Source: Cytophagales bacterium (GTDB lineage: Bacteria > Bacteroidota > Bacteroidia > Cytophagales > Microscillaceae). Taken from it: a DNA stretch of 46,749 nt. The notes under the pieces are model-generated. The model searched no databases, was not told the origin of the DNA, and worked only from the letters and a program-made list of their open reading frames with translations. The stretch lies in assembly GCA_013298075.1 (NCBI GenBank), contig JAAFJG010000036.1:1-46749 (forward strand). The letters run 5' to 3'. A program made the position numbers and the translations under genes. Below, piece after piece: positions 1 to 46,749 of the stretch (positions are counted from its first letter, which is position 1; every line of letters begins with the position of its first letter).

Positions 1-223
1 TTAAGTTAAAATCTTTTTGGGGATTGAGCGTATAACCTAAAATATTGACAAACAAATCCTGTAAAAAACCTTCTTGATATTGTTCTTCTTTTGCATTTTT
101 AATATTTTCTTGAATATTTTTATTGGTAAAATGGGCTTGAAATTTATCAAAAGCATTTTTTATTTCGTCTTGATTTTGTAGTGCTACAAATTCTTTTAGA
201 ACTGTTTTTTGAAATATTTGCAT
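1..223 (-). CDS. N-terminal part of a second type IIG-like restriction-modification protein (runs off the window)
   Basis: The minus strand encodes 74 residues starting MQIFQKTVLKEFVALQ, open to the window edge. They differ from the first 74 residues of the next gene (240-3194) by one residue (Thr instead of Ala at position 33). At DNA level the 223 bases match 2972-3194 without gaps, with two mismatches (positions 127 and 134). The start codon lies 16 bases beyond the stop of the complete gene, on the same strand, so the two probably form one transcript. The visible part precedes the nuclease motif, so its catalytic state and its remaining length are unknown. It could be a full second enzyme with another specificity, or only a fragment left by a tandem duplication. 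Confidence 0.75.
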   Translation of the reverse strand, partial: MQIFQKTVLKEFVALQNQDEIKNAFDKFQAHFTNKNIQENIKNAKEEQYQEGFLQDLFVNILGYTLNPQKDFNL

Positions 224-239
224 TGTTTTTTAGATTAAT

Positions 240-3194
240 TTATTGATTTTCAATGAGTTGTATTTCTTCTTTTGTGAGATTATATAATTCATAGACCAAA
301 ATATCGATTTCTTTTTCGAGATTTTGGATTTTTTCTGTAATCGTATCTATTTTTTCTTTTTCTTGTTTAAAAAAATCTTTCCATTCTGTTTTTTTATTCA
401 AAGACATTTCGATTTTTGATTTTGTGAGTTCAGAAGCAAAATTTACCCAATCTAAATCAAACCAATTTTCTATTTTTTTGGTGAATTTTTTATGTTTGGC
501 GTATTCTTCTAATAATTCTAAAAAATTATTTTGCATTTTTTTAATATCAGGTTGCAAAGATAATATTTCATTTACTTTATCAATAAAAATTTGTTGATCA
601 TTTTTTGGAATAATCATAAAAGGTAATTGTTTAATATTGATAGTTTTGACTTGTGCAAAAGCCCTTCCTTCTTCTTCTGTAAGAATTGAATACAAATAAT
701 TTAACAATTTACTATTAAAAATAGCCAATAAAAAATACAAACTAATTTCATTTTTATATTCATCTTTCGGAATAATTGTATGTAAGGTTTTATCAGTTTG
801 ATAACCATTTTCATCTATCATTCCTACTAATTTACTCGAAGTTTGGCGATAAATAAGTTTAGGTTTAGTTTCTAAAATATCAATACGATATCTAAAAACA
901 TCATTTTCATTCAAAAAAGAAGTATAATTGTGTCTTAAATAGTTTTCAGGTTTATTAATTTTATAGCGTCCAATTTGTGTTCCTTTCAAGTAAGGAATAT
1001 CGTTAAAATGTTCTTTTTTTCCGTGATATAAAACTCGACTTCCAATAGAATTTTGCCTAACTTTTTTACTTCCTACTGACCAATAATTATAACCAATATC
1101 TTTGACCAAAAAATAATGATTCATTTTAGGAATATTGGCTAATTTTGCAAAAATTCCATTCAATGCAATAAAATTATTGGTATGTGCTTTTACCCAACCT
1201 TTTGTTTTTTTGAAATCACTTTTCATTATCCAACCTAATTCCATTTCTTTTTTTTCCAAAATAGTAATGGCAGAATAAACATTGGCATCTGTAAAATGTA
1301 ACACATTTGTAAAATCTACAATTTGTTTTATTTGATATTTTATTAAACTATTTCTTAATTTTTCAAAATATAATCCTTTAATAAAACTATTTGAAGTAAT
1401 TAAACCCAATAATCCATTGTTTTTTAAAAGATGAATACATTGCATAAAAAATGCTACATATAAATCATTATTTCTTTTAAACTCAGGAAATTTATTTTCT
1501 AAATATGTTTTTTTTGGCTTATCATAAACCAAAACATAAGGTGGATTTCCGACAATTAAACTAAATCCATCACCCATTTTTGAAAATTCTTTTGTCCAAT
1601 CAAAAGCCTTTTCATCAATATTTTTATCCGCAATCAATGAATTGCCAATTTTAATATTTTGGCTTAAATCATTTAATTTTCGTTTGCCTTGTGCGATACG
1701 TAGCCACAAAGAAAGTTTTGTGATAGATATACTTTCTAAGTTTATATCTACTCCAAAAATATTATTCTCTAAAATTTGATGATAAATATTTGAAACGATT
1801 TTTTCGTTGGATAAATTTGATAATAATTCGTCTAATTTTTGATGTTCTTTGATAAAAAACGTCAAGACTTGATTTAAAAATGCTCCCGAACCACACGCAG
1901 GATCCAAGACTGTAACGCTCAAAAGCCAATTTCTGTAGATATTTATTTTGTCAATCGTGATATTTTCAAAAGAAAGTTCTGTTTTTTTATTTTCACACAT
2001 TTTTCCTAAGGTTTCCTCAATCATATAATCGGTGATATAAATAGGCGTATAAAAAATACCATCTTCTTTTCTTTTCGGTTGTTCTTTGGACTTTTTCCCT
2101 GCCGCTAAATCTTTTGCTTTTTGTGATAGTTCCGCTTTTTTTTTGTCTAATTCTGCCAAACTAAATTCAAAAATATGACCTAAAACATTCACATCAATAT
2201 CAGATTCGAAATCATAACGACTAATATATTCCGATTGATTTTTCAGAATATTATCACCGATTTTGAAATTATCTAAAATTTCATCAAATTCGAATAAACC
2301 GCCATTAAACGCATAAATATCATATTTTTCACTCGAAAAACCATTGTTGATAAAGTCAAAATGTTTTTTAAAAACTTCATAAAGATTTTTTTTCTCTCCA
2401 ATTTGTTTATATAATTCCCATTCTTGGATAATTATTTTGATATAATTGGCGGGCAACAGCCCTTTATCTTTCGCAAAAGACATAAAAATAATTCTATCTA
2501 ATAATTTTTGCGTTTTCTGAAAAATCAATAATTCATCAATATTTTTGTTATTTTCTTTGATATTTAAAAACAATGCCTCTTTAAAACCTTGATAATCATT
2601 ATAAAATTCCAAAGTTAATTTTTCTTCTCTTTCTGTTGATTCTTTTTTTAGTTTAATAGGTTTATCTTGCAAAATACTTTTACAATGCAATACAGAATAA
2701 AGTACTGAAAAACGCTCAAAAGACAAATCAAATAAATCAAAATCTTCATATTCTACATTATTTTCCAAATAAAAACGAAGTTTTTTGAAATTAGAAGTGA
2801 TGATATATTTGCAATCAATATGACTATTTTTATACTCAAAAGCCTGTTTTTGAATGTCTTCTAATAAAATGGTTTTCATTGATTTGAGTTCGATTACGCC
2901 AATTACTTTGCCATTTTTAAGAATTGCACCATCAGATTTTTTCGCAGAATTTTGCGTTTTTTGTTCTGAAATTAAGTTAAAATCTTTTTGGGGATTGAGC
3001 GTATAACCTAAAATATTGACAAACAAATCCTGTAAAAAACCTTCTTGATATTGTTCTTCTTTTGCATTTTTAATATTTTCTTGAATATTTTTATTGGCAA
3101 AATGAGCTTGAAATTTATCAAAAGCATTTTTTATTTCGTCTTGATTTTGTAGTGCTACAAATTCTTTTAGAACTGTTTTTTGAAATATTTGCAT
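240..3194 (-). CDS. Type IIG-like restriction-modification protein (fused nuclease and N6-adenine methyltransferase)
   Basis: 984 residues. An N-terminal PD-(D/E)xK-type nuclease region is suggested by Asp88 followed by IELK (Glu102, Lys104) in a context like the HsdR N-terminal domain. The central methyltransferase carries the SAM-binding motif DPACGSGAFL at residue 431 and the catalytic NPPY at residues 550-553, typical of Eco57I-like N6-adenine methylases. The remaining 400 or so residues would hold the target recognition region and end in a coiled-coil-like tail. Such single-chain enzymes both cut and methylate, so no separate methylase gene is required. The length agrees with the family (about 900-1100). 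No adjacent specificity subunit is seen. The next gene on its 3' side begins with the same 74 residues. A perfect inverted repeat lies just upstream of the start. Confidence 0.87.
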   Translation of the reverse strand: MQIFQKTVLKEFVALQNQDEIKNAFDKFQAHFANKNIQENIKNAKEEQYQEGFLQDLFVNILGYTLNPQKDFNLISEQKTQNSAKKSDGAILKNGKVIGVIELKSMKTILLEDIQKQAFEYKNSHIDCKYIITSNFKKLRFYLENNVEYEDFDLFDLSFERFSVLYSVLHCKSILQDKPIKLKKESTEREEKLTLEFYNDYQGFKEALFLNIKENNKNIDELLIFQKTQKLLDRIIFMSFAKDKGLLPANYIKIIIQEWELYKQIGEKKNLYEVFKKHFDFINNGFSSEKYDIYAFNGGLFEFDEILDNFKIGDNILKNQSEYISRYDFESDIDVNVLGHIFEFSLAELDKKKAELSQKAKDLAAGKKSKEQPKRKEDGIFYTPIYITDYMIEETLGKMCENKKTELSFENITIDKINIYRNWLLSVTVLDPACGSGAFLNQVLTFFIKEHQKLDELLSNLSNEKIVSNIYHQILENNIFGVDINLESISITKLSLWLRIAQGKRKLNDLSQNIKIGNSLIADKNIDEKAFDWTKEFSKMGDGFSLIVGNPPYVLVYDKPKKTYLENKFPEFKRNNDLYVAFFMQCIHLLKNNGLLGLITSNSFIKGLYFEKLRNSLIKYQIKQIVDFTNVLHFTDANVYSAITILEKKEMELGWIMKSDFKKTKGWVKAHTNNFIALNGIFAKLANIPKMNHYFLVKDIGYNYWSVGSKKVRQNSIGSRVLYHGKKEHFNDIPYLKGTQIGRYKINKPENYLRHNYTSFLNENDVFRYRIDILETKPKLIYRQTSSKLVGMIDENGYQTDKTLHTIIPKDEYKNEISLYFLLAIFNSKLLNYLYSILTEEEGRAFAQVKTINIKQLPFMIIPKNDQQIFIDKVNEILSLQPDIKKMQNNFLELLEEYAKHKKFTKKIENWFDLDWVNFASELTKSKIEMSLNKKTEWKDFFKQEKEKIDTITEKIQNLEKEIDILVYELYNLTKEEIQLIENQ
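2972..3194. repeat. Direct repeat shared with bases 1-223
   Basis: Bases 1-223 and 2972-3194 align at a constant offset of 2971 with two mismatches. Similarity continues weakly for about 17 bases past the start codon, into the leader. The window edge cuts the left copy, so the true repeat is at least 223 bases and probably longer. This is large enough for homologous recombination, which would delete one gene or create a hybrid. Confidence 0.95.
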
Positions 3195-3220
3195 TGTTTT
3201 TTTAGGTTAATTTTATTCTA

Positions 3221-3262
3221 TTATGTCATATTACAGTTTTTTAGTGATATAATATGACATAA
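3221..3262. promoter_or_regulatory. Perfect 13-base inverted repeat upstream of the restriction-modification gene
   Basis: TTATGTCATATTA at 3221-3233 is repeated in inverted form at 3250-3262, with a 16-base spacer. It ends about 27 bases upstream of the start codon of the minus-strand gene. On the minus strand it is not followed by a T tract, so it does not look like a terminator for the M16 gene. An operator or a leader hairpin controlling the restriction-modification gene fits better, but no regulator gene is adjacent. Confidence 0.55.
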
Positions 3263-3330
3263 AAATAAACAAATTATTTATCACTTTTAAGGAAAGTAAC
3301 TAATTTTGTGTGATAGAAAACATCTTGATT

Positions 3331-4626
3331 TTATCCAATTCCTACACAAGTCATTTCTTCAGTTTTGAGATATTTTTGAGCCACAAGCAACAATTCTTCA
3401 GGTGTAATAGTTTGAATTTTTTTGATATATTGTTGATAATAACTATAATCTAAATCTGCAAAATAAACATTTTTAAATAGTTCTGCTAATTCAAAAGAGG
3501 TATTAATTCCATCTGCAAATTTACCTAACAAATAATTTCTAACTGTATTTAATTCACTTTCGGCAATCAATTCGCTCTTTAATTTTTTTGCTTCTTTATG
3601 AATTTCAGCCAAGACATTTGGATAAAATTCTTTTTTTACATCTGCCAAAATCACAAAATAACCTGTTTCTAACAAAGGAACTACCTGCGTATGAATGCCA
3701 TACGTATAACCTTTATCTTCTCTAATATTTTTCATCAATCTTGAGCCAAAATATCCGCCAAAAATAGTTGATAAAATACGCATAGAAAGATAATCTTCGT
3801 GTTTTTGATTAAATAAAAGATTGCCCATACAAAATGATGTTTGGACTTTATCACTTATATCCAAATAAAATTCTTTATTTTCATCTGGTTTTGGATTTTC
3901 CCAAATTTGTGTCGATTTTTTTGAATTAATTGTAAGATTACCAAAAATATTTTCTACCAGATTTATTTCCTGCTCATCAAAACTTCCTGTCAAAAAAATC
4001 TCAAAAGGCATTTCTTGAATATGATTTTTAAAATAATTTTTGAGGTCATCTATTGTTATTTTTTCAACATCTTCGATGGTTGTTTTTTTACCAAAAGGGT
4101 GATTTTCTCCAAATAATCGTTCTCTAAAATTTTGTCTTGCGATAAAACTTGTTTTTTCTAAATTAAGCAATAGATTTTGAACCGATTTTTTTTGCTCTAA
4201 TTCCCATTCTGCGATTGGAAAATTACTTTCTTGTAATATTTCTAACAAAAAAGGCAACACATCTTTCAAATATTTTCTCAAAACAAAAACACTCACAGAA
4301 GTATGTTTCAAATCTACATTTACATCATAATACGCGCCAAAATTATCAAAATATTCGTTAATTTGATTAGCATTGTACTTTTCTGTTCCTGAAAACAACA
4401 TTTTAGCGGTACTATTGGCAATACTTTTTTTATCTTCATAATTAGTGCCTGCCAAAAAAACAATTTCAAATTTAATAATTTCTTGTTTTCCTACGCTCAA
4501 CGAATGAAATTTGGTGTGATTTGCCAATATTTTGGTTTGCATTGGCAAAATATCAATATTTTCAATGACTTGAAAAGGAGGCGGATTTTTACGGTCAAGC
4601 ATATTTTTTGGAGTTGGAGTGAACAT
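3331..4626 (-). CDS. M16 family peptidase homologue lacking the zinc-binding motif
   Basis: 431 residues, the usual size of a bacterial M16 (insulinase/MPP-like) subunit with two homologous domains. Active members carry HxxEH just before MLFxGT. Here that place reads ANSTAKMLFSGT, with Asn71, Ala74 and Lys75 instead of His, Glu and His. The C-terminal half keeps the Arg/Tyr signature of the partner domain (RLMKNIREDKGYTYG). This is the pattern of a non-catalytic subunit that pairs with an active M16 protein, as in the two-gene M16 systems of many bacteria. No active partner lies in the window. There is no clear signal peptide. It lies on the same strand as the lipoprotein gene upstream, 20 bases away, so the two may be cotranscribed. 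Confidence 0.85.
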   Translation of the reverse strand: MFTPTPKNMLDRKNPPPFQVIENIDILPMQTKILANHTKFHSLSVGKQEIIKFEIVFLAGTNYEDKKSIANSTAKMLFSGTEKYNANQINEYFDNFGAYYDVNVDLKHTSVSVFVLRKYLKDVLPFLLEILQESNFPIAEWELEQKKSVQNLLLNLEKTSFIARQNFRERLFGENHPFGKKTTIEDVEKITIDDLKNYFKNHIQEMPFEIFLTGSFDEQEINLVENIFGNLTINSKKSTQIWENPKPDENKEFYLDISDKVQTSFCMGNLLFNQKHEDYLSMRILSTIFGGYFGSRLMKNIREDKGYTYGIHTQVVPLLETGYFVILADVKKEFYPNVLAEIHKEAKKLKSELIAESELNTVRNYLLGKFADGINTSFELAELFKNVYFADLDYSYYQQYIKKIQTITPEELLLVAQKYLKTEEMTCVGIG

Positions 4627-4646
4627 TTTTTAGTAAAAAATATTAT

Positions 4647-5072
4647 TTATTTATCATCAATATTAAAAGTCAAAGTTTCTTTTTTTCCATTTTCTTGGAC
4701 AGACAAAATCATATCATATTTAGATATATTTTCTAAAATAAAAGTGGCGTTATCTTTTGTATTTATATCAGAAATAAAAATAATAACTCTATCATCTGTA
4801 CTCATACTCCATTTTCCGCTATCTGCGTGTAAACCTTTTTGAATAAGATAAGAGCCATTTTTACGAATATCAAAAGTAATTTTATAATCTTTTTCTCTTT
4901 CGTTTGGGTCAGGTAGCAAAGTATCTGTTTTACTTTTTTGAGATTCCAAACCTACTTTTATAACTTTCCATTTGGCTATAATTCCTACTTTTTTATCAAT
5001 TTTATTCCCACAATTTGTGCATACAATAGATAAAAAAAATAAGAATAATATTTTAGTGATTGATAAATTCAT
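4647..5072 (-). CDS. Small lipoprotein with a lipocalin-like domain
   Basis: 141 residues from the ATG at 5072; an upstream in-frame start at 5111 would put 13 charged residues before the signal peptide and was not chosen. The N-terminus has a lysine, a hydrophobic stretch (ILFLFFLSIVC) and then TNC, a plausible though imperfect lipobox. The rest has the spacing of the short lipocalin-like lipoproteins common in Bacteroidota: GKWKV-like start (IIAKWKVIKVG), a central KNGSYLIQKGLHADSGKWSM section, and late strands with DNATFILENISKYDMILSV. The role is unknown; the protein is probably attached to the outer membrane. The gene is followed closely by the M16 homologue. Confidence 0.65.
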   Translation of the reverse strand: MNLSITKILFLFFLSIVCTNCGNKIDKKVGIIAKWKVIKVGLESQKSKTDTLLPDPNEREKDYKITFDIRKNGSYLIQKGLHADSGKWSMSTDDRVIIFISDINTKDNATFILENISKYDMILSVQENGKKETLTFNIDDK

Positions 5073-5578
5073 AATTTTTTTGTGTGATAAATTTATTTTG
5101 GCTCTTGCCAAACTTCAAACTGATAAATAGAAGTTGGCTTAATTTATTCTTAATATTACACAAATTTAGGTTATTTTTTTTAAATAACAAAAAAAAGTCA
5201 TAAATTTGCGTAAAATAAATATTTTGTTATTATAATTTTTTCGTATGCTAAACAAATAATAAAGATTCTATTTGTAATATTATCCTAATTAATATACTTT
5301 ATTTGTTAAAAAATTGTAATTATTTTGGTATAAAATAATTTTCCATACTTTTAATTATATTGACGAAATATTTCGACACAAAATATTTAATTGCTTAATT
5401 TTCAATATGTTATGACATCGATTCATATTTCTGAAAAAAATATATTTTTTTTTGTATTTTTTTTGTATTATATTTGAATGAATAATCACAAAAAGCGTCT
5501 ATTTCATTGATTATCAAAGGCAAACGTATTTTATATAAAAACAATTTTTTATACCACAAAAAACAATTTAAGCAAGGA
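5073..5578. other. AT-rich divergent intergenic region upstream of nrdA
   Basis: About 500 bases separate the divergent lipoprotein and nrdA genes. The stretch is very AT-rich and holds no convincing gene. CGAAATATTTCG at 5364-5375 is a perfect 12-base palindrome and a possible operator. TATATTTG at 5469-5476 fits the Bacteroidota -7 element for nrdA, although the TTTG at 5451 is too close to be an ideal -33 element. No confident NrdR box was recognised. Confidence 0.4.
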
Positions 5579-7999
5579 ATGGAAGTAATAAAAAGGGACG
5601 GTAGAAAAGAAACCGTAAAATTTGACAAAATCACAGCACGTATCGAAAAACTTTGTTACAGCCTCAACAGAAACTATGTTGAGCCGTTAAAAGTAGCTAT
5701 GAAAGTAATAGAAGGCTTGTATGATGGCGTAACCACTTCAGAATTAGACAATTTGGCAGCCGAAACGTGTGCCGCTATGGCAATCGTTCACCCTGATTAT
5801 GCAATTTTAGCAGCACGAATTGCTATTTCAAATTTACAAAAAAATACAGATAAATCATTCTCAAAAACAATGAAACATCTGTACGAATACTTAGACCCAA
5901 AAACAGGTGAAAGAGCAAATTTATTGTCTGATAATACTTATAATATCATCAAAAAATATGCTGATGAACTTAATTCAGCCATTATTTATGATAGAGATTT
6001 TAATTATGATTATTTTGGATTTAAGACATTAGAAAGGTCTTATTTGTTAAAAATGTTTGGAAAAGTAGCAGAAAGACCTCAACATTTAATTATGCGTGTA
6101 GCAGTCGGAATCCATGGAGAAGACATAGAATCTGCCATCGAAACTTATAATTTGATGTCTGAAAAATGGTTTACACATGCCACGCCTACTTTATTTAACG
6201 CAGGTACGCCCAAACCACAATTATCGTCTTGCTTTCTTTTGACAATGCAAAGCGATAGTATTTTAGGAATTTATGACACGCTCAAACAATGTGCCTTAAT
6301 TTCTCAATCAGCAGGCGGAATTGGAGTGTCTATTCATAATGTACGTGCGACAGGCTCGTATATCAAAGGCACAAACGGACACTCAAACGGCATTATTCCA
6401 ATGTTAAGAGTGTTTAATGATACGGCAAGATACGTAGATCAAGGTGGAAACAAAAGAAAAGGGGCTTTTGCGGTCTATTTAGAACCTTGGCACGCTGATA
6501 TTTTTGAATTTTTAGAATTGAAAAAAAATCACGGAAAAGAAGAATTAAGAGCAAGAGATTTATTTTATGCTATTTGGGCTTCTGATTTATTTATGAAAAG
6601 AGTGCAAGATGATAGCACTTGGTCACTTTTTTGTCCGAATGAAGCGCCCGGTTTGGCTGAGGTTTGGGGAAAAGAATTTGAAGCATTATACGAAAAATAT
6701 GAACTCGAAGGAAAAGCCCGCAAAACTATCAAAGCACAAGAATTGTGGTTTAAAATATTAGAATCACAAATCGAAACAGGCACACCTTATATGTTGTATA
6801 AAGATAGTGCAAATGCAAAATCAAATCAACAAAATTTAGGAACTATCAAAAGTTCAAATTTATGTGCGGAAATTATAGAATATACTTCGCCTGACGAAGT
6901 GGCAGTGTGTAATTTGAGTTCTATTTCTTTGCCAAAATTTATTATCAATGGTAAATTTGACCACCAAAAATTATGCGAAGTTACCAAAGTAATCGCCAAA
7001 AATTTGAATAAAATCATTGATATAAATTATTATCCTATCAAAGAAGCAGAAAATTCGAACAAAAGACACAGACCAATCGGAATTGGTGTGCAAGGTTTGG
7101 CTGATGTATTTGCGATGTTAAGAATGCCTTTTGAATCAGAAGAAGCAAGAGGTTTGAATAAAGATATTTTTGAAACGATTTATTTTGGAGCGATGACGGC
7201 TTCTATGGAATTAGCCAAAATTGAAGGAGCATATTCTACTTTCAAAGGCTCACCGCTTTCAAAAGGAATGTTTCAATTTGATTTATGGGACGTAAAACCT
7301 ACTTCAAATCGTTGGAATTGGGACGAATTGCGTACTCAAGTAATGGAATTTGGCGTTAGAAATTCTTTGTTGTTAGCACCAATGCCGACCGCTTCGACTT
7401 CTCAAATTTTAGGAAATAACGAATGTTTTGAACCTTTTACGACTAATATGTATAAAAGACAAGTGCTTTCGGGTGAATTTGTGATTGTAAACAAACATTT
7501 ATTGAAAGATTTGGTTGAGTTAGGTTTATGGAATGAAACAATGAAAAATAGAATTGTAATGGCGGAAGGTTCTGTGCAATCTATTCCTGAAATTCCACAA
7601 AACTTAAAAGATATTTATAAAACGGTTTGGGAAATCAAACAAAAAGCAATTATTGATTTGGCAGCAGATAGAGGTGCTTTTATTTGCCAAAGTCAAAGTT
7701 TAAATATTCATTTGGAAGATGCGACGATGAATAAAATGAGTTCGATGCATTTTTATGCGTGGAAAAAAGGGCTTAAAACAGGTATGTATTATTTGCGTAC
7801 TCGTCCTGCGGCTAATCCGATTCAATTTACTATCAATAAACAAGAAATGGCATTGGTGGAGGCAGCTTCAGCGACCAATCATCAAGAAAATATTCATCAA
7901 CAAAATGCACAATCTTTTTTTGAAAATACAAGTAGTGAAAGTGATACAGTGAAATTGTGTTCGTTAGAAGATCCTGATTGTGAGGCGTGTAGTGCGTAA
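5579..7999 (+). CDS. nrdA: Ribonucleoside-diphosphate reductase, alpha subunit (class Ia)
   Basis: 806 residues from the ATG at 5579, which gives the usual N-terminus [18 protein letters not shown]; an in-frame start at 5507 would add 24 untypical residues. An ATP-cone covers roughly residues 2-90 and provides allosteric control of activity. Catalytic features: Cys218 in SSCFLLT, NLCAEI with Cys429 and Glu431, and the [17 protein letters not shown] block. The GMYYLRT Tyr-Tyr pair needed for radical transfer is present, and the tail ends DPDCEACSA with the Cys801/Cys804 pair that re-reduces the active site. The enzyme makes deoxyribonucleotides and needs an NrdB partner, which is not in this window. 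The gene ends at a bidirectional terminator. Confidence 0.96.
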
Positions 8000-8103
8000 A
8001 ATCTACCAAGATTTATATGATTTTAGTGATTTATAAGATTAGTTATCGGATTTTTAACGATTTATATCTTAAAAAATATCATATAAATTACTCCTGAGTG
8101 TGA

Positions 8104-8136
8104 AAAAACGCATCGAAATTTTTTTGATGCGTTTTT
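8104..8136. terminator. Bidirectional terminator between nrdA and the TIGR02757 gene
   Basis: AAAAACGCATC at 8104-8114 pairs perfectly with 8126-8136 around an 11-base loop, with A and T tracts on the two sides, so it can work in both directions. It touches the stop codon of the minus-strand gene. Just before it, an 11-base inverted repeat (8011-8021 and 8078-8088, ATTTATATGAT) may form a larger structure in the nrdA 3' untranslated region. Confidence 0.85.
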
Positions 8137-8905
8137 ATTTATTCTGCACTCCCCAACCAAACAAAGCAAAATCATATTTGACAGGGTCATCAGCACAAAA
8201 ACCACGTAATTTTTCTGTTAATTCTAAAGAAGTTTTCCAATTTGCTTGTCTCCATTTGGGTATCAAATTCCATTCTGTTGCCACCCGTTGTACGTGTACG
8301 TCAAGCGGACAAACCAACTGCGAAGGAAGTATTTTTTGCCACAATCCAAAATCGACTCCATATTCATCTTTTCTGACCATCCACCTCAAAAACATACATA
8401 ATCTTTTGCAAGCAGAGTTTGTTTGGGGAGTAGAAATATGCTTTCCTGTGCGTCTGGGGAAGATTTCGTGTTGTGTAAAAGAATTATAAAATCCTTTCAA
8501 AGCATTTTCGATAGTGGTATCATCAGGCAAAATAAAATCAGAAAAAGCAGTTTCTAAACTTTCATTTTTTTGGTAATGATTTTGTAAAAAAGTCAAAAAA
8601 TAATCAGCATCAATATAGTTAAAAGTTCGATGTTTGAACGATTGAAATATTTCTCTGTCTTTGGGTTGATGATTTTTGATAAAATCAAAAGGCTCGTTAT
8701 CCATCAAAGCAAACAATTCTTTGGCTTTATTGATAATGGTTACACGCTGTCCCCACGAAAAAATAGATGTCCAAAAACCCACAATTTCAATATCTTGTAA
8801 TTTTGTATATTGATGTGGCAAAGAAATAGGGTCTTTTTCGATAAAATGGGGTGCATTATATCTCAAAAATAATCTATCTAACACGTCTTTATCAACTTCT
8901 ATCAT
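8135..8905 (-). CDS. TIGR02757 (DUF2400) family protein
   Basis: 256 residues, the normal size of this family, which is widespread in Bacteroidota and some other phyla. Recognisable family blocks are FWTSIFSWGQRVTIINKA near residue 45, KPLNMFLRWMVR-like CMFLRWMVRKDEYGVDFGLW, and PLDVHVQRVATEWNL, which resembles the conserved Asp-containing segment of helix-hairpin-helix DNA glycosylases. The family has no established biochemical function; a base-excision role is only a fold-based guess. No signal peptide or membrane segment is visible. The stop codon is inside the stem of the shared terminator. The gene upstream (TPR-PspC) lies on the same strand 30 bases away, so they may share a transcript. 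Confidence 0.85.
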   Translation of the reverse strand: MIEVDKDVLDRLFLRYNAPHFIEKDPISLPHQYTKLQDIEIVGFWTSIFSWGQRVTIINKAKELFALMDNEPFDFIKNHQPKDREIFQSFKHRTFNYIDADYFLTFLQNHYQKNESLETAFSDFILPDDTTIENALKGFYNSFTQHEIFPRRTGKHISTPQTNSACKRLCMFLRWMVRKDEYGVDFGLWQKILPSQLVCPLDVHVQRVATEWNLIPKWRQANWKTSLELTEKLRGFCADDPVKYDFALFGWGVQNK

Positions 8906-8935
8906 TATAAATAAGTAATTTTTTGATTTTTTAAA

Positions 8936-9688
8936 CTAATATTTTTGATGTTTGGGCATAATATAAGCCAACGCCAAATAAACAAAAAAAGGAAATCCCA
9001 TCGTAATGACCGCTATAATAAAAGCCAAACGAACCCAAGTAGAATCTACACCCAAATACTCAGCAATGCCTCCACATACGCCAAATATTTTTTTATCTCT
9101 TGACGATCTACGCAATCTTTTATCTGTATTATTACCAAAAATATTAGCAGTAGAAGTTTTAAAGATAGATTTTGAAGAATCTCTCATATCACTCATCACC
9201 TCTTCCATCATTCGATTTAGTTTGCTTTGGTTATCAGTAGGTTGACTAAATGGATTGCTTTTTGAGAAAGTTCCTTTGTTTAATTCTGCGGATAATTTAA
9301 AAGATAATTCATGAGAAGGATTAATCTGTAAACATTGTTTGACATAATTTTTTGCCTTTTGCAAGTCATCTTTATTTTTTTTGAGCATATATCGGTGTTT
9401 ATATGCATTCGCCAATCCGTACAACGCCTCTACGTGTGAGGGATTTAAAATAATAGATTGTTGAAATTCCTCAATCGCACTATCCCAATCTTCGTATCGG
9501 CTATATCCTTCGCCTCTGGTAAAGTAATCTTTTTGTTTCGAGTTAATAAAAGCAATTTCACTATCAGACAAGCCTAAGTCGATAGCAATACGTTTAAGTT
9601 CTTGCCCGTCTATAGGTTTTTCTCTTTGTTCATTTTGCAAGTTTAGAATTTTTTGTATATATTCTTGCAATTTATCCGCATTTTCCAT
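8936..9688 (-). CDS. TPR repeat protein with C-terminal PspC membrane domain
   Basis: 250 residues. Residues of about 65-150 form two or three tetratricopeptide repeats ([32 protein letters not shown] and a following [16 protein letters not shown] unit). A low-complexity linker leads to a PspC domain near residues 190-248: [25 protein letters not shown], then one hydrophobic helix ([22 protein letters not shown]). PspC proteins sense or react to inner-membrane stress in the phage-shock response; the TPR part should bind a partner in the cytoplasm. The fusion is unusual, since most PspC proteins are short. No other psp gene is nearby. The exact role is unknown. Confidence 0.8.
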
Positions 9689-9756
9689 TGCTATTTAATT
9701 ATTTTTTCGAATTAAAGCACAAAGTAATATATTTTTTAGGATAAAAACAACTTTTT

Positions 9757-9788
9757 TTTGATTTTCTCAAAAATAAATTTTATCTTTA
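9757..9788 (+). promoter_or_regulatory. Bacteroidota-type promoter for the gene at 9828
   Basis: TTTG at 9757-9760, a 20-base spacer and TATCTTTA at 9781-9788 resemble the TTTG/TAnnTTTG consensus (last base A instead of G). It lies 39 bases upstream of the start codon of the 9828 gene. Confidence 0.5.
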
Positions 9789-9827
9789 CTTCATAATTCA
9801 AAATTATTTTCTTCAAATACCTATAAA

Positions 9828-10364
9828 ATGTCAAAATATCACGTAGATTGGGTGAGTTTATACACCGAAATTATGCAAGAATCGAAAGGAAAACATTTGT
9901 TAAAGCACGTTTATTTATGGGCTGGAATGGCTTCTATTGGTATTTTTGTAGGAATTTTTATGTTTCAAAATGTGGCTTTAGTGTTGATAATTACTATTAT
10001 GGCATTGCCGATTGATTATTTATTATATGGTGATGAAGGTTATAATCTTATCACGATGGAAAAACCTTATTTATTAGAAGGCGTTTTGGTTCGAAGAATC
10101 CAAAAAATATTGATAGACGAAGCAAAAGACGAAGAATTTGAAAGTTTTCATTTTGAAATCGAAGTAGAATACGCCACAGGTTTTGATAAAGATGGATTAG
10201 ATGCCTTAGAATTAACAGATAAAAATGGAAAAATACGCTTAGAAGTGCAAGAATCTATGTTTTTAAGTTTGCAAGCAGGCGATGAAATTACGGTGGTTTG
10301 CACGCCTGATGAAGTAGTTTGGGGTTGGGTGCGTGATGATGAAGTGATTGTGATTGAACGGTAG
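9828..10364 (+). CDS. Conserved membrane protein of unknown function
   Basis: 178 residues; no named family was recognised. Two closely spaced hydrophobic helices occupy about residues 27-65 (HVYLWAGMASIGIFVGIFMF and VALVLIITIMALPIDYLLY), so the N-terminal 25 residues and the C-terminal 110 probably face the same side. The soluble part is acidic and reads like beta-rich repeats (EFESFHFEIEVEYATGF, DALELTDKNGKIRLEVQ, GDEITVVCTPDEVVWGWV). No catalytic motif stands out. The gene has its own promoter and is a single transcription unit between genes on the other strand and the DHH gene. Confidence 0.65.
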   Translation: MSKYHVDWVSLYTEIMQESKGKHLLKHVYLWAGMASIGIFVGIFMFQNVALVLIITIMALPIDYLLYGDEGYNLITMEKPYLLEGVLVRRIQKILIDEAKDEEFESFHFEIEVEYATGFDKDGLDALELTDKNGKIRLEVQESMFLSLQAGDEITVVCTPDEVVWGWVRDDEVIVIER

Positions 10365-10453
10365 TTTTTTTAGGATAATAGATTACAATAATCACTCATT
10401 TTATTTTTTTGTATGATTTGGAATGAAAAATAAAAAAAATATGTTCTATTAAT

Positions 10454-11269
10454 ATGAAAAAATATATACTTTATCACGCACAATGTCCAGATGGTTTTGG
10501 GGCTGCTTATAGCATCTGGAAAAAAGAAAAACACAATAACATCGTTTATATTGCCGTACAACATAGTTTTCCTGTCCCAAATATGGACAATGATAGCATT
10601 GTTTGGTTAGTTGATTTTTGTTATTCTCACGAAATAATGGCAGAATTAGCCACCAAAATGAAAGAAATTTTAATTCTCGATCATCATAAAAGTGCGGTCG
10701 AAAATATGAATAACTTTGATTATCAAAAATATACAAACGTAAAAGCAATTTTTGATATTGATAAAAGTGGTGCAGTTTTGACGTGGGAATACGTGCATCA
10801 AACAGAACCGCCTTTGCTTTTGCAATATATTCAAGACAAAGATTTATGGCATTTCAAATTACCTTCTTCCAAAGAATTTTCAGCCGCTTTGCGTGCTTAT
10901 AATATGGATTTTGGATTGTGGGATAAATTTGTAGTCGAAGATTTAATCAAAGAAGGAAATGTTTTGGTAAAATATCAAAATCAAATCATAGATAAATTAT
11001 GTAAAAATGCTCGATTAACTAAAGTAGCAGGATACGAAGTAATGGTAGTCAATAGTGCCGTTTTACAGAGTGAAATTGGTAATTTATTATGCAAACAACA
11101 CCCACAAATTGCGTTTTCTGTCGTTTATTTTGATGTAGCCAACCAACGAAATTTTAGTTTAAGGTCTATTGGTGATTTTGATGTTTCTAAAATTGCTATG
11201 AAATATAATGGAGGTGGACATAAAAACGCAGCAGGTTTCGTAAAACCGATTGAAATTTGGGAAGTTTAA
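10454..11269 (+). CDS. DHH family phosphoesterase
   Basis: 271 residues. The N-terminus YHAQCPDGFGAAYS (Asp13) is the first metal-binding motif of DHH hydrolases in this subgroup, followed by Asp54 in WLVDFCYS and the DHH triad at residues 76-78 (LILDHHKSA). The C-terminal DHHA1 segment ends with GGGHKNAAGF, which binds substrate phosphate. Members with this layout cleave phosphodiester bonds in short oligonucleotides or related small phosphates; the substrate here cannot be told. The size is shorter than RecJ and close to NrnA-like or stand-alone DHH proteins. No signal peptide. It follows the 9828 gene by about 90 bases. Confidence 0.85.
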   Translation: MKKYILYHAQCPDGFGAAYSIWKKEKHNNIVYIAVQHSFPVPNMDNDSIVWLVDFCYSHEIMAELATKMKEILILDHHKSAVENMNNFDYQKYTNVKAIFDIDKSGAVLTWEYVHQTEPPLLLQYIQDKDLWHFKLPSSKEFSAALRAYNMDFGLWDKFVVEDLIKEGNVLVKYQNQIIDKLCKNARLTKVAGYEVMVVNSAVLQSEIGNLLCKQHPQIAFSVVYFDVANQRNFSLRSIGDFDVSKIAMKYNGGGHKNAAGFVKPIEIWEV

Positions 11270-11309
11270 TTTTAACATTTTTTTTTTATGTATTTTGATG
11301 ACTTTTTTG

Positions 11310-11317
11310 TAATTTTG
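11310..11317 (+). promoter_or_regulatory. Probable -7 element for the 11371 gene
   Basis: TAATTTTG at 11310-11317 followed by CA matches TAnnTTTG. No well-placed TTTG -33 element was found. The start codon lies 53 bases downstream. Confidence 0.45.
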
Positions 11318-11370
11318 CACAATAATTGAAATATGTTAAGTATTTATAAACTTTTATCTTTTCAAAAAAA

Positions 11371-11661
11371 ATGAATATTCAAGTAATTTGTATTGATGAT
11401 GCTCACCGACCTAACGAAGTGCCTACTTCGAGATGGGTAAAAAAAGGTGAAATGTATAATATTATTCAAATTGACAAACTTTTAATGCAAGGTGGCGAAT
11501 ATGGTTGTAAATTACAAGAAATAGATAATGACGACCTTGCTCCTTATCAATACTTCCGTTTGGCTCGTTTTGCTCCACCACAAACCAATGAAGCGGAAGA
11601 AGCAGTGGTGGAAACAATGGATTTGAGAGAATTAGAAGAAGTATTGGAAGAACAACTTTAA
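11371..11661 (+). CDS. Small conserved acidic protein of unknown function
   Basis: 96 residues, soluble, no signal peptide. The start MNIQVICIDDAHRPNEVPTSRWVKKGEMYNI suggests a short beta-barrel-like fold, followed by YFRLARFAPPQ and a strongly acidic tail (EEAVVETMDLRELEEVLEEQL). Similar small proteins seem to occur in other Bacteroidota, but no named domain was recognised. The gene has its own probable promoter at 11310 and a strong terminator at 11691, so it is monocistronic. The tidy transcription unit and the codon use typical of its neighbours support it being real. Confidence 0.7.
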   Translation: MNIQVICIDDAHRPNEVPTSRWVKKGEMYNIIQIDKLLMQGGEYGCKLQEIDNDDLAPYQYFRLARFAPPQTNEAEEAVVETMDLRELEEVLEEQL

Positions 11662-11690
11662 ACGTAGAAATTCTCAAAATAAATAGAAAT

Positions 11691-11736
11691 TAACATCAAA
11701 AAATAAAAAAATATTTTTTTGATGTTATTTTTTTTT
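11691..11736 (+). terminator. Rho-independent terminator after the 11371 gene
   Basis: TAACATCAAAAAA (11691-11703) pairs perfectly with 11715-11727, followed by a T tract to 11736. It begins 30 bases after the stop codon. Confidence 0.85.
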
Positions 11737-11754
11737 ATAAAAATAAAATATTGT

Positions 11755-11952
11755 TTTTTGAAATGTATTTTTTGAATTGCCTCCAGATTTATCTGAATTG
11801 CCTCCAGATTTATCTGGAGGATAATATAAAATTCAATTGTTGGCTTTAGCCGAAATCTCTATGTTTTTCAAATTGATATTTTTCTATATTTTCAAAACAA
11901 ATGGCTATTCATATCAGAACAAAATTAGTTCCGCAATAATTTCCCACGAACC
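11755..11952 (+). mobile_element. MITE-like repeat, family 1, copy A
   Basis: The right end, TTCCGCAATAATTTCCCACG then AACC (11929-11952), is the terminal inverted repeat also seen at copies C and E. The left terminal repeat is missing or eroded. The core hairpin CCTCCAGATTTATCTGGAGG lies at 11801-11820, and 21 bases leading into it are tandemly duplicated (11774-11794 and 11795-11815). The segment with TTGGCTTTAGCC follows. The element ends 8 bases from the stop codon of ccmB. Confidence 0.8.
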
Positions 11953-11960
11953 AAATAAAT

Positions 11961-12629
11961 CTAAGCCCGCCACAAAAACGGAAACAAAATCAAAGAAAGA
12001 ATAATCACAATGATATTCAATCCAAAAACAATAATCAATTCGTCATAACTCACAGAACGAGCCAATCCATCCATCGCATTTTTAGATAATTTCATTAAAA
12101 TCAATAACAAAGGTAAAATAATTGGAAAACTCAAAATAGCCATCAAAACAGAACTATTTTGTGATTTGGAAGCCAACGCAGCCATTAAAGTAAACGTAGA
12201 GGAAAAACCCAATGCCCCTAAAATGACTGTCAAAATAAATAAAAAACTATCTTGTGCAGGAAAATCCATAAAAATTCCGAAAATTCCTAAACTTCCTACA
12301 CTCAAAAAAACCAATAAAATAGAATTATAAATGATTTTGGATAAAATAACACTTTCAGGCGATACCATTGTGTAATAGTATAACCATCTTCCGTTTCGCT
12401 CTTGTAAAAAACTTTTTGTAACTGCATTGATAGCAGAAAAAAGTAAAATTATCCAAAATAAAGCATTCCAAGTTACCACCGATAAGGTTTGGTTATGCAA
12501 TCTAAAACTTAAATAGCAAACGGCTATGCTACTAATGGCGTATAAAATCAACCCATTGATAGCCGTTTTTTCTCTCCATTCAATTAAAATTTCTTTTTTG
12601 AGTAATATTTTTATTTCTTTTAATAACAT
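11961..12629 (-). CDS. ccmB: Heme exporter protein CcmB (ABC transporter permease for cytochrome c maturation)
   Basis: 222 residues with six hydrophobic helices, the expected size and topology for CcmB. The block FSAINAVTKSFLQERNGRWLYYYTMVSPESVILSK is characteristic of the family. CcmB works in the inner membrane with the ATPase CcmA and with CcmC/CcmD to release heme-loaded CcmE during cytochrome c assembly. No ccmA, ccmC or ccmE lies in the window, so the pathway is dispersed or lies outside. The Lys/Glu-rich gene starts a transcript 6 bases upstream, so ccmB is probably cotranscribed with it. A MITE copy is inserted almost at its stop codon. Confidence 0.9.
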   Translation of the reverse strand: MLLKEIKILLKKEILIEWREKTAINGLILYAISSIAVCYLSFRLHNQTLSVVTWNALFWIILLFSAINAVTKSFLQERNGRWLYYYTMVSPESVILSKIIYNSILLVFLSVGSLGIFGIFMDFPAQDSFLFILTVILGALGFSSTFTLMAALASKSQNSSVLMAILSFPIILPLLLILMKLSKNAMDGLARSVSYDELIIVFGLNIIVIILSLILFPFLWRA

Positions 12630-12635
12630 AAAAAA

Positions 12636-13049
12636 CTATTCTGCAGTTTTTGATTTTTTAGTTGGTTTTGTAGATTGTTTGATTTGTTTTTTGAGTTCTT
12701 TTGCTTCAACTTTCAAAGTCATAATTTGTTGCACTTTATCATTCACAAATTTTTCAAGTTCTACTCTCAAACCTTCAATAGTAGATTTAATTTTTTTGCG
12801 TTTTGCTTTCAATTTATCTATTTCGGTTATTTCTTCTTTTTTTTCGACCACTAATTTTTGTGTAGTTTCTGGTTTAGTTTCCGACTTAGTTTCAACTTTT
12901 GGTTTTTCTTCTTTAGTTTCATCTGGTTTTTTAGTAAAACTTCCAACAACCTTTTTGATTTCAGGTTTTTTAGTTTCAGATTTTTTAGTTTCGTTCTTTT
13001 CAGATGAAATAGATTTTTGTTCTTGCTTATTTTTTTGTTTATTTTCCAT
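12636..13049 (-). CDS. Lys/Glu-rich coiled-coil protein of unknown function
   Basis: 137 residues. The first 75 are low complexity, made of KKSETKKPEIKK- and KPETTQKL-like stretches. Residues of about 75-125 are a clear heptad-like coiled coil (IDKLKAKRKKIKSTIEGLRVELEKF then LKVEAKELKKQIKQ). No signal peptide or membrane helix. The composition is that of a disordered, charged cytoplasmic protein, and no family was recognised. It sits 6 bases before ccmB and has a good promoter (13091-13120), so it is the first gene of a two-gene transcript. Any functional link to cytochrome c assembly would be a guess from position only. Confidence 0.6.
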   Translation of the reverse strand: MENKQKNKQEQKSISSEKNETKKSETKKPEIKKVVGSFTKKPDETKEEKPKVETKSETKPETTQKLVVEKKEEITEIDKLKAKRKKIKSTIEGLRVELEKFVNDKVQQIMTLKVEAKELKKQIKQSTKPTKKSKTAE

Positions 13050-13090
13050 AACAATAGTAATATTTTTTAAAATGATTGAATTTATTTTTG

Positions 13091-13120
13091 CAAATATAGG
13101 TTAAAAAAACATAAAACAAA
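13091..13120 (-). promoter_or_regulatory. Promoter for the coiled-coil gene and ccmB
   Basis: Read on the minus strand: TTTG (13120-13117), an 18-base spacer and TATATTTG (13098-13091), a near-perfect Bacteroidota promoter 42 bases upstream of the ATG at 13049. Its -33 part overlaps the stem of the ompA terminator. Confidence 0.7.
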
Positions 13121-13162
13121 AAAAGTAATGAAAATATTTATTTTCACTACTTTTTTTGTTTT
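13113..13162 (-). terminator. Terminator of the OmpA-like gene
   Basis: A 23-base stem (13113-13135 with 13140-13162, one mismatch) with a 4-base loop and A/T-rich outer ends, beginning 17 bases past the ompA stop codon. The symmetric A and T tracts would allow work in both directions. Confidence 0.85.
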
Positions 13163-13179
13163 ATTATTATCTAAAAAAA

Positions 13180-14655
13180 TTAGTCAGCTAAATGAATTTC
13201 AACGCGACGGTTTTGAGTACGTCCTGCTGGAGTGGCATTGTTACCAATTGGTTTTTCTTGACCAAATCCTACTGATGTAAATCTATCTGCTTTAATTCCT
13301 TTGCCTACGAAATATGCTTTTACAGCATCAGCACGTAATTGAGAAAGGTTTTTGTTAGCTGCTGCATTACCTATGTTATCAGTGTGTCCATCAATTCTGA
13401 ATTCAGCCCCTGGATATTGACGCATAATTGGTAATAATTTATCTAATTCAGTATTAGAAACTTTTAAAATAGTTGCTTTACCTGTTTCAAATTGAATACG
13501 ACTTGCAGCCATTTGTAATTTTTTCTCAACTTCTTTGATTTCTTCTTTTGCTACTTTTTTCTCAGGGCAACCTTGTTCTGCTGCGATACCTGGGACTGTA
13601 GGACATTTGTCTTCTTTATCTTGGATTCCATCACCATCAGTATCAGGACAACCTTTGAATTGAGCTAAACCTGCTACAGAAGGACAATCATCTTCTTTAT
13701 CTTGAACGCCATCACCATCAGTATCTGGGCAACCTTTGAATGAGGCAACACCTGCTACAGAAGGACAATCGTCATCTTTATCAGCAATTCCATCACCATC
13801 AGCATCTGGGCAACCTTGTAAAGCGGCAAGACCTGCTACATCTGGACAAGAATCATCTTTATCAGCAATTCCATCACCATCTTTATCAGGACAACCGTTC
13901 ATTTCTTTTTTACCTGCTTCGTTAGGGCAACCATCTTCTTTATCTTGAATTCCATCACCATCAGTATCTGGGCAACCTTTGAATGCTTCGATACCTTTTA
14001 CGTCTGGACAAGCATCTTCTTTATCAGAAATACCATCACCATCTGTATCTTTTGCTCCCCAACGGAATTTCAAACCTACTGTATGTCTGATTGAACGACC
14101 ATATTCTACGCCCGGTGCAATTTGATCAGGAGTTTTCAATTCGTTAGGATATACTTGATAACCTAAACCTACATTGATACCTACGTTTTCAACTAACCAA
14201 AAATTAATACCACCACCTACTTCAACAAAACCTTTCGCTTTGTTATCAATAAAGTTTACACCACCACCTAAGTTGATGTATGGATCAAACCAATGACTTT
14301 CTGGCAAGATAGAACCATTTGACAAGCGGAATTGAGCTCCTAAGTCAGCCATGATACTTGCAATAGAGTTAAAATTACCTGGAACATTGCTCAATGAATG
14401 TACACCAAAATTACCATAAGCATTTAAAAATGGTAAAAAATTACGTGCTACGCCGATTTTCGCACCATTGTTCCAATTTGCTGGTTCAAAAATACCAGCT
14501 GTACCACCCAAAGTATTTTGGGGTACTTGATAAAATGGAGAGAAATTTAAGCCTGAATAGCTATAATCTACTGCCCATTTATTATCACTATTTTGAGCTT
14601 GCACATTTAAAGCAAATGCGATACAAGCACCAATAAGTAAAAATATTTTTTTCAT
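13180..14655 (-). CDS. OmpA family outer membrane protein with thrombospondin type 3 repeats
   Basis: 491 residues. Signal peptide [20 protein letters not shown], cleaved before Q. Residues 22 to about 200 read like an eight-strand outer membrane beta-barrel. Residues 203-364 are six 27-residue calcium-binding repeats of the form DxDGDGIxDKEDxCPxVxGxxxxxGCP (DNA 13564-14049, 81 bases each). The C-terminal OmpA domain carries [20 protein letters not shown] and ends with [10 protein letters not shown], for non-covalent peptidoglycan binding. It is a major structural porin-like protein linking outer membrane and cell wall. The gene has its own promoter and terminator. The near-identical DNA repeats could recombine and change repeat number. 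An A18 tract lies upstream. Confidence 0.93.
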
Positions 14656-14683
14656 GTTTAAAAAAAGAAAATTTTGTTAAGTG

Positions 14684-14691
14684 CAAAATTA
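14684..14691 (-). promoter_or_regulatory. Probable -7 element of the OmpA-like gene
   Basis: TAATTTTG on the minus strand, followed by CAC, 28 bases upstream of the start codon. No clear TTTG -33 element was found. Confidence 0.5.
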
Positions 14692-14726
14692 GTAATATAA
14701 AGTTGAATAAAAAAAGAGAAAAGGTA

Positions 14727-14744
14727 TTTTTTTTTTTTTTTTTT
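14727..14744. repeat. Homopolymer of 18 T (A18 upstream of ompA)
   Basis: Eighteen consecutive T bases on the plus strand, so A18 on the coding strand of the OmpA-like gene, about 35-60 bases upstream of its -7 element. A tract this long is prone to slippage and could act as an UP-like or bent element. Confidence 0.85.
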
Positions 14745-14829
14745 AATTTTCCGCTAAAAAATAAAATAACAGATTGATTTTCAATAGATTAAAAATATAC
14801 ATATTTCCCTAAAAAATACCAAAATCACA

Positions 14830-16461
14830 TTAAAAAATCTTTTTTTCTAAATATTTCTCTAAACTTGCCCCAATAAAACCTACAAACAACGGATGAGGAT
14901 TTAAAACAGTACTTTTTAATTCTGGGTGAAATTGTGTGCCTACAAACCAACGATGGTCGTTTAATTCAATTATTTCTACTAATTTACTCTCAGGATTGAT
15001 ACCCGAACAAATCATTCCTTTCTTTTCAAATTTGGATAAGTAGTGATTATTGAACTCGTATCGATGTCTGTGTCTTTCTTTAATTGTGTGTGTTTGATAA
15101 GCCAAAGCAGCTTTTGTATTATTTTTTAATTGACAAGTATAAGCACCCAAACGCATTGTGCCGCCCATTTGTGTCAATTCTTTTTGACTTTCCATCAAAT
15201 CAATAATCGGAAAAGGCGTATTTTTATTCATTTCTGTTGAGGCTGCATTTTCTAAACCTAACACATTTCTCGCAAATTCCACTGATGCACATTGCATTCC
15301 TAAACAAATTCCAAAAAAAGGAATATTATTTTCTCTCGCATATTTTACTGCATTGATTTTGCCTTCAAAACCTCGCTCTCCAAAACCAGGGGCAACTAAT
15401 ATTCCATCTAATTTTTCTAAAAAAGTAGCATAATTTTCGGAATAAAGCGTTTCTGATTGTATCCAATCAATATTTATTTTACATCTATGCACCACGCCTG
15501 CGTGAATAATTGCTTCGATAATAGATTTATACGCATCTCGCAACTCCACATATTTGCCTATCAAACCAATTTTAATTTCTTCTTTTGGTCTTTTTAGTTT
15601 CCTTACAAATTCTTTCCAATCTGTCATTTCGGCAGGTTTTTCGAGAGATAAATGAAGTTTTTGTAATACTTGTTCGTCTAATTTTTCTTCTTGCATCAAT
15701 AAAGGAACAGAATAAATAGTATCGGTATCTTTTGCCTCTATCACACAATCATAATCTACATTACAAAACAAGGCTAATTTTTTTCGAATATCAGGCGGAA
15801 GGTCGTGTTCTGCAGTTCTACAAATCAAAATATCAGGTTGAATTCCTCCCTCAGAAAGCATTTTAACAGAATGTTGCGAAGGTTTGGTTTTGAGTTCGCC
15901 TGCTGATTGCAAATAAGGAATTAAAGTCAAATGAATAACAATCACATTGCTACTTCCCTGTTCCCACTTAAATTGCCTCACTGCTTCTATAAATGGCAAA
16001 GATTCAATATCGCCCACACAACCACCGATTTCGGTAATAATAATGTCATATTGTCCTGTTTCTGCTAATTTCAGAAAATTTCTTTTGATTTCATTGGTAA
16101 TATGCGGAATAACTTGCACCGTTTTTCCCAAATATGCGCCCGCTCTTTCTTGCGTGATAACATTATTATAGATACGTCCTGTGGTAACATTGTTTGCCTG
16201 CGAGGTCGGAATATTCAAAAAACGTTCGTAATGTCCCAAATCCAAGTCGGTTTCTGCTCCGTCATCAGTTACAAAACATTCGCCGTGTTCGTAAGGATTT
16301 AAGGTGCCGGGGTCTATATTGATGTAAGGGTCAAATTTTTGGATTGTTACCGAAAAACCTCTCGCTTGTAATAATTTTCCTAATGAGGAGGCGATAATTC
16401 CTTTGCCCAATGATGAAGTAACTCCTCCTGTTACAAATACATATTTAGATTGATTTGCCAT
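14830..16461 (-). CDS. pyrG: CTP synthase
   Basis: 543 residues, the standard length. The N-terminal synthetase domain starts with FVTGGVTSSLGKGI (ATP-binding loop) and contains KFDPYINIDPGTLNPYEHGECFVTDDG in pieces that match the family closely. The C-terminal class I glutamine amidotransferase has the nucleophile Cys386 in FGICLGMQ and the His/Glu pair in GTQFHPELKS. It converts UTP to CTP with glutamine and ATP in the cytoplasm. It has its own promoter (16508-16515) and lies on the same strand as ompA, but about 170 bases separate them, with a poly-T run between, so separate transcription is likely. Confidence 0.97.
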   Translation of the reverse strand: MANQSKYVFVTGGVTSSLGKGIIASSLGKLLQARGFSVTIQKFDPYINIDPGTLNPYEHGECFVTDDGAETDLDLGHYERFLNIPTSQANNVTTGRIYNNVITQERAGAYLGKTVQVIPHITNEIKRNFLKLAETGQYDIIITEIGGCVGDIESLPFIEAVRQFKWEQGSSNVIVIHLTLIPYLQSAGELKTKPSQHSVKMLSEGGIQPDILICRTAEHDLPPDIRKKLALFCNVDYDCVIEAKDTDTIYSVPLLMQEEKLDEQVLQKLHLSLEKPAEMTDWKEFVRKLKRPKEEIKIGLIGKYVELRDAYKSIIEAIIHAGVVHRCKINIDWIQSETLYSENYATFLEKLDGILVAPGFGERGFEGKINAVKYARENNIPFFGICLGMQCASVEFARNVLGLENAASTEMNKNTPFPIIDLMESQKELTQMGGTMRLGAYTCQLKNNTKAALAYQTHTIKERHRHRYEFNNHYLSKFEKKGMICSGINPESKLVEIIELNDHRWFVGTQFHPELKSTVLNPHPLFVGFIGASLEKYLEKKIF

Positions 16462-16507
16462 AGCTATAAAAAACTAAAACCTTCTCCATAAAGGTTTTTT
16501 TAAGTTG

Positions 16508-16515
16508 CAAAGGTA
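16508..16515 (-). promoter_or_regulatory. -7 element of pyrG
   Basis: TACCTTTG on the minus strand followed by CAAC, 46 bases upstream of the pyrG start. The -33 element is not obvious. Confidence 0.6.
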
Positions 16516-16700
16516 GTGTTTTTTTTGTGAATTAAAAATATTTGAGTGGATATTGATAGAGAAAATAGTTAGAGTTGTTCAATTAGATAGATTTTTTTAA
16601 TAATTTGTAAAAGATATTTACGAAAACTAAAAAATGAAGATTCGAAAATATGAATGTTTTATGGACATATATTATTGTCTTATTTTTTATTCCTTATTCC

Positions 16701-17054
16701 TTATTTTCTAAATTCTTTTGTTACTTCAATTTTTCCTACAATATTGCTGTTAAATTCATCAAGTTCTTCTGCTAAAACCCAAAGTTCATTATGGATTTCT
16801 CCTCCTACATTTTGTATTTTGAATTTGGATAAATAGTTTGTTTTAACCGCAAATTTTGTAACATATCCAACTCCATAAGCATTAACATTCCATCTTTCAG
16901 AAATTTGTATGGCATATTCTTCATTCATTACTGGATAAAAAATTGGCTGTTGAGGTAATCTGGGCGGAAATTTTGTCCAATTTGATTGTTCTATTAAATC
17001 AAGTTCTACTTGATTAACAGGTCTGTATAAATAAGTTGTTTCGTTTGTTTGCAT
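16701..17054 (-). CDS. Small conserved protein often labelled ADP-ribosylation/crystallin J1
   Basis: 117 residues, soluble, no signal peptide. The sequence has YRPVNQVELDLIEQSNWTKF, then FPPRLPQQPIFYPVMNEEYA, GVGYVTKFAVKTNYLSKFKIQNVGG and ELWVLAEELDEFNSNIVGKI. From memory this matches a group of stand-alone proteins of about 110 residues that databases call ADP-ribosylation/crystallin J1. That name is inherited and no ADP-ribosyl hydrolase motif is visible, so no activity should be assumed. TATCTTTG on the minus strand at 17182-17189 may be its promoter. It is transcribed divergently from the lipoprotein gene at 17301. Confidence 0.65.
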   Translation of the reverse strand: MQTNETTYLYRPVNQVELDLIEQSNWTKFPPRLPQQPIFYPVMNEEYAIQISERWNVNAYGVGYVTKFAVKTNYLSKFKIQNVGGEIHNELWVLAEELDEFNSNIVGKIEVTKEFRK

Positions 17055-17212
17055 TGTATTTATAATTGATGAATAAAAGTTTTTTTATTATATAAAAAAG
17101 TAAAACGTTTTTTGTGATTGTATAAATTTTTTTTTGAAAGATATTTTTTTAATAAATTCAAAGTTTGTAGTTTTTTTCTTGCAAAGATAAGTATTTTATC
17201 AAAATAAAAAAA

Positions 17213-17220
17213 TATATTTG
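17213..17220 (+). promoter_or_regulatory. Probable -7 element of the 17301 lipoprotein gene
   Basis: TATATTTG at 17213-17220 followed by CAAC. It would give an untranslated leader of roughly 70 bases. A minus-strand TATCTTTG at 17182-17189 lies back to back with it, so the region may hold two divergent promoters. Confidence 0.45.
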
Positions 17221-17300
17221 CAACGAAATAGAAACAATATCAATGTTTGTAAAAAATTAAGGTTTATTTATCTCAATATCACCTAAAAAAATTACCATAA

Positions 17301-17870
17301 ATGTTAAAAATTTTTTGTTATATATGTGTTATTCTGTCTATATTTGGTTGTGAAAATAAAAATGAAAAATCAAACTCAGCCGCTTTACATAGTAATTTTA
17401 AGATAATTGAAGGAGACACTACTGCTTTAAAAAATAAAAAAATCGTAGAAGCCGTTAAAAAATTCGGACCAACAATTTCATCTACTTATGACAAAGCAGT
17501 ATGTACAGAATTAGTAATTCAAATCATTGAAAAATTTAATTATTTGGATAAAACTGATAAAAATAGAATAAGAATTATAACCCATGAAAATATACAAAAT
17601 TTATTAGAAAACAAATCATCTATTCCAAAAGGTGTGTATTATGCTTTGACTGAAAAAGGCATAGGAACTTCTATTGATAGTTTAGAAATGGTGATTGAAG
17701 GCGATTTTGTTCAGTTTTGGACATCAAGTTGGGGACATTGTGGCATAGTGAAAAGTGTGGATATTGAAAATAAAACGATGGAACTTTATTCTTCTTTTCC
17801 TTCAACGTATGGATATGGAATACAAACATTTGACATTCCCAAAGAAGTATTTTTTGTAAGATTAAAATAA
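17301..17870 (+). CDS. Lipoprotein with a possible NlpC/P60- or CHAP-like fold
   Basis: 189 residues. The N-terminus MLKIFCYICVILSIFGCENK has a good lipobox (IFGC), so Cys17 would be lipidated. The mature part holds DKAVCTELVIQIIEKF, with a Cys at the start of a helix, and later GDFVQFWTSSWGHCGIVKSVD, with a His in a strand. The order Cys-helix then GD-x-V-x-F/W ... GHxGIV is the layout of papain-like cell wall amidases and endopeptidases (NlpC/P60, CHAP). No exact family was recognised, so a peptidoglycan role is only an inference. It is monocistronic and about 140 bases upstream of the AAA+ gene on the same strand. Confidence 0.55.
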   Translation: MLKIFCYICVILSIFGCENKNEKSNSAALHSNFKIIEGDTTALKNKKIVEAVKKFGPTISSTYDKAVCTELVIQIIEKFNYLDKTDKNRIRIITHENIQNLLENKSSIPKGVYYALTEKGIGTSIDSLEMVIEGDFVQFWTSSWGHCGIVKSVDIENKTMELYSSFPSTYGYGIQTFDIPKEVFFVRLK

Positions 17871-18009
17871 AAAATAATTTGTTTTTTCTGTAAAAACACC
17901 AAACAAAATCTTAATTTATGCTATGATTTTATGTTATTCTATCAAAGAAAATAAAATTATTTTAAATCCTCAAAAAATTTAAAACTACAAACTAAAAAAT
18001 TATCTTTTT

Positions 18010-20238
18010 ATGAATTTTTCGTCTCCTGAAATATTTGATATTTCACTAAAGGTTATTGGCTATTTAGTCAAAGAACTTAATTTACCCGTTATTTCTGATA
18101 TTTCTAATATCCAAACTTGGGCTACACAAGTGGCTCAAAAAAGTGATATTGAGAAATATATTGCGTATTATAACGATGATATTATATTTGTTACCCAAGA
18201 AATAGAGTCAAAATATATTCTTGCGTCTATTATTTTAGTTTGTTTGGCAGAAAAAGAAGAAACTTATCAACTTTATAGAAATGAAGTTATCACTAATATT
18301 TTGCATGCAGATTATCACATACACGAAGGACTTGTGCATTGGTGGGCGCATAATACGATTGAAGAAGGCAAAGAAGAAGAATTTTCTTTGGTTTATGAAA
18401 TGCGTGATTTGTTTCTGAGCAGATATTTAACGCGTATCAATTATACGTATCAAGCCCCTTCAAATCCTTATGCGTATTACGATTATTTTGAAATTAGTTG
18501 TCTCGAACAAGATGCCAAACTTTGTGGTAGTCTAACGATTCATAACCCACAACAAAATACATCGAGTACTTATTATTTCGATATTTCTTGGGAGCAATGG
18601 AATGAAATTGCTAAAAGAACCAAAAATATTGGGATTCCTCATACCGTTAATCGTTATGATTCGACAAATATGGAATATATAGCCAATCATATTTTAGAAA
18701 TGTATAATGCCAAATATGAGTTATTTTATAAAGATAATTGGAATGAAGCTAATTCACTATTGCCTAACTTTAAACTTATCATCAAAGATTTACTTTTAGA
18801 AATAGTGAATGTAGATATTGATGAATTAGCAGAAAAATTTTTTCCAAAACAAGCACCGATTATGTCCGAAATGCAAAAAATAAATTGTAATAGTGCCGCT
18901 TGGGATAGCGAATTTAGATTTTTGAGCGAAGTAATTCAAACGCGTTTTGATTTACATTTAGGAGTCGCAAGTCGCAAAAGAAGTGTGTATGAAGTGAGTT
19001 TGCCCAAAACAGATATATACAGCAGTTTGGGGATTTTGATTAGAAAATATGATTGGAAATTTGAAGAAAGAGTTATTTTGGCTTTGGCGATGGCAGTGCA
19101 TTTGCGTCCACAAGTGTTAGATGATTTTTTTCAAAGAAATAGCAAATACGAGCGAACTTATACAGAAGTAGGCGGTTTGAAAGGCAAGTTTCATTCTGGT
19201 TTTTTGCCAACTTTAGAAACGGCTTGCTATCTTTTGGCAGGCGTAGATATTAGTAAACGTATTCAAATACTGAATTATTATTTTGGTGAAAATAGTAATT
19301 TTGGTAGAGATAATATCTTGAGATTAGAAACAAAAGAATCTACCGAACCTGCGTATGCGGGACAATTAGTTGTAACGCAAGAATATTTGGAATATTTGAC
19401 CACAGGCAAAAGTTTCAAACCTGATTATCATCATAATTTCCCTGCTGAACTATTGACCACAAAACTTGAATGGAAAGACTTATTTTTAGAACAAGAAACG
19501 ATTGATGAAATTCAAAACATAGAAACTTGGCTGACGTATCAACATAAAATTATGGAGGAATTAGAACTCAGAAAACATCTAAAATTAGGATATAGGGCTT
19601 TATTTCATGGGACTTCGGGGACAGGTAAAACTTTGACTGCCACGCTTTTAGGTAAAAATTTAGGTTTAGATGTGTATAGAGTAGATTTATCGATGATAAG
19701 TTCGAAATGGATAGGGGAGACCACCAAAAATCTTGCTCGATTATTTGATATGGCGGAAAACAAAAATTGGATTTTATTTTTTGATGAAGCAGAAAGTCTT
19801 TTTGGAAAACGGAGCCAAAATGTAGAACGTGCTACTGATGCGTATTACAATCAAGAAGTAGGTTATATGTTGCAACGCATCGAAAATTATGATGGATTAG
19901 TGATATTAGCCACCAATCTTTTGGATAATATTGATACGGCTTTTATGCGTAGATTTCAGTCGTTGGTTTATTTTCCTGTGCCAAGTCCTTCGCAACAAAT
20001 GGCGTTATGGCGAAATATTTTTGCCAAAGGTTTGCCGCTTTCTAAAAATGTAAGTCTTAAAATTTTATCCGAAAAATATGTATTGACTGCCTCGAATATT
20101 ACCAATGTTTTAGGATATGCAACTATCAAAACTTTGCAAAATAAAACCAAATCTATCACGATGCAAACGCTCACAAATGCGATAGAAAAAGAATTGAAAA
20201 AAGCAAATATGAGAGAAAGTGTAGGATTTAAAAAGTGA
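18010..20238 (+). CDS. AAA+ ATPase of the contractile-injection-system type
   Basis: 742 residues. The C-terminal third is an AAA+ domain: Walker A GTSGTGKT at residues 534-541, VYRVDLSMISSKWIGETTKNLARLFD, Walker B ILFFDEAE at 588-595, sensor 1 ILATNLLDN and arginine finger region AFMRRFQSL. The wording KNWILFFDEAESLFGKR and YNQEVGYMLQRIENYDG matches the ATPase (Afp15/PVC15 type) found in extracellular contractile injection systems and in similar stand-alone proteins. The long N-terminal part (1-450) includes ALAMAVHLRPQVLDDFFQRN and FHSGFLPTLETACYLLAG, which recur in those Bacteroidota proteins. No sheath, tube or baseplate gene lies in the window, so it is either an orphan or serves a distant cluster. 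It is cytoplasmic. Confidence 0.75.
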   Translation: MNFSSPEIFDISLKVIGYLVKELNLPVISDISNIQTWATQVAQKSDIEKYIAYYNDDIIFVTQEIESKYILASIILVCLAEKEETYQLYRNEVITNILHADYHIHEGLVHWWAHNTIEEGKEEEFSLVYEMRDLFLSRYLTRINYTYQAPSNPYAYYDYFEISCLEQDAKLCGSLTIHNPQQNTSSTYYFDISWEQWNEIAKRTKNIGIPHTVNRYDSTNMEYIANHILEMYNAKYELFYKDNWNEANSLLPNFKLIIKDLLLEIVNVDIDELAEKFFPKQAPIMSEMQKINCNSAAWDSEFRFLSEVIQTRFDLHLGVASRKRSVYEVSLPKTDIYSSLGILIRKYDWKFEERVILALAMAVHLRPQVLDDFFQRNSKYERTYTEVGGLKGKFHSGFLPTLETACYLLAGVDISKRIQILNYYFGENSNFGRDNILRLETKESTEPAYAGQLVVTQEYLEYLTTGKSFKPDYHHNFPAELLTTKLEWKDLFLEQETIDEIQNIETWLTYQHKIMEELELRKHLKLGYRALFHGTSGTGKTLTATLLGKNLGLDVYRVDLSMISSKWIGETTKNLARLFDMAENKNWILFFDEAESLFGKRSQNVERATDAYYNQEVGYMLQRIENYDGLVILATNLLDNIDTAFMRRFQSLVYFPVPSPSQQMALWRNIFAKGLPLSKNVSLKILSEKYVLTASNITNVLGYATIKTLQNKTKSITMQTLTNAIEKELKKANMRESVGFKK

Positions 20239-20275
20239 TAAATAATTGACTATCAATGTTTTATACTAAAAAACG

Positions 20276-20425
20276 ATTTCAAATATGAAAATGTGTTTTT
20301 TGAATTGTCTCCAGATTTATCTGGAGGATAATATAAAATTTAATTGTTGGCTTTAGCCGAAATTTCTGTATTTCTCAAATTGATATTTTTCTGTATTTTC
20401 AAAAAAAATCACTATTTATATTGTT
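20276..20425 (+). mobile_element. MITE-like repeat, family 1, copy B (both ends eroded)
   Basis: The core hairpin lies at 20308-20327 and the TTGGCTTTAGCC block follows as in copy A. Similarity to copy A continues to about 20425, but neither terminal inverted repeat can be recognised. The element starts about 40 bases after the stop codon of the AAA+ gene. Confidence 0.7.
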
Positions 20426-20513
20426 CAGTTTGTATTTTAAATAAAAAACATTTTTCAAAAAAAACAAAAAATAAATAAACTTTTTTTAGATAAATAACGT
20501 TATAAGGTCATAT

Positions 20514-20542
20514 AACCTTGTTATTCGAAGAATAACAAGGTT
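20514..20542. repeat. Perfect 13-base-stem hairpin
   Basis: AACCTTGTTATTC at 20514-20526 pairs with 20530-20542 around a 3-base loop. No T tract follows on either strand, so a classic terminator is unlikely. Confidence 0.7.
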
Positions 20543-20556
20543 AATTTATAGGTTTA

Positions 20557-20583
20557 GGGAACATATAAAAAATAAGTTACCCA
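20557..20583. repeat. 27-base motif shared with 46546-46572
   Basis: The two copies agree at 24 of 27 positions and both contain TAAAAAATAA followed by TTACCCA. Sequences on both sides then diverge, as at the edge of an inserted element. Confidence 0.6.
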
Positions 20584-20620
20584 AGTATTAAGAAATCCAT
20601 TTTTTATTTTTGGAAATATA

Positions 20621-20662
20621 CATATCTAAAACGTAGGCGTTAACGCCTACGTTTTAGATATG
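20621..20662. repeat. Perfect 42-base palindrome
   Basis: Each half begins CATATCTAAAACGTAGGCGT. There is no spacer, so it can form a cruciform or a long hairpin in RNA. It is richer in GC than its surroundings and lies 120 bases upstream of the MORN-like gene. Confidence 0.9.
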
Positions 20663-20781
20663 CGTAAGAAATGAAACTTTTTTGGGTATAATATTTTTTA
20701 CTTAGTCCCCTTAACTAAAGCTTGCTTAATACTTACATCAGTTTTTTATTTTATACTTAACTCAGTTAGGAGTTCTCAATT

Positions 20782-21588
20782 ATGAAAAAAATAGATATAA
20801 AAAATTTGTTGTTTATTCTTCTATCCTTTGGATTTTTTAAAATTAATGCTCAAAATACTCACCAATTGACACAAGTAATTGAGTATTATCCAAGTGGCAA
20901 TATAAAAAATATTAAGAATATTATTTTACGTAGATGTTATATTTTTGACAACGATATAGGATCTACCATTAAAAAAGATACCGCCTATTACGGAATATTC
21001 AAAGAATATTATACAAATAATGTTCTTAAAATATCGGGTCAATATGATTGTAGATTTTGGGATAAAAATTTTGATCCAAAAGACACAACAGATCATTTAA
21101 GAACAGATTGTTTTAAAACAGGAGTATGGTATGAATTTGATAGTTCGGGTAAACAAACTAAAGTATCTTTATACGATGAAGAAGGTTATTTAGTCTTTGA
21201 TAAATATTCTTTGATAAGAGATACAATTAAAATCATTAAAGACTCTACAGTATTTATGTTGGACGAATATGAGAAGAAAAACTCATACTTAATCAAACGT
21301 TATAAAACAAATAAACGTTTATTTTTGAAATTTCCCACATACTCAGACCATAATTATTGGTATCTTTTTCAAAAACCAATGAGTACATTAATCGATCGAG
21401 AATATAGAGGAGTAATAAATATGCGTAAAAATTTAAGATTATTCAGTTATATCAAGTATGATGATACGCCCAAAAATACAGATATGATGGATTTTTCAAC
21501 TGTAAAAGCGGGTATTTATTATCTGGTTTATAAAACAGTAGGGTCATATACTTATGAAGTAGAAATTGTATTGGAAGATATAGAATAA
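20782..21588 (+). CDS. Exported protein with MORN-like (YwqK-type) repeats
   Basis: 268 residues with a signal peptide (IKNLLFILLSFGFFKINAQ). The mature N-terminal half has tyrosine/glycine-rich units such as VIEYYPSGNIKNIKN, YYGIFKEYYTNNVLKISGQYD and TGVWYEFDSSGKQTKVSLYDEEGYLV. These match MORN_2-like repeats of the family usually labelled YwqK antitoxin-like. The C-terminal 120 residues are not recognised and contain no obvious catalytic motif. The antitoxin label is historical and is not evidence of a toxin-antitoxin role. TAGGAG about 10 bases before the ATG resembles a Shine-Dalgarno sequence, which is rare in this window. The gene is next to repeats and palindromes and may be part of an accessory segment. 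Confidence 0.6.
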   Translation: MKKIDIKNLLFILLSFGFFKINAQNTHQLTQVIEYYPSGNIKNIKNIILRRCYIFDNDIGSTIKKDTAYYGIFKEYYTNNVLKISGQYDCRFWDKNFDPKDTTDHLRTDCFKTGVWYEFDSSGKQTKVSLYDEEGYLVFDKYSLIRDTIKIIKDSTVFMLDEYEKKNSYLIKRYKTNKRLFLKFPTYSDHNYWYLFQKPMSTLIDREYRGVINMRKNLRLFSYIKYDDTPKNTDMMDFSTVKAGIYYLVYKTVGSYTYEVEIVLEDIE

Positions 21589-21784
21589 CTCCAACTGTTT
21601 TAAGTATTAAGCGAAACGTTACTTAAACCCAAATAAAATTTTAGGATATGAAATAAAATAATAGAAAAAAAATATGGCACAATCAAAATTTTTAGAGAAT
21701 CAAAAGCTTGAAAAAAAGATATGCATAACCTGTTAATAGAACTCGAAAAAACAGGTATAAAATAAACATAAAAACTAATTTATT
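21589..21784. other. Intergenic stretch with short reading-frame remnants
   Basis: Short frames at 21674 (MAQSKFLENQ...) and 21721 (MHNLLIELEKTGIK) follow one another in different phases and could be the remains of one small gene broken by a frameshift. TTAAGTATTAAGCGAAACG with TTACTTAAACC near 21600-21630 recurs in similar form near 26895-26925. Confidence 0.35.
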
Positions 21785-22864
21785 ATGAAATTTGAAAGTA
21801 TTAGCATCAAAAATTTTAGAGGATTGAAAAACCTCGAAATAGAAGACTTTAAGAATACGAATTTATTGGTAGGAAAAAATAATTCAGGAAAAAGTTCTGT
21901 ATTAGAAAGCATTTTTTTATGTTCAGATATTTCTAATACAGGAATAGCTTTGTCTGTAAATCAACTTAGAGGACTTTTACACAATAATAGTGAAGATTTT
22001 AAGTTCATTTTTAACGAACTCGATTATAAAAATTGCCCAACTATCGAAGGTAAATTTGACATAAACGAACAAATTCGACATCTTTGTATCAAACCGAACC
22101 AAAGTAACTCGAAAGAAAAGGTGAGTAAAATAGGTTTAGAAAGTATCATAAGCACCAATATAGATAACGATTTTGACAAGATAAATGGATTGAATTTTAA
22201 TTTTAGTATCAAAGAAAAACATCAACTTCAAAAAGAATATACATCTAAATTAATCATTGAAGAAGGAAGTATAATAACAGAAATAACCAAAAATTACAAA
22301 GAAAAAATTAAGGTAATATTTGTTAACTCCCATTTAGGAGGAGTTATTCAAGGGATTTATAAATATCTCGATGCCATTATTACCGCCAAACAAAAAAATG
22401 ATATTTTAGAAATACTTAAAAAAATAGAACCTAAAATAATAGATATTTCTTTGGGAGCAAACAACATTATATATTGCGATATAGGGGCAGAAAGATTGTT
22501 GCCTATCAATTTGATGGGTGATGGTATTAAACAAATTTTAGGTTTATTGGTTAGCATTTATTTTGTAAAAGATGGCGTTTTTTTGATAGATGAAATCGAT
22601 AATGGATTGCATTATAGTACGTTAAAAACACTTTGGAAAGGTATTTTTTTATTTTCTGATAAATATAAAGTGCAGATTTTTGCTACCACACACTCAGACG
22701 AATGTGTGCGTGCTTATGCTGAAGTATATCAAGAAACCTATCCCGAAGAAGATAATATGAGGCTGTATCGAATACAAAAAAATGCAGATGATACACATAA
22801 AGCTGTCAAAATGAAACCCGAAAATATATATAATTTATTAAAAATGAATTGGGAATATAGATAA
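21785..22864 (+). CDS. ABC/SMC-like AAA ATPase (AAA_15/AAA_21 type), first gene of a two-gene pair
   Basis: 359 residues. N-terminus FESISIKNFRGLKNLEIEDF is the usual start of RecF/OLD-like ATPases. Walker A is GKNNSGKS at residues 30-37, the signature-like LMGDGIKQILGLLVS lies near 245, Walker B is VFLIDEID with Asp269-Glu270, and the switch histidine is in FATTHSDEC. The insert between Walker A and B is short, so no long SMC coiled coil is present. Unlike OLD or GajA, it has no nuclease domain of its own. The TOPRIM-like protein is encoded 4 bases downstream, so the two are translated together. The pairing resembles the anti-phage PARIS system (AriA with AriB), as an inference. Confidence 0.85.
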   Translation: MKFESISIKNFRGLKNLEIEDFKNTNLLVGKNNSGKSSVLESIFLCSDISNTGIALSVNQLRGLLHNNSEDFKFIFNELDYKNCPTIEGKFDINEQIRHLCIKPNQSNSKEKVSKIGLESIISTNIDNDFDKINGLNFNFSIKEKHQLQKEYTSKLIIEEGSIITEITKNYKEKIKVIFVNSHLGGVIQGIYKYLDAIITAKQKNDILEILKKIEPKIIDISLGANNIIYCDIGAERLLPINLMGDGIKQILGLLVSIYFVKDGVFLIDEIDNGLHYSTLKTLWKGIFLFSDKYKVQIFATTHSDECVRAYAEVYQETYPEEDNMRLYRIQKNADDTHKAVKMKPENIYNLLKMNWEYR

Positions 22865-22868
22865 AATT

Positions 22869-23486
22869 ATGGCGGACAAAATCATTATTCAACATAAAAA
22901 TATTATATGTGTGGAAGGAAAAGATGAAGTAGCATTTCTTGAGGCATTTTTAGAATATTGTGGTATTCAAAATGTTCAAATTATTAACTTTCAAGGAAAA
23001 GATAATTTCAAAAAGAGTACAGAAAATTTACTATTTTTACCAAACTTTGAAATCGTGGAAAAAATTATCTTGATTCGAGATGCTGATTTTGGAGAAAATG
23101 CCTCTGAAAATGCTTTCAAAAGCTTACAAAATGCACTCTCAAAAGCTGGTTTTCCTTGTCCAATTAAACAAAAACAATGGACAGAAAACGCAACAAACAA
23201 GATACAAACTGCTATTTATATTATGCCTAATGAAGGGGCAGAAGGAATGTTAGAAAATCTTTGTTTAGAAAGTATCAAACCTGAACAAATGAAATGTATT
23301 GAGATGTATTTAGCGTGTATGCCCGAAAAACCTGACAACAAAAATATCCCAAAAGCAAAAATACAAGTGTTTTTAGCCGCCAAAAAAGAACCTATCTATT
23401 CTTTGGGAACTGCTGCGAAAAGAAAATTTTGGGACTTCGAAAATAATATTTTTCAAGACCTTAAAAATTTATTAAAAAACCTATAA
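22869..23486 (+). CDS. DUF3226 (TOPRIM-like) protein, second gene of the ATPase pair
   Basis: 205 residues. Motifs of a TOPRIM fold are visible: Glu16 in IICVEGKDEVAFLEAFLE and the Asp71-x-Asp73 pair in IILIRDADFGEN. The later part (AIYIMPNEGAEGMLENLCLESI and KIQVFLAAKKEPIYSLGTAAKRKFWDF) matches what I recall of DUF3226. TOPRIM domains use these acidic residues to bind magnesium for nuclease or related chemistry. It starts 4 bases after the ATPase stop codon and so forms an obligate operon with it. In PARIS the second gene is a DUF4435 TOPRIM nuclease; here a different TOPRIM family holds that place. Function is inferred from arrangement only. Confidence 0.8.
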   Translation: MADKIIIQHKNIICVEGKDEVAFLEAFLEYCGIQNVQIINFQGKDNFKKSTENLLFLPNFEIVEKIILIRDADFGENASENAFKSLQNALSKAGFPCPIKQKQWTENATNKIQTAIYIMPNEGAEGMLENLCLESIKPEQMKCIEMYLACMPEKPDNKNIPKAKIQVFLAAKKEPIYSLGTAAKRKFWDFENNIFQDLKNLLKNL

Positions 23487-23632
23487 AACCTACCTATAAA
23501 CATAAAAAAATAAACACAAAAAAATAAAATGAATATAGTGAAAACATACCAAATACAACTCTTAACACAGAAAGACTTTTAGAGGAATGTAGATAATGGA
23601 AAATAAATAGCTTAAAATTATAAACAAAAAAA

Positions 23633-23661
23633 GATAAATTACTGATTATCAATAATTTATC
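23633..23661. terminator. Bidirectional terminator between the DUF3226 and DUF5686 genes
   Basis: GATAAATTA at 23633-23641 pairs with 23653-23661, with an A tract before and a T tract after. The stem is short, but its place between convergent genes supports it. Confidence 0.65.
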
Positions 23662-23679
23662 TGTTTTTTTTATGATTGA

Positions 23680-26094
23680 TTAAAAAGGAATTCGCAATCT
23701 AATTCCTCTATTTTGTGAGCCATCTTTTTCTAACCAACTATGAAAATATTCAACGCCTAAGCCTTGAACATCTATTCCTGCACCCAATTCAAAATAATTA
23801 GAAGTCAAAGGAGAATATAAATAATTGCCTGAAACACGTAAACCCGCTCTAATAAATCGCATAAAAAATAAATCATTCGTCAAAAAACCTTTAAATCGAT
23901 GCGAAAAATGTGCTTTCAAATATTCTGTATTCTGACTAAAATAATAATAATCTAATAACTGAAAACTTTGTAATTCAGTATTGGCTAATAAAGTTTGATT
24001 GCCTAAAAAATGTTTATAATCTATAAAAGTTATACTATTTTTGTTGATGAATTTTCCTGCTTCTACATTCCATTCAAACTCTCCTAACATTCCAAAATCT
24101 TTTTTTCCACTCAAACCAATATTTACAAAATCAAAATCACTTGTTGTAAAATTCGTACCAATTCCTTTTCTATAATTCATATAAATTGAACTCAAAGAAG
24201 ATGTTTTTTTAGGTTTGATTGAAAAATTTGTTTCCCAAATCAATGCTTTATGTGAAGAAAAAAAAGCGATATTATTGTCAGAAGTGTTAGGAATATTACT
24301 CGAATATTCTCTCCCATCTACATTACGCCAAGTATAATCAGTGTTATTTTGCATGGCATTTCTGGAGGCAAATTCTAAGGAACTACGAAAAGAAAAAGTC
24401 TTGTTTAATTCTTGTTCCCAACTTATTTTGGCGTATGTTTTTTCGTATATTTTTAAAAAATTTTGCTCATCTAACAACGTATAAGCCGTATTTAACAATG
24501 AATTGATACTATTTTGTCGACTTATTTGTTCAATAAATTGTCCACCTTCTAATCCGAAAGAAGTAGTTCTTTTTTTAAAATATGTGTAAGTTGTTTGGAG
24601 TTTTCCTTGCAATCTTTGGTTCGAAAAACCATAGCGAATAGTCGGTGAGATTCTTAATAATTTTCTCATTCCTACAGAAGAAGTAATATCTGCTTCTGAT
24701 TGTAATAAAAAACCTTCTATCGTATTAAAACCTATGCCCGACAAAAGGGAAGGCATCGAAAAAGAATTGATAGAAGGTTGTTTGGGTCTATATCTATATC
24801 CACCAAATAATAATTTTCGAGCCGAAAAACGATTACTTCTAATGCGGATAGAATCTAATCTTTTGGGGTCTTCTTTTATAAATGCAATACTATCTTTTTT
24901 TCTATAATCTTCTATTTCTCTGATAGATAAAGCAAAAGGTCGATGTTGTTGCCAAAATGTAGTATCTCTTTTGGCAGCCAATGTATCGACACTAATTTTT
25001 TCCTTTTCCTCTGAAAATAAATCGAGTGGAAAAATCGGATTAGTGTCATATTCTTTATAAACGGCGTTTAATTGGTCGGTTACATGTACTCCAAGTAGTC
25101 CAAAAGTTATCCACAGTCTTTGTGTGTTAGGCAAAGAATAAACATTGCCTTTTTTGTCAAAAAAAGGTTTATACATTTGTTGAATAACCACGCTATCGCC
25201 AAAATCAAGTCCTTTTTTATCGATATATAAATCAGTTTGGACAATTCTCCAACTATTTTCCTCAATATAAATAGTGCCATTATACGCAGGAGAATATTTT
25301 TTTCGAGGTAATAATTTAATTTTATAGATTTTTTTATCATTTTCGATACTTTCTCCCAACAATTCGAATCGATAATATAACATTGAACTTGGGGCAATCG
25401 GAGAAACGTAGCCTCTTTCACTGCATTGATAACCTGAAATTTTTTCGTATAGATTGATCCATAAATTAGCCACAGACGTAATAGAAACTTGATTAGGTTC
25501 GCCACTACTTTTTGATGCTAATATTTTTTCTCTATATATTTTTTCGGAATAATACAATTCGTTAATATTTTCAGAAAGTCCAGCAATTCCTGTGTCCATT
25601 TCTATTTTTTGTCCCAATATTCTTTTGGGAAGTTTATGAGCAATGGTAAGATTTTTTTGATAGACTTTGCATTGCCACGCTTTTAGTTCTTCTTCTAAAT
25701 AATATTTTCGTTTTTCTTGTGCCAATTTAATAATTCTATTGGCAGGATTTTCTATTCTTTTGTTTGTAATCACTACTTCATTCAGCATATATTCTTCTGA
25801 TTTTAACACAATAAGTAGTTTTTTTGTGTTTGTATCAATTTTTTCGGTATGAATTTTATATCCAATATACTGAAAAATAAGAAGTTTTTCACCTGAGAAA
25901 TCTGCTGGAATTATCACTAAAAACTCTCCTTTTTCATTGGTTGCCGCTGAAATATTTGAATTTTTGATATAGACAGAAACAAAAGGCAAAGGTTGTTTTT
26001 TTTCATCAATCACTTGTCCACTGATTTGATTTTGTGCTTTTGAGAAAGAGCAAATAAAGGTTACAAACGATATAAATAGCAATAAAAATTTCAT
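23680..26094 (-). CDS. DUF5686 outer membrane protein with carboxypeptidase-regulatory-like domain
   Basis: 804 residues from the ATG at 26094, which directly gives a signal peptide (MKFLLLFISFVTFICSFSKAQ); an in-frame start at 26136 would add 14 untypical residues. Residues of about 22-105 are a carboxypeptidase D regulatory-like beta domain (ISGQVIDEKKQPLPFVSVYI and GYKIHTEKIDT), as in SusC/TonB-linked proteins. The rest is the DUF5686 region, ending in strands typical of a large beta-barrel (GIRLRIPF at the C-terminus, with the final Phe). The family is common in Bacteroidota and its role is not established. A promoter was not identified. It converges with the ATPase/DUF3226 operon. Confidence 0.88.
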   Translation of the reverse strand: MKFLLLFISFVTFICSFSKAQNQISGQVIDEKKQPLPFVSVYIKNSNISAATNEKGEFLVIIPADFSGEKLLIFQYIGYKIHTEKIDTNTKKLLIVLKSEEYMLNEVVITNKRIENPANRIIKLAQEKRKYYLEEELKAWQCKVYQKNLTIAHKLPKRILGQKIEMDTGIAGLSENINELYYSEKIYREKILASKSSGEPNQVSITSVANLWINLYEKISGYQCSERGYVSPIAPSSMLYYRFELLGESIENDKKIYKIKLLPRKKYSPAYNGTIYIEENSWRIVQTDLYIDKKGLDFGDSVVIQQMYKPFFDKKGNVYSLPNTQRLWITFGLLGVHVTDQLNAVYKEYDTNPIFPLDLFSEEKEKISVDTLAAKRDTTFWQQHRPFALSIREIEDYRKKDSIAFIKEDPKRLDSIRIRSNRFSARKLLFGGYRYRPKQPSINSFSMPSLLSGIGFNTIEGFLLQSEADITSSVGMRKLLRISPTIRYGFSNQRLQGKLQTTYTYFKKRTTSFGLEGGQFIEQISRQNSINSLLNTAYTLLDEQNFLKIYEKTYAKISWEQELNKTFSFRSSLEFASRNAMQNNTDYTWRNVDGREYSSNIPNTSDNNIAFFSSHKALIWETNFSIKPKKTSSLSSIYMNYRKGIGTNFTTSDFDFVNIGLSGKKDFGMLGEFEWNVEAGKFINKNSITFIDYKHFLGNQTLLANTELQSFQLLDYYYFSQNTEYLKAHFSHRFKGFLTNDLFFMRFIRAGLRVSGNYLYSPLTSNYFELGAGIDVQGLGVEYFHSWLEKDGSQNRGIRLRIPF

Positions 26095-26161
26095 AAAAAA
26101 TAAAAAATAGTTTGAATAATAATTTTTGAAGTGCAAAATTAAATAAATTTTCTATAAAAAC

Positions 26162-26196
26162 AAAAAAGGCTTTTCATAGATTGAAAAGCCTTTTTT
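26162..26196 (-). terminator. Terminator of the gene at 26214
   Basis: A perfect 15-base stem (26162-26176 with 26182-26196, GGCTTTTCA core) and a 5-base loop, flanked by A and T runs. It follows the stop codon by 17 bases on the minus strand and could also act on the plus strand. Confidence 0.92.
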
Positions 26197-26213
26197 AATT
26201 TTTTTAGTTATTT

Positions 26214-26726
26214 TTATATTCCAACATTTTTTTTCAATTTTTCCAAAAACTCTTTTGCAGTTTTTTCATCAGAAAATCTAATGGCTACATTACGGTCTTC
26301 GCTACTTCTTTCTTTGCCAGTGAATGAATCACAACTTTTTAATTGGAATTTATCTTTTGGAGTCAAAGTGTATGAATAGGATTTGAGTTCAGGAGTATCA
26401 CTTACTTGCAAGGGGGTATTTTCAAGAAATCTTTTATCAAAATCTTCAAATTTACAAAAGTATGTGCTATTTCCCAGGTATTCTTTTTCACCATACAGTA
26501 CTTGTGAAATGACTACTTGTTTACCTTTCATATCAAAATCCACGTAATACTCATTTTTGGTTCCACCTTTTGGGGTCAAACTGCTTACTAATTTTCCCGG
26601 AATTGTAACCTTTGCAGATTTTTTATCCATTGTTTTGAATTTTATCACCTTTTGTGCAAAAAGGGAACTTGTAACCAACATCACCATAATAAATAGTGTG
26701 CAGATTTTTTGTGCAATTTTTTTCAT
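26214..26726 (-). CDS. Exported protein of unknown function
   Basis: 170 residues with a signal peptide (CTLFIMVMLVTSSLFAQ). The mature part is basic and beta-rich (KVTIPGKLVSSLTPKGGTKNEYYVDFD, YVDFDMKGKQVVISQVLYGE), with two cysteines (STYFCKFEDF and LKSCDSF) that may form a disulfide. The C-terminal DRNVAIRFSDEKTAKEFLEKL resembles a short helix-strand motif. No family was recognised. It is monocistronic, with a strong terminator 17 bases past its stop codon, which supports active expression. Probably periplasmic. Confidence 0.65.
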   Translation of the reverse strand: MKKIAQKICTLFIMVMLVTSSLFAQKVIKFKTMDKKSAKVTIPGKLVSSLTPKGGTKNEYYVDFDMKGKQVVISQVLYGEKEYLGNSTYFCKFEDFDKRFLENTPLQVSDTPELKSYSYTLTPKDKFQLKSCDSFTGKERSSEDRNVAIRFSDEKTAKEFLEKLKKNVGI

Positions 26727-27098
26727 TTTTAACTTTAGATTTTATGAACTTTTGCAAAGTAACTCAGAATAAATGATATATCCAAATAAAATCTAATAAA
26801 TCAATAAAAATAATTTAAAAAAATATGAAAAATCTAAGAAATCATTGTACTAATCTAAGAATTTTAACAAAAATTCAATTAAATTAAAAACTATTTTAAG
26901 TATTAGATAAAGGATTACTTAAACCATAAAATTATTTGATTGACTTAGTTTCGTATCTAAAACAAGGTTTTAAATAGCAAATTTGGATTTTTTTTTGAAT
27001 AATAGTATTTTTTTTCAAAAAAATTTTGATAAAAAGAAAATAAATCACTACCTTTGCAAAAATTAAATAAATTTTAAATCATAATCTTTTTGTTTCTT
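26727..27098. other. Divergent intergenic region upstream of bamD
   Basis: About 370 AT-rich bases between divergent genes. It contains the bamD promoter (27025-27056) and, near 26895-26925, TTTTAAGTATTAG followed by TTACTTAAACC, also seen near 21600. No gene was found. Confidence 0.5.
27025..27056 (+). promoter_or_regulatory. Promoter of bamD-rpoZ
   Basis: TTTG at 27025-27028, a 20-base spacer and TACCTTTG at 27049-27056 match the Bacteroidota consensus closely. Confidence 0.75.
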
Positions 27099-27944
27099 AT
27101 GCAAAAAATTAAATTACTTACTTGGATAGTGTTGATAATAGTGTGCGTTTCGTCTTGTAGATTTAGCAAGATAAGAAAAAGCACAGATTTAAAAGTAAAA
27201 TATGACGCAGCCATGAGATATTATGATAAACGTGATTATTATAAGTCAGGTTTATTATTAGAGGAAATTATTCCATTAATTACAGGGCAAAAAGAACAAG
27301 AAGTAGCACAATTTAGATACGGATATTGCCATTTTAATCAAAAACAATACGAACTATCTGCTTATTATTTTGATAAATTTTATAATAGTTTTAGAGGTAG
27401 CAAATGGTCGGAGGAGGCAAGATTTATGGTCGTAAAATCATTAGTCGAATCATCTCCTAAGTATAATTTAGACCAAAAAAGCACCACAGACGCTATCAAT
27501 TCAGCCCAAAGTTTTTTAAATAATTTTGGAAACAGCACTTATTACGAACAAGCATCGGGTGCGATGAAAGAAATGCGTAATAAATTAGAAAAAAAAGGAT
27601 TTGAAAATGCAAAATTATATCATAGAATTGGTTATCATCGGGCTGCAGTAGTTGCTTTTGGAAACTTCCAAAAAAACTTTCCTGATTCTGATTTGAATGA
27701 AGATGCTTCTTATTTACGCATCGAATCGCAATATGATTATGCGTTGCAAAGTATCGAAACAAGAAAAATAGAAAGGTTGAAAGACGTTATTGGATATTAT
27801 GAAAATTTTGTGGCGGCTTATCCAAAGAGTAAATATTTGAAATCTGCTCAAAATATGCACCAAAAAACAATTTCTACATTGAAAGAAAATGTACCTGTTG
27901 TACCAACAAATAATAGTGCTGAAAAAGCAACAATCAAAAATTAA
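27099..27944 (+). CDS. bamD: Outer membrane protein assembly factor BamD
   Basis: 281 residues from the ATG at 27099 (a TTG nine bases upstream is in frame but less likely). It is a lipoprotein: KIKLLTWIVLIIVCVSSC, with lipidation at the Cys of VSSC. The mature part consists of TPR-like helical pairs with the family hallmark spacing (YDAAMRYYDKRDYYKSGLLLEEI, FRYGYCHFNQKQYELSAYYFDKFY, YHRIGYHRAAVVAFGNFQKNFPDS). BamD sits on the periplasmic side of the outer membrane and, with BamA, inserts beta-barrel proteins. The next gene, rpoZ, starts 29 bases later, as in other Bacteroidota, and they share the promoter at 27025. Confidence 0.9.
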   Translation: MQKIKLLTWIVLIIVCVSSCRFSKIRKSTDLKVKYDAAMRYYDKRDYYKSGLLLEEIIPLITGQKEQEVAQFRYGYCHFNQKQYELSAYYFDKFYNSFRGSKWSEEARFMVVKSLVESSPKYNLDQKSTTDAINSAQSFLNNFGNSTYYEQASGAMKEMRNKLEKKGFENAKLYHRIGYHRAAVVAFGNFQKNFPDSDLNEDASYLRIESQYDYALQSIETRKIERLKDVIGYYENFVAAYPKSKYLKSAQNMHQKTISTLKENVPVVPTNNSAEKATIKN

Positions 27945-27973
27945 TTTACTAAAACAATTTAAAAATAAAAAAC

Positions 27974-28300
27974 ATGGCTAAATATAGAGTAACTTCTGTC
28001 CCCTCGATTATTCCACGTGATATTAAAAAATTAAGCGAGCAAACAGGCAATTTGTATGCGTCTGTATCTATTATTTCGAAACGTGCCGCACAAATTTCTA
28101 CTAAAATAAAAGATGAATTACAAGAAAAATTAGATGATTTTTCTTCTAATGTAGATAATTTTGAGGAAATTCACGAAAATAGAGAGCAAATCGAAATTTC
28201 TCGCTATTATGAAAAATTGCCAAAACCAACATCGGTTTCAACTGATGAATTTTTAGAATTTAAACTCCAATTTGGATTTGGAAGAGAAGAAGGTTCTTAA
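27974..28300 (+). CDS. rpoZ: DNA-directed RNA polymerase omega-like subunit
   Basis: 108 residues. The Bacteroidota form of omega is recognisable by the position after bamD and by YRVTSVPSIIPRDIKKLSEQTGNLYASVSIISKRAAQISTKIKDEL in its first half, where helix 1 and the KRAAQI block correspond to omega of other bacteria. Omega helps assembly and stability of RNA polymerase in the cytoplasm. The C-terminal half is acidic and variable. In many relatives coaBC follows, but here the gene is followed by an inverted repeat and an M48 protease gene. Confidence 0.82.
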   Translation: MAKYRVTSVPSIIPRDIKKLSEQTGNLYASVSIISKRAAQISTKIKDELQEKLDDFSSNVDNFEEIHENREQIEISRYYEKLPKPTSVSTDEFLEFKLQFGFGREEGS

Positions 28301-28338
28301 AAAACAGTAGAAAAAAATCAAAAAAAATACTAATTTTT

Positions 28339-28433
28339 TTAGGTATAAAATATAAAAAATGAAAGACAAAATTTGAAGTATTGAACAATATTTTGATGTT
28401 TTTAATTTTCAAAACCTTATATTTTATACCTAA
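28339..28433. repeat. 17-base perfect inverted repeat with long loop
   Basis: TTAGGTATAAAATATAA at 28339-28355 is inverted at 28417-28433, with 61 bases between. It stands 38 bases after rpoZ. The loop is too long for a usual terminator; it may be a small mobile element with inverted ends or a leader structure for the M48 gene. Confidence 0.65.
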
Positions 28434-28495
28434 TATTTATTAAAAATACTTCCCATTTTTATACATACATTTTATATTTATATTTAAAAAAAAAA

Positions 28496-29308
28496 ATGAA
28501 AAAAATATCTTTATTTCTTCTATTTATTTCTTTTGCCTTATTACAAGCATGCGCTCCAGGCGGAAAAAATGCTATCAATGTTTTTAGTTTACAAGATGAT
28601 ATTACGCTTGGAAAACAATTAAGAGATGAAATTGCCTCAAAACCAAAAGAATATCCTTTGTTAAGCAGACAACAATATCCAAAAGCTTACGAGCATTTGC
28701 AAAGAATTACTAATAATATTTTAAATTCTGGGGCGCTTGAACATAGAAACGATTTTGAATGGACTTTGCATATTATTCAAGATGATAAAACCTTAAACGC
28801 ATTTGTTTCGCCCGGTGGATATATTTATGTTTATACAGGTTTGATAAAATATTTAGAAACAGAAGACGAATTAGCTGGTGTAATGGGACATGAAATTGCT
28901 CACGCAGACCGCAGACACTCAACGGCAAATATGACCAAAACGCACGGCATAGAAACGGTATTAGGAATGCTTTTAGGAAAAAATCCGGGAATGTTAGGAC
29001 AAGTTTTAGGCGGAATGACAGGGAAAATAGGTGGATTAAAATTTAGCAGAGCCACAGAATCTGATGCTGATGAACAATCGGTGGTTTATTTAGCCAAAAC
29101 ACAATATAGATGTGATGGAACGGCAGGTTTTTTTGAAAAAATGATGGCTCAAAGTTCACAACAACCGCCACAATGGTTAAGCACGCACCCAAGCCACGAA
29201 AATCGTGTCAATGACATCAAAGCAAAAGCACAAGCAATTGGTTGTAGTACCAAGCCATCAAATAACCAAAGTTTGTATCAAGACTTGAAAAATAGTTTGC
29301 CAAGATAA
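28496..29308 (+). CDS. M48 family metalloprotease lipoprotein
   Basis: 270 residues. Signal peptide and lipobox: KKISLFLLFISFALLQAC, lipidated at the Cys before APGG. Zinc motif HEIAH at residues 132-136 (GVMGHEIAHADRRHS), third ligand Glu188 in RATESDADEQSVVYL. A central glycine/methionine-rich hairpin (GMLLGKNPGMLGQVLGGMTGKIGG) follows, typical of the BepA/LoiP/YcaL-like periplasmic group. These proteases deal with misfolded outer membrane proteins. Its position after bamD and rpoZ fits a role in envelope quality control. The leader of about 60 bases is extremely AT-rich, ending in a run of A before the ATG. Confidence 0.92.
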   Translation: MKKISLFLLFISFALLQACAPGGKNAINVFSLQDDITLGKQLRDEIASKPKEYPLLSRQQYPKAYEHLQRITNNILNSGALEHRNDFEWTLHIIQDDKTLNAFVSPGGYIYVYTGLIKYLETEDELAGVMGHEIAHADRRHSTANMTKTHGIETVLGMLLGKNPGMLGQVLGGMTGKIGGLKFSRATESDADEQSVVYLAKTQYRCDGTAGFFEKMMAQSSQQPPQWLSTHPSHENRVNDIKAKAQAIGCSTKPSNNQSLYQDLKNSLPR

Positions 29309-29351
29309 TAAAATAAACTCTAAATAACATTCACATTCAAACTTTTATATT

Positions 29352-29603
29352 ATGAATTTTCGAGTAGAAATTAATGTAATGACCAAAAAAGAAATTTTAG
29401 ACCCACAAGGAAAAGCCGTAAAATTGGGCTTAACGAATGTAGGTATTAATGCTATCAAAGATGTAAGAATTGGAAAGCATATTGTGTTGGATTTGGAGGC
29501 TGATAATGAAGAAGATGCGAAACAAAAAGCCGAAATATCTTGCAAAAAATTATTGGCAAATTTGATTATGGAAGATTATCATTATACTATTTCAACACTT
29601 TAA
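29352..29603 (+). CDS. purS: Phosphoribosylformylglycinamidine synthase subunit PurS
   Basis: 83 residues, the standard size. The sequence FRVEINVMTKKEILDPQGKAVKLGL and INAIKDVRIGKHIVLDLEAD is the recognised PurS pattern (parallel strands and a helix). PurS links PurQ and PurL in the fourth step of purine biosynthesis, acting as a dimer. purL and purQ are not in the window, so the complex is encoded at dispersed sites. comB starts 18 bases downstream on the same strand. Confidence 0.92.
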   Translation: MNFRVEINVMTKKEILDPQGKAVKLGLTNVGINAIKDVRIGKHIVLDLEADNEEDAKQKAEISCKKLLANLIMEDYHYTISTL

Positions 29604-29621
29604 TATTATCCTAAAAAAAAT

Positions 29622-30332
29622 ATGTTTTCTCAAATTGAAGTTTGTTTAACGCCTGATTTATTGCCTCATTTTGATTTAAAAGATAAAATTGTGGTCGTTA
29701 TTGATATATTAAGGGCAACTTCTTGCATCACAACTGCTTTGGCAAATGGCGTAAAAAGTATTATTCCTGTTCGAGAAGTAGAGGAATGTAAGGCTTTGCA
29801 ATCACAAGGTTATTTGGCTGCTGCCGAAAGAGGTGGCAAAAAAGTAGAAGGTTTTGATTTGGATAATTCGCCTTTTAGTTATCAAAATCCTGATTTAAAA
29901 GGCAAAACAATCGCAATGACTACTTCGAATGGAACATTAGCCATTGATTTATCAAAAAATGTAGCGAAAGAAGTTTTGATAGGTTCTTTTTTAAATCAAA
30001 GAACATTATGTAATTATTTGCAAAAAAAAGAAGATAATATTTTGTTGTTTTGTGCAGGTTGGAAAGGCAAAGAAAATATGGAAGATACTTTTTTTGCAGG
30101 GGCATTGATTGATGATTTATCGAATACAAATATTGAATTAGGCAATGATGGGGCTTTTATTTCGAAAGCGGTTTATCACGTCGGAAGAAATCAATATAAA
30201 AAATTCCTCCGAAAATCTTCGCATTATCAACGTTTGATAAGTTTTGGTTTGGAAAAAGACATCGATTTTTGTTTTACAGCCAATCAATATAATGTGTTGC
30301 CATATTTGAAAGGAAATGAAATTGTGATATGA
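29622..30332 (+). CDS. comB: 2-phosphosulfolactate phosphatase (ComB family)
   Basis: 236 residues, family length. Recognisable blocks: VVVIDILRATSCITTALANG near residue 24, LAAAERGGKKVEGFDLDNSP, IAMTTSNGTLAI and LLFCAGWKGKENMEDTFFAGALID. In archaea ComB takes phosphate from 2-phosphosulfolactate for coenzyme M; in Bacteroidota the family is widespread without coenzyme M and may serve sulfolactate or sulfonate metabolism, so the substrate here is an inference. The stop codon overlaps the start of miaA by four bases (ATGA), implying translational coupling of purS-comB-miaA. Confidence 0.88.
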   Translation: MFSQIEVCLTPDLLPHFDLKDKIVVVIDILRATSCITTALANGVKSIIPVREVEECKALQSQGYLAAAERGGKKVEGFDLDNSPFSYQNPDLKGKTIAMTTSNGTLAIDLSKNVAKEVLIGSFLNQRTLCNYLQKKEDNILLFCAGWKGKENMEDTFFAGALIDDLSNTNIELGNDGAFISKAVYHVGRNQYKKFLRKSSHYQRLISFGLEKDIDFCFTANQYNVLPYLKGNEIVI

Positions 30333-31222
30333 AAAATAAAAAATTGATATGTGTGGTAGGAGCAACCGCAGTCGGAAAAACAAATGTAGGTATTGAATTA
30401 GCAAAACATTTTAATACGGTGGTTGTTTCTGCGGATTCACGTCAGTTTTATAAAGAATTAAATATTGGTACGGCGAAACCTACTTTCGAAGAAATGAATG
30501 GAATAAAACATTATTTCATTGATAATCAATCTATTAACCAAAATTATAGCGTAGGCGAATACGAAAAAGATGCGTTGATTTTATTAGAAAAATTATTTCA
30601 GGAATATGAAAAAATTATTTTAGTAGGAGGTTCGGGCTTGTATGTGCGTGCCTTATGTGATGGGCTTGATGAATTTCCTGACATTTCTCCAGAAATTCGG
30701 TTACAAATTCAACAAGATTTAAACCAAAAAGGATTGTTTTATCTCACCGAATTATTGAAAGAATTAGATTTTGAGTATTATCAACAAGCAGATTTACAAA
30801 ATACACAAAGAGTTACGCGGGCTTTAGAAGTGTGTATTGGCACAAAAAAATCGTATTCTTCTTTTCGAAAAAACACCAAAAAAGAAAGACCTTTTCAGAT
30901 TATAAAAGTCGGTTTGCATTTACCAAGAGAAATTTTATATCAAAAAATAGACTCTCGAATGGATTTGATGCTTTATCAAGGATTAAAAGAAGAAGCGATA
31001 AATTTATTGCCTTTTGCCTCTCATAATGCGTTGCAAACGGTTGGGTATCAAGAGATTTTTGATTTTTTAGCAGAGAAATACGATTGGAACGAATGTGTAA
31101 GATTGCTCAAAAGAAATTCACGTCGATATGCCAAAAGACAAATTACTTGGTTTGGAGCAGAGGCAGAAATTACTTGGTTTGCACCTACGCAAACTCAAGA
31201 AATTATCGATTTTGTTTCTTAA
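30329..31222 (+). CDS. miaA: tRNA dimethylallyltransferase
   Basis: 297 residues, family length. The P-loop is GATAVGKT at residues 11-18, followed by VVSADSRQFYKELNIGTAKP, GGSGLYVRALCDGLDEFP and the late KRNSRRYAKRQITWF block. MiaA adds a dimethylallyl group to A37 in tRNAs that read codons starting with U, in the cytoplasm. It overlaps comB by four bases and is the last gene of the purS-comB-miaA operon; pdxA downstream has its own promoter. Confidence 0.95.
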   Translation: MKNKKLICVVGATAVGKTNVGIELAKHFNTVVVSADSRQFYKELNIGTAKPTFEEMNGIKHYFIDNQSINQNYSVGEYEKDALILLEKLFQEYEKIILVGGSGLYVRALCDGLDEFPDISPEIRLQIQQDLNQKGLFYLTELLKELDFEYYQQADLQNTQRVTRALEVCIGTKKSYSSFRKNTKKERPFQIIKVGLHLPREILYQKIDSRMDLMLYQGLKEEAINLLPFASHNALQTVGYQEIFDFLAEKYDWNECVRLLKRNSRRYAKRQITWFGAEAEITWFAPTQTQEIIDFVS

Positions 31223-31246
31223 ATATTGTTTTTTGATATTTTTAAT

Positions 31247-31277
31247 TTTGAATTGCAACTTTTTATCTTTAACTTTG
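31247..31277 (+). promoter_or_regulatory. Promoter of pdxA
   Basis: TTTG at 31247-31250, exactly 19 bases, then TAACTTTG at 31270-31277: a full match to TTTG-N19-TAnnTTTG. The ATG of pdxA lies 42 bases downstream. Confidence 0.82.
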
Positions 31278-31319
31278 CAAATATTCTATCAAAAACTTAT
31301 AATAAAAAACTATAAAAAC

Positions 31320-32336
31320 ATGCGCGAAAAACCTTTAATCGGTATCACAATCGGTGATTATAACGGAATAGGTACGGAAGTTATTCTCAAATCCTTATCA
31401 AATAATAATATCTTACAGATCTGTACTCCTGTTATTTATGGCTCTATGAAAATTATTTCTCGTTATCGTAAATTATTGCAATTACCAGAATGGTTTATCA
31501 ATACGGCTCAAGATATAAAACAAGTTACGCATAAAAAAACAAATATTATTAACGTTGTTACCAAATGTTCTCTGGAAGTAGATGCGGGAAAAATTACCAA
31601 TGACGCAGGAACTTTTGCCGTACAATGTTTGCAGGCAGCCACAAAAGATGTCTTGGCGGGCAATCTTGATGCACTCGTAACTGCTCCCATCAATAAACAC
31701 AATGTTCAAAGTGATGAGTTTAAATTTATTGGTCATACAGAATTTTTGGCTGAAGCTTGTCAAGTGAAAGAAAATTTAATGTTTATGGTCAGTGATACGT
31801 TTAAAATTGCTTTAGTAACGGCACATATTCCAATTTCACAAGTGAGCAATCAAATTACAAGAGAAAAAATATTTAAAAAATTAGAATTATTGATAAGGTC
31901 ATTAAAAAAAGATTTTGCTATTGCTAAACCAAAAATTGCAGTTTTGGGGCTTAATCCACACGCAGGCGAAAATGGTTTGTTAGGAAGTGAAGAAATGCAA
32001 GTAATTTCTCCCGTTATTCAAGAATTAAAGAAAAAAGGCAATATGGTTTTCGGACCTTTTCCTGCTGATGGATTTTTTGGACAACATTCGTATCGAAAAT
32101 ATGATGCGGTTTTGGCAATGTATCACGACCAAGCGTTAATTCCTTTCAAAACTTTGATGATGGAATCAGGAGTTAATTTTACGGCTGGTTTGCCAATTAT
32201 TCGTACTTCGCCCGACCACGGCACTGCCTACGATATTGCAGGAAAAAATCAAGCTGATGAAAGTTCGTTTTTGCAATCAATTTTTACGGCTTGTGATATT
32301 GTAAAACACAGATGGGCTTTGGCAAAAGAAGTATAA
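31320..32336 (+). CDS. pdxA: 4-hydroxythreonine-4-phosphate dehydrogenase
   Basis: 338 residues from the ATG at 31320, which gives MREKPLIGITIGDYNGIGTE; the reading frame is open further upstream but there overlaps miaA and the pdxA promoter. Family features: GDYNGIGTEVI, DALVTAPINKHNV, the metal ligands in FIGHTEFLAE, MYHDQALIPFK and TSPDHGTAYDIAG. The enzyme oxidises 4-phosphohydroxy-threonine in the DXP-independent route to pyridoxal phosphate and acts as a dimer. It is followed by rlpA, maf and folC at short distances, so these four may form one operon. Confidence 0.95.
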   Translation: MREKPLIGITIGDYNGIGTEVILKSLSNNNILQICTPVIYGSMKIISRYRKLLQLPEWFINTAQDIKQVTHKKTNIINVVTKCSLEVDAGKITNDAGTFAVQCLQAATKDVLAGNLDALVTAPINKHNVQSDEFKFIGHTEFLAEACQVKENLMFMVSDTFKIALVTAHIPISQVSNQITREKIFKKLELLIRSLKKDFAIAKPKIAVLGLNPHAGENGLLGSEEMQVISPVIQELKKKGNMVFGPFPADGFFGQHSYRKYDAVLAMYHDQALIPFKTLMMESGVNFTAGLPIIRTSPDHGTAYDIAGKNQADESSFLQSIFTACDIVKHRWALAKEV

Positions 32337-32379
32337 ATTTTATTATTATTTGATAAAAAATCACTTAAAAAAATAATCA

Positions 32380-32784
32380 ATGATGAAATATTTAGTTTTA
32401 TTTTTCGTTTTTTTCTTATGTTTTTTGTCGAGTTGTGATATAGCAATTCCTACTATCAATACCAATGATAATACGAATAGTTTAGTTCCAAAAGGAACAA
32501 AATCAACAGGAAAAGCATCTTATTATGCCAATAAATTGAATGGAAGACCAACGGCAAGCGGACAAAAATTTGATAATAATTTATTGACGGCTGCCCATAA
32601 AACATTGCCTTTTGGAACAAAATTAAGCGTAAAAAATTTAAAAAATAATAAAATTGTAATCGTTACGGTCAATGATAGATTATCAAAAACTTCTACACGC
32701 GAAATCGACCTTTCGCAAGCAGCTGCCAAAACGATAGATATGATAAGAGATGGAGTAGTGCAGGTTGAAATTACTATTTTGTAA
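32380..32784 (+). CDS. rlpA: RlpA-like lipoprotein (double-psi beta-barrel lytic transglycosylase family)
   Basis: 134 residues. Lipoprotein signal MMKYLVLFFVFFLCFLSSC; either of the two first Met codons could start. The domain from about residue 43 is a double-psi beta-barrel: TGKASYYANKLNGRPTASGQ, LTAAHKTLPFGTKLSVKNL, VTVNDR and REIDLSQAAAKTI, with the conserved His and Asp expected of RlpA. Septal RlpA binds and cleaves naked glycan strands in some species. The C-terminal SPOR domain of longer RlpA proteins is missing, so septal targeting is uncertain. It lies between pdxA (43 bases) and maf (28 bases). Confidence 0.88.
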   Translation: MMKYLVLFFVFFLCFLSSCDIAIPTINTNDNTNSLVPKGTKSTGKASYYANKLNGRPTASGQKFDNNLLTAAHKTLPFGTKLSVKNLKNNKIVIVTVNDRLSKTSTREIDLSQAAAKTIDMIRDGVVQVEITIL

Positions 32785-32812
32785 GGGTTATAAAAATAAA
32801 AATAAAAATATA

Positions 32813-33385
32813 ATGAAAAAAAAAATTGTATTGGTATCTGAATCTCCTCGAAGACAACAATTATTAAAAGATGCACATTTTATCTTTGAAACAATAAAAC
32901 CTGTTGGAGAAGAAATTTATCCAAATAATATTCCGTTGGTAAGTATTCCTTTGTTTTTGGCAAAACAAAAATCGCATAGTATTGATTTGGTTGGTTTTGA
33001 TGATGATATTATCTTGATTTCGGCTGATACTATCGTAATTTTAGATGGTGAAATTCTTGGAAAACCAGCTTCTGAACAAGAGGCGAAAAGTATGTTACAA
33101 AAAATATCGGGTAAGAAACATACAGTCATCACAGGCGTATGTATGCGAAGTAAAGAAAAACAAGTTGATTTTTCGTCCTATACAAAAGTATATTTTAATG
33201 AATTAACCAAAGAAAATATTGATTTTTATGTGGATACATATAAACCTTTGGACAAAGCAGGCAGTTATGGCATTCAAGATTGGATTGGAATGATTGGCAT
33301 AGAAACAATTGAAGGCTGTTTTTATAATGTAATGGGTTTGCCGATGAGTGAATTATATCAAAAATTATCTTTGTTTGATTACTAA
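32813..33385 (+). CDS. maf: Maf-like nucleotide pyrophosphatase
   Basis: 190 residues from the ATG at 32813; an in-frame start at 32765 would overlap rlpA. Family motifs: LVSESPRRQQLL (substrate-binding start), ISADTIVILDGEILGKPASEQEA, KHTVITGVCMR and KPLDKAGSYGIQDW. The YGIQ form is the YhdE/dTTP-UTP type rather than the YceF type. Maf proteins hydrolyse non-canonical nucleotides such as m5UTP and pseudo-UTP, keeping them out of RNA and DNA. It is followed by folC after 16 bases. Confidence 0.93.
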   Translation: MKKKIVLVSESPRRQQLLKDAHFIFETIKPVGEEIYPNNIPLVSIPLFLAKQKSHSIDLVGFDDDIILISADTIVILDGEILGKPASEQEAKSMLQKISGKKHTVITGVCMRSKEKQVDFSSYTKVYFNELTKENIDFYVDTYKPLDKAGSYGIQDWIGMIGIETIEGCFYNVMGLPMSELYQKLSLFDY

Positions 33386-33401
33386 TTTTTTTCTATTATC
33401 A

Positions 33402-34658
33402 ATGACTTACGAACAGACTATTTCTTATCTTTTTTCAAAACTACCAATGTTTCAACGCATTGGTGCGGCTGCGTATAAAGAAGGATTAGAAAATATATTA
33501 CTTTTTTGCGAAAAATTAGGCAATCCACATCAAAAACTCGCGTGCATACACGTAGCGGGAACGAATGGAAAAGGTAGCACTTGCCATACATTAGCCTCTA
33601 TTTTTCAAGAAGCAGGTTATAAAGTGGGGCTTTTTACTTCGCCACATCTTAAAAATTTTACAGAAAGGATAAGAATTAATGGAGAAGAAATTAGTCAAGA
33701 ATTTGTGATTGATTTTACAGAAAAAACAAAAAATTTGATTGAAACACAACAACCAAGTTTTTTTGAAGTAACAACTGCGATGGCTTTTGATTATTTTGTA
33801 TCACAAAAAACAGATATAAATATCATAGAAGTTGGAATGGGAGGGAGGTTAGATTCGACCAATATTATTACTCCTATTTTATCAATTATTACTACGATTG
33901 GGTATGATCATCAACAATTTTTGGGCGATACATTGGTAGAAATTGGGGGAGAAAAAGCAGGAATTATCAAAAAAAATATTCCTGTGGTCATTTCAGACCA
34001 TCAACCTGAGATAGAAAATGTTTTTATTGACAAAGCAAAAAAAGAAAATGCACCTATTTTTTTTAGTTTTTTTGATGAAAATGCTGAAAAATTCAAACAT
34101 TTTTTAGAATTATTTGTTTTAAAAGGTATTTATCAAAAGAAAAATTTAAAAGGCGTGTTAAAAGCCATAGAAATATTGGCAGAAAAATATCAAATTACCG
34201 AAGAAAATATTAAATTAGGACTTCAAAATGTAGTCAAAAATACGCATTTAAAAGGAAGATGGCAAATATTAGAAAATAATCCATTAATAATTTGCGATAC
34301 GGCACACAACGAAGATGGCGTAAAATTGGTGATTGAACAACTTCAAGATTATAAAAATAAAGATAAAAATGCTGAAATAAATATTCATTTTATCATTGGT
34401 TTTGTGAAAGATAAAAATATAGACAAAATTTTATCTCTTTATCCAAAAAACGAAAAATATTATTTTTGTGGATTTGATTCTCCAAGAAGTTTAGAAAATA
34501 TAAGTTTGAAACAACAAGCTGAAAAATATTTATTGGTAGGTGAAATGTATGAAAATGTAAATATGGCTATCAAACAAGCAAAACAAAAGACGAATAAAAA
34601 TGATATTATTTTTGTGGGTGGAAGTAATTTTTTAGTCGCAGAAATTGATAATTTATAA
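33402..34658 (+). CDS. folC: Bifunctional folylpolyglutamate synthase / dihydrofolate synthase
   Basis: 418 residues from the ATG at 33402 (an in-frame start at 33348 would overlap maf). The P-loop GTNGKGST begins at residue 53, then CHTLASIFQEAGYKVGLFTSPHL and FFEVTTAMAFDYF, IIEVGMGGRLDSTNI, TTIGYDHQQFLGDT, and the late CDTAHNEDGVK, all typical of FolC. The enzyme adds glutamate to dihydropteroate and then to folates, in the cytoplasm. It is the last gene of pdxA-rlpA-maf-folC; the short region after it carries a fragment of repeat family 3. Confidence 0.94.
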   Translation: MTYEQTISYLFSKLPMFQRIGAAAYKEGLENILLFCEKLGNPHQKLACIHVAGTNGKGSTCHTLASIFQEAGYKVGLFTSPHLKNFTERIRINGEEISQEFVIDFTEKTKNLIETQQPSFFEVTTAMAFDYFVSQKTDINIIEVGMGGRLDSTNIITPILSIITTIGYDHQQFLGDTLVEIGGEKAGIIKKNIPVVISDHQPEIENVFIDKAKKENAPIFFSFFDENAEKFKHFLELFVLKGIYQKKNLKGVLKAIEILAEKYQITEENIKLGLQNVVKNTHLKGRWQILENNPLIICDTAHNEDGVKLVIEQLQDYKNKDKNAEINIHFIIGFVKDKNIDKILSLYPKNEKYYFCGFDSPRSLENISLKQQAEKYLLVGEMYENVNMAIKQAKQKTNKNDIIFVGGSNFLVAEIDNL

Positions 34659-34673
34659 AATAAAATATTAGAT

Positions 34674-34719
34674 ATTATCCCAATTTGATGGCAAATTTAT
34701 TTTAAATTTCTTACAACTA
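34674..34719. repeat. Family 3 repeat, partial copy
   Basis: ATCCCAATTTGATGGCAAAT followed by TTATTTTAAATTTCTTACAAC matches the outer parts of the copy at 35859-35950, with the middle of about 45 bases missing. Confidence 0.6.
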
Positions 34720-34783
34720 AGAATGATAAAAAGATAGTTTAATAATTTTTTAACTAATATTTAATGACCTTAAAAACAAAAGT

Positions 34784-35692
34784 ATGGCAAACAAACAACA
34801 AGACCCAGTTGATAAAAGTAATAAATTTGATAAAATTATCAAAGAAAATATGGTAGAATGTACTTTGCCATTTATTGATAGCCTTTTTAACCTCAATATT
34901 CAACCCAATGATATGGTAGATGTTGATCCACAAATTCAAAGCACACAAGAAAGAGAAGTTGATTTTTTAAAAAAAATAATAAGGACTAATGGTGCAAAAG
35001 ATTATTTATTACAAATAGAGTTTCAGTCTAAAAATGAAGTAAGAATGAATGCTCGAATGGCGGAGTATTATACTTTTTTGAATCGCAAATATGATTTAAT
35101 CGTCAAACAATATGTAATTTATATAGGTGATGAAACTATGACTATGCTTAATTATACTCAACACGAAGATTTTGAACATAGGTTTCAAATCATAAATATT
35201 CGCCATAAAAATTATTTAGAATTTGTGAAATCAGATATTCCTGAATTTGTTATTTTAGGAATTTTGGCGGGTTTTGGACAAGATAAATCTGAGGTAGCAG
35301 TGAAAAATATTTTACAAAGAATTGTTACAATAACCAACACCAATCAACGTTATAAAAATACGCTTGAACAAGAAAAATATCTACGTCAAATAGATGTTAT
35401 GAGTCAATTACGCGGTTTACAAGGTACAATTATTAAAATACTTAAAAATATGGACATTACATTTGATATTACAAAAGACCTTCGTTATCAAGAAGGTGAA
35501 TTAGTTGGTGAAGCCAAAGGTGAAGCAAGAGGTGAAGCAAGAGGTGAAGCAAGAGGCAAAGCAGAAGGTGAAGCAAAAGAAAGAAACAAAAATATCTTAA
35601 AAGGACATTCAAAAGGAATGACTATTGTAGATTTGGCTGATTTTTTTGATGTAAGTATTGAGTATGTTAAAGATGTTATTAAAAACGGATAA
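34784..35692 (+). CDS. Rpn/PD-(D/E)xK nuclease family (transposase-like) protein
   Basis: 302 residues. The N-terminal 230 residues match the recombination-promoting nuclease (Rpn, PDDEXK_2) family of Bacteroidota: opening FDKIIKENMVECTLPFIDSLF, REVDFL with Asp60, LLQIEFQSK with Glu79, Gln81 and Lys83 as nuclease residues, and MAEYYTFLNRKYDL. Residues 242-265 are six tetrapeptide repeats (GEAK/GEAR type) that link to a C-terminal helix-turn-helix-like segment (MTIVDLADFFDVSIEYVKDVI). Rpn proteins cut DNA and raise recombination, and are often annotated as transposases. It is probably monocistronic and lies among repeats of families 2 and 3. Confidence 0.85.
   Translation: MANKQQDPVDKSNKFDKIIKENMVECTLPFIDSLFNLNIQPNDMVDVDPQIQSTQEREVDFLKKIIRTNGAKDYLLQIEFQSKNEVRMNARMAEYYTFLNRKYDLIVKQYVIYIGDETMTMLNYTQHEDFEHRFQIINIRHKNYLEFVKSDIPEFVILGILAGFGQDKSEVAVKNILQRIVTITNTNQRYKNTLEQEKYLRQIDVMSQLRGLQGTIIKILKNMDITFDITKDLRYQEGELVGEAKGEARGEARGEARGKAEGEAKERNKNILKGHSKGMTIVDLADFFDVSIEYVKDVIKNG
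35507..35578 (+). repeat. Six 12-base tandem repeats in the Rpn gene
   Basis: Units of the type GGTGAAGCAAGA, three of them identical (35519-35554), two diverged. Changes in copy number would keep the reading frame and alter only the linker length. Confidence 0.92.
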
Positions 35693-35697
35693 AAATT

Positions 35698-35857
35698 ATA
35701 GTTTGATAACGACTTTTTGATTTTGTCAATAAATATTTATTTTATTATTCCTTTTCTCCTTGATATGTGCCACAAAGACCGAAATAGATAGTAACTTTTA
35801 TTTCGGTCTGTGTGCCACAGACCAAGGATTAACATAAAAGAAATGTCATTATCAAAG
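35698..35857 (+). repeat. Family 2 repeat, copy 1 (conserved arms around a long hairpin)
   Basis: Left arm TAGTTTGATAACGACTTTTT and the following AAATATTTATTTTATTA, right arm AACATAAAAGAAATGTCATT then ATCAAAG, are shared with 42098-42226. The right arm is roughly the inverse of the left (TTTGATAAyGAC). Between them is a hairpin with a 21-base stem (35766-35786 with 35799-35819, two mismatches), whose sequence is not shared with copy 2. Confidence 0.75.
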
Positions 35858-35858
35858 T

Positions 35859-35950
35859 GCTGCCCCAATTTCGTTGCAAATTTATTTTTATGTTAAAAAA
35901 ATAAACATAACGATTTTATTTTAAATTTGTTACAACAAATCTGGGGCAAC
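35859..35950 (+). repeat. Family 3 repeat, copy 1 (near-palindrome of 92 bases)
   Basis: Starts GCTGCCCCAATTTCGTTGCA and its right end, read inverted, starts GTTGCCCCAGATTTGTTG, so the unit is an imperfect palindrome able to form one long hairpin. It matches 41977-42072 in inverted orientation. Confidence 0.75.
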
Positions 35951-35987
35951 TTCAATATTGTAAAAAAATTAAAAAAACAATAATAAA

Positions 35988-36377
35988 ATGAGTATAAAAA
36001 TGAAAAAAATGTTTGTGGTAAGCACAAACAAAACTCCCCAAATAGATTTTGATGTAGAAAATGGAATTTTGCAAATCAAAGGCGTTTCAATTCCTGAAGA
36101 TGCCAACAGAATTTATACGCCTGTGATTGAATGGGCGGAAAGATATGTAAAACATACGGAATTATTTTTAACAACAGTCAAAATAAAACTAATTTATTTT
36201 AATACTTCTACGTCTGATTATTTGATGAATTTTTTAAAAACGCTCAAAAAATTGCAAGAAAAAGTAAAATTTGAGTGGTATTATGAACTCGATGACGATG
36301 ATATGAAAGAAACAGGTATTCATTTTGAAAGTATTTTAGAAGTAAAATTTCATTATATTGAGGTAGATGAAATTTAG
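35988..36377 (+). CDS. SiaC-like (DUF1987) regulatory phosphoprotein
   Basis: 129 residues, family length. The motif IKLIYFNTSTSDYLMNFLK corresponds to the conserved segment around the phosphorylated Thr/Ser of SiaC (residues 71-79 here), and the N-terminal TPQIDFDVENGILQIKGVSIPEDA is also typical. In Pseudomonas, SiaC is phosphorylated by kinase SiaB and dephosphorylated by SiaA, and its unmodified form activates a diguanylate cyclase. No siaA or siaB lies next to it here. An adenylate cyclase is encoded 1.5 kb downstream, but a link is speculation. The start may also be the Met at 36000. Confidence 0.85.
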   Translation: MSIKMKKMFVVSTNKTPQIDFDVENGILQIKGVSIPEDANRIYTPVIEWAERYVKHTELFLTTVKIKLIYFNTSTSDYLMNFLKTLKKLQEKVKFEWYYELDDDDMKETGIHFESILEVKFHYIEVDEI

Positions 36378-36427
36378 ATTTTTTTCGTTTTATTTATTCA
36401 TAAAATGATAAAAATTTAAACTTTTTT

Positions 36428-36631
36428 GTTTCATAGGAAATTATTGCGGATATAATTTTCTTATGTATGAATAGAAATAGCATTTATTTAAAAAATACCA
36501 ATTTGAAAAATGCGGAGATTTTGGCTAAAGCCAAGAATTGAATTTTTTTAATATCCTCCAGATAAATCTGGAGGCAATTCAGAAAACGTATTTCAAAAAA
36601 AAAATTTTTTCCGCAAAACTTCCTAAAAACC
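36428..36631 (-). mobile_element. MITE-like repeat, family 1, copy C (complete, with target duplication)
   Basis: 204 bases with inverted ends: GTTTCATAGGAAATTATTGC on the left and, inverted, GGTTTTTAGGAAGTTTTGCG on the right. ACTTTTTT flanks it directly on both sides (36420-36427 and 36632-36639), an 8-base target-site duplication. The core hairpin is at 36555-36574 and the TTGGCTTTAGCC-like block at about 36521-36540, in opposite orientation to copies A, B and D. There is no reading frame for a transposase. Confidence 0.88.
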
Positions 36632-36642
36632 ACTTTTTTATT

Positions 36643-36650
36643 TATATTTG
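36643..36650 (+). promoter_or_regulatory. -7 element of the 36692 gene, right next to MITE copy C
   Basis: TATATTTG followed by CAG. It begins 4 bases after the right target duplication, so the MITE end occupies the -33 region. The start codon lies 41 bases downstream. Confidence 0.6.
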
Positions 36651-36691
36651 CAGAATAATTCCTTTATCATTGCAAATAAAAAGTAGAAAAT

Positions 36692-36925
36692 ATGAAAGAA
36701 TTATTAAAAAAAGATTGGGAATATACTTTATCAGAAAATGAAAAAGGTTATTTTTTATCTGTTTTATGTGGTACATCTGCGGTCTTTGTGGTATCTTTTC
36801 AACTTTCAAAAGAAGAATCTAACAATTTTTTGGAGCAAGGCGAAACCTACATTAGTTATTTAGCTAATCAAGTAATGAGTAATCCTGAATTTTATTTTGA
36901 TAGAAGAGAAACGCCAGAAAAGTAA
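36692..36925 (+). CDS. Small protein of unknown function
   Basis: 77 residues with no recognised family. The sequence begins MKELLKKDWEYTLSENEKGYFL, has a moderately hydrophobic strand pair (LSVLCGTSAVFVVSFQL) and ends with a charged helix and FYFDRRETPEK. It looks like a small folded cytoplasmic protein rather than a membrane peptide. A good -7 element (36643) and a distance of 41 bases to the ATG support expression. It is followed after 83 bases by the ExbB/TolQ-like gene, which has its own -7 element (TATATTTG at 36965-36972). Confidence 0.6.
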   Translation: MKELLKKDWEYTLSENEKGYFLSVLCGTSAVFVVSFQLSKEESNNFLEQGETYISYLANQVMSNPEFYFDRRETPEK

Positions 36926-37008
36926 AAAACTTTGTAATTTTTTATAAATATCATTTTTTTTGATTATATTTGCAAAAAATTACTATCAAAAATCATCAAA
37001 ACTAAAAA

Positions 37009-37641
37009 ATGTTTGGAGAAAATTCTGTTTCAATTCTTGAATTAGCACTCAAAGGTGGCGTGATTATGATTCCGCTTGCCTTATTATTTGTTTTGGGTAT
37101 TTATATATTTTTGGAGCGTATTTTTACTTTGGGGCGTGCCACTCAAAATCCTACCAATTTTATGGAAAAAGTAAAAAATTTAGTTACCAATGAAGATATT
37201 ATCGAAGCCAAAAAATTATGCAAAGAGCAAAATTCACCCATCAGTCGAATGATTGATAAAGGACTTTCTCGCTTAGGCTCACCACTTAAAAATATCGAGA
37301 CTTCTATCGAATATGTCGCAAAAATTGAGTTATATAGGTTAGAAAAAAACTTAGCAATTTTAGCAACTATTGGTGGTGCTGCGCCTATGGTAGGTTTTTT
37401 GGGTACTGTAATTGGCATGATTGATTCTTTTATGACGATTGCGAGATTGAAAGGTGCGGTAGATCCGCAAGTGCTTTCAAGTGGAATTTATACGGCTTTG
37501 ATTACGACTGTGGCAGGATTGATTATTGGTATTTTAGTTAATATTGCCTATAATTATTTGGTTACAAGAGTTCAAAAAGTGGTTTATAATATGGAATATA
37601 CAGTGATGGAATTTATGGATTTATTACAAGAAAAAAGATAA
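37009..37641 (+). CDS. MotA/TolQ/ExbB family proton channel protein
   Basis: 210 residues, family length. One helix near residues 15-35 (GGVIMIPLALLFVLGIYIFLERIF), a cytoplasmic domain, and two C-terminal helices including the family block GAAPMVGFLGTVIGMIDSF and TALITTVAGLIIGILVNIAYNYL. With an ExbD/TolR partner it would form a proton-driven motor energising TonB- or Tol-type systems or gliding. Normally an exbD gene follows directly, but here no such gene lies downstream, so the partner is elsewhere. It has a promoter-like TATATTTG at 36965. Confidence 0.93.
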   Translation: MFGENSVSILELALKGGVIMIPLALLFVLGIYIFLERIFTLGRATQNPTNFMEKVKNLVTNEDIIEAKKLCKEQNSPISRMIDKGLSRLGSPLKNIETSIEYVAKIELYRLEKNLAILATIGGAAPMVGFLGTVIGMIDSFMTIARLKGAVDPQVLSSGIYTALITTVAGLIIGILVNIAYNYLVTRVQKVVYNMEYTVMEFMDLLQEKR

Positions 37642-37794
37642 TTTTTGCCTTTTTTCTTCATATTTTTACATAAATTATAACCAAAAAATATGAATTTTCC
37701 CAAATCATTACTATAAGACAGCATGAATAATTTCACTTAAGATACCAAAAAAAATGAATTACTTTATAAAAAATATACTATTTTTAGAAAATAT

Positions 37795-37825
37795 TTTGAA
37801 TATCCAAACTTTTATTTTATCTTTG
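37795..37825 (+). promoter_or_regulatory. Promoter of the adenylate cyclase gene
   Basis: TTTG at 37795-37798, 19 bases, TATCTTTG at 37818-37825: a full consensus match. The leader is about 88 bases long, and the surrounding 37642-37919 has no gene. Confidence 0.75.
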
Positions 37826-37919
37826 CATTTATGTATGTTTTACAAAAAAAATTCTAATTTTTGTTTTTTTTTAATATAAACTTACATAAAAAAATCTAAC
37901 TATTTTACAACTTAAAAGT

Positions 37920-39311
37920 ATGAAATTTTTTATCATCTTTTTATTTTTTGCTACTATTTTTATTAATATTTATGCTCAAAACAACAAACCAGAAAATTGC
38001 ACTTTGCGTTTGCAAATGAATAATGGTAATAGACTTCAAAATTTTGTATTGCGTGTAGGAGCGCAAGAATACATTACAGACAAGGAAGGAGTGGTTATGT
38101 TGCCCAATTGTAAACGTGAAAGTCTTATTTTTGTAAGAGATAATATTGTTTTGGTTGGATATACAGGCGACCCTATTACCAAAAAAATAAGAGGAGGAGT
38201 CAATTTAATTCTTACTTTACCCAAAGGAAGTAGTTTGCCTCCTAACAGAAATGAACTCATGGCAATCCAAAGGGCAAAAGAGGAAACAGAAAAAGTAAAT
38301 AAAATGTCTACTGATATTAGTAATTTAGGGCAAGATTTGGATAGTATCAAAAAAGCAAAAGAACATGTAGAAAAAGCACAAAAAATAGAGCAAGAAGCAC
38401 ATTTGGTTACACAAAAAAAAGCAAAAGATGACCAGATAAAAGCAGAAGAAGATAAAAAAAGAGCAAATGAAAGAGCTCAATTTTTAATGGGAATTATTTT
38501 ATTTATTACGATTGCTATCACTATTTGTGGCTATATGATGTATTTGGTTTGGCATAAAAATTCATTATTAATCAAACAAAAAAAGGAAATTGAGGGCAAA
38601 AATAATCGCATCGAAGAATTGCTTTTAAATATATTACCCAAAGAAGTAGCCGACGAACTTTCTATCAAAGGAGTTACCGAAACTCGCTATTATGACTTTA
38701 CCACCGTGCTTTTTGCGGATATAAAAGGTTTTTCTGCCTTAGCACAAAGAGTAACTCCACAAGTCTTGATTAGTGAATTAGATGCTACTTTTGGTAAATT
38801 TGATGATATTATCAAAAAATATCATATAGAAAGAATTAAAACTATTGGCGATTGTTATATGTGCGCGGGTGGCGTACCCAATCGTAATCGTAGTAATCCT
38901 ATTGATGTCGTTTTGGCTGCTTTAGAAATTCAAAAATGGATGATAGACGAAAAAGCAAGACGTAATAATGATTTTTGGCAAGTAAGATTAGGATTGCATA
39001 CTGGAGATTTGGTGGCGGGCGTAGTGGGAAAAACTAAATTTGCGTTTGATATTTGGGGAAATACCGTTAATTTGGCTTCACGTATGGAAAGTGTGGGCGA
39101 AATTGGTAAAGTAAATATTTCTGATACTACTTATCAACAAATAAAAGATTTTTTTGAATGTACTTCAAGAGGAAAAATTCACGTAAAAAATATTGGAGAA
39201 GTAGATACTTATTTTATTGATAGAATAAAAATTCAACTTTCTGCAGATAGCGAAGGACTTTTGCCTAATAAAGATTTTTGGGCTATCAAAAAAGAAAAAT
39301 TTGGGGAATAA
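37920..39311 (+). CDS. Membrane-bound class III adenylate cyclase
   Basis: 463 residues. A signal peptide (MKFFIIFLFFATIFINIYAQ) precedes a beta-rich domain outside the membrane (residues 22-115), then a charged coiled coil (about 120-185), one membrane helix at 188-211 and a cyclase domain from about 255. Metal-binding Asp267 (FADIKGFS) and Asp311 (TIGDCYM) are present. Lys307 and Asp377 (KFAFDIWGN) are the residues that select ATP, and the transition-state residues Asn384 and Arg388 follow (NTVNLASR). So it should make cAMP in response to a signal sensed outside. Cyclases with this plan are numerous in Cytophagia. It has its own promoter and terminator. Confidence 0.92.
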   Translation: MKFFIIFLFFATIFINIYAQNNKPENCTLRLQMNNGNRLQNFVLRVGAQEYITDKEGVVMLPNCKRESLIFVRDNIVLVGYTGDPITKKIRGGVNLILTLPKGSSLPPNRNELMAIQRAKEETEKVNKMSTDISNLGQDLDSIKKAKEHVEKAQKIEQEAHLVTQKKAKDDQIKAEEDKKRANERAQFLMGIILFITIAITICGYMMYLVWHKNSLLIKQKKEIEGKNNRIEELLLNILPKEVADELSIKGVTETRYYDFTTVLFADIKGFSALAQRVTPQVLISELDATFGKFDDIIKKYHIERIKTIGDCYMCAGGVPNRNRSNPIDVVLAALEIQKWMIDEKARRNNDFWQVRLGLHTGDLVAGVVGKTKFAFDIWGNTVNLASRMESVGEIGKVNISDTTYQQIKDFFECTSRGKIHVKNIGEVDTYFIDRIKIQLSADSEGLLPNKDFWAIKKEKFGE

Positions 39312-39330
39312 TTTTTACTATAAAATTTAA

Positions 39331-39379
39331 AAATAAAATCTATTTCATTTGATTATTTTACGAAAAATAGATTTTATTT
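39331..39379. terminator. Bidirectional terminator between cyclase and muramidase operon
   Basis: AAATAAAATCTATTT (39331-39345) pairs perfectly with 39365-39379 around a 19-base loop. It lies between convergent genes; the pairing is AT-rich, so strength is uncertain. Confidence 0.65.
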
Positions 39380-39388
39380 AAAATTACT

Positions 39389-40216
39389 TTATTTTTGGGT
39401 AATTTTTATCAATTCTTTTATATTATCACCTTCAAATACATTCAAATCAACATTGCCATTAATTCCATTGATATTTCCTTCTGAAGAATGTTGCCAAAAA
39501 CTCCATTTTTGAAAGATTAAGTCAGGGTTCTTCAAATTTTTATATTGAGCCACCCAAAATATATATTTTTTAAATTCTTCTCCAATATTATCTCGCAAAA
39601 AAGATCTACCGCTATAAATAATTGGTTTTACTTTATATTTTTTTTCAATAATATCAAGCCAAATTTTGAGTTCTCTTTTGAGTTCAGGTAATTTTTTATC
39701 ACCCAATTCTTCAATATCTAACACAGGTGGCAAGTTTCCTTTCACCATTTTTACGTTGGCTATAAAATGTTTTGCTTGTTCCTCTCCACTTAATTCTGCT
39801 TTAAAATAATGATAAGCACCACAAATTAGTCCTGTTTTTTGTGCTTCTTTCCAATTTTTCGCAAAAAATTTATCAGAAAAATCATTCCCTTCTGTTGCTT
39901 TCATAAATACAAAAGTGATAGAATCGCCTTTTATTTTCATTTTTTTGACCGCTTCCCAATCAATATCACCCTGATAAAAAGAAACATCAATGCCATGAAT
40001 AGAAAATTTGGGCAATTCTACGCCAAAATTGCTATATTTTTTTGAAGGTGTTCGATTAACTATTTTTTCTGTCCATTTTTTAAGAAAATTGTCCCAATAA
40101 ATTTTTGATTCATAAGGATAAAAATAAAAAAAAGAAGAAATCACCACAGAAATAAATACGCCAATTAATAAAAAAATATTAAAAAGCCAAGTAAAAAAAC
40201 GATACAAATATTCCAA
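39389..40216 (-). CDS. GH25 family lysozyme (muramidase) with N-terminal membrane anchor
   Basis: 275 residues. A hydrophobic helix at about residues 11-33 (FNIFLLIGVFISVVISSFFYF) anchors the enzyme, then a GH25 barrel: IHGIDVSFYQGDIDW with Asp77, FVFMKATEGNDFSDKFF, GAYHYFKAELSGEEQA, and the catalytic pair Asp167-x-Glu169 in PPVLDIEELG, followed by IIYSGRSFL and FWQHSSEGNINGINGNVDLNVF. It cleaves the MurNAc-GlcNAc bond. GH25 enzymes are known from phages, secreted lysins and cell wall turnover proteins; the membrane anchor suggests use on the cell's own wall. It is the last gene of a minus-strand operon, 13 bases after the lipoprotein gene. Confidence 0.9.
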   Translation of the reverse strand: MEYLYRFFTWLFNIFLLIGVFISVVISSFFYFYPYESKIYWDNFLKKWTEKIVNRTPSKKYSNFGVELPKFSIHGIDVSFYQGDIDWEAVKKMKIKGDSITFVFMKATEGNDFSDKFFAKNWKEAQKTGLICGAYHYFKAELSGEEQAKHFIANVKMVKGNLPPVLDIEELGDKKLPELKRELKIWLDIIEKKYKVKPIIYSGRSFLRDNIGEEFKKYIFWVAQYKNLKNPDLIFQKWSFWQHSSEGNINGINGNVDLNVFEGDNIKELIKITQK

Positions 40217-40229
40217 TTTTTAAATTTTT

Positions 40230-40874
40230 TTAATTAGGACAATTATCAGGCTTTGCTCCTTTGAGATACAAACCTGTGAGTTTCCATTGTCCTGCTATGA
40301 TTTTAAATTGCAAACTAACTTTTCCTGTAGGTTTCACATTTTTTAATTTAGGGGGAGCTGGTTTTCCTTTTTCGGCTTTTGTTTCGGGCAAATATTCAAA
40401 TTCTAACAAACCATTTCTTTCTACTTTTGCCAAATCTGCTTCTCCTATTGCTTTTATCAAACATTTATCCAACTCGGTTTCGATGCATTTTAAAAACATT
40501 TCCTTAGAAATAGGTTTTCTTTTAGGAGGTTCTTTTTTATTTTCCTTATCTTTTTCAGTTTCTTGTATATCTTTTTTGTCTTGTTTTTCATCAAACATTT
40601 CACGACAAGTAAAATCACCGACAAAAGGAAAATTGGCTAAATTTACCAAAATATCTTTTTTTCTACCAAAAACTCCCTCTTGAAAATCTGACCAGAATTC
40701 GAGAAAAATGGCGTGATTTTTTACCTTTCGTTCTGCTCGACTCGAAGGGGGGGGAATAGTAGTGTCTTCTGGCACACCAATTTTTTTCTTACGGCGTGTC
40801 TCTTCTTCTTCTTTGCTCCAACATGAAACAAATAATAAAGATAAAATTAAGACTATAAACAAATTTTTTTTCAT
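40230..40874 (-). CDS. Lipoprotein of unknown function with a C8 tract
   Basis: 214 residues. Signal peptide with lipobox (NLFIVLILSLLFVSC). A disordered charged region (KEEEETRRKKKIGVPEDT) follows, then a domain with FLEFWSDFQEGVFGRKKDI and VNLANFPFVGDF; this block resembles one I recall in other Bacteroidota lipoproteins without a known role. A second charged segment (KEPPKRKPISKEMF) precedes a C-terminal strand region with GKVSLQFKIIAGQWKLTGLYLK. The coding strand holds eight C in a row (40747-40754) near codon 41. The start overlaps the upstream gene by four bases and the GH25 gene follows after 13 bases, so it is tightly linked with the muramidase. Confidence 0.7.
   Translation of the reverse strand: MKKNLFIVLILSLLFVSCWSKEEEETRRKKKIGVPEDTTIPPPSSRAERKVKNHAIFLEFWSDFQEGVFGRKKDILVNLANFPFVGDFTCREMFDEKQDKKDIQETEKDKENKKEPPKRKPISKEMFLKCIETELDKCLIKAIGEADLAKVERNGLLEFEYLPETKAEKGKPAPPKLKNVKPTGKVSLQFKIIAGQWKLTGLYLKGAKPDNCPN
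40747..40754. repeat. Homopolymer of eight G (C8 in the lipoprotein gene)
   Basis: Eight consecutive G bases in a region that otherwise has almost no G or C runs. A change of one base would shift the frame right after the signal peptide. Confidence 0.85.
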
Positions 40875-41410
40875 TGGATAGTTTTATCAATTAACTCTTT
40901 TACGTTAGGTTTTATTAGTTCTACTATTATATGTTTAAATTTTTCGGTATCTTGATTTATTTCGCTCAAACTATCCCAACTAAATGTATAAATTTTTTTA
41001 TCATTTTTATACAAAATAATTGTATTAGAAGAAGTTCCTGTGGCTTTTTCAACCATTTTTACGCCTTGTTTTTCTAATTTTTTTGTCAATCCGTGCAAGG
41101 TTTTCCAATCTTTTTTTGATACTTTAAATGGATGTTTAGCTAATTCTTTAGCATAATCAGAAATTTTTATGACACATTTTTTAGGCAATACTTCAATACT
41201 ATAATTACGATAATATTGCGGAGAAACTGTTGCAGATTGAAATAAAAGTTCTATTTTATCAAAATCAAGCGTATCTTTTGAAACAAGACTATCTTCTATG
41301 CTTGGATTTTTTTTCGTGTATTTTTCTTTATTGGCACAAGAAAAATCAACAAAACAACAAAGCAATAAAATGCCACAAAAAATCAATTTTAACATATTTT
41401 TTTTCATCAT
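40871..41410 (-). CDS. Lipoprotein paralogue of the neighbouring gene at 41412
   Basis: 179 residues from the ATG at 41410; the frame is open upstream but overlaps the next gene. Signal peptide with lipobox (MLKLIFCGILLLCCFVDFSC). The mature part shares with the protein at 41412-41807 the blocks PQYYRxYSIE, GTSxxTIILxK and YxFSWDSLSxIN, and ends in a similar helix (KPNVKELIDK). No named family was recognised. The gene lies one base after the upstream stop codon, and its end overlaps the next start by four bases, so all four genes 41807-39389 form one operon. Likely periplasmic and membrane-attached. Confidence 0.7.
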   Translation of the reverse strand: MMKKNMLKLIFCGILLLCCFVDFSCANKEKYTKKNPSIEDSLVSKDTLDFDKIELLFQSATVSPQYYRNYSIEVLPKKCVIKISDYAKELAKHPFKVSKKDWKTLHGLTKKLEKQGVKMVEKATGTSSNTIILYKNDKKIYTFSWDSLSEINQDTEKFKHIIVELIKPNVKELIDKTIQ

Positions 41411-41411
41411 T

Positions 41412-41807
41412 TTATCGTATGCTTTCGAGCAATTCTTGGATACATGGTTTGATAACTTCCGCAATATTTTCTTGAAATTTTTGAGTATTCGCATTAATAT
41501 CACTCAAACTATCCCAAGAAAATTTATATAATTCAACGTTATCTTTTAATAAAATAATCGTTTGGCATGAAGTTCCAGTAGCACCTTCTTCTATTTTTTC
41601 ACCTTTTGGCTCCAAAGATTTGATTAAAACTTGGCTTAATATTTTCCATTCATTTTCATTTACCTCAAAATTTTTTGCAACCAAATCTTCAGAGTAATTA
41701 TAAATTCTGATATTTCCTTGTTTTTGTGTTATTTCAATCGAATAACTTCTATAATATTGTGGTGGCAATGACGCACAATTATAATTAAATACTATTTTAT
41801 CAAACAT
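41412..41807 (-). CDS. Protein of unknown function, cytoplasmic-looking paralogue of the 40871 lipoprotein
   Basis: 131 residues with no signal peptide, starting MFDKIVFNYNCASLPPQYYR. It aligns along its whole length with the mature part of the next protein (shared PQYYRxYSIE, GTSxxTIILxK, YxFSWDSLSxIN). It has Cys at positions different from its paralogue. So the pair has the same fold, but one copy is apparently cytoplasmic and the other a lipoprotein. It is the first gene of the muramidase operon, with a good promoter about 52 bases upstream. Function unknown; inhibitor or sensor roles toward the muramidase are possible but unsupported. Confidence 0.7.
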   Translation of the reverse strand: MFDKIVFNYNCASLPPQYYRSYSIEITQKQGNIRIYNYSEDLVAKNFEVNENEWKILSQVLIKSLEPKGEKIEEGATGTSCQTIILLKDNVELYKFSWDSLSDINANTQKFQENIAEVIKPCIQELLESIR

Positions 41808-41858
41808 TTTTTTAGTTTTGATTATTAGGTATAAAAATAAACCATTTTAAATTCTCCA

Positions 41859-41890
41859 CAAAGATATAAAATAATACATAATAATTCAAA
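41859..41890 (-). promoter_or_regulatory. Promoter of the four-gene muramidase operon
   Basis: On the minus strand TTTG (41890-41887), a 20-base spacer, and TATCTTTG (41866-41859), close to the Bacteroidota consensus, 52 bases upstream of the ATG at 41807. Confidence 0.75.
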
Positions 41891-41976
41891 AAAGAATTTG
41901 ATTTTTTTTAAGTATATTTTTGAAAACGAGATAATTGAGTTTTGATTATTTTTGAAAAATACCTAAAAATTTAGGT

Positions 41977-42072
41977 GATATCCCAAATCCGTTACAAGAG
42001 ATTTTAAATAAAATCATTGTAGATATTTTTTTTGAATATAAAAATAAATTTGTAACGAGAGATTGGGACAGC
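41977..42072 (-). repeat. Family 3 repeat, copy 2 (inverted relative to copy 1)
   Basis: Read on the minus strand it begins GCTGTCCCAATCTCTCGTTA and continues CAAATTTATTTTTAT, matching 35859-35950 from end to end with scattered differences. Both ends again carry CCCAA and GTTACAA in inverted arrangement. Confidence 0.72.
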
Positions 42073-42097
42073 ACCAAAATATTTAGAAATTTTGGCT

Positions 42098-42226
42098 TAG
42101 TTTGACAGCGACTTTTTAATTTTGTAAATAAATATTTATTTTATTATTTCTTCAAGGTTTTTTTAAACCCTGAAGAAATTTTATAACATTATTCTAAACA
42201 TAAAAGAAATGTTAGTATAAAAGTTT
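42098..42226 (+). repeat. Family 2 repeat, copy 2
   Basis: Same arms as 35698-35857 (TAGTTTGACAGCGACTTTTT at the left, AACATAAAAGAAATGTTAGT at the right, AAATATTTATTTTATTA inside). The enclosed hairpin is TTTCTTCAAGGTTT (42147-42160) pairing with 42165-42178, one mismatch, unrelated to that of copy 1. Confidence 0.72.
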
Positions 42227-42359
42227 TGCTATTTTTTATAGTGATTTTATAAAAAACCAATTCTGTTTTATAAAACCAATAAATATAGCAAAAATCGTAA
42301 AAATAAAAAAATATCATCATTTTCATACATCTGATTATTTTGAAAAAAACAAAAAATAT

Positions 42360-42475
42360 GGTTCTTAGTAAGTTTGTACGGAAAATAAAAAAAAAAATTT
42401 GAAATACGCTTTTTGAATTGCCTCCAGATTTATCTGGAGGATAATAAAAAAATTCAATTTCTATTCATACAGAAA
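42360..42475 (+). mobile_element. MITE-like repeat, family 1, copy D (internal deletion, right end lost)
   Basis: Left end GGTTCTTAGTAAGTTTGTAC matches the terminal repeat of copy E. The core hairpin is at 42421-42440. The TTGGCTTTAGCC block and about 70 following bases are missing, and after CTATTCATA the copy stops without a right terminal repeat. Confidence 0.75.
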
Positions 42476-42717
42476 ATATCACTAAAAAAATAAAAAAAAA
42501 CTACTTTTTTGAAACTAATTTGTTATAAAAGTAGTTTAATATAAAAAATAGTTAAAAATTAGCATATTTTTTGTTTTTATAAATAAATAATAATAAATTT
42601 GTTTGGATTTGTCCAATCAACTTTCATCATCAAATAAATCTTCTAGAAATATAAAACATAGATTTTTTAAATTATTGTGATAAAAAAGTAAAAAATACTT
42701 TCAAAAAAAATAATGTT

Positions 42718-43239
42718 ATGAATTTGCAAGGCAAAAAAGTTTTGATTTTAAATCAAGATTATCGCGCTCTCACTATTTGTAGCGTTGAGAAAGCGTTTGT
42801 TTTAGTATATTTAAACAAGGCTGAATTAGTAGCAGAAGTTCCTGGGCTTCGAATCAATACTATTTCTTCCTATTTTTCTATGCCTTCTATTATTCGTTTA
42901 TTTAGGTATGTAAATTTACCTTATAAAGGCGTAGTTTTGACAAGACAAAATGTTTTCAAACGTGATGGTGGAAAATGTCAATATTGTAACACTCCACACG
43001 ACCTTACGCTTGACCACGTACTGCCTCGATCACGTGGCGGTAAGTCTTCTTGGGAAAATTTGGCAACTGCTTGCAAACCTTGCAACTCTCGCAAAGGAGA
43101 TAGAACGCCACAAGAAGCAAATATGATATTGATGAGACAACCTTTTAAGCCCACTTTTTTAATGTTTTTGAGAGATTACTCAGGAATGTTAGATGAAAAT
43201 TGGAGACCTTATTTGGGAGTAAGTAAAATAACGAATTAA
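42718..43239 (+). CDS. HNH endonuclease family protein
   Basis: 173 residues. The first 75 residues (VLILNQDYRALTICSVEKAFVLVYLNKAELV) form the N-terminal region typical of the chromosomal HNH family in Bacteroidota and Cyanobacteria. The HNH motif has Cys87-x-x-Cys90, LTLDHVLPRSRGG with Asp99-His100, Asn114 in SWENLATAC, and Cys119-x-x-Cys122 as the second zinc pair. It is a metal-dependent DNA nuclease fold. These stand-alone proteins are widely conserved and not linked with phages or introns here; their role is not clear. No partner gene is adjacent; the MsrB gene follows after about 110 bases. Confidence 0.9.
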   Translation: MNLQGKKVLILNQDYRALTICSVEKAFVLVYLNKAELVAEVPGLRINTISSYFSMPSIIRLFRYVNLPYKGVVLTRQNVFKRDGGKCQYCNTPHDLTLDHVLPRSRGGKSSWENLATACKPCNSRKGDRTPQEANMILMRQPFKPTFLMFLRDYSGMLDENWRPYLGVSKITN

Positions 43240-43348
43240 TTTTTTTATTGCTATTTTTTATTGTTAAAAAAAACATAAAAACTTTTTTTTTATAACCAAA
43301 AATATGTATTTTTCGTTACAAATATATATTTAAACTTTAAAAATAAAA

Positions 43349-43819
43349 ATGAAAAAAATATTTTTTTTTAGCGCCTTGTTTTGTCTTAATTTATATGTGT
43401 CTTATGCTCAAAAAAAAGAAGAAGACAAAAAAACAGTGGTAAAAACTCCAAAGGAATGGCAACAATGCTTAACCGCTGAACAATACAAAGTTTTACGTTT
43501 AAAAGGTACAGAAATGGCTTTTACAGGTAAATATTATGACCATAAAGAAAAGGGAACTTATACTTGTGCCGCTTGTAAATCCGAATTATTTACTTCTGAT
43601 ACAAAATTTGACTCAGGAACTGGCTGGCCAAGTTATTTTCAGCCTGTAAAAAAAGGAGCAGTTAAAAATATTACTGATAATTCGCATGGTATGGCAAGAG
43701 TCGAAGTGGTTTGTGGAAAATGTGATGGACATTTAGGACACGTTTTTGATGATGGTCCGCCTCCAACGGGTATGAGATATTGTATCAATTCTGCTTCTTT
43801 AGATTTTAAGAAGAAATAA
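43349..43819 (+). CDS. msrB: Peptide-methionine (R)-S-oxide reductase, exported
   Basis: 156 residues. A signal peptide ([20 protein letters not shown], cleaved before QKK) puts it outside the cytoplasm. The SelR domain covers about residues 35-154: zinc ligands Cys73, Cys76, Cys122 and Cys125, [34 protein letters not shown] and the catalytic Cys145 in [10 protein letters not shown]. It reduces methionine R-sulfoxide in oxidised proteins. Periplasmic MsrB needs an electron donor such as a membrane thiol carrier, which is not visible nearby. It is single-gene, followed by a MITE copy. Confidence 0.95.
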
Positions 43820-43862
43820 TGATTAAAAAAATAGTTTTTTTATTGATATAAATAAATAAAAA

Positions 43863-44073
43863 GGTTCATGGGAAATTATTGTGGAGCTAATTTTGGTCTA
43901 TATATGAATATCTTTTTATTTTAAAAATATAGAAAAGTATCCATTTGAGAAACATAAAAATTTTGGCTAAAGCCAAGAATTGAATTTTATACTATCCTCC
44001 AGATAAATCTGGAGGCAATTCAAAAAACATATTTCAAAAAAAAATCATTTTCCGCACAAATTTCCTAAGAACC
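43863..44073 (-). mobile_element. MITE-like repeat, family 1, copy E (both ends present)
   Basis: 211 bases. Ends: GGTTCATGGGAAATTATTGT on the left and, inverted, GGTTCTTAGGAAATTTGTGC on the right. Core hairpin at 43996-44015, same orientation as copy C. Flanking bases are A-rich on both sides, so a target duplication cannot be told. It lies between the convergent msrB and pgi genes, in a 446-base gap with nothing else notable. Confidence 0.88.
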
Positions 44074-44265
44074 AAAAAATTTCATTTTTATCTACCACAC
44101 AAAAAATTACACTACTAATATTTTTAAAAATATGCGTTTTTCTACTTGAAAAAGAAGTTACAAATATATTTTAAGTGAAATCATAAACAGCCAATTATCA
44201 GAAAGAAATACACAAAAAAAATAAATTTTATTCTGTATTTTTATGGTTTTTAATCTATCTAAAAA

Positions 44266-45918
44266 CTACTTTCTCATATTTTTATAGGCATTGATAAGTC
44301 CGTTAGTAGAACTATCGTGTTTATCTATTTTGTCTTCATTCACTAATTCTGGCAAAATTTGATTGGCTAATTGTTTGCCTAATTCCACGCCCCATTGGTC
44401 AAAACTAAATACATTCCAAATCACACCTTGCACAAATATTTTATGCTCATACATAGCAATCAAACTTCCCAAAGCACGCGGAGTAAGTTTTTTATAAAGG
44501 ATAGAATTAGTGGGCTTATTGCCTTCAAATACTTTAAAAGGCGTTAGAAAATCAATTTCTTCTTTCGTTTTTCCTGATTTTTCTAATTCAGATTTTACTT
44601 CGGCTTCATTTTTTCCTTTCATCAAGGCCTCTGTTTGTGCAAAAAAATTAGAAAGCAATTTATTATGATGGTCATCTAACGGATTTTGGCTGATAGCAGG
44701 GGCTAAAAAATCACACGGAATTAATTTTGTACCTTGGTGAATCAGTTGATAAAAAGCGTGTTGTCCATTTGTACCAGGTTCGCCCCAAATAATAGGTCCT
44801 GTTTGATATGTTACTAATTTCCCATTTCTATCCACCGTTTTTCCGTTGCTTTCCATATCTCCTTGTTGAAAATAAGCAGGAAATCTATGTAAATATTGGT
44901 CATAAGGCAATAAAGCGTGGCTATGTGCCTCAAAAAAATTGTTATACCATATTCCCAAAAGTGCCAAAATGACAGGAATATTTTCTGAAAAATCCTTTTC
45001 TGCCAAATGTTTATCCATTTCAAAAGCCCCATCTAATAATTCCTCAAAATTTTTGTACCCAATCGCACATGCAATAGGCATACCTATCGCAGACCACAAA
45101 GAATATCGTCCGCCTACCCAATCCCAAAAACCAAACATATTATTGGTATCGATTCCAAATTTTTCTACTTCATTTTTATTGGTTGATAACGCAATAAAAT
45201 GTTTTTTGATGTGTTCTTTGTCTTTGGCGTGATTTAAAAACCAATTTTTAGCCGAATTGGCGTTAGTCATTGTTTCTTGCGTAGTAAAAGTTTTGGAAGC
45301 AACAATAAATAAAGTTGTTTCTGCGTTTACTTTTTTGAGCGTTTCGACCAAATGAGTAGCATCAATATTAGAGATAAAATGAACTTTTATATTTTCTTTT
45401 TGGTATGGTTTTAAGCCTTCTGTTACCATTACAGCCCCCAAATCAGAGCCGCCAATGCCAATATTGACAATATCAGTCATTGGTTTATTAGTAAAACCTT
45501 TGTGTTCGCCTTTGATAATTTTGTCAGAAAATATTTTTATTTTTTCTAACACTTCTTTTATATCAGGCATAATATTTTTTCCACTTTCGAACACATCTTT
45601 GCCCGAATGATTTCTCAAAGCGGTATGTAACACAGCACGATTTTCTGTTTGATTGATTTTTTCACCATCAAACATGGCTTTGATAGCGCCTTTGAGTTGG
45701 GTTTCATTGGCTAACTCAAACAACAAATTCATTGTTTTTTGTGTGATGATATTTTTGGAATAATCGAGTAAAATATCTTCAAAACACAATGAAAACTCGT
45801 TAAATCTATTTTTATTTTCTGCAAATAAATTTCTAAGATTTGTTTTTTTTAGTCGTTCTGCTTCTTGAGCAAGTAAGTTCCAAGCCTTTGTAGTAGTTGG
45901 ATTTATTTTTGGAAACAT
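44266..45918 (-). CDS. pgi: Glucose-6-phosphate isomerase
   Basis: 550 residues from the ATG at 45918, giving [20 protein letters not shown] as in the family; the frame is open for 30 more residues upstream but these are low complexity. Recognised blocks: [85 protein letters not shown] and [11 protein letters not shown]. It interconverts glucose 6-phosphate and fructose 6-phosphate in the cytoplasm. TAATTTTG on the minus strand at 46070-46077 may be its -7 element, giving a leader of about 145 bases that contains a 9-base inverted repeat (46002-46010 and 46022-46030). Confidence 0.96.
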
Positions 45919-46159
45919 ATTGTTATTTTTATTGTTGATATTTTTTTGAATAATAATGTTAGAGATGTTACCATTTTGAATTTGCTTTGTTTCTTTTATT
46001 TTTATCAAATATTTTTAAGCAATTTGATAAAATTATCTTGCTTATCAATAATACTTTACAAAAACTATTCAAAATTAAATAATATTATTGATTTTTTTTT
46101 ATTTTTTTCAAAAAAAATAAAAAAAACTCTCTTTTTTTATTTTTTAAGGGAATAATCAA
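45919..46159. other. AT-rich leader and intergenic region upstream of pgi
   Basis: Very AT-rich. TTATCAAAT at 46002-46010 pairs with 46022-46030 and may form a hairpin in the pgi leader. Long A and T runs between 46090 and 46140 could end transcription coming from the genes at 46160-46553. No gene was found. Confidence 0.45.
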
Positions 46160-46249
46160 TCATTTTTTTATCTTATGAAGTCTTTTAATTTCATTATAAT
46201 TTAATACTTTTTCTTTTTTACCAAATTCCATTGAAAATTTTTTAGCCAT
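46160..46249 (-). CDS. Short frame coupled to the nuclease-like fragment (possible remnant)
   Basis: 29 residues, MAKKFSMEFGKKEKVLNYNE and then IKRLHKIKK. Its start codon overlaps the stop codon of the upstream frame by eight bases (46242-46249), as in translationally coupled genes. It is probably the N-terminal stub of a longer downstream partner that has been lost, or a tiny real protein. No family recognised. Confidence 0.35.
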   Translation of the reverse strand: MAKKFSMEFGKKEKVLNYNEIKRLHKIKK

Positions 46250-46553
46250 TTTGCAGTTCTTTTAATAGTCTATTAAACTTATTTTTGTGTTTAAAATCAA
46301 TCGTTTCATCAACCAATGCCAAATTTCGTTTTAATAAATGTGCATTTATAAAAGTTTTGTTTTCCAAATATGAATAGGCAAATATATTATTTTCTTCGTC
46401 ATGTTTTATCGTATCATATTTTAAAAATACTTTTTTGCCTCGCAATTTTTGTATCAAATATTCTTTTGCTTCTGTATTTACCAAAATATTTTGTTTGATG
46501 CCAATAAGACGAATTATTACATTATTATTTAATTTGATAAGTTCAGGGAGCAT
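46242..46553 (-). pseudogene. Staphylococcal-nuclease-like C-terminal fragment, possibly the end of a DNA methyltransferase
   Basis: 103 residues. The text VIIRLIGIKQNILVNTEAKEYLIQKLRGKKVFLKYD, then IFAYSYLENKTFINAHLLKRNLALVD, follows the C-terminal two thirds of the SNase fold (gk-V-l-k-d, AYvyl.dktfiNahLlk.gLA). The first strands and the catalytic Asp/Arg positions of a full nuclease are missing. From memory, such tails occur at the end of some DNA methyltransferases of Bacteroidota and Campylobacterota. The ATG is directly preceded by an in-frame TAG and lies inside the 27-base motif shared with 20557, so the 5' part was probably removed by an insertion or rearrangement. Confidence 0.5.
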
Positions 46554-46572
46554 CTAAAAAATAAATTACCCA
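46546..46572. repeat. 27-base motif shared with 20557-20583
   Basis: Agrees at 24 of 27 positions with the earlier copy. It spans the start codon of the nuclease-like fragment. Beyond it, CCCTCACCGCTGGGGAGGG at about 46598-46616 forms a GC-rich hairpin unlike the surroundings, and the rest to the window end has no gene. Confidence 0.6.
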
Positions 46573-46749
46573 CTCAAAAAAACTTATTTTTAGTTCCCTC
46601 ACCGCTGGGGAGGGTTAGGGTGCAGTGTTGTTAAGTTCTAATATTTGTCAGGTAAATTATTTTACAAATCAAAATATAATTTGCCAAATCTATAAGATTT
46701 TCAAAAAATTATAGATTTTTTAGAGAATATTATACAAGTTAATTTCTAT

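What the first reader, a model, noticed from the sequence alone, without database searches (positions are those of the whole stretch)
21785..23486. Two-gene ATPase/DUF3226 system resembling PARIS
An ABC-type ATPase without its own nuclease is followed 4 bases later by a TOPRIM-like protein with Glu16 and Asp71-x-Asp73. PARIS pairs a similar ATPase (AriA) with a DUF4435 TOPRIM nuclease (AriB). Here DUF3226 takes the place of DUF4435. The pair is flanked by repeats, palindromes and gene remnants, as defence islands often are. This is my best candidate for an undescribed immune system.
Basis: inference. Interest (0 to 1): 0.65.

Follow-up and report, generated by a model that had tools for sequence, protein, structure and literature searches.

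The report
Split OLD-type ATPase–nuclease pair (PDC-M38)
A bacterial genome carries a two-gene ATPase plus nuclease cassette of a kind that is already listed as a candidate anti-virus system but seems untested; distant relatives ride on tiny plasmids of gut bacteria, which makes the kind easy to test.

Summary
In detail: an AAA_15/AAA_21 ATPase (21785-22864) is followed after 4 bases by a DUF3226 protein (22869-23486) with Glu16 and Asp71-x-Asp73. It is not undescribed: both genes hit the PADLOC candidate system PDC-M38. No held paper names PDC-M38 or DUF3226. The DUF3226 protein is a confident TOPRIM model (pLDDT 96), nearer to the DUF3226-like orphan 2p62 (Z 12.5) and OLD nucleases (Z 9.3-10.2) than to PARIS AriB (Z 7.4). 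Six positions resemble OLD's two-metal catalytic set. The pair is usually adjacent, co-diverges, is patchy across phyla, and decays. A distant branch is carried by about 4 kb ColE1-type plasmids (142 plasmid records match; 2 opened). A few copies sit in restriction or BREX operons, but enrichment near defence genes is not established, and the flanking repeats here are genome-wide. Best reading: a split OLD nuclease acting as an abortive-infection module, PARIS-like in logic, not PARIS by membership. Trigger, substrate and function are untested.

The parts
21785..22864 (+). ABC/AAA_15-type ATPase, 359 aa, stand-alone (PDC-M38A-like); Walker A at codons 30-37 (about 21872-21895), Walker B D269-E270 (about 22589-22594), H303 (about 22691-22693)
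   Evidence: Pfam AAA_15/AAA_21; PADLOC PDC-M38A 3.6e-56, AbiLi 1.3e-52, AriA 5.1e-27; G30, N33, G35, K36, D269, E270, H303 invariant in 36 homologues; AF2 pLDDT 89; Foldseek top rows retron Eco8, GajA, PtuA, Rad50
22869..23486 (+). DUF3226 TOPRIM nuclease-like protein, 205 aa (PDC-M38B-like)
   Evidence: Pfam DUF3226 3.3e-33, OLD-like_TOPRIM 1.8e-4; PADLOC PDC-M38B 3.4e-17; AF2 pLDDT 96; VIA Z 12.5 to 2p62, 10.2 to 6nk8, 9.3 to 6p74, 7.4 to AriB 8ux9_A
22914..22928 (+). codons of Glu16 (TOPRIM glutamate, OLD E400-like) to Glu20 (OLD E404-like)
   Evidence: E16 45 of 45; position 20 acidic in 42 of 45; OLD residues from PMC6755086
23079..23087 (+). codons of Asp71-Ala72-Asp73 (TOPRIM DxD, OLD D455/D457-like)
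   Evidence: D71 45 of 45; position 73 D or E in 44 of 45
23253..23255 (+). codon of Glu129, in the helix after the last TOPRIM strand (OLD E508-like, inferred)
   Evidence: 45 of 45 in the chosen set, but not among the nearly invariant columns of the more diverse 16; helix 128-133 in the model; equivalence not measured in space
23352..23354 (+). codon of Lys162 in helix 157-170 (OLD K562-like, inferred)
   Evidence: 43 of 44; 90% or more of the diverse 16; equivalence not measured in space

Best explanation
A split OLD-type ATPase-TOPRIM module working by abortive infection. The ATPase forms an oligomeric sensor that holds the small TOPRIM nuclease (DUF3226) inactive. A sign of infection changes the ATPase and the nuclease is released or switched on. 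With two metal ions held by E16, E20, D71, D73 and E129, and helped by K162, it cuts a nucleic acid (host tRNA as AriB does, or DNA as OLD/GajA do), so growth stops before phage is made. Shown here: the pair, its conservation and co-divergence, the TOPRIM fold, the conserved catalytic-type residues, and the accessory, partly mobile distribution. Inferred: complex formation, restraint by the ATPase, nuclease activity, trigger, substrate, anti-phage effect.
For: Both genes match one candidate defence system, PDC-M38, as do both genes of two enterobacterial plasmid pairs. ATPase upstream in 29 of 34 loci of named genomes, one of them interrupted, and in 22 of the 23 DUF3226 ORFs that passed the script's filter in order relatives, the window's two included. 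Co-divergence r 0.87. Catalytic-type set in the order of class 2 OLD (PMC6755086). Fold nearest to 2p62 and OLD; AriB, GajA and retron Eco2 are further down. Patchy: 20 of 146 order relatives and 18 of 392 genomes of the phylum, own genome included in both. Phyla mix at supported nodes. Carried by small plasmids. Four loci beside or inside R-M or BREX genes. Published precedent: AriA holds AriB until triggered (PMC11455837); two stand-alone AAA ATPases neutralised separate TOPRIM_OLD toxins (PMC10440598).
Against: No defence assay was found for this family. In the window the pair stands among mostly housekeeping genes; the nearest R-M gene seen is 18.6 kb away. R-M enrichment is not significant in the independent test (2 of 34 loci against 1 of 60 control regions, Fisher p 0.30). 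No relative in 50,697 phage records by two queries, none confirmed in IMG/VR by the patterns used, and none in plasmids with the window protein itself. Four deltaproteobacterial loci (L044, L048, L050, L069) keep one neighbourhood, judged by ORF sizes, as a resident gene would. One DUF3226 gene (L007) lacks an ATPase in the 1.5 kb upstream and lacks the TOPRIM glutamate end. For the E. coli OLD YbjD the Toprim domain was dispensable for the anti-phage phenotype (PMC13261556, abstract), and class 5 OLD (Cran1) serves the cell cycle (PMC12796447). The AAA pair screened against phages in PMC10440598, which is not a TOPRIM pair, gave no protection.
Confidence: 0.6

Rival explanations
1. An addiction (toxin-antitoxin) cassette: the DUF3226 nuclease is a toxin and the ATPase its antitoxin, kept because loss kills the cell or stabilises small plasmids, with no immune role.
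For: Carried by about 4 kb plasmids with almost nothing else annotated; stand-alone AAA ATPases neutralise TOPRIM_OLD toxins (PMC10440598).
Against: For PARIS, deleting either gene was non-toxic and abolished defence (PMC9122126). Chromosomal copies decay (L010/L027, L022, L035), which addiction should resist. TA and Abi functions also overlap.
Confidence: 0.17
2. A DNA-directed nuclease against foreign DNA (phage or plasmid), OLD/Gabija/Wadjet-like, that degrades the invader rather than stopping growth.
For: Fold nearer to DNA-cutting OLD (Z 9.3-10.2) than to the tRNase AriB (Z 7.4); the ATPase ties with Rad50 and SMC heads.
Against: The TOPRIM fold does not fix the substrate: OLD cuts DNA, AriB cuts tRNA. 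Relatives are themselves carried by plasmids.
Confidence: 0.15
3. A housekeeping DNA-repair or cell-cycle ATPase-nuclease, like the archaeal OLD Cran1.
For: Apparently constant neighbourhood in four deltaproteobacterial loci; occurs in archaea (Lokiarchaeon L060; Methanocaldococcus jannaschii control); Cran1 precedent.
Against: 126 of 146 order relatives have no match and only 2 of 15 family genomes (G000, G011) have a copy above 100 bits; decayed copies; plasmid carriage.
Confidence: 0.06

Closest known systems
PDC-M38 (PADLOC-DB 2.0.0 candidate, PDC-M38A + PDC-M38B)
   Same: Both genes hit it over nearly their whole length, in adjacent genes.
   Different: P0002 scores below the best-fitting member tested (3.4e-17 against 2.1e-60 for L004's protein). 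PDC-M38 is a catalogue entry; no assay was found.
OLD family nucleases (class 1, class 2/GajA, class 3/retron Eco8)
   Same: ABC ATPase plus TOPRIM with Glu, Gly and DxD, and a later Glu and Lys; nearest fold with a known activity.
   Different: One polypeptide in OLD classes 1-3; here two genes.
PARIS (AriA + AriB; proposed OLD class 4)
   Same: Two-gene ATPase + TOPRIM; AriA profile 5.1e-27; AriB chain Z 7.4.
   Different: DUF3226, not DUF4435; 205 aa against the 306-residue AriB chain of 8ux9; ATPase 359 against 464 aa; PDC-M38A and AbiLi models fit the ATPase better than AriA.
AbiL (AbiLi + AbiLii)
   Same: ATPase hits AbiLi at 1.3e-52; plasmid-borne two-gene ATPase + TOPRIM_OLD (PMC10440598).
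   Different: The DUF3226 protein shows no AbiLii hit at E up to 1; whether the library holds an AbiLii model was not seen.
2p62, PH0156 of Pyrococcus horikoshii
   Same: Best structural match, Z 12.5, rmsd 3.3, 184 aligned; HMM match 5.5e-4, but over residues 11-32 only.
   Different: Entry titled hypothetical protein; no function known to me.

Membership tests
PDC-M38 (PADLOC candidate) | ATPase matching a PDC-M38A model | tested here: met
   PDLC04611 3.6e-56, residues 3-359 on 2-383 of 383
PDC-M38 (PADLOC candidate) | Adjacent partner matching a PDC-M38B model | tested here: met
   PDLC04623 3.4e-17, residues 10-204 on 3-216 of 219; 4 bases apart
PDC-M38 (PADLOC candidate) | Anti-phage activity | not testable with these tools
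   no assay found in the paper library
PARIS | ATPase with AAA_15 or AAA_21 over the score used for PARIS | tested here: met
   86.2 and 85.2 bits against 32 and 27 (PMC9122126)
PARIS | Partner with DUF4435 (PF14491) | tested here: not met
   only DUF3226 and OLD-like_TOPRIM at E up to 1
PARIS | Triggered by anti-restriction proteins such as Ocr; tRNA cleavage | not testable with these tools
   needs bench work
OLD family | TOPRIM with Glu, Gly after strand 2, and DxD | tested here: met
   E16, G43, D71 45 of 45; position 73 acidic in 44 of 45
OLD family | Second-metal Glu and catalytic Lys of the helical domain | tested here: inconclusive
   E129 45 of 45 and K162 43 of 44 lie in helices after the TOPRIM core, but E129 is not conserved in the more diverse set, the profile alignment to OLD covers only residues 6-86, and coordinates could not be superposed
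OLD family | ATPase and TOPRIM in one polypeptide (classes 1-3) | tested here: not met
   two ORFs; split as in proposed class 4
AbiL | AbiLi-type ATPase | tested here: met
   PDLC02336 1.3e-52
AbiL | AbiLii (RloB-like) partner | tested here: inconclusive
   no such hit for P0002 at E up to 1 in PADLOC or Pfam; presence of an AbiLii model in PADLOC was not verified

The most novel reading that the evidence does not exclude
DUF3226 pairs are a further split OLD class that acts as a second line behind restriction-modification, like PARIS but with a different trigger, and in enterobacteria it is packaged as a near-minimal self-replicating immunity unit: a roughly 4 kb ColE1-type plasmid that carries little besides the pair.
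Probability: 0.25. Interest if true: 0.62.

Novelty: new member of a known kind. Interest (0 to 1): 0.42.

Why it matters
An ABC ATPase with a TOPRIM nuclease recurs in Gabija, PARIS, AbiL and retrons. DUF3226 pairs are a widespread branch of that theme with an inferred catalytic set and a solved orphan fold, but no function in the papers searched. Natural plasmids of 3.8-4.7 kb that carry such a pair make the question cheap to test in laboratory E. coli.

Tried and rejected
Core gene: rejected; most relatives lack the family.

Defence island in this window: not supported. Of 40 window proteins scanned against PADLOC, 56 families matched and 25 are shown: type IIG R-M and other methylase models (by Pfam the Eco57I-type protein at 240-3194), IetA/TRIP13 (18010-20238), and PycC, whose likely source is the cyclase at 37920-39311.

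Empty-site test: not possible. In the stretches fetched from the two same-genus genomes, of 26 window proteins only the DUF5686 neighbour matched.

Neighbourhood, first try: PADLOC models matched at E up to 1e-15 were 132 + 172 for 211 near genes of 41 loci and 25 + 81 for 211 control genes. These count models, not genes, and the control holds Septu and cyclase loci, so I do not use them as proof. Dropped before the count: loci L042, L048, L050 and L069 as near-copies, and proteins over 1400 aa; control region L133 supplied no gene, so the control is 19 regions. Second try with R-M queries: hits in 7 of 41 and 2 of 34 near loci against 1 of 60 control regions. Four of the 7 are the loci that supplied queries; Fisher p is 0.22 without them, 0.30 for the independent 34, 0.042 with all. 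Control region L214 is a quarter N.

Filter: of 27 loci given, 4 (L007, L010, L019, L022) had no ORF that passed; L020 and L021, of OLD length, were not given.

Led nowhere: P0002 against PDB sequences, plasmids and phages; viral contigs (64 stretches matched, none confirmed); a fixed-spacing repeat pattern (0 places). VIA on the ATPase does not discriminate: among the 50 rows shown SMC, Rad50, PtuA, AriA and GajA lie at Z 18.8-20.7.

Full report
WHAT IS THERE. The ATPase is 359 aa with Walker A GKNNSGKS, Walker B LIDEIDNGLH and the histidine of THS; G30, N33, G35, K36, D269, E270 and H303 are invariant in 36 homologues. Pfam shows no nuclease domain in it. Four bases later comes a 205-aa DUF3226 protein (3.3e-33) with an OLD-like_TOPRIM hit just under its cut-off (1.8e-4).

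ALREADY CATALOGUED. In PADLOC-DB 2.0.0 the ATPase's best hit is PDC-M38A (3.6e-56), then AbiLi (1.3e-52), with AriA at 5.1e-27. The DUF3226 protein's best hit is PDC-M38B (3.4e-17); its only other family at E up to 1 is mad4 at 0.019. So the pair is a member of a listed candidate and 'undescribed' is too strong. No paper held names DUF3226 or PDC-M38; one search lists papers that use PADLOC, which I did not open. bioRxiv is not held. That the PDC names come from a preprint of the PADLOC group is recalled, from no call.

THE PAIR IS A UNIT. In order relatives, 22 of 23 DUF3226 ORFs that passed a motif filter have an ATPase just upstream, the window's two included; the exception is one half of a broken gene. 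Four of 27 loci given had no ORF that passed; one of them, L007, matches the profile from position 15 on and has no Walker A in the 1.5 kb upstream. In 34 loci of named genomes, 29 have an ATPase ORF upstream (28, of which L065 is interrupted; L039), two have an upstream ORF cut by the contig start, and three lie close to a contig start with none seen. Distances among ATPases and among partners correlate at r 0.87 over 36 pairs, 0 of 2000 shuffles as high.

FOLD AND ACTIVE SITE. AlphaFold2 gives the DUF3226 protein pLDDT 96 and pTM 0.91. VIA-align: 2p62 Z 12.5 (rmsd 3.3, 184 aligned), class 2 OLD C-terminal region 6nk8 Z 10.2 (4.4, 160), T. scotoductus OLD 6p74 Z 9.3 (3.6, 133), T7 primase 1nui Z 8.6 (2.8, 111), AriB 8ux9 Z 7.4 (4.3, 156), GajA 8j4t Z 7.3 (4.4, 155), retron Eco2 9lm3 Z 6.6 (4.8, 164). 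Z under 8 can mean only a common arrangement, and unrelated succinyl-CoA synthetases (Z 7.7) rank above AriB, so the AriB, GajA and Eco2 rows are weak by themselves. Foldseek counts two matches at E up to 0.001, retron Eco2 and OLD. Over a chosen set of 45 homologues six columns never vary: E16, G17, G43, D71, G126, E129. K162 is kept in 43 of 44, position 73 is acidic in 44 of 45, position 20 in 42 of 45. In a more diverse set of 16, E16, D71 and D73 are invariant and G126 and K162 nearly so, but E129 is not among them, so the invariance of E129 depends partly on the choice of sequences. Class 2 OLD uses E400, E404, D455, D457, T506, E508 and K562 (PMC6755086, passages read). Order and spacing fit E16, E20, D71, D73, E129 and K162; no counterpart of T506 is claimed. 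Residues 6-86 are supported by profile alignment to OLD proteins. The E129 and K162 equivalence is inference from order and secondary structure.

THE ATPASE. Its model (pLDDT 89; residues 110-127 under 50) is an ABC head. Among the 50 VIA rows shown, SMC, Rad50, PtuA, AriA and GajA tie at Z 18.8-20.7, so structure does not say which defence ATPase is closest.

DISTRIBUTION. PF11536 is in 20 of 146 order relatives and 18 of 392 genomes of the phylum; both sets hold the own genome and they overlap. In the family a copy above 100 bits is in 2 of 15 genomes, the window's own and G011. Of the two same-genus genomes (91 and 79% complete), one has no match and the other only a weak match within a 678-aa frame of OLD length. 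Related loci occur in Bacteroidota, Aminicenantes, Acidobacteria, Desulfobacterota, Gammaproteobacteria, Cyanobacteria, Lentisphaerae, Chloroflexota, a Lokiarchaeon, Spirochaetes and others. A tree of 34 needs 19 changes of phylum label (least 16, shuffled mean 25.1), so phyla cluster somewhat; starred branches force at least two changes for Desulfobacterota, Cyanobacteria, Ignavibacteria and Spirochaetes, and a starred node (97/88) mixes Desulfobacterota, Cyanobacteria and Gammaproteobacteria. I set the labels by hand from record titles: three 'Deltaproteobacteria' rows went with Desulfobacterota, though treekit prints Myxococcota for them. Paralogy could explain part. Broken copies: G008 (two frames), a fragment in G011:C269, and G274, where one ORF joins the ATPase start to the DUF3226 end. 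The own genome has a second ATPase followed by an 82-aa DUF3226 piece on C67.

SMALL PLASMIDS. With a gammaproteobacterial relative as query, 142 of 72,556 plasmid records match, 136 of them Klebsiella; identity is 24.5-29.1% in the rows listed, and 28 of the 40 rows of the spread listing are 4.1-4.2 kb records. A few are large plasmids (76 to 332 kb). I opened two records. A 4,167-base Klebsiella plasmid has four annotated genes: DUF3226, ATPase, Rop and an HTH protein. A Salmonella plasmid of 3,793 bases has ATPase, DUF3226, MobA and Rop. The gene table is incomplete by its own description. In E. coli 9 of 5,426 genomes match, in records of 3.8-4.7 kb, all 13 places on plasmids and none on chromosomes. 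The four proteins of the two opened plasmids hit PDC-M38A/B, the ATPases scoring AbiLi higher; E16, D71, G126, E129 and K162 are kept. They are distant from the window's pair (26% for the nuclease, 28-31% for the ATPase), and the window protein itself finds no plasmid.

NEIGHBOURHOOD. Some copies sit in restriction or BREX operons. L116: an hsdM-type gene, a gene in the hsdS position (not scanned singly), a full-length OLD, the pair, one ORF, an hsdR-type gene; the nuclease of this pair matches DUF3226 (46.8 bits) but no PDC-M38B model at 1e-5. L066: the pair, then an hsdR-type gene within about 10 bases. L053: the pair, then a DNA methylase and a type III restriction enzyme. L070: PglX, the pair, a SNF2-type helicase. 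But the controlled test is not significant outside the loci that supplied the queries, and other copies sit among ordinary genes, for example beside a sucC-like gene in L113 (recognised from its first residues, from memory). In the window the left flank includes CTP synthase, an OmpA protein and a CcmB protein, the right flank DUF5686, YfiO, M48, IPP transferase and PdxA. A type IIG R-M protein lies at 240-3194, 18.6 kb away.

HOW IT MOST LIKELY WORKS. In PARIS the ATPase ring sequesters the nuclease until an anti-restriction protein releases it, and the nuclease cuts tRNA (PMC11455837, passages; PMC12409363, passages and section 24). Two stand-alone AAA ATPases neutralise separate TOPRIM_OLD toxins, and AbiL has that layout (PMC10440598, passages). 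PARIS has been proposed as OLD class 4, split in two genes (PMC10568477, passages). By anatomy the DUF3226 pair is another split of the OLD plan, so the same logic is the best guess: the ATPase restrains, a trigger frees, a two-metal nuclease cuts. Nearness to OLD leaves DNA and RNA both open as substrate. Against it stands that in the E. coli OLD YbjD the Toprim domain was dispensable for the anti-phage phenotype (PMC13261556, abstract), and that an archaeal OLD serves the cell cycle (PMC12796447, passages).

VERDICT. Added here: the OLD-like residue set, the conserved unit, the patchy distribution, and the tiny plasmids that make the kind testable.

Noticed in passing
window 20621-20662: Perfect 42-base palindrome; its 34-base core occurs at 10 places in the genome with up to 3 mismatches, 6 of them exact, so it is a dispersed element and not a mark of this locus.
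   Followed up: partly
window 21590-21642: Dispersed intergenic repeat; the 195-base query around it has 42 matches in the own genome (itself included, capped) and 3, 2 and 3 in three relatives. A 73% copy lies at 26889-26937.
   Followed up: partly
window 21674-21765: Short reading frame that seems broken by a frameshift, a possible small-gene remnant before the ATPase (by eye).
   Followed up: no
window 240-3194: Type IIG (Eco57I/MmeI-like) restriction-modification protein on the minus strand.
   Followed up: partly
window 18010-20238: 742-aa protein with an IetA/TRIP13-like AAA domain; near full-length relatives at 62% in two other genera of the family. Partner genes not examined.
   Followed up: partly
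L116 3556-14555: Type I R-M operon holding two ATPase-TOPRIM modules side by side: a full-length OLD and a split DUF3226 pair.
   Followed up: partly
L035 1387-1752: ORF joining the start of the ATPase to the end of DUF3226, a deletion remnant; the next gene resembles the one after the intact pair in L034 (by eye).
   Followed up: no
L009 / L038: The closest relative of the window pair (a Microscillaceae genome) has both proteins shorter at the C-terminus, perhaps early decay.
   Followed up: no
L007 1501-2064: DUF3226 gene without the TOPRIM glutamate end and without an ATPase in the 1.5 kb upstream, perhaps a decayed or repurposed copy.
   Followed up: no
G000:C67:59279-59485 (L002): Second ATPase in the own genome followed by an 82-aa DUF3226 piece.
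   Followed up: no
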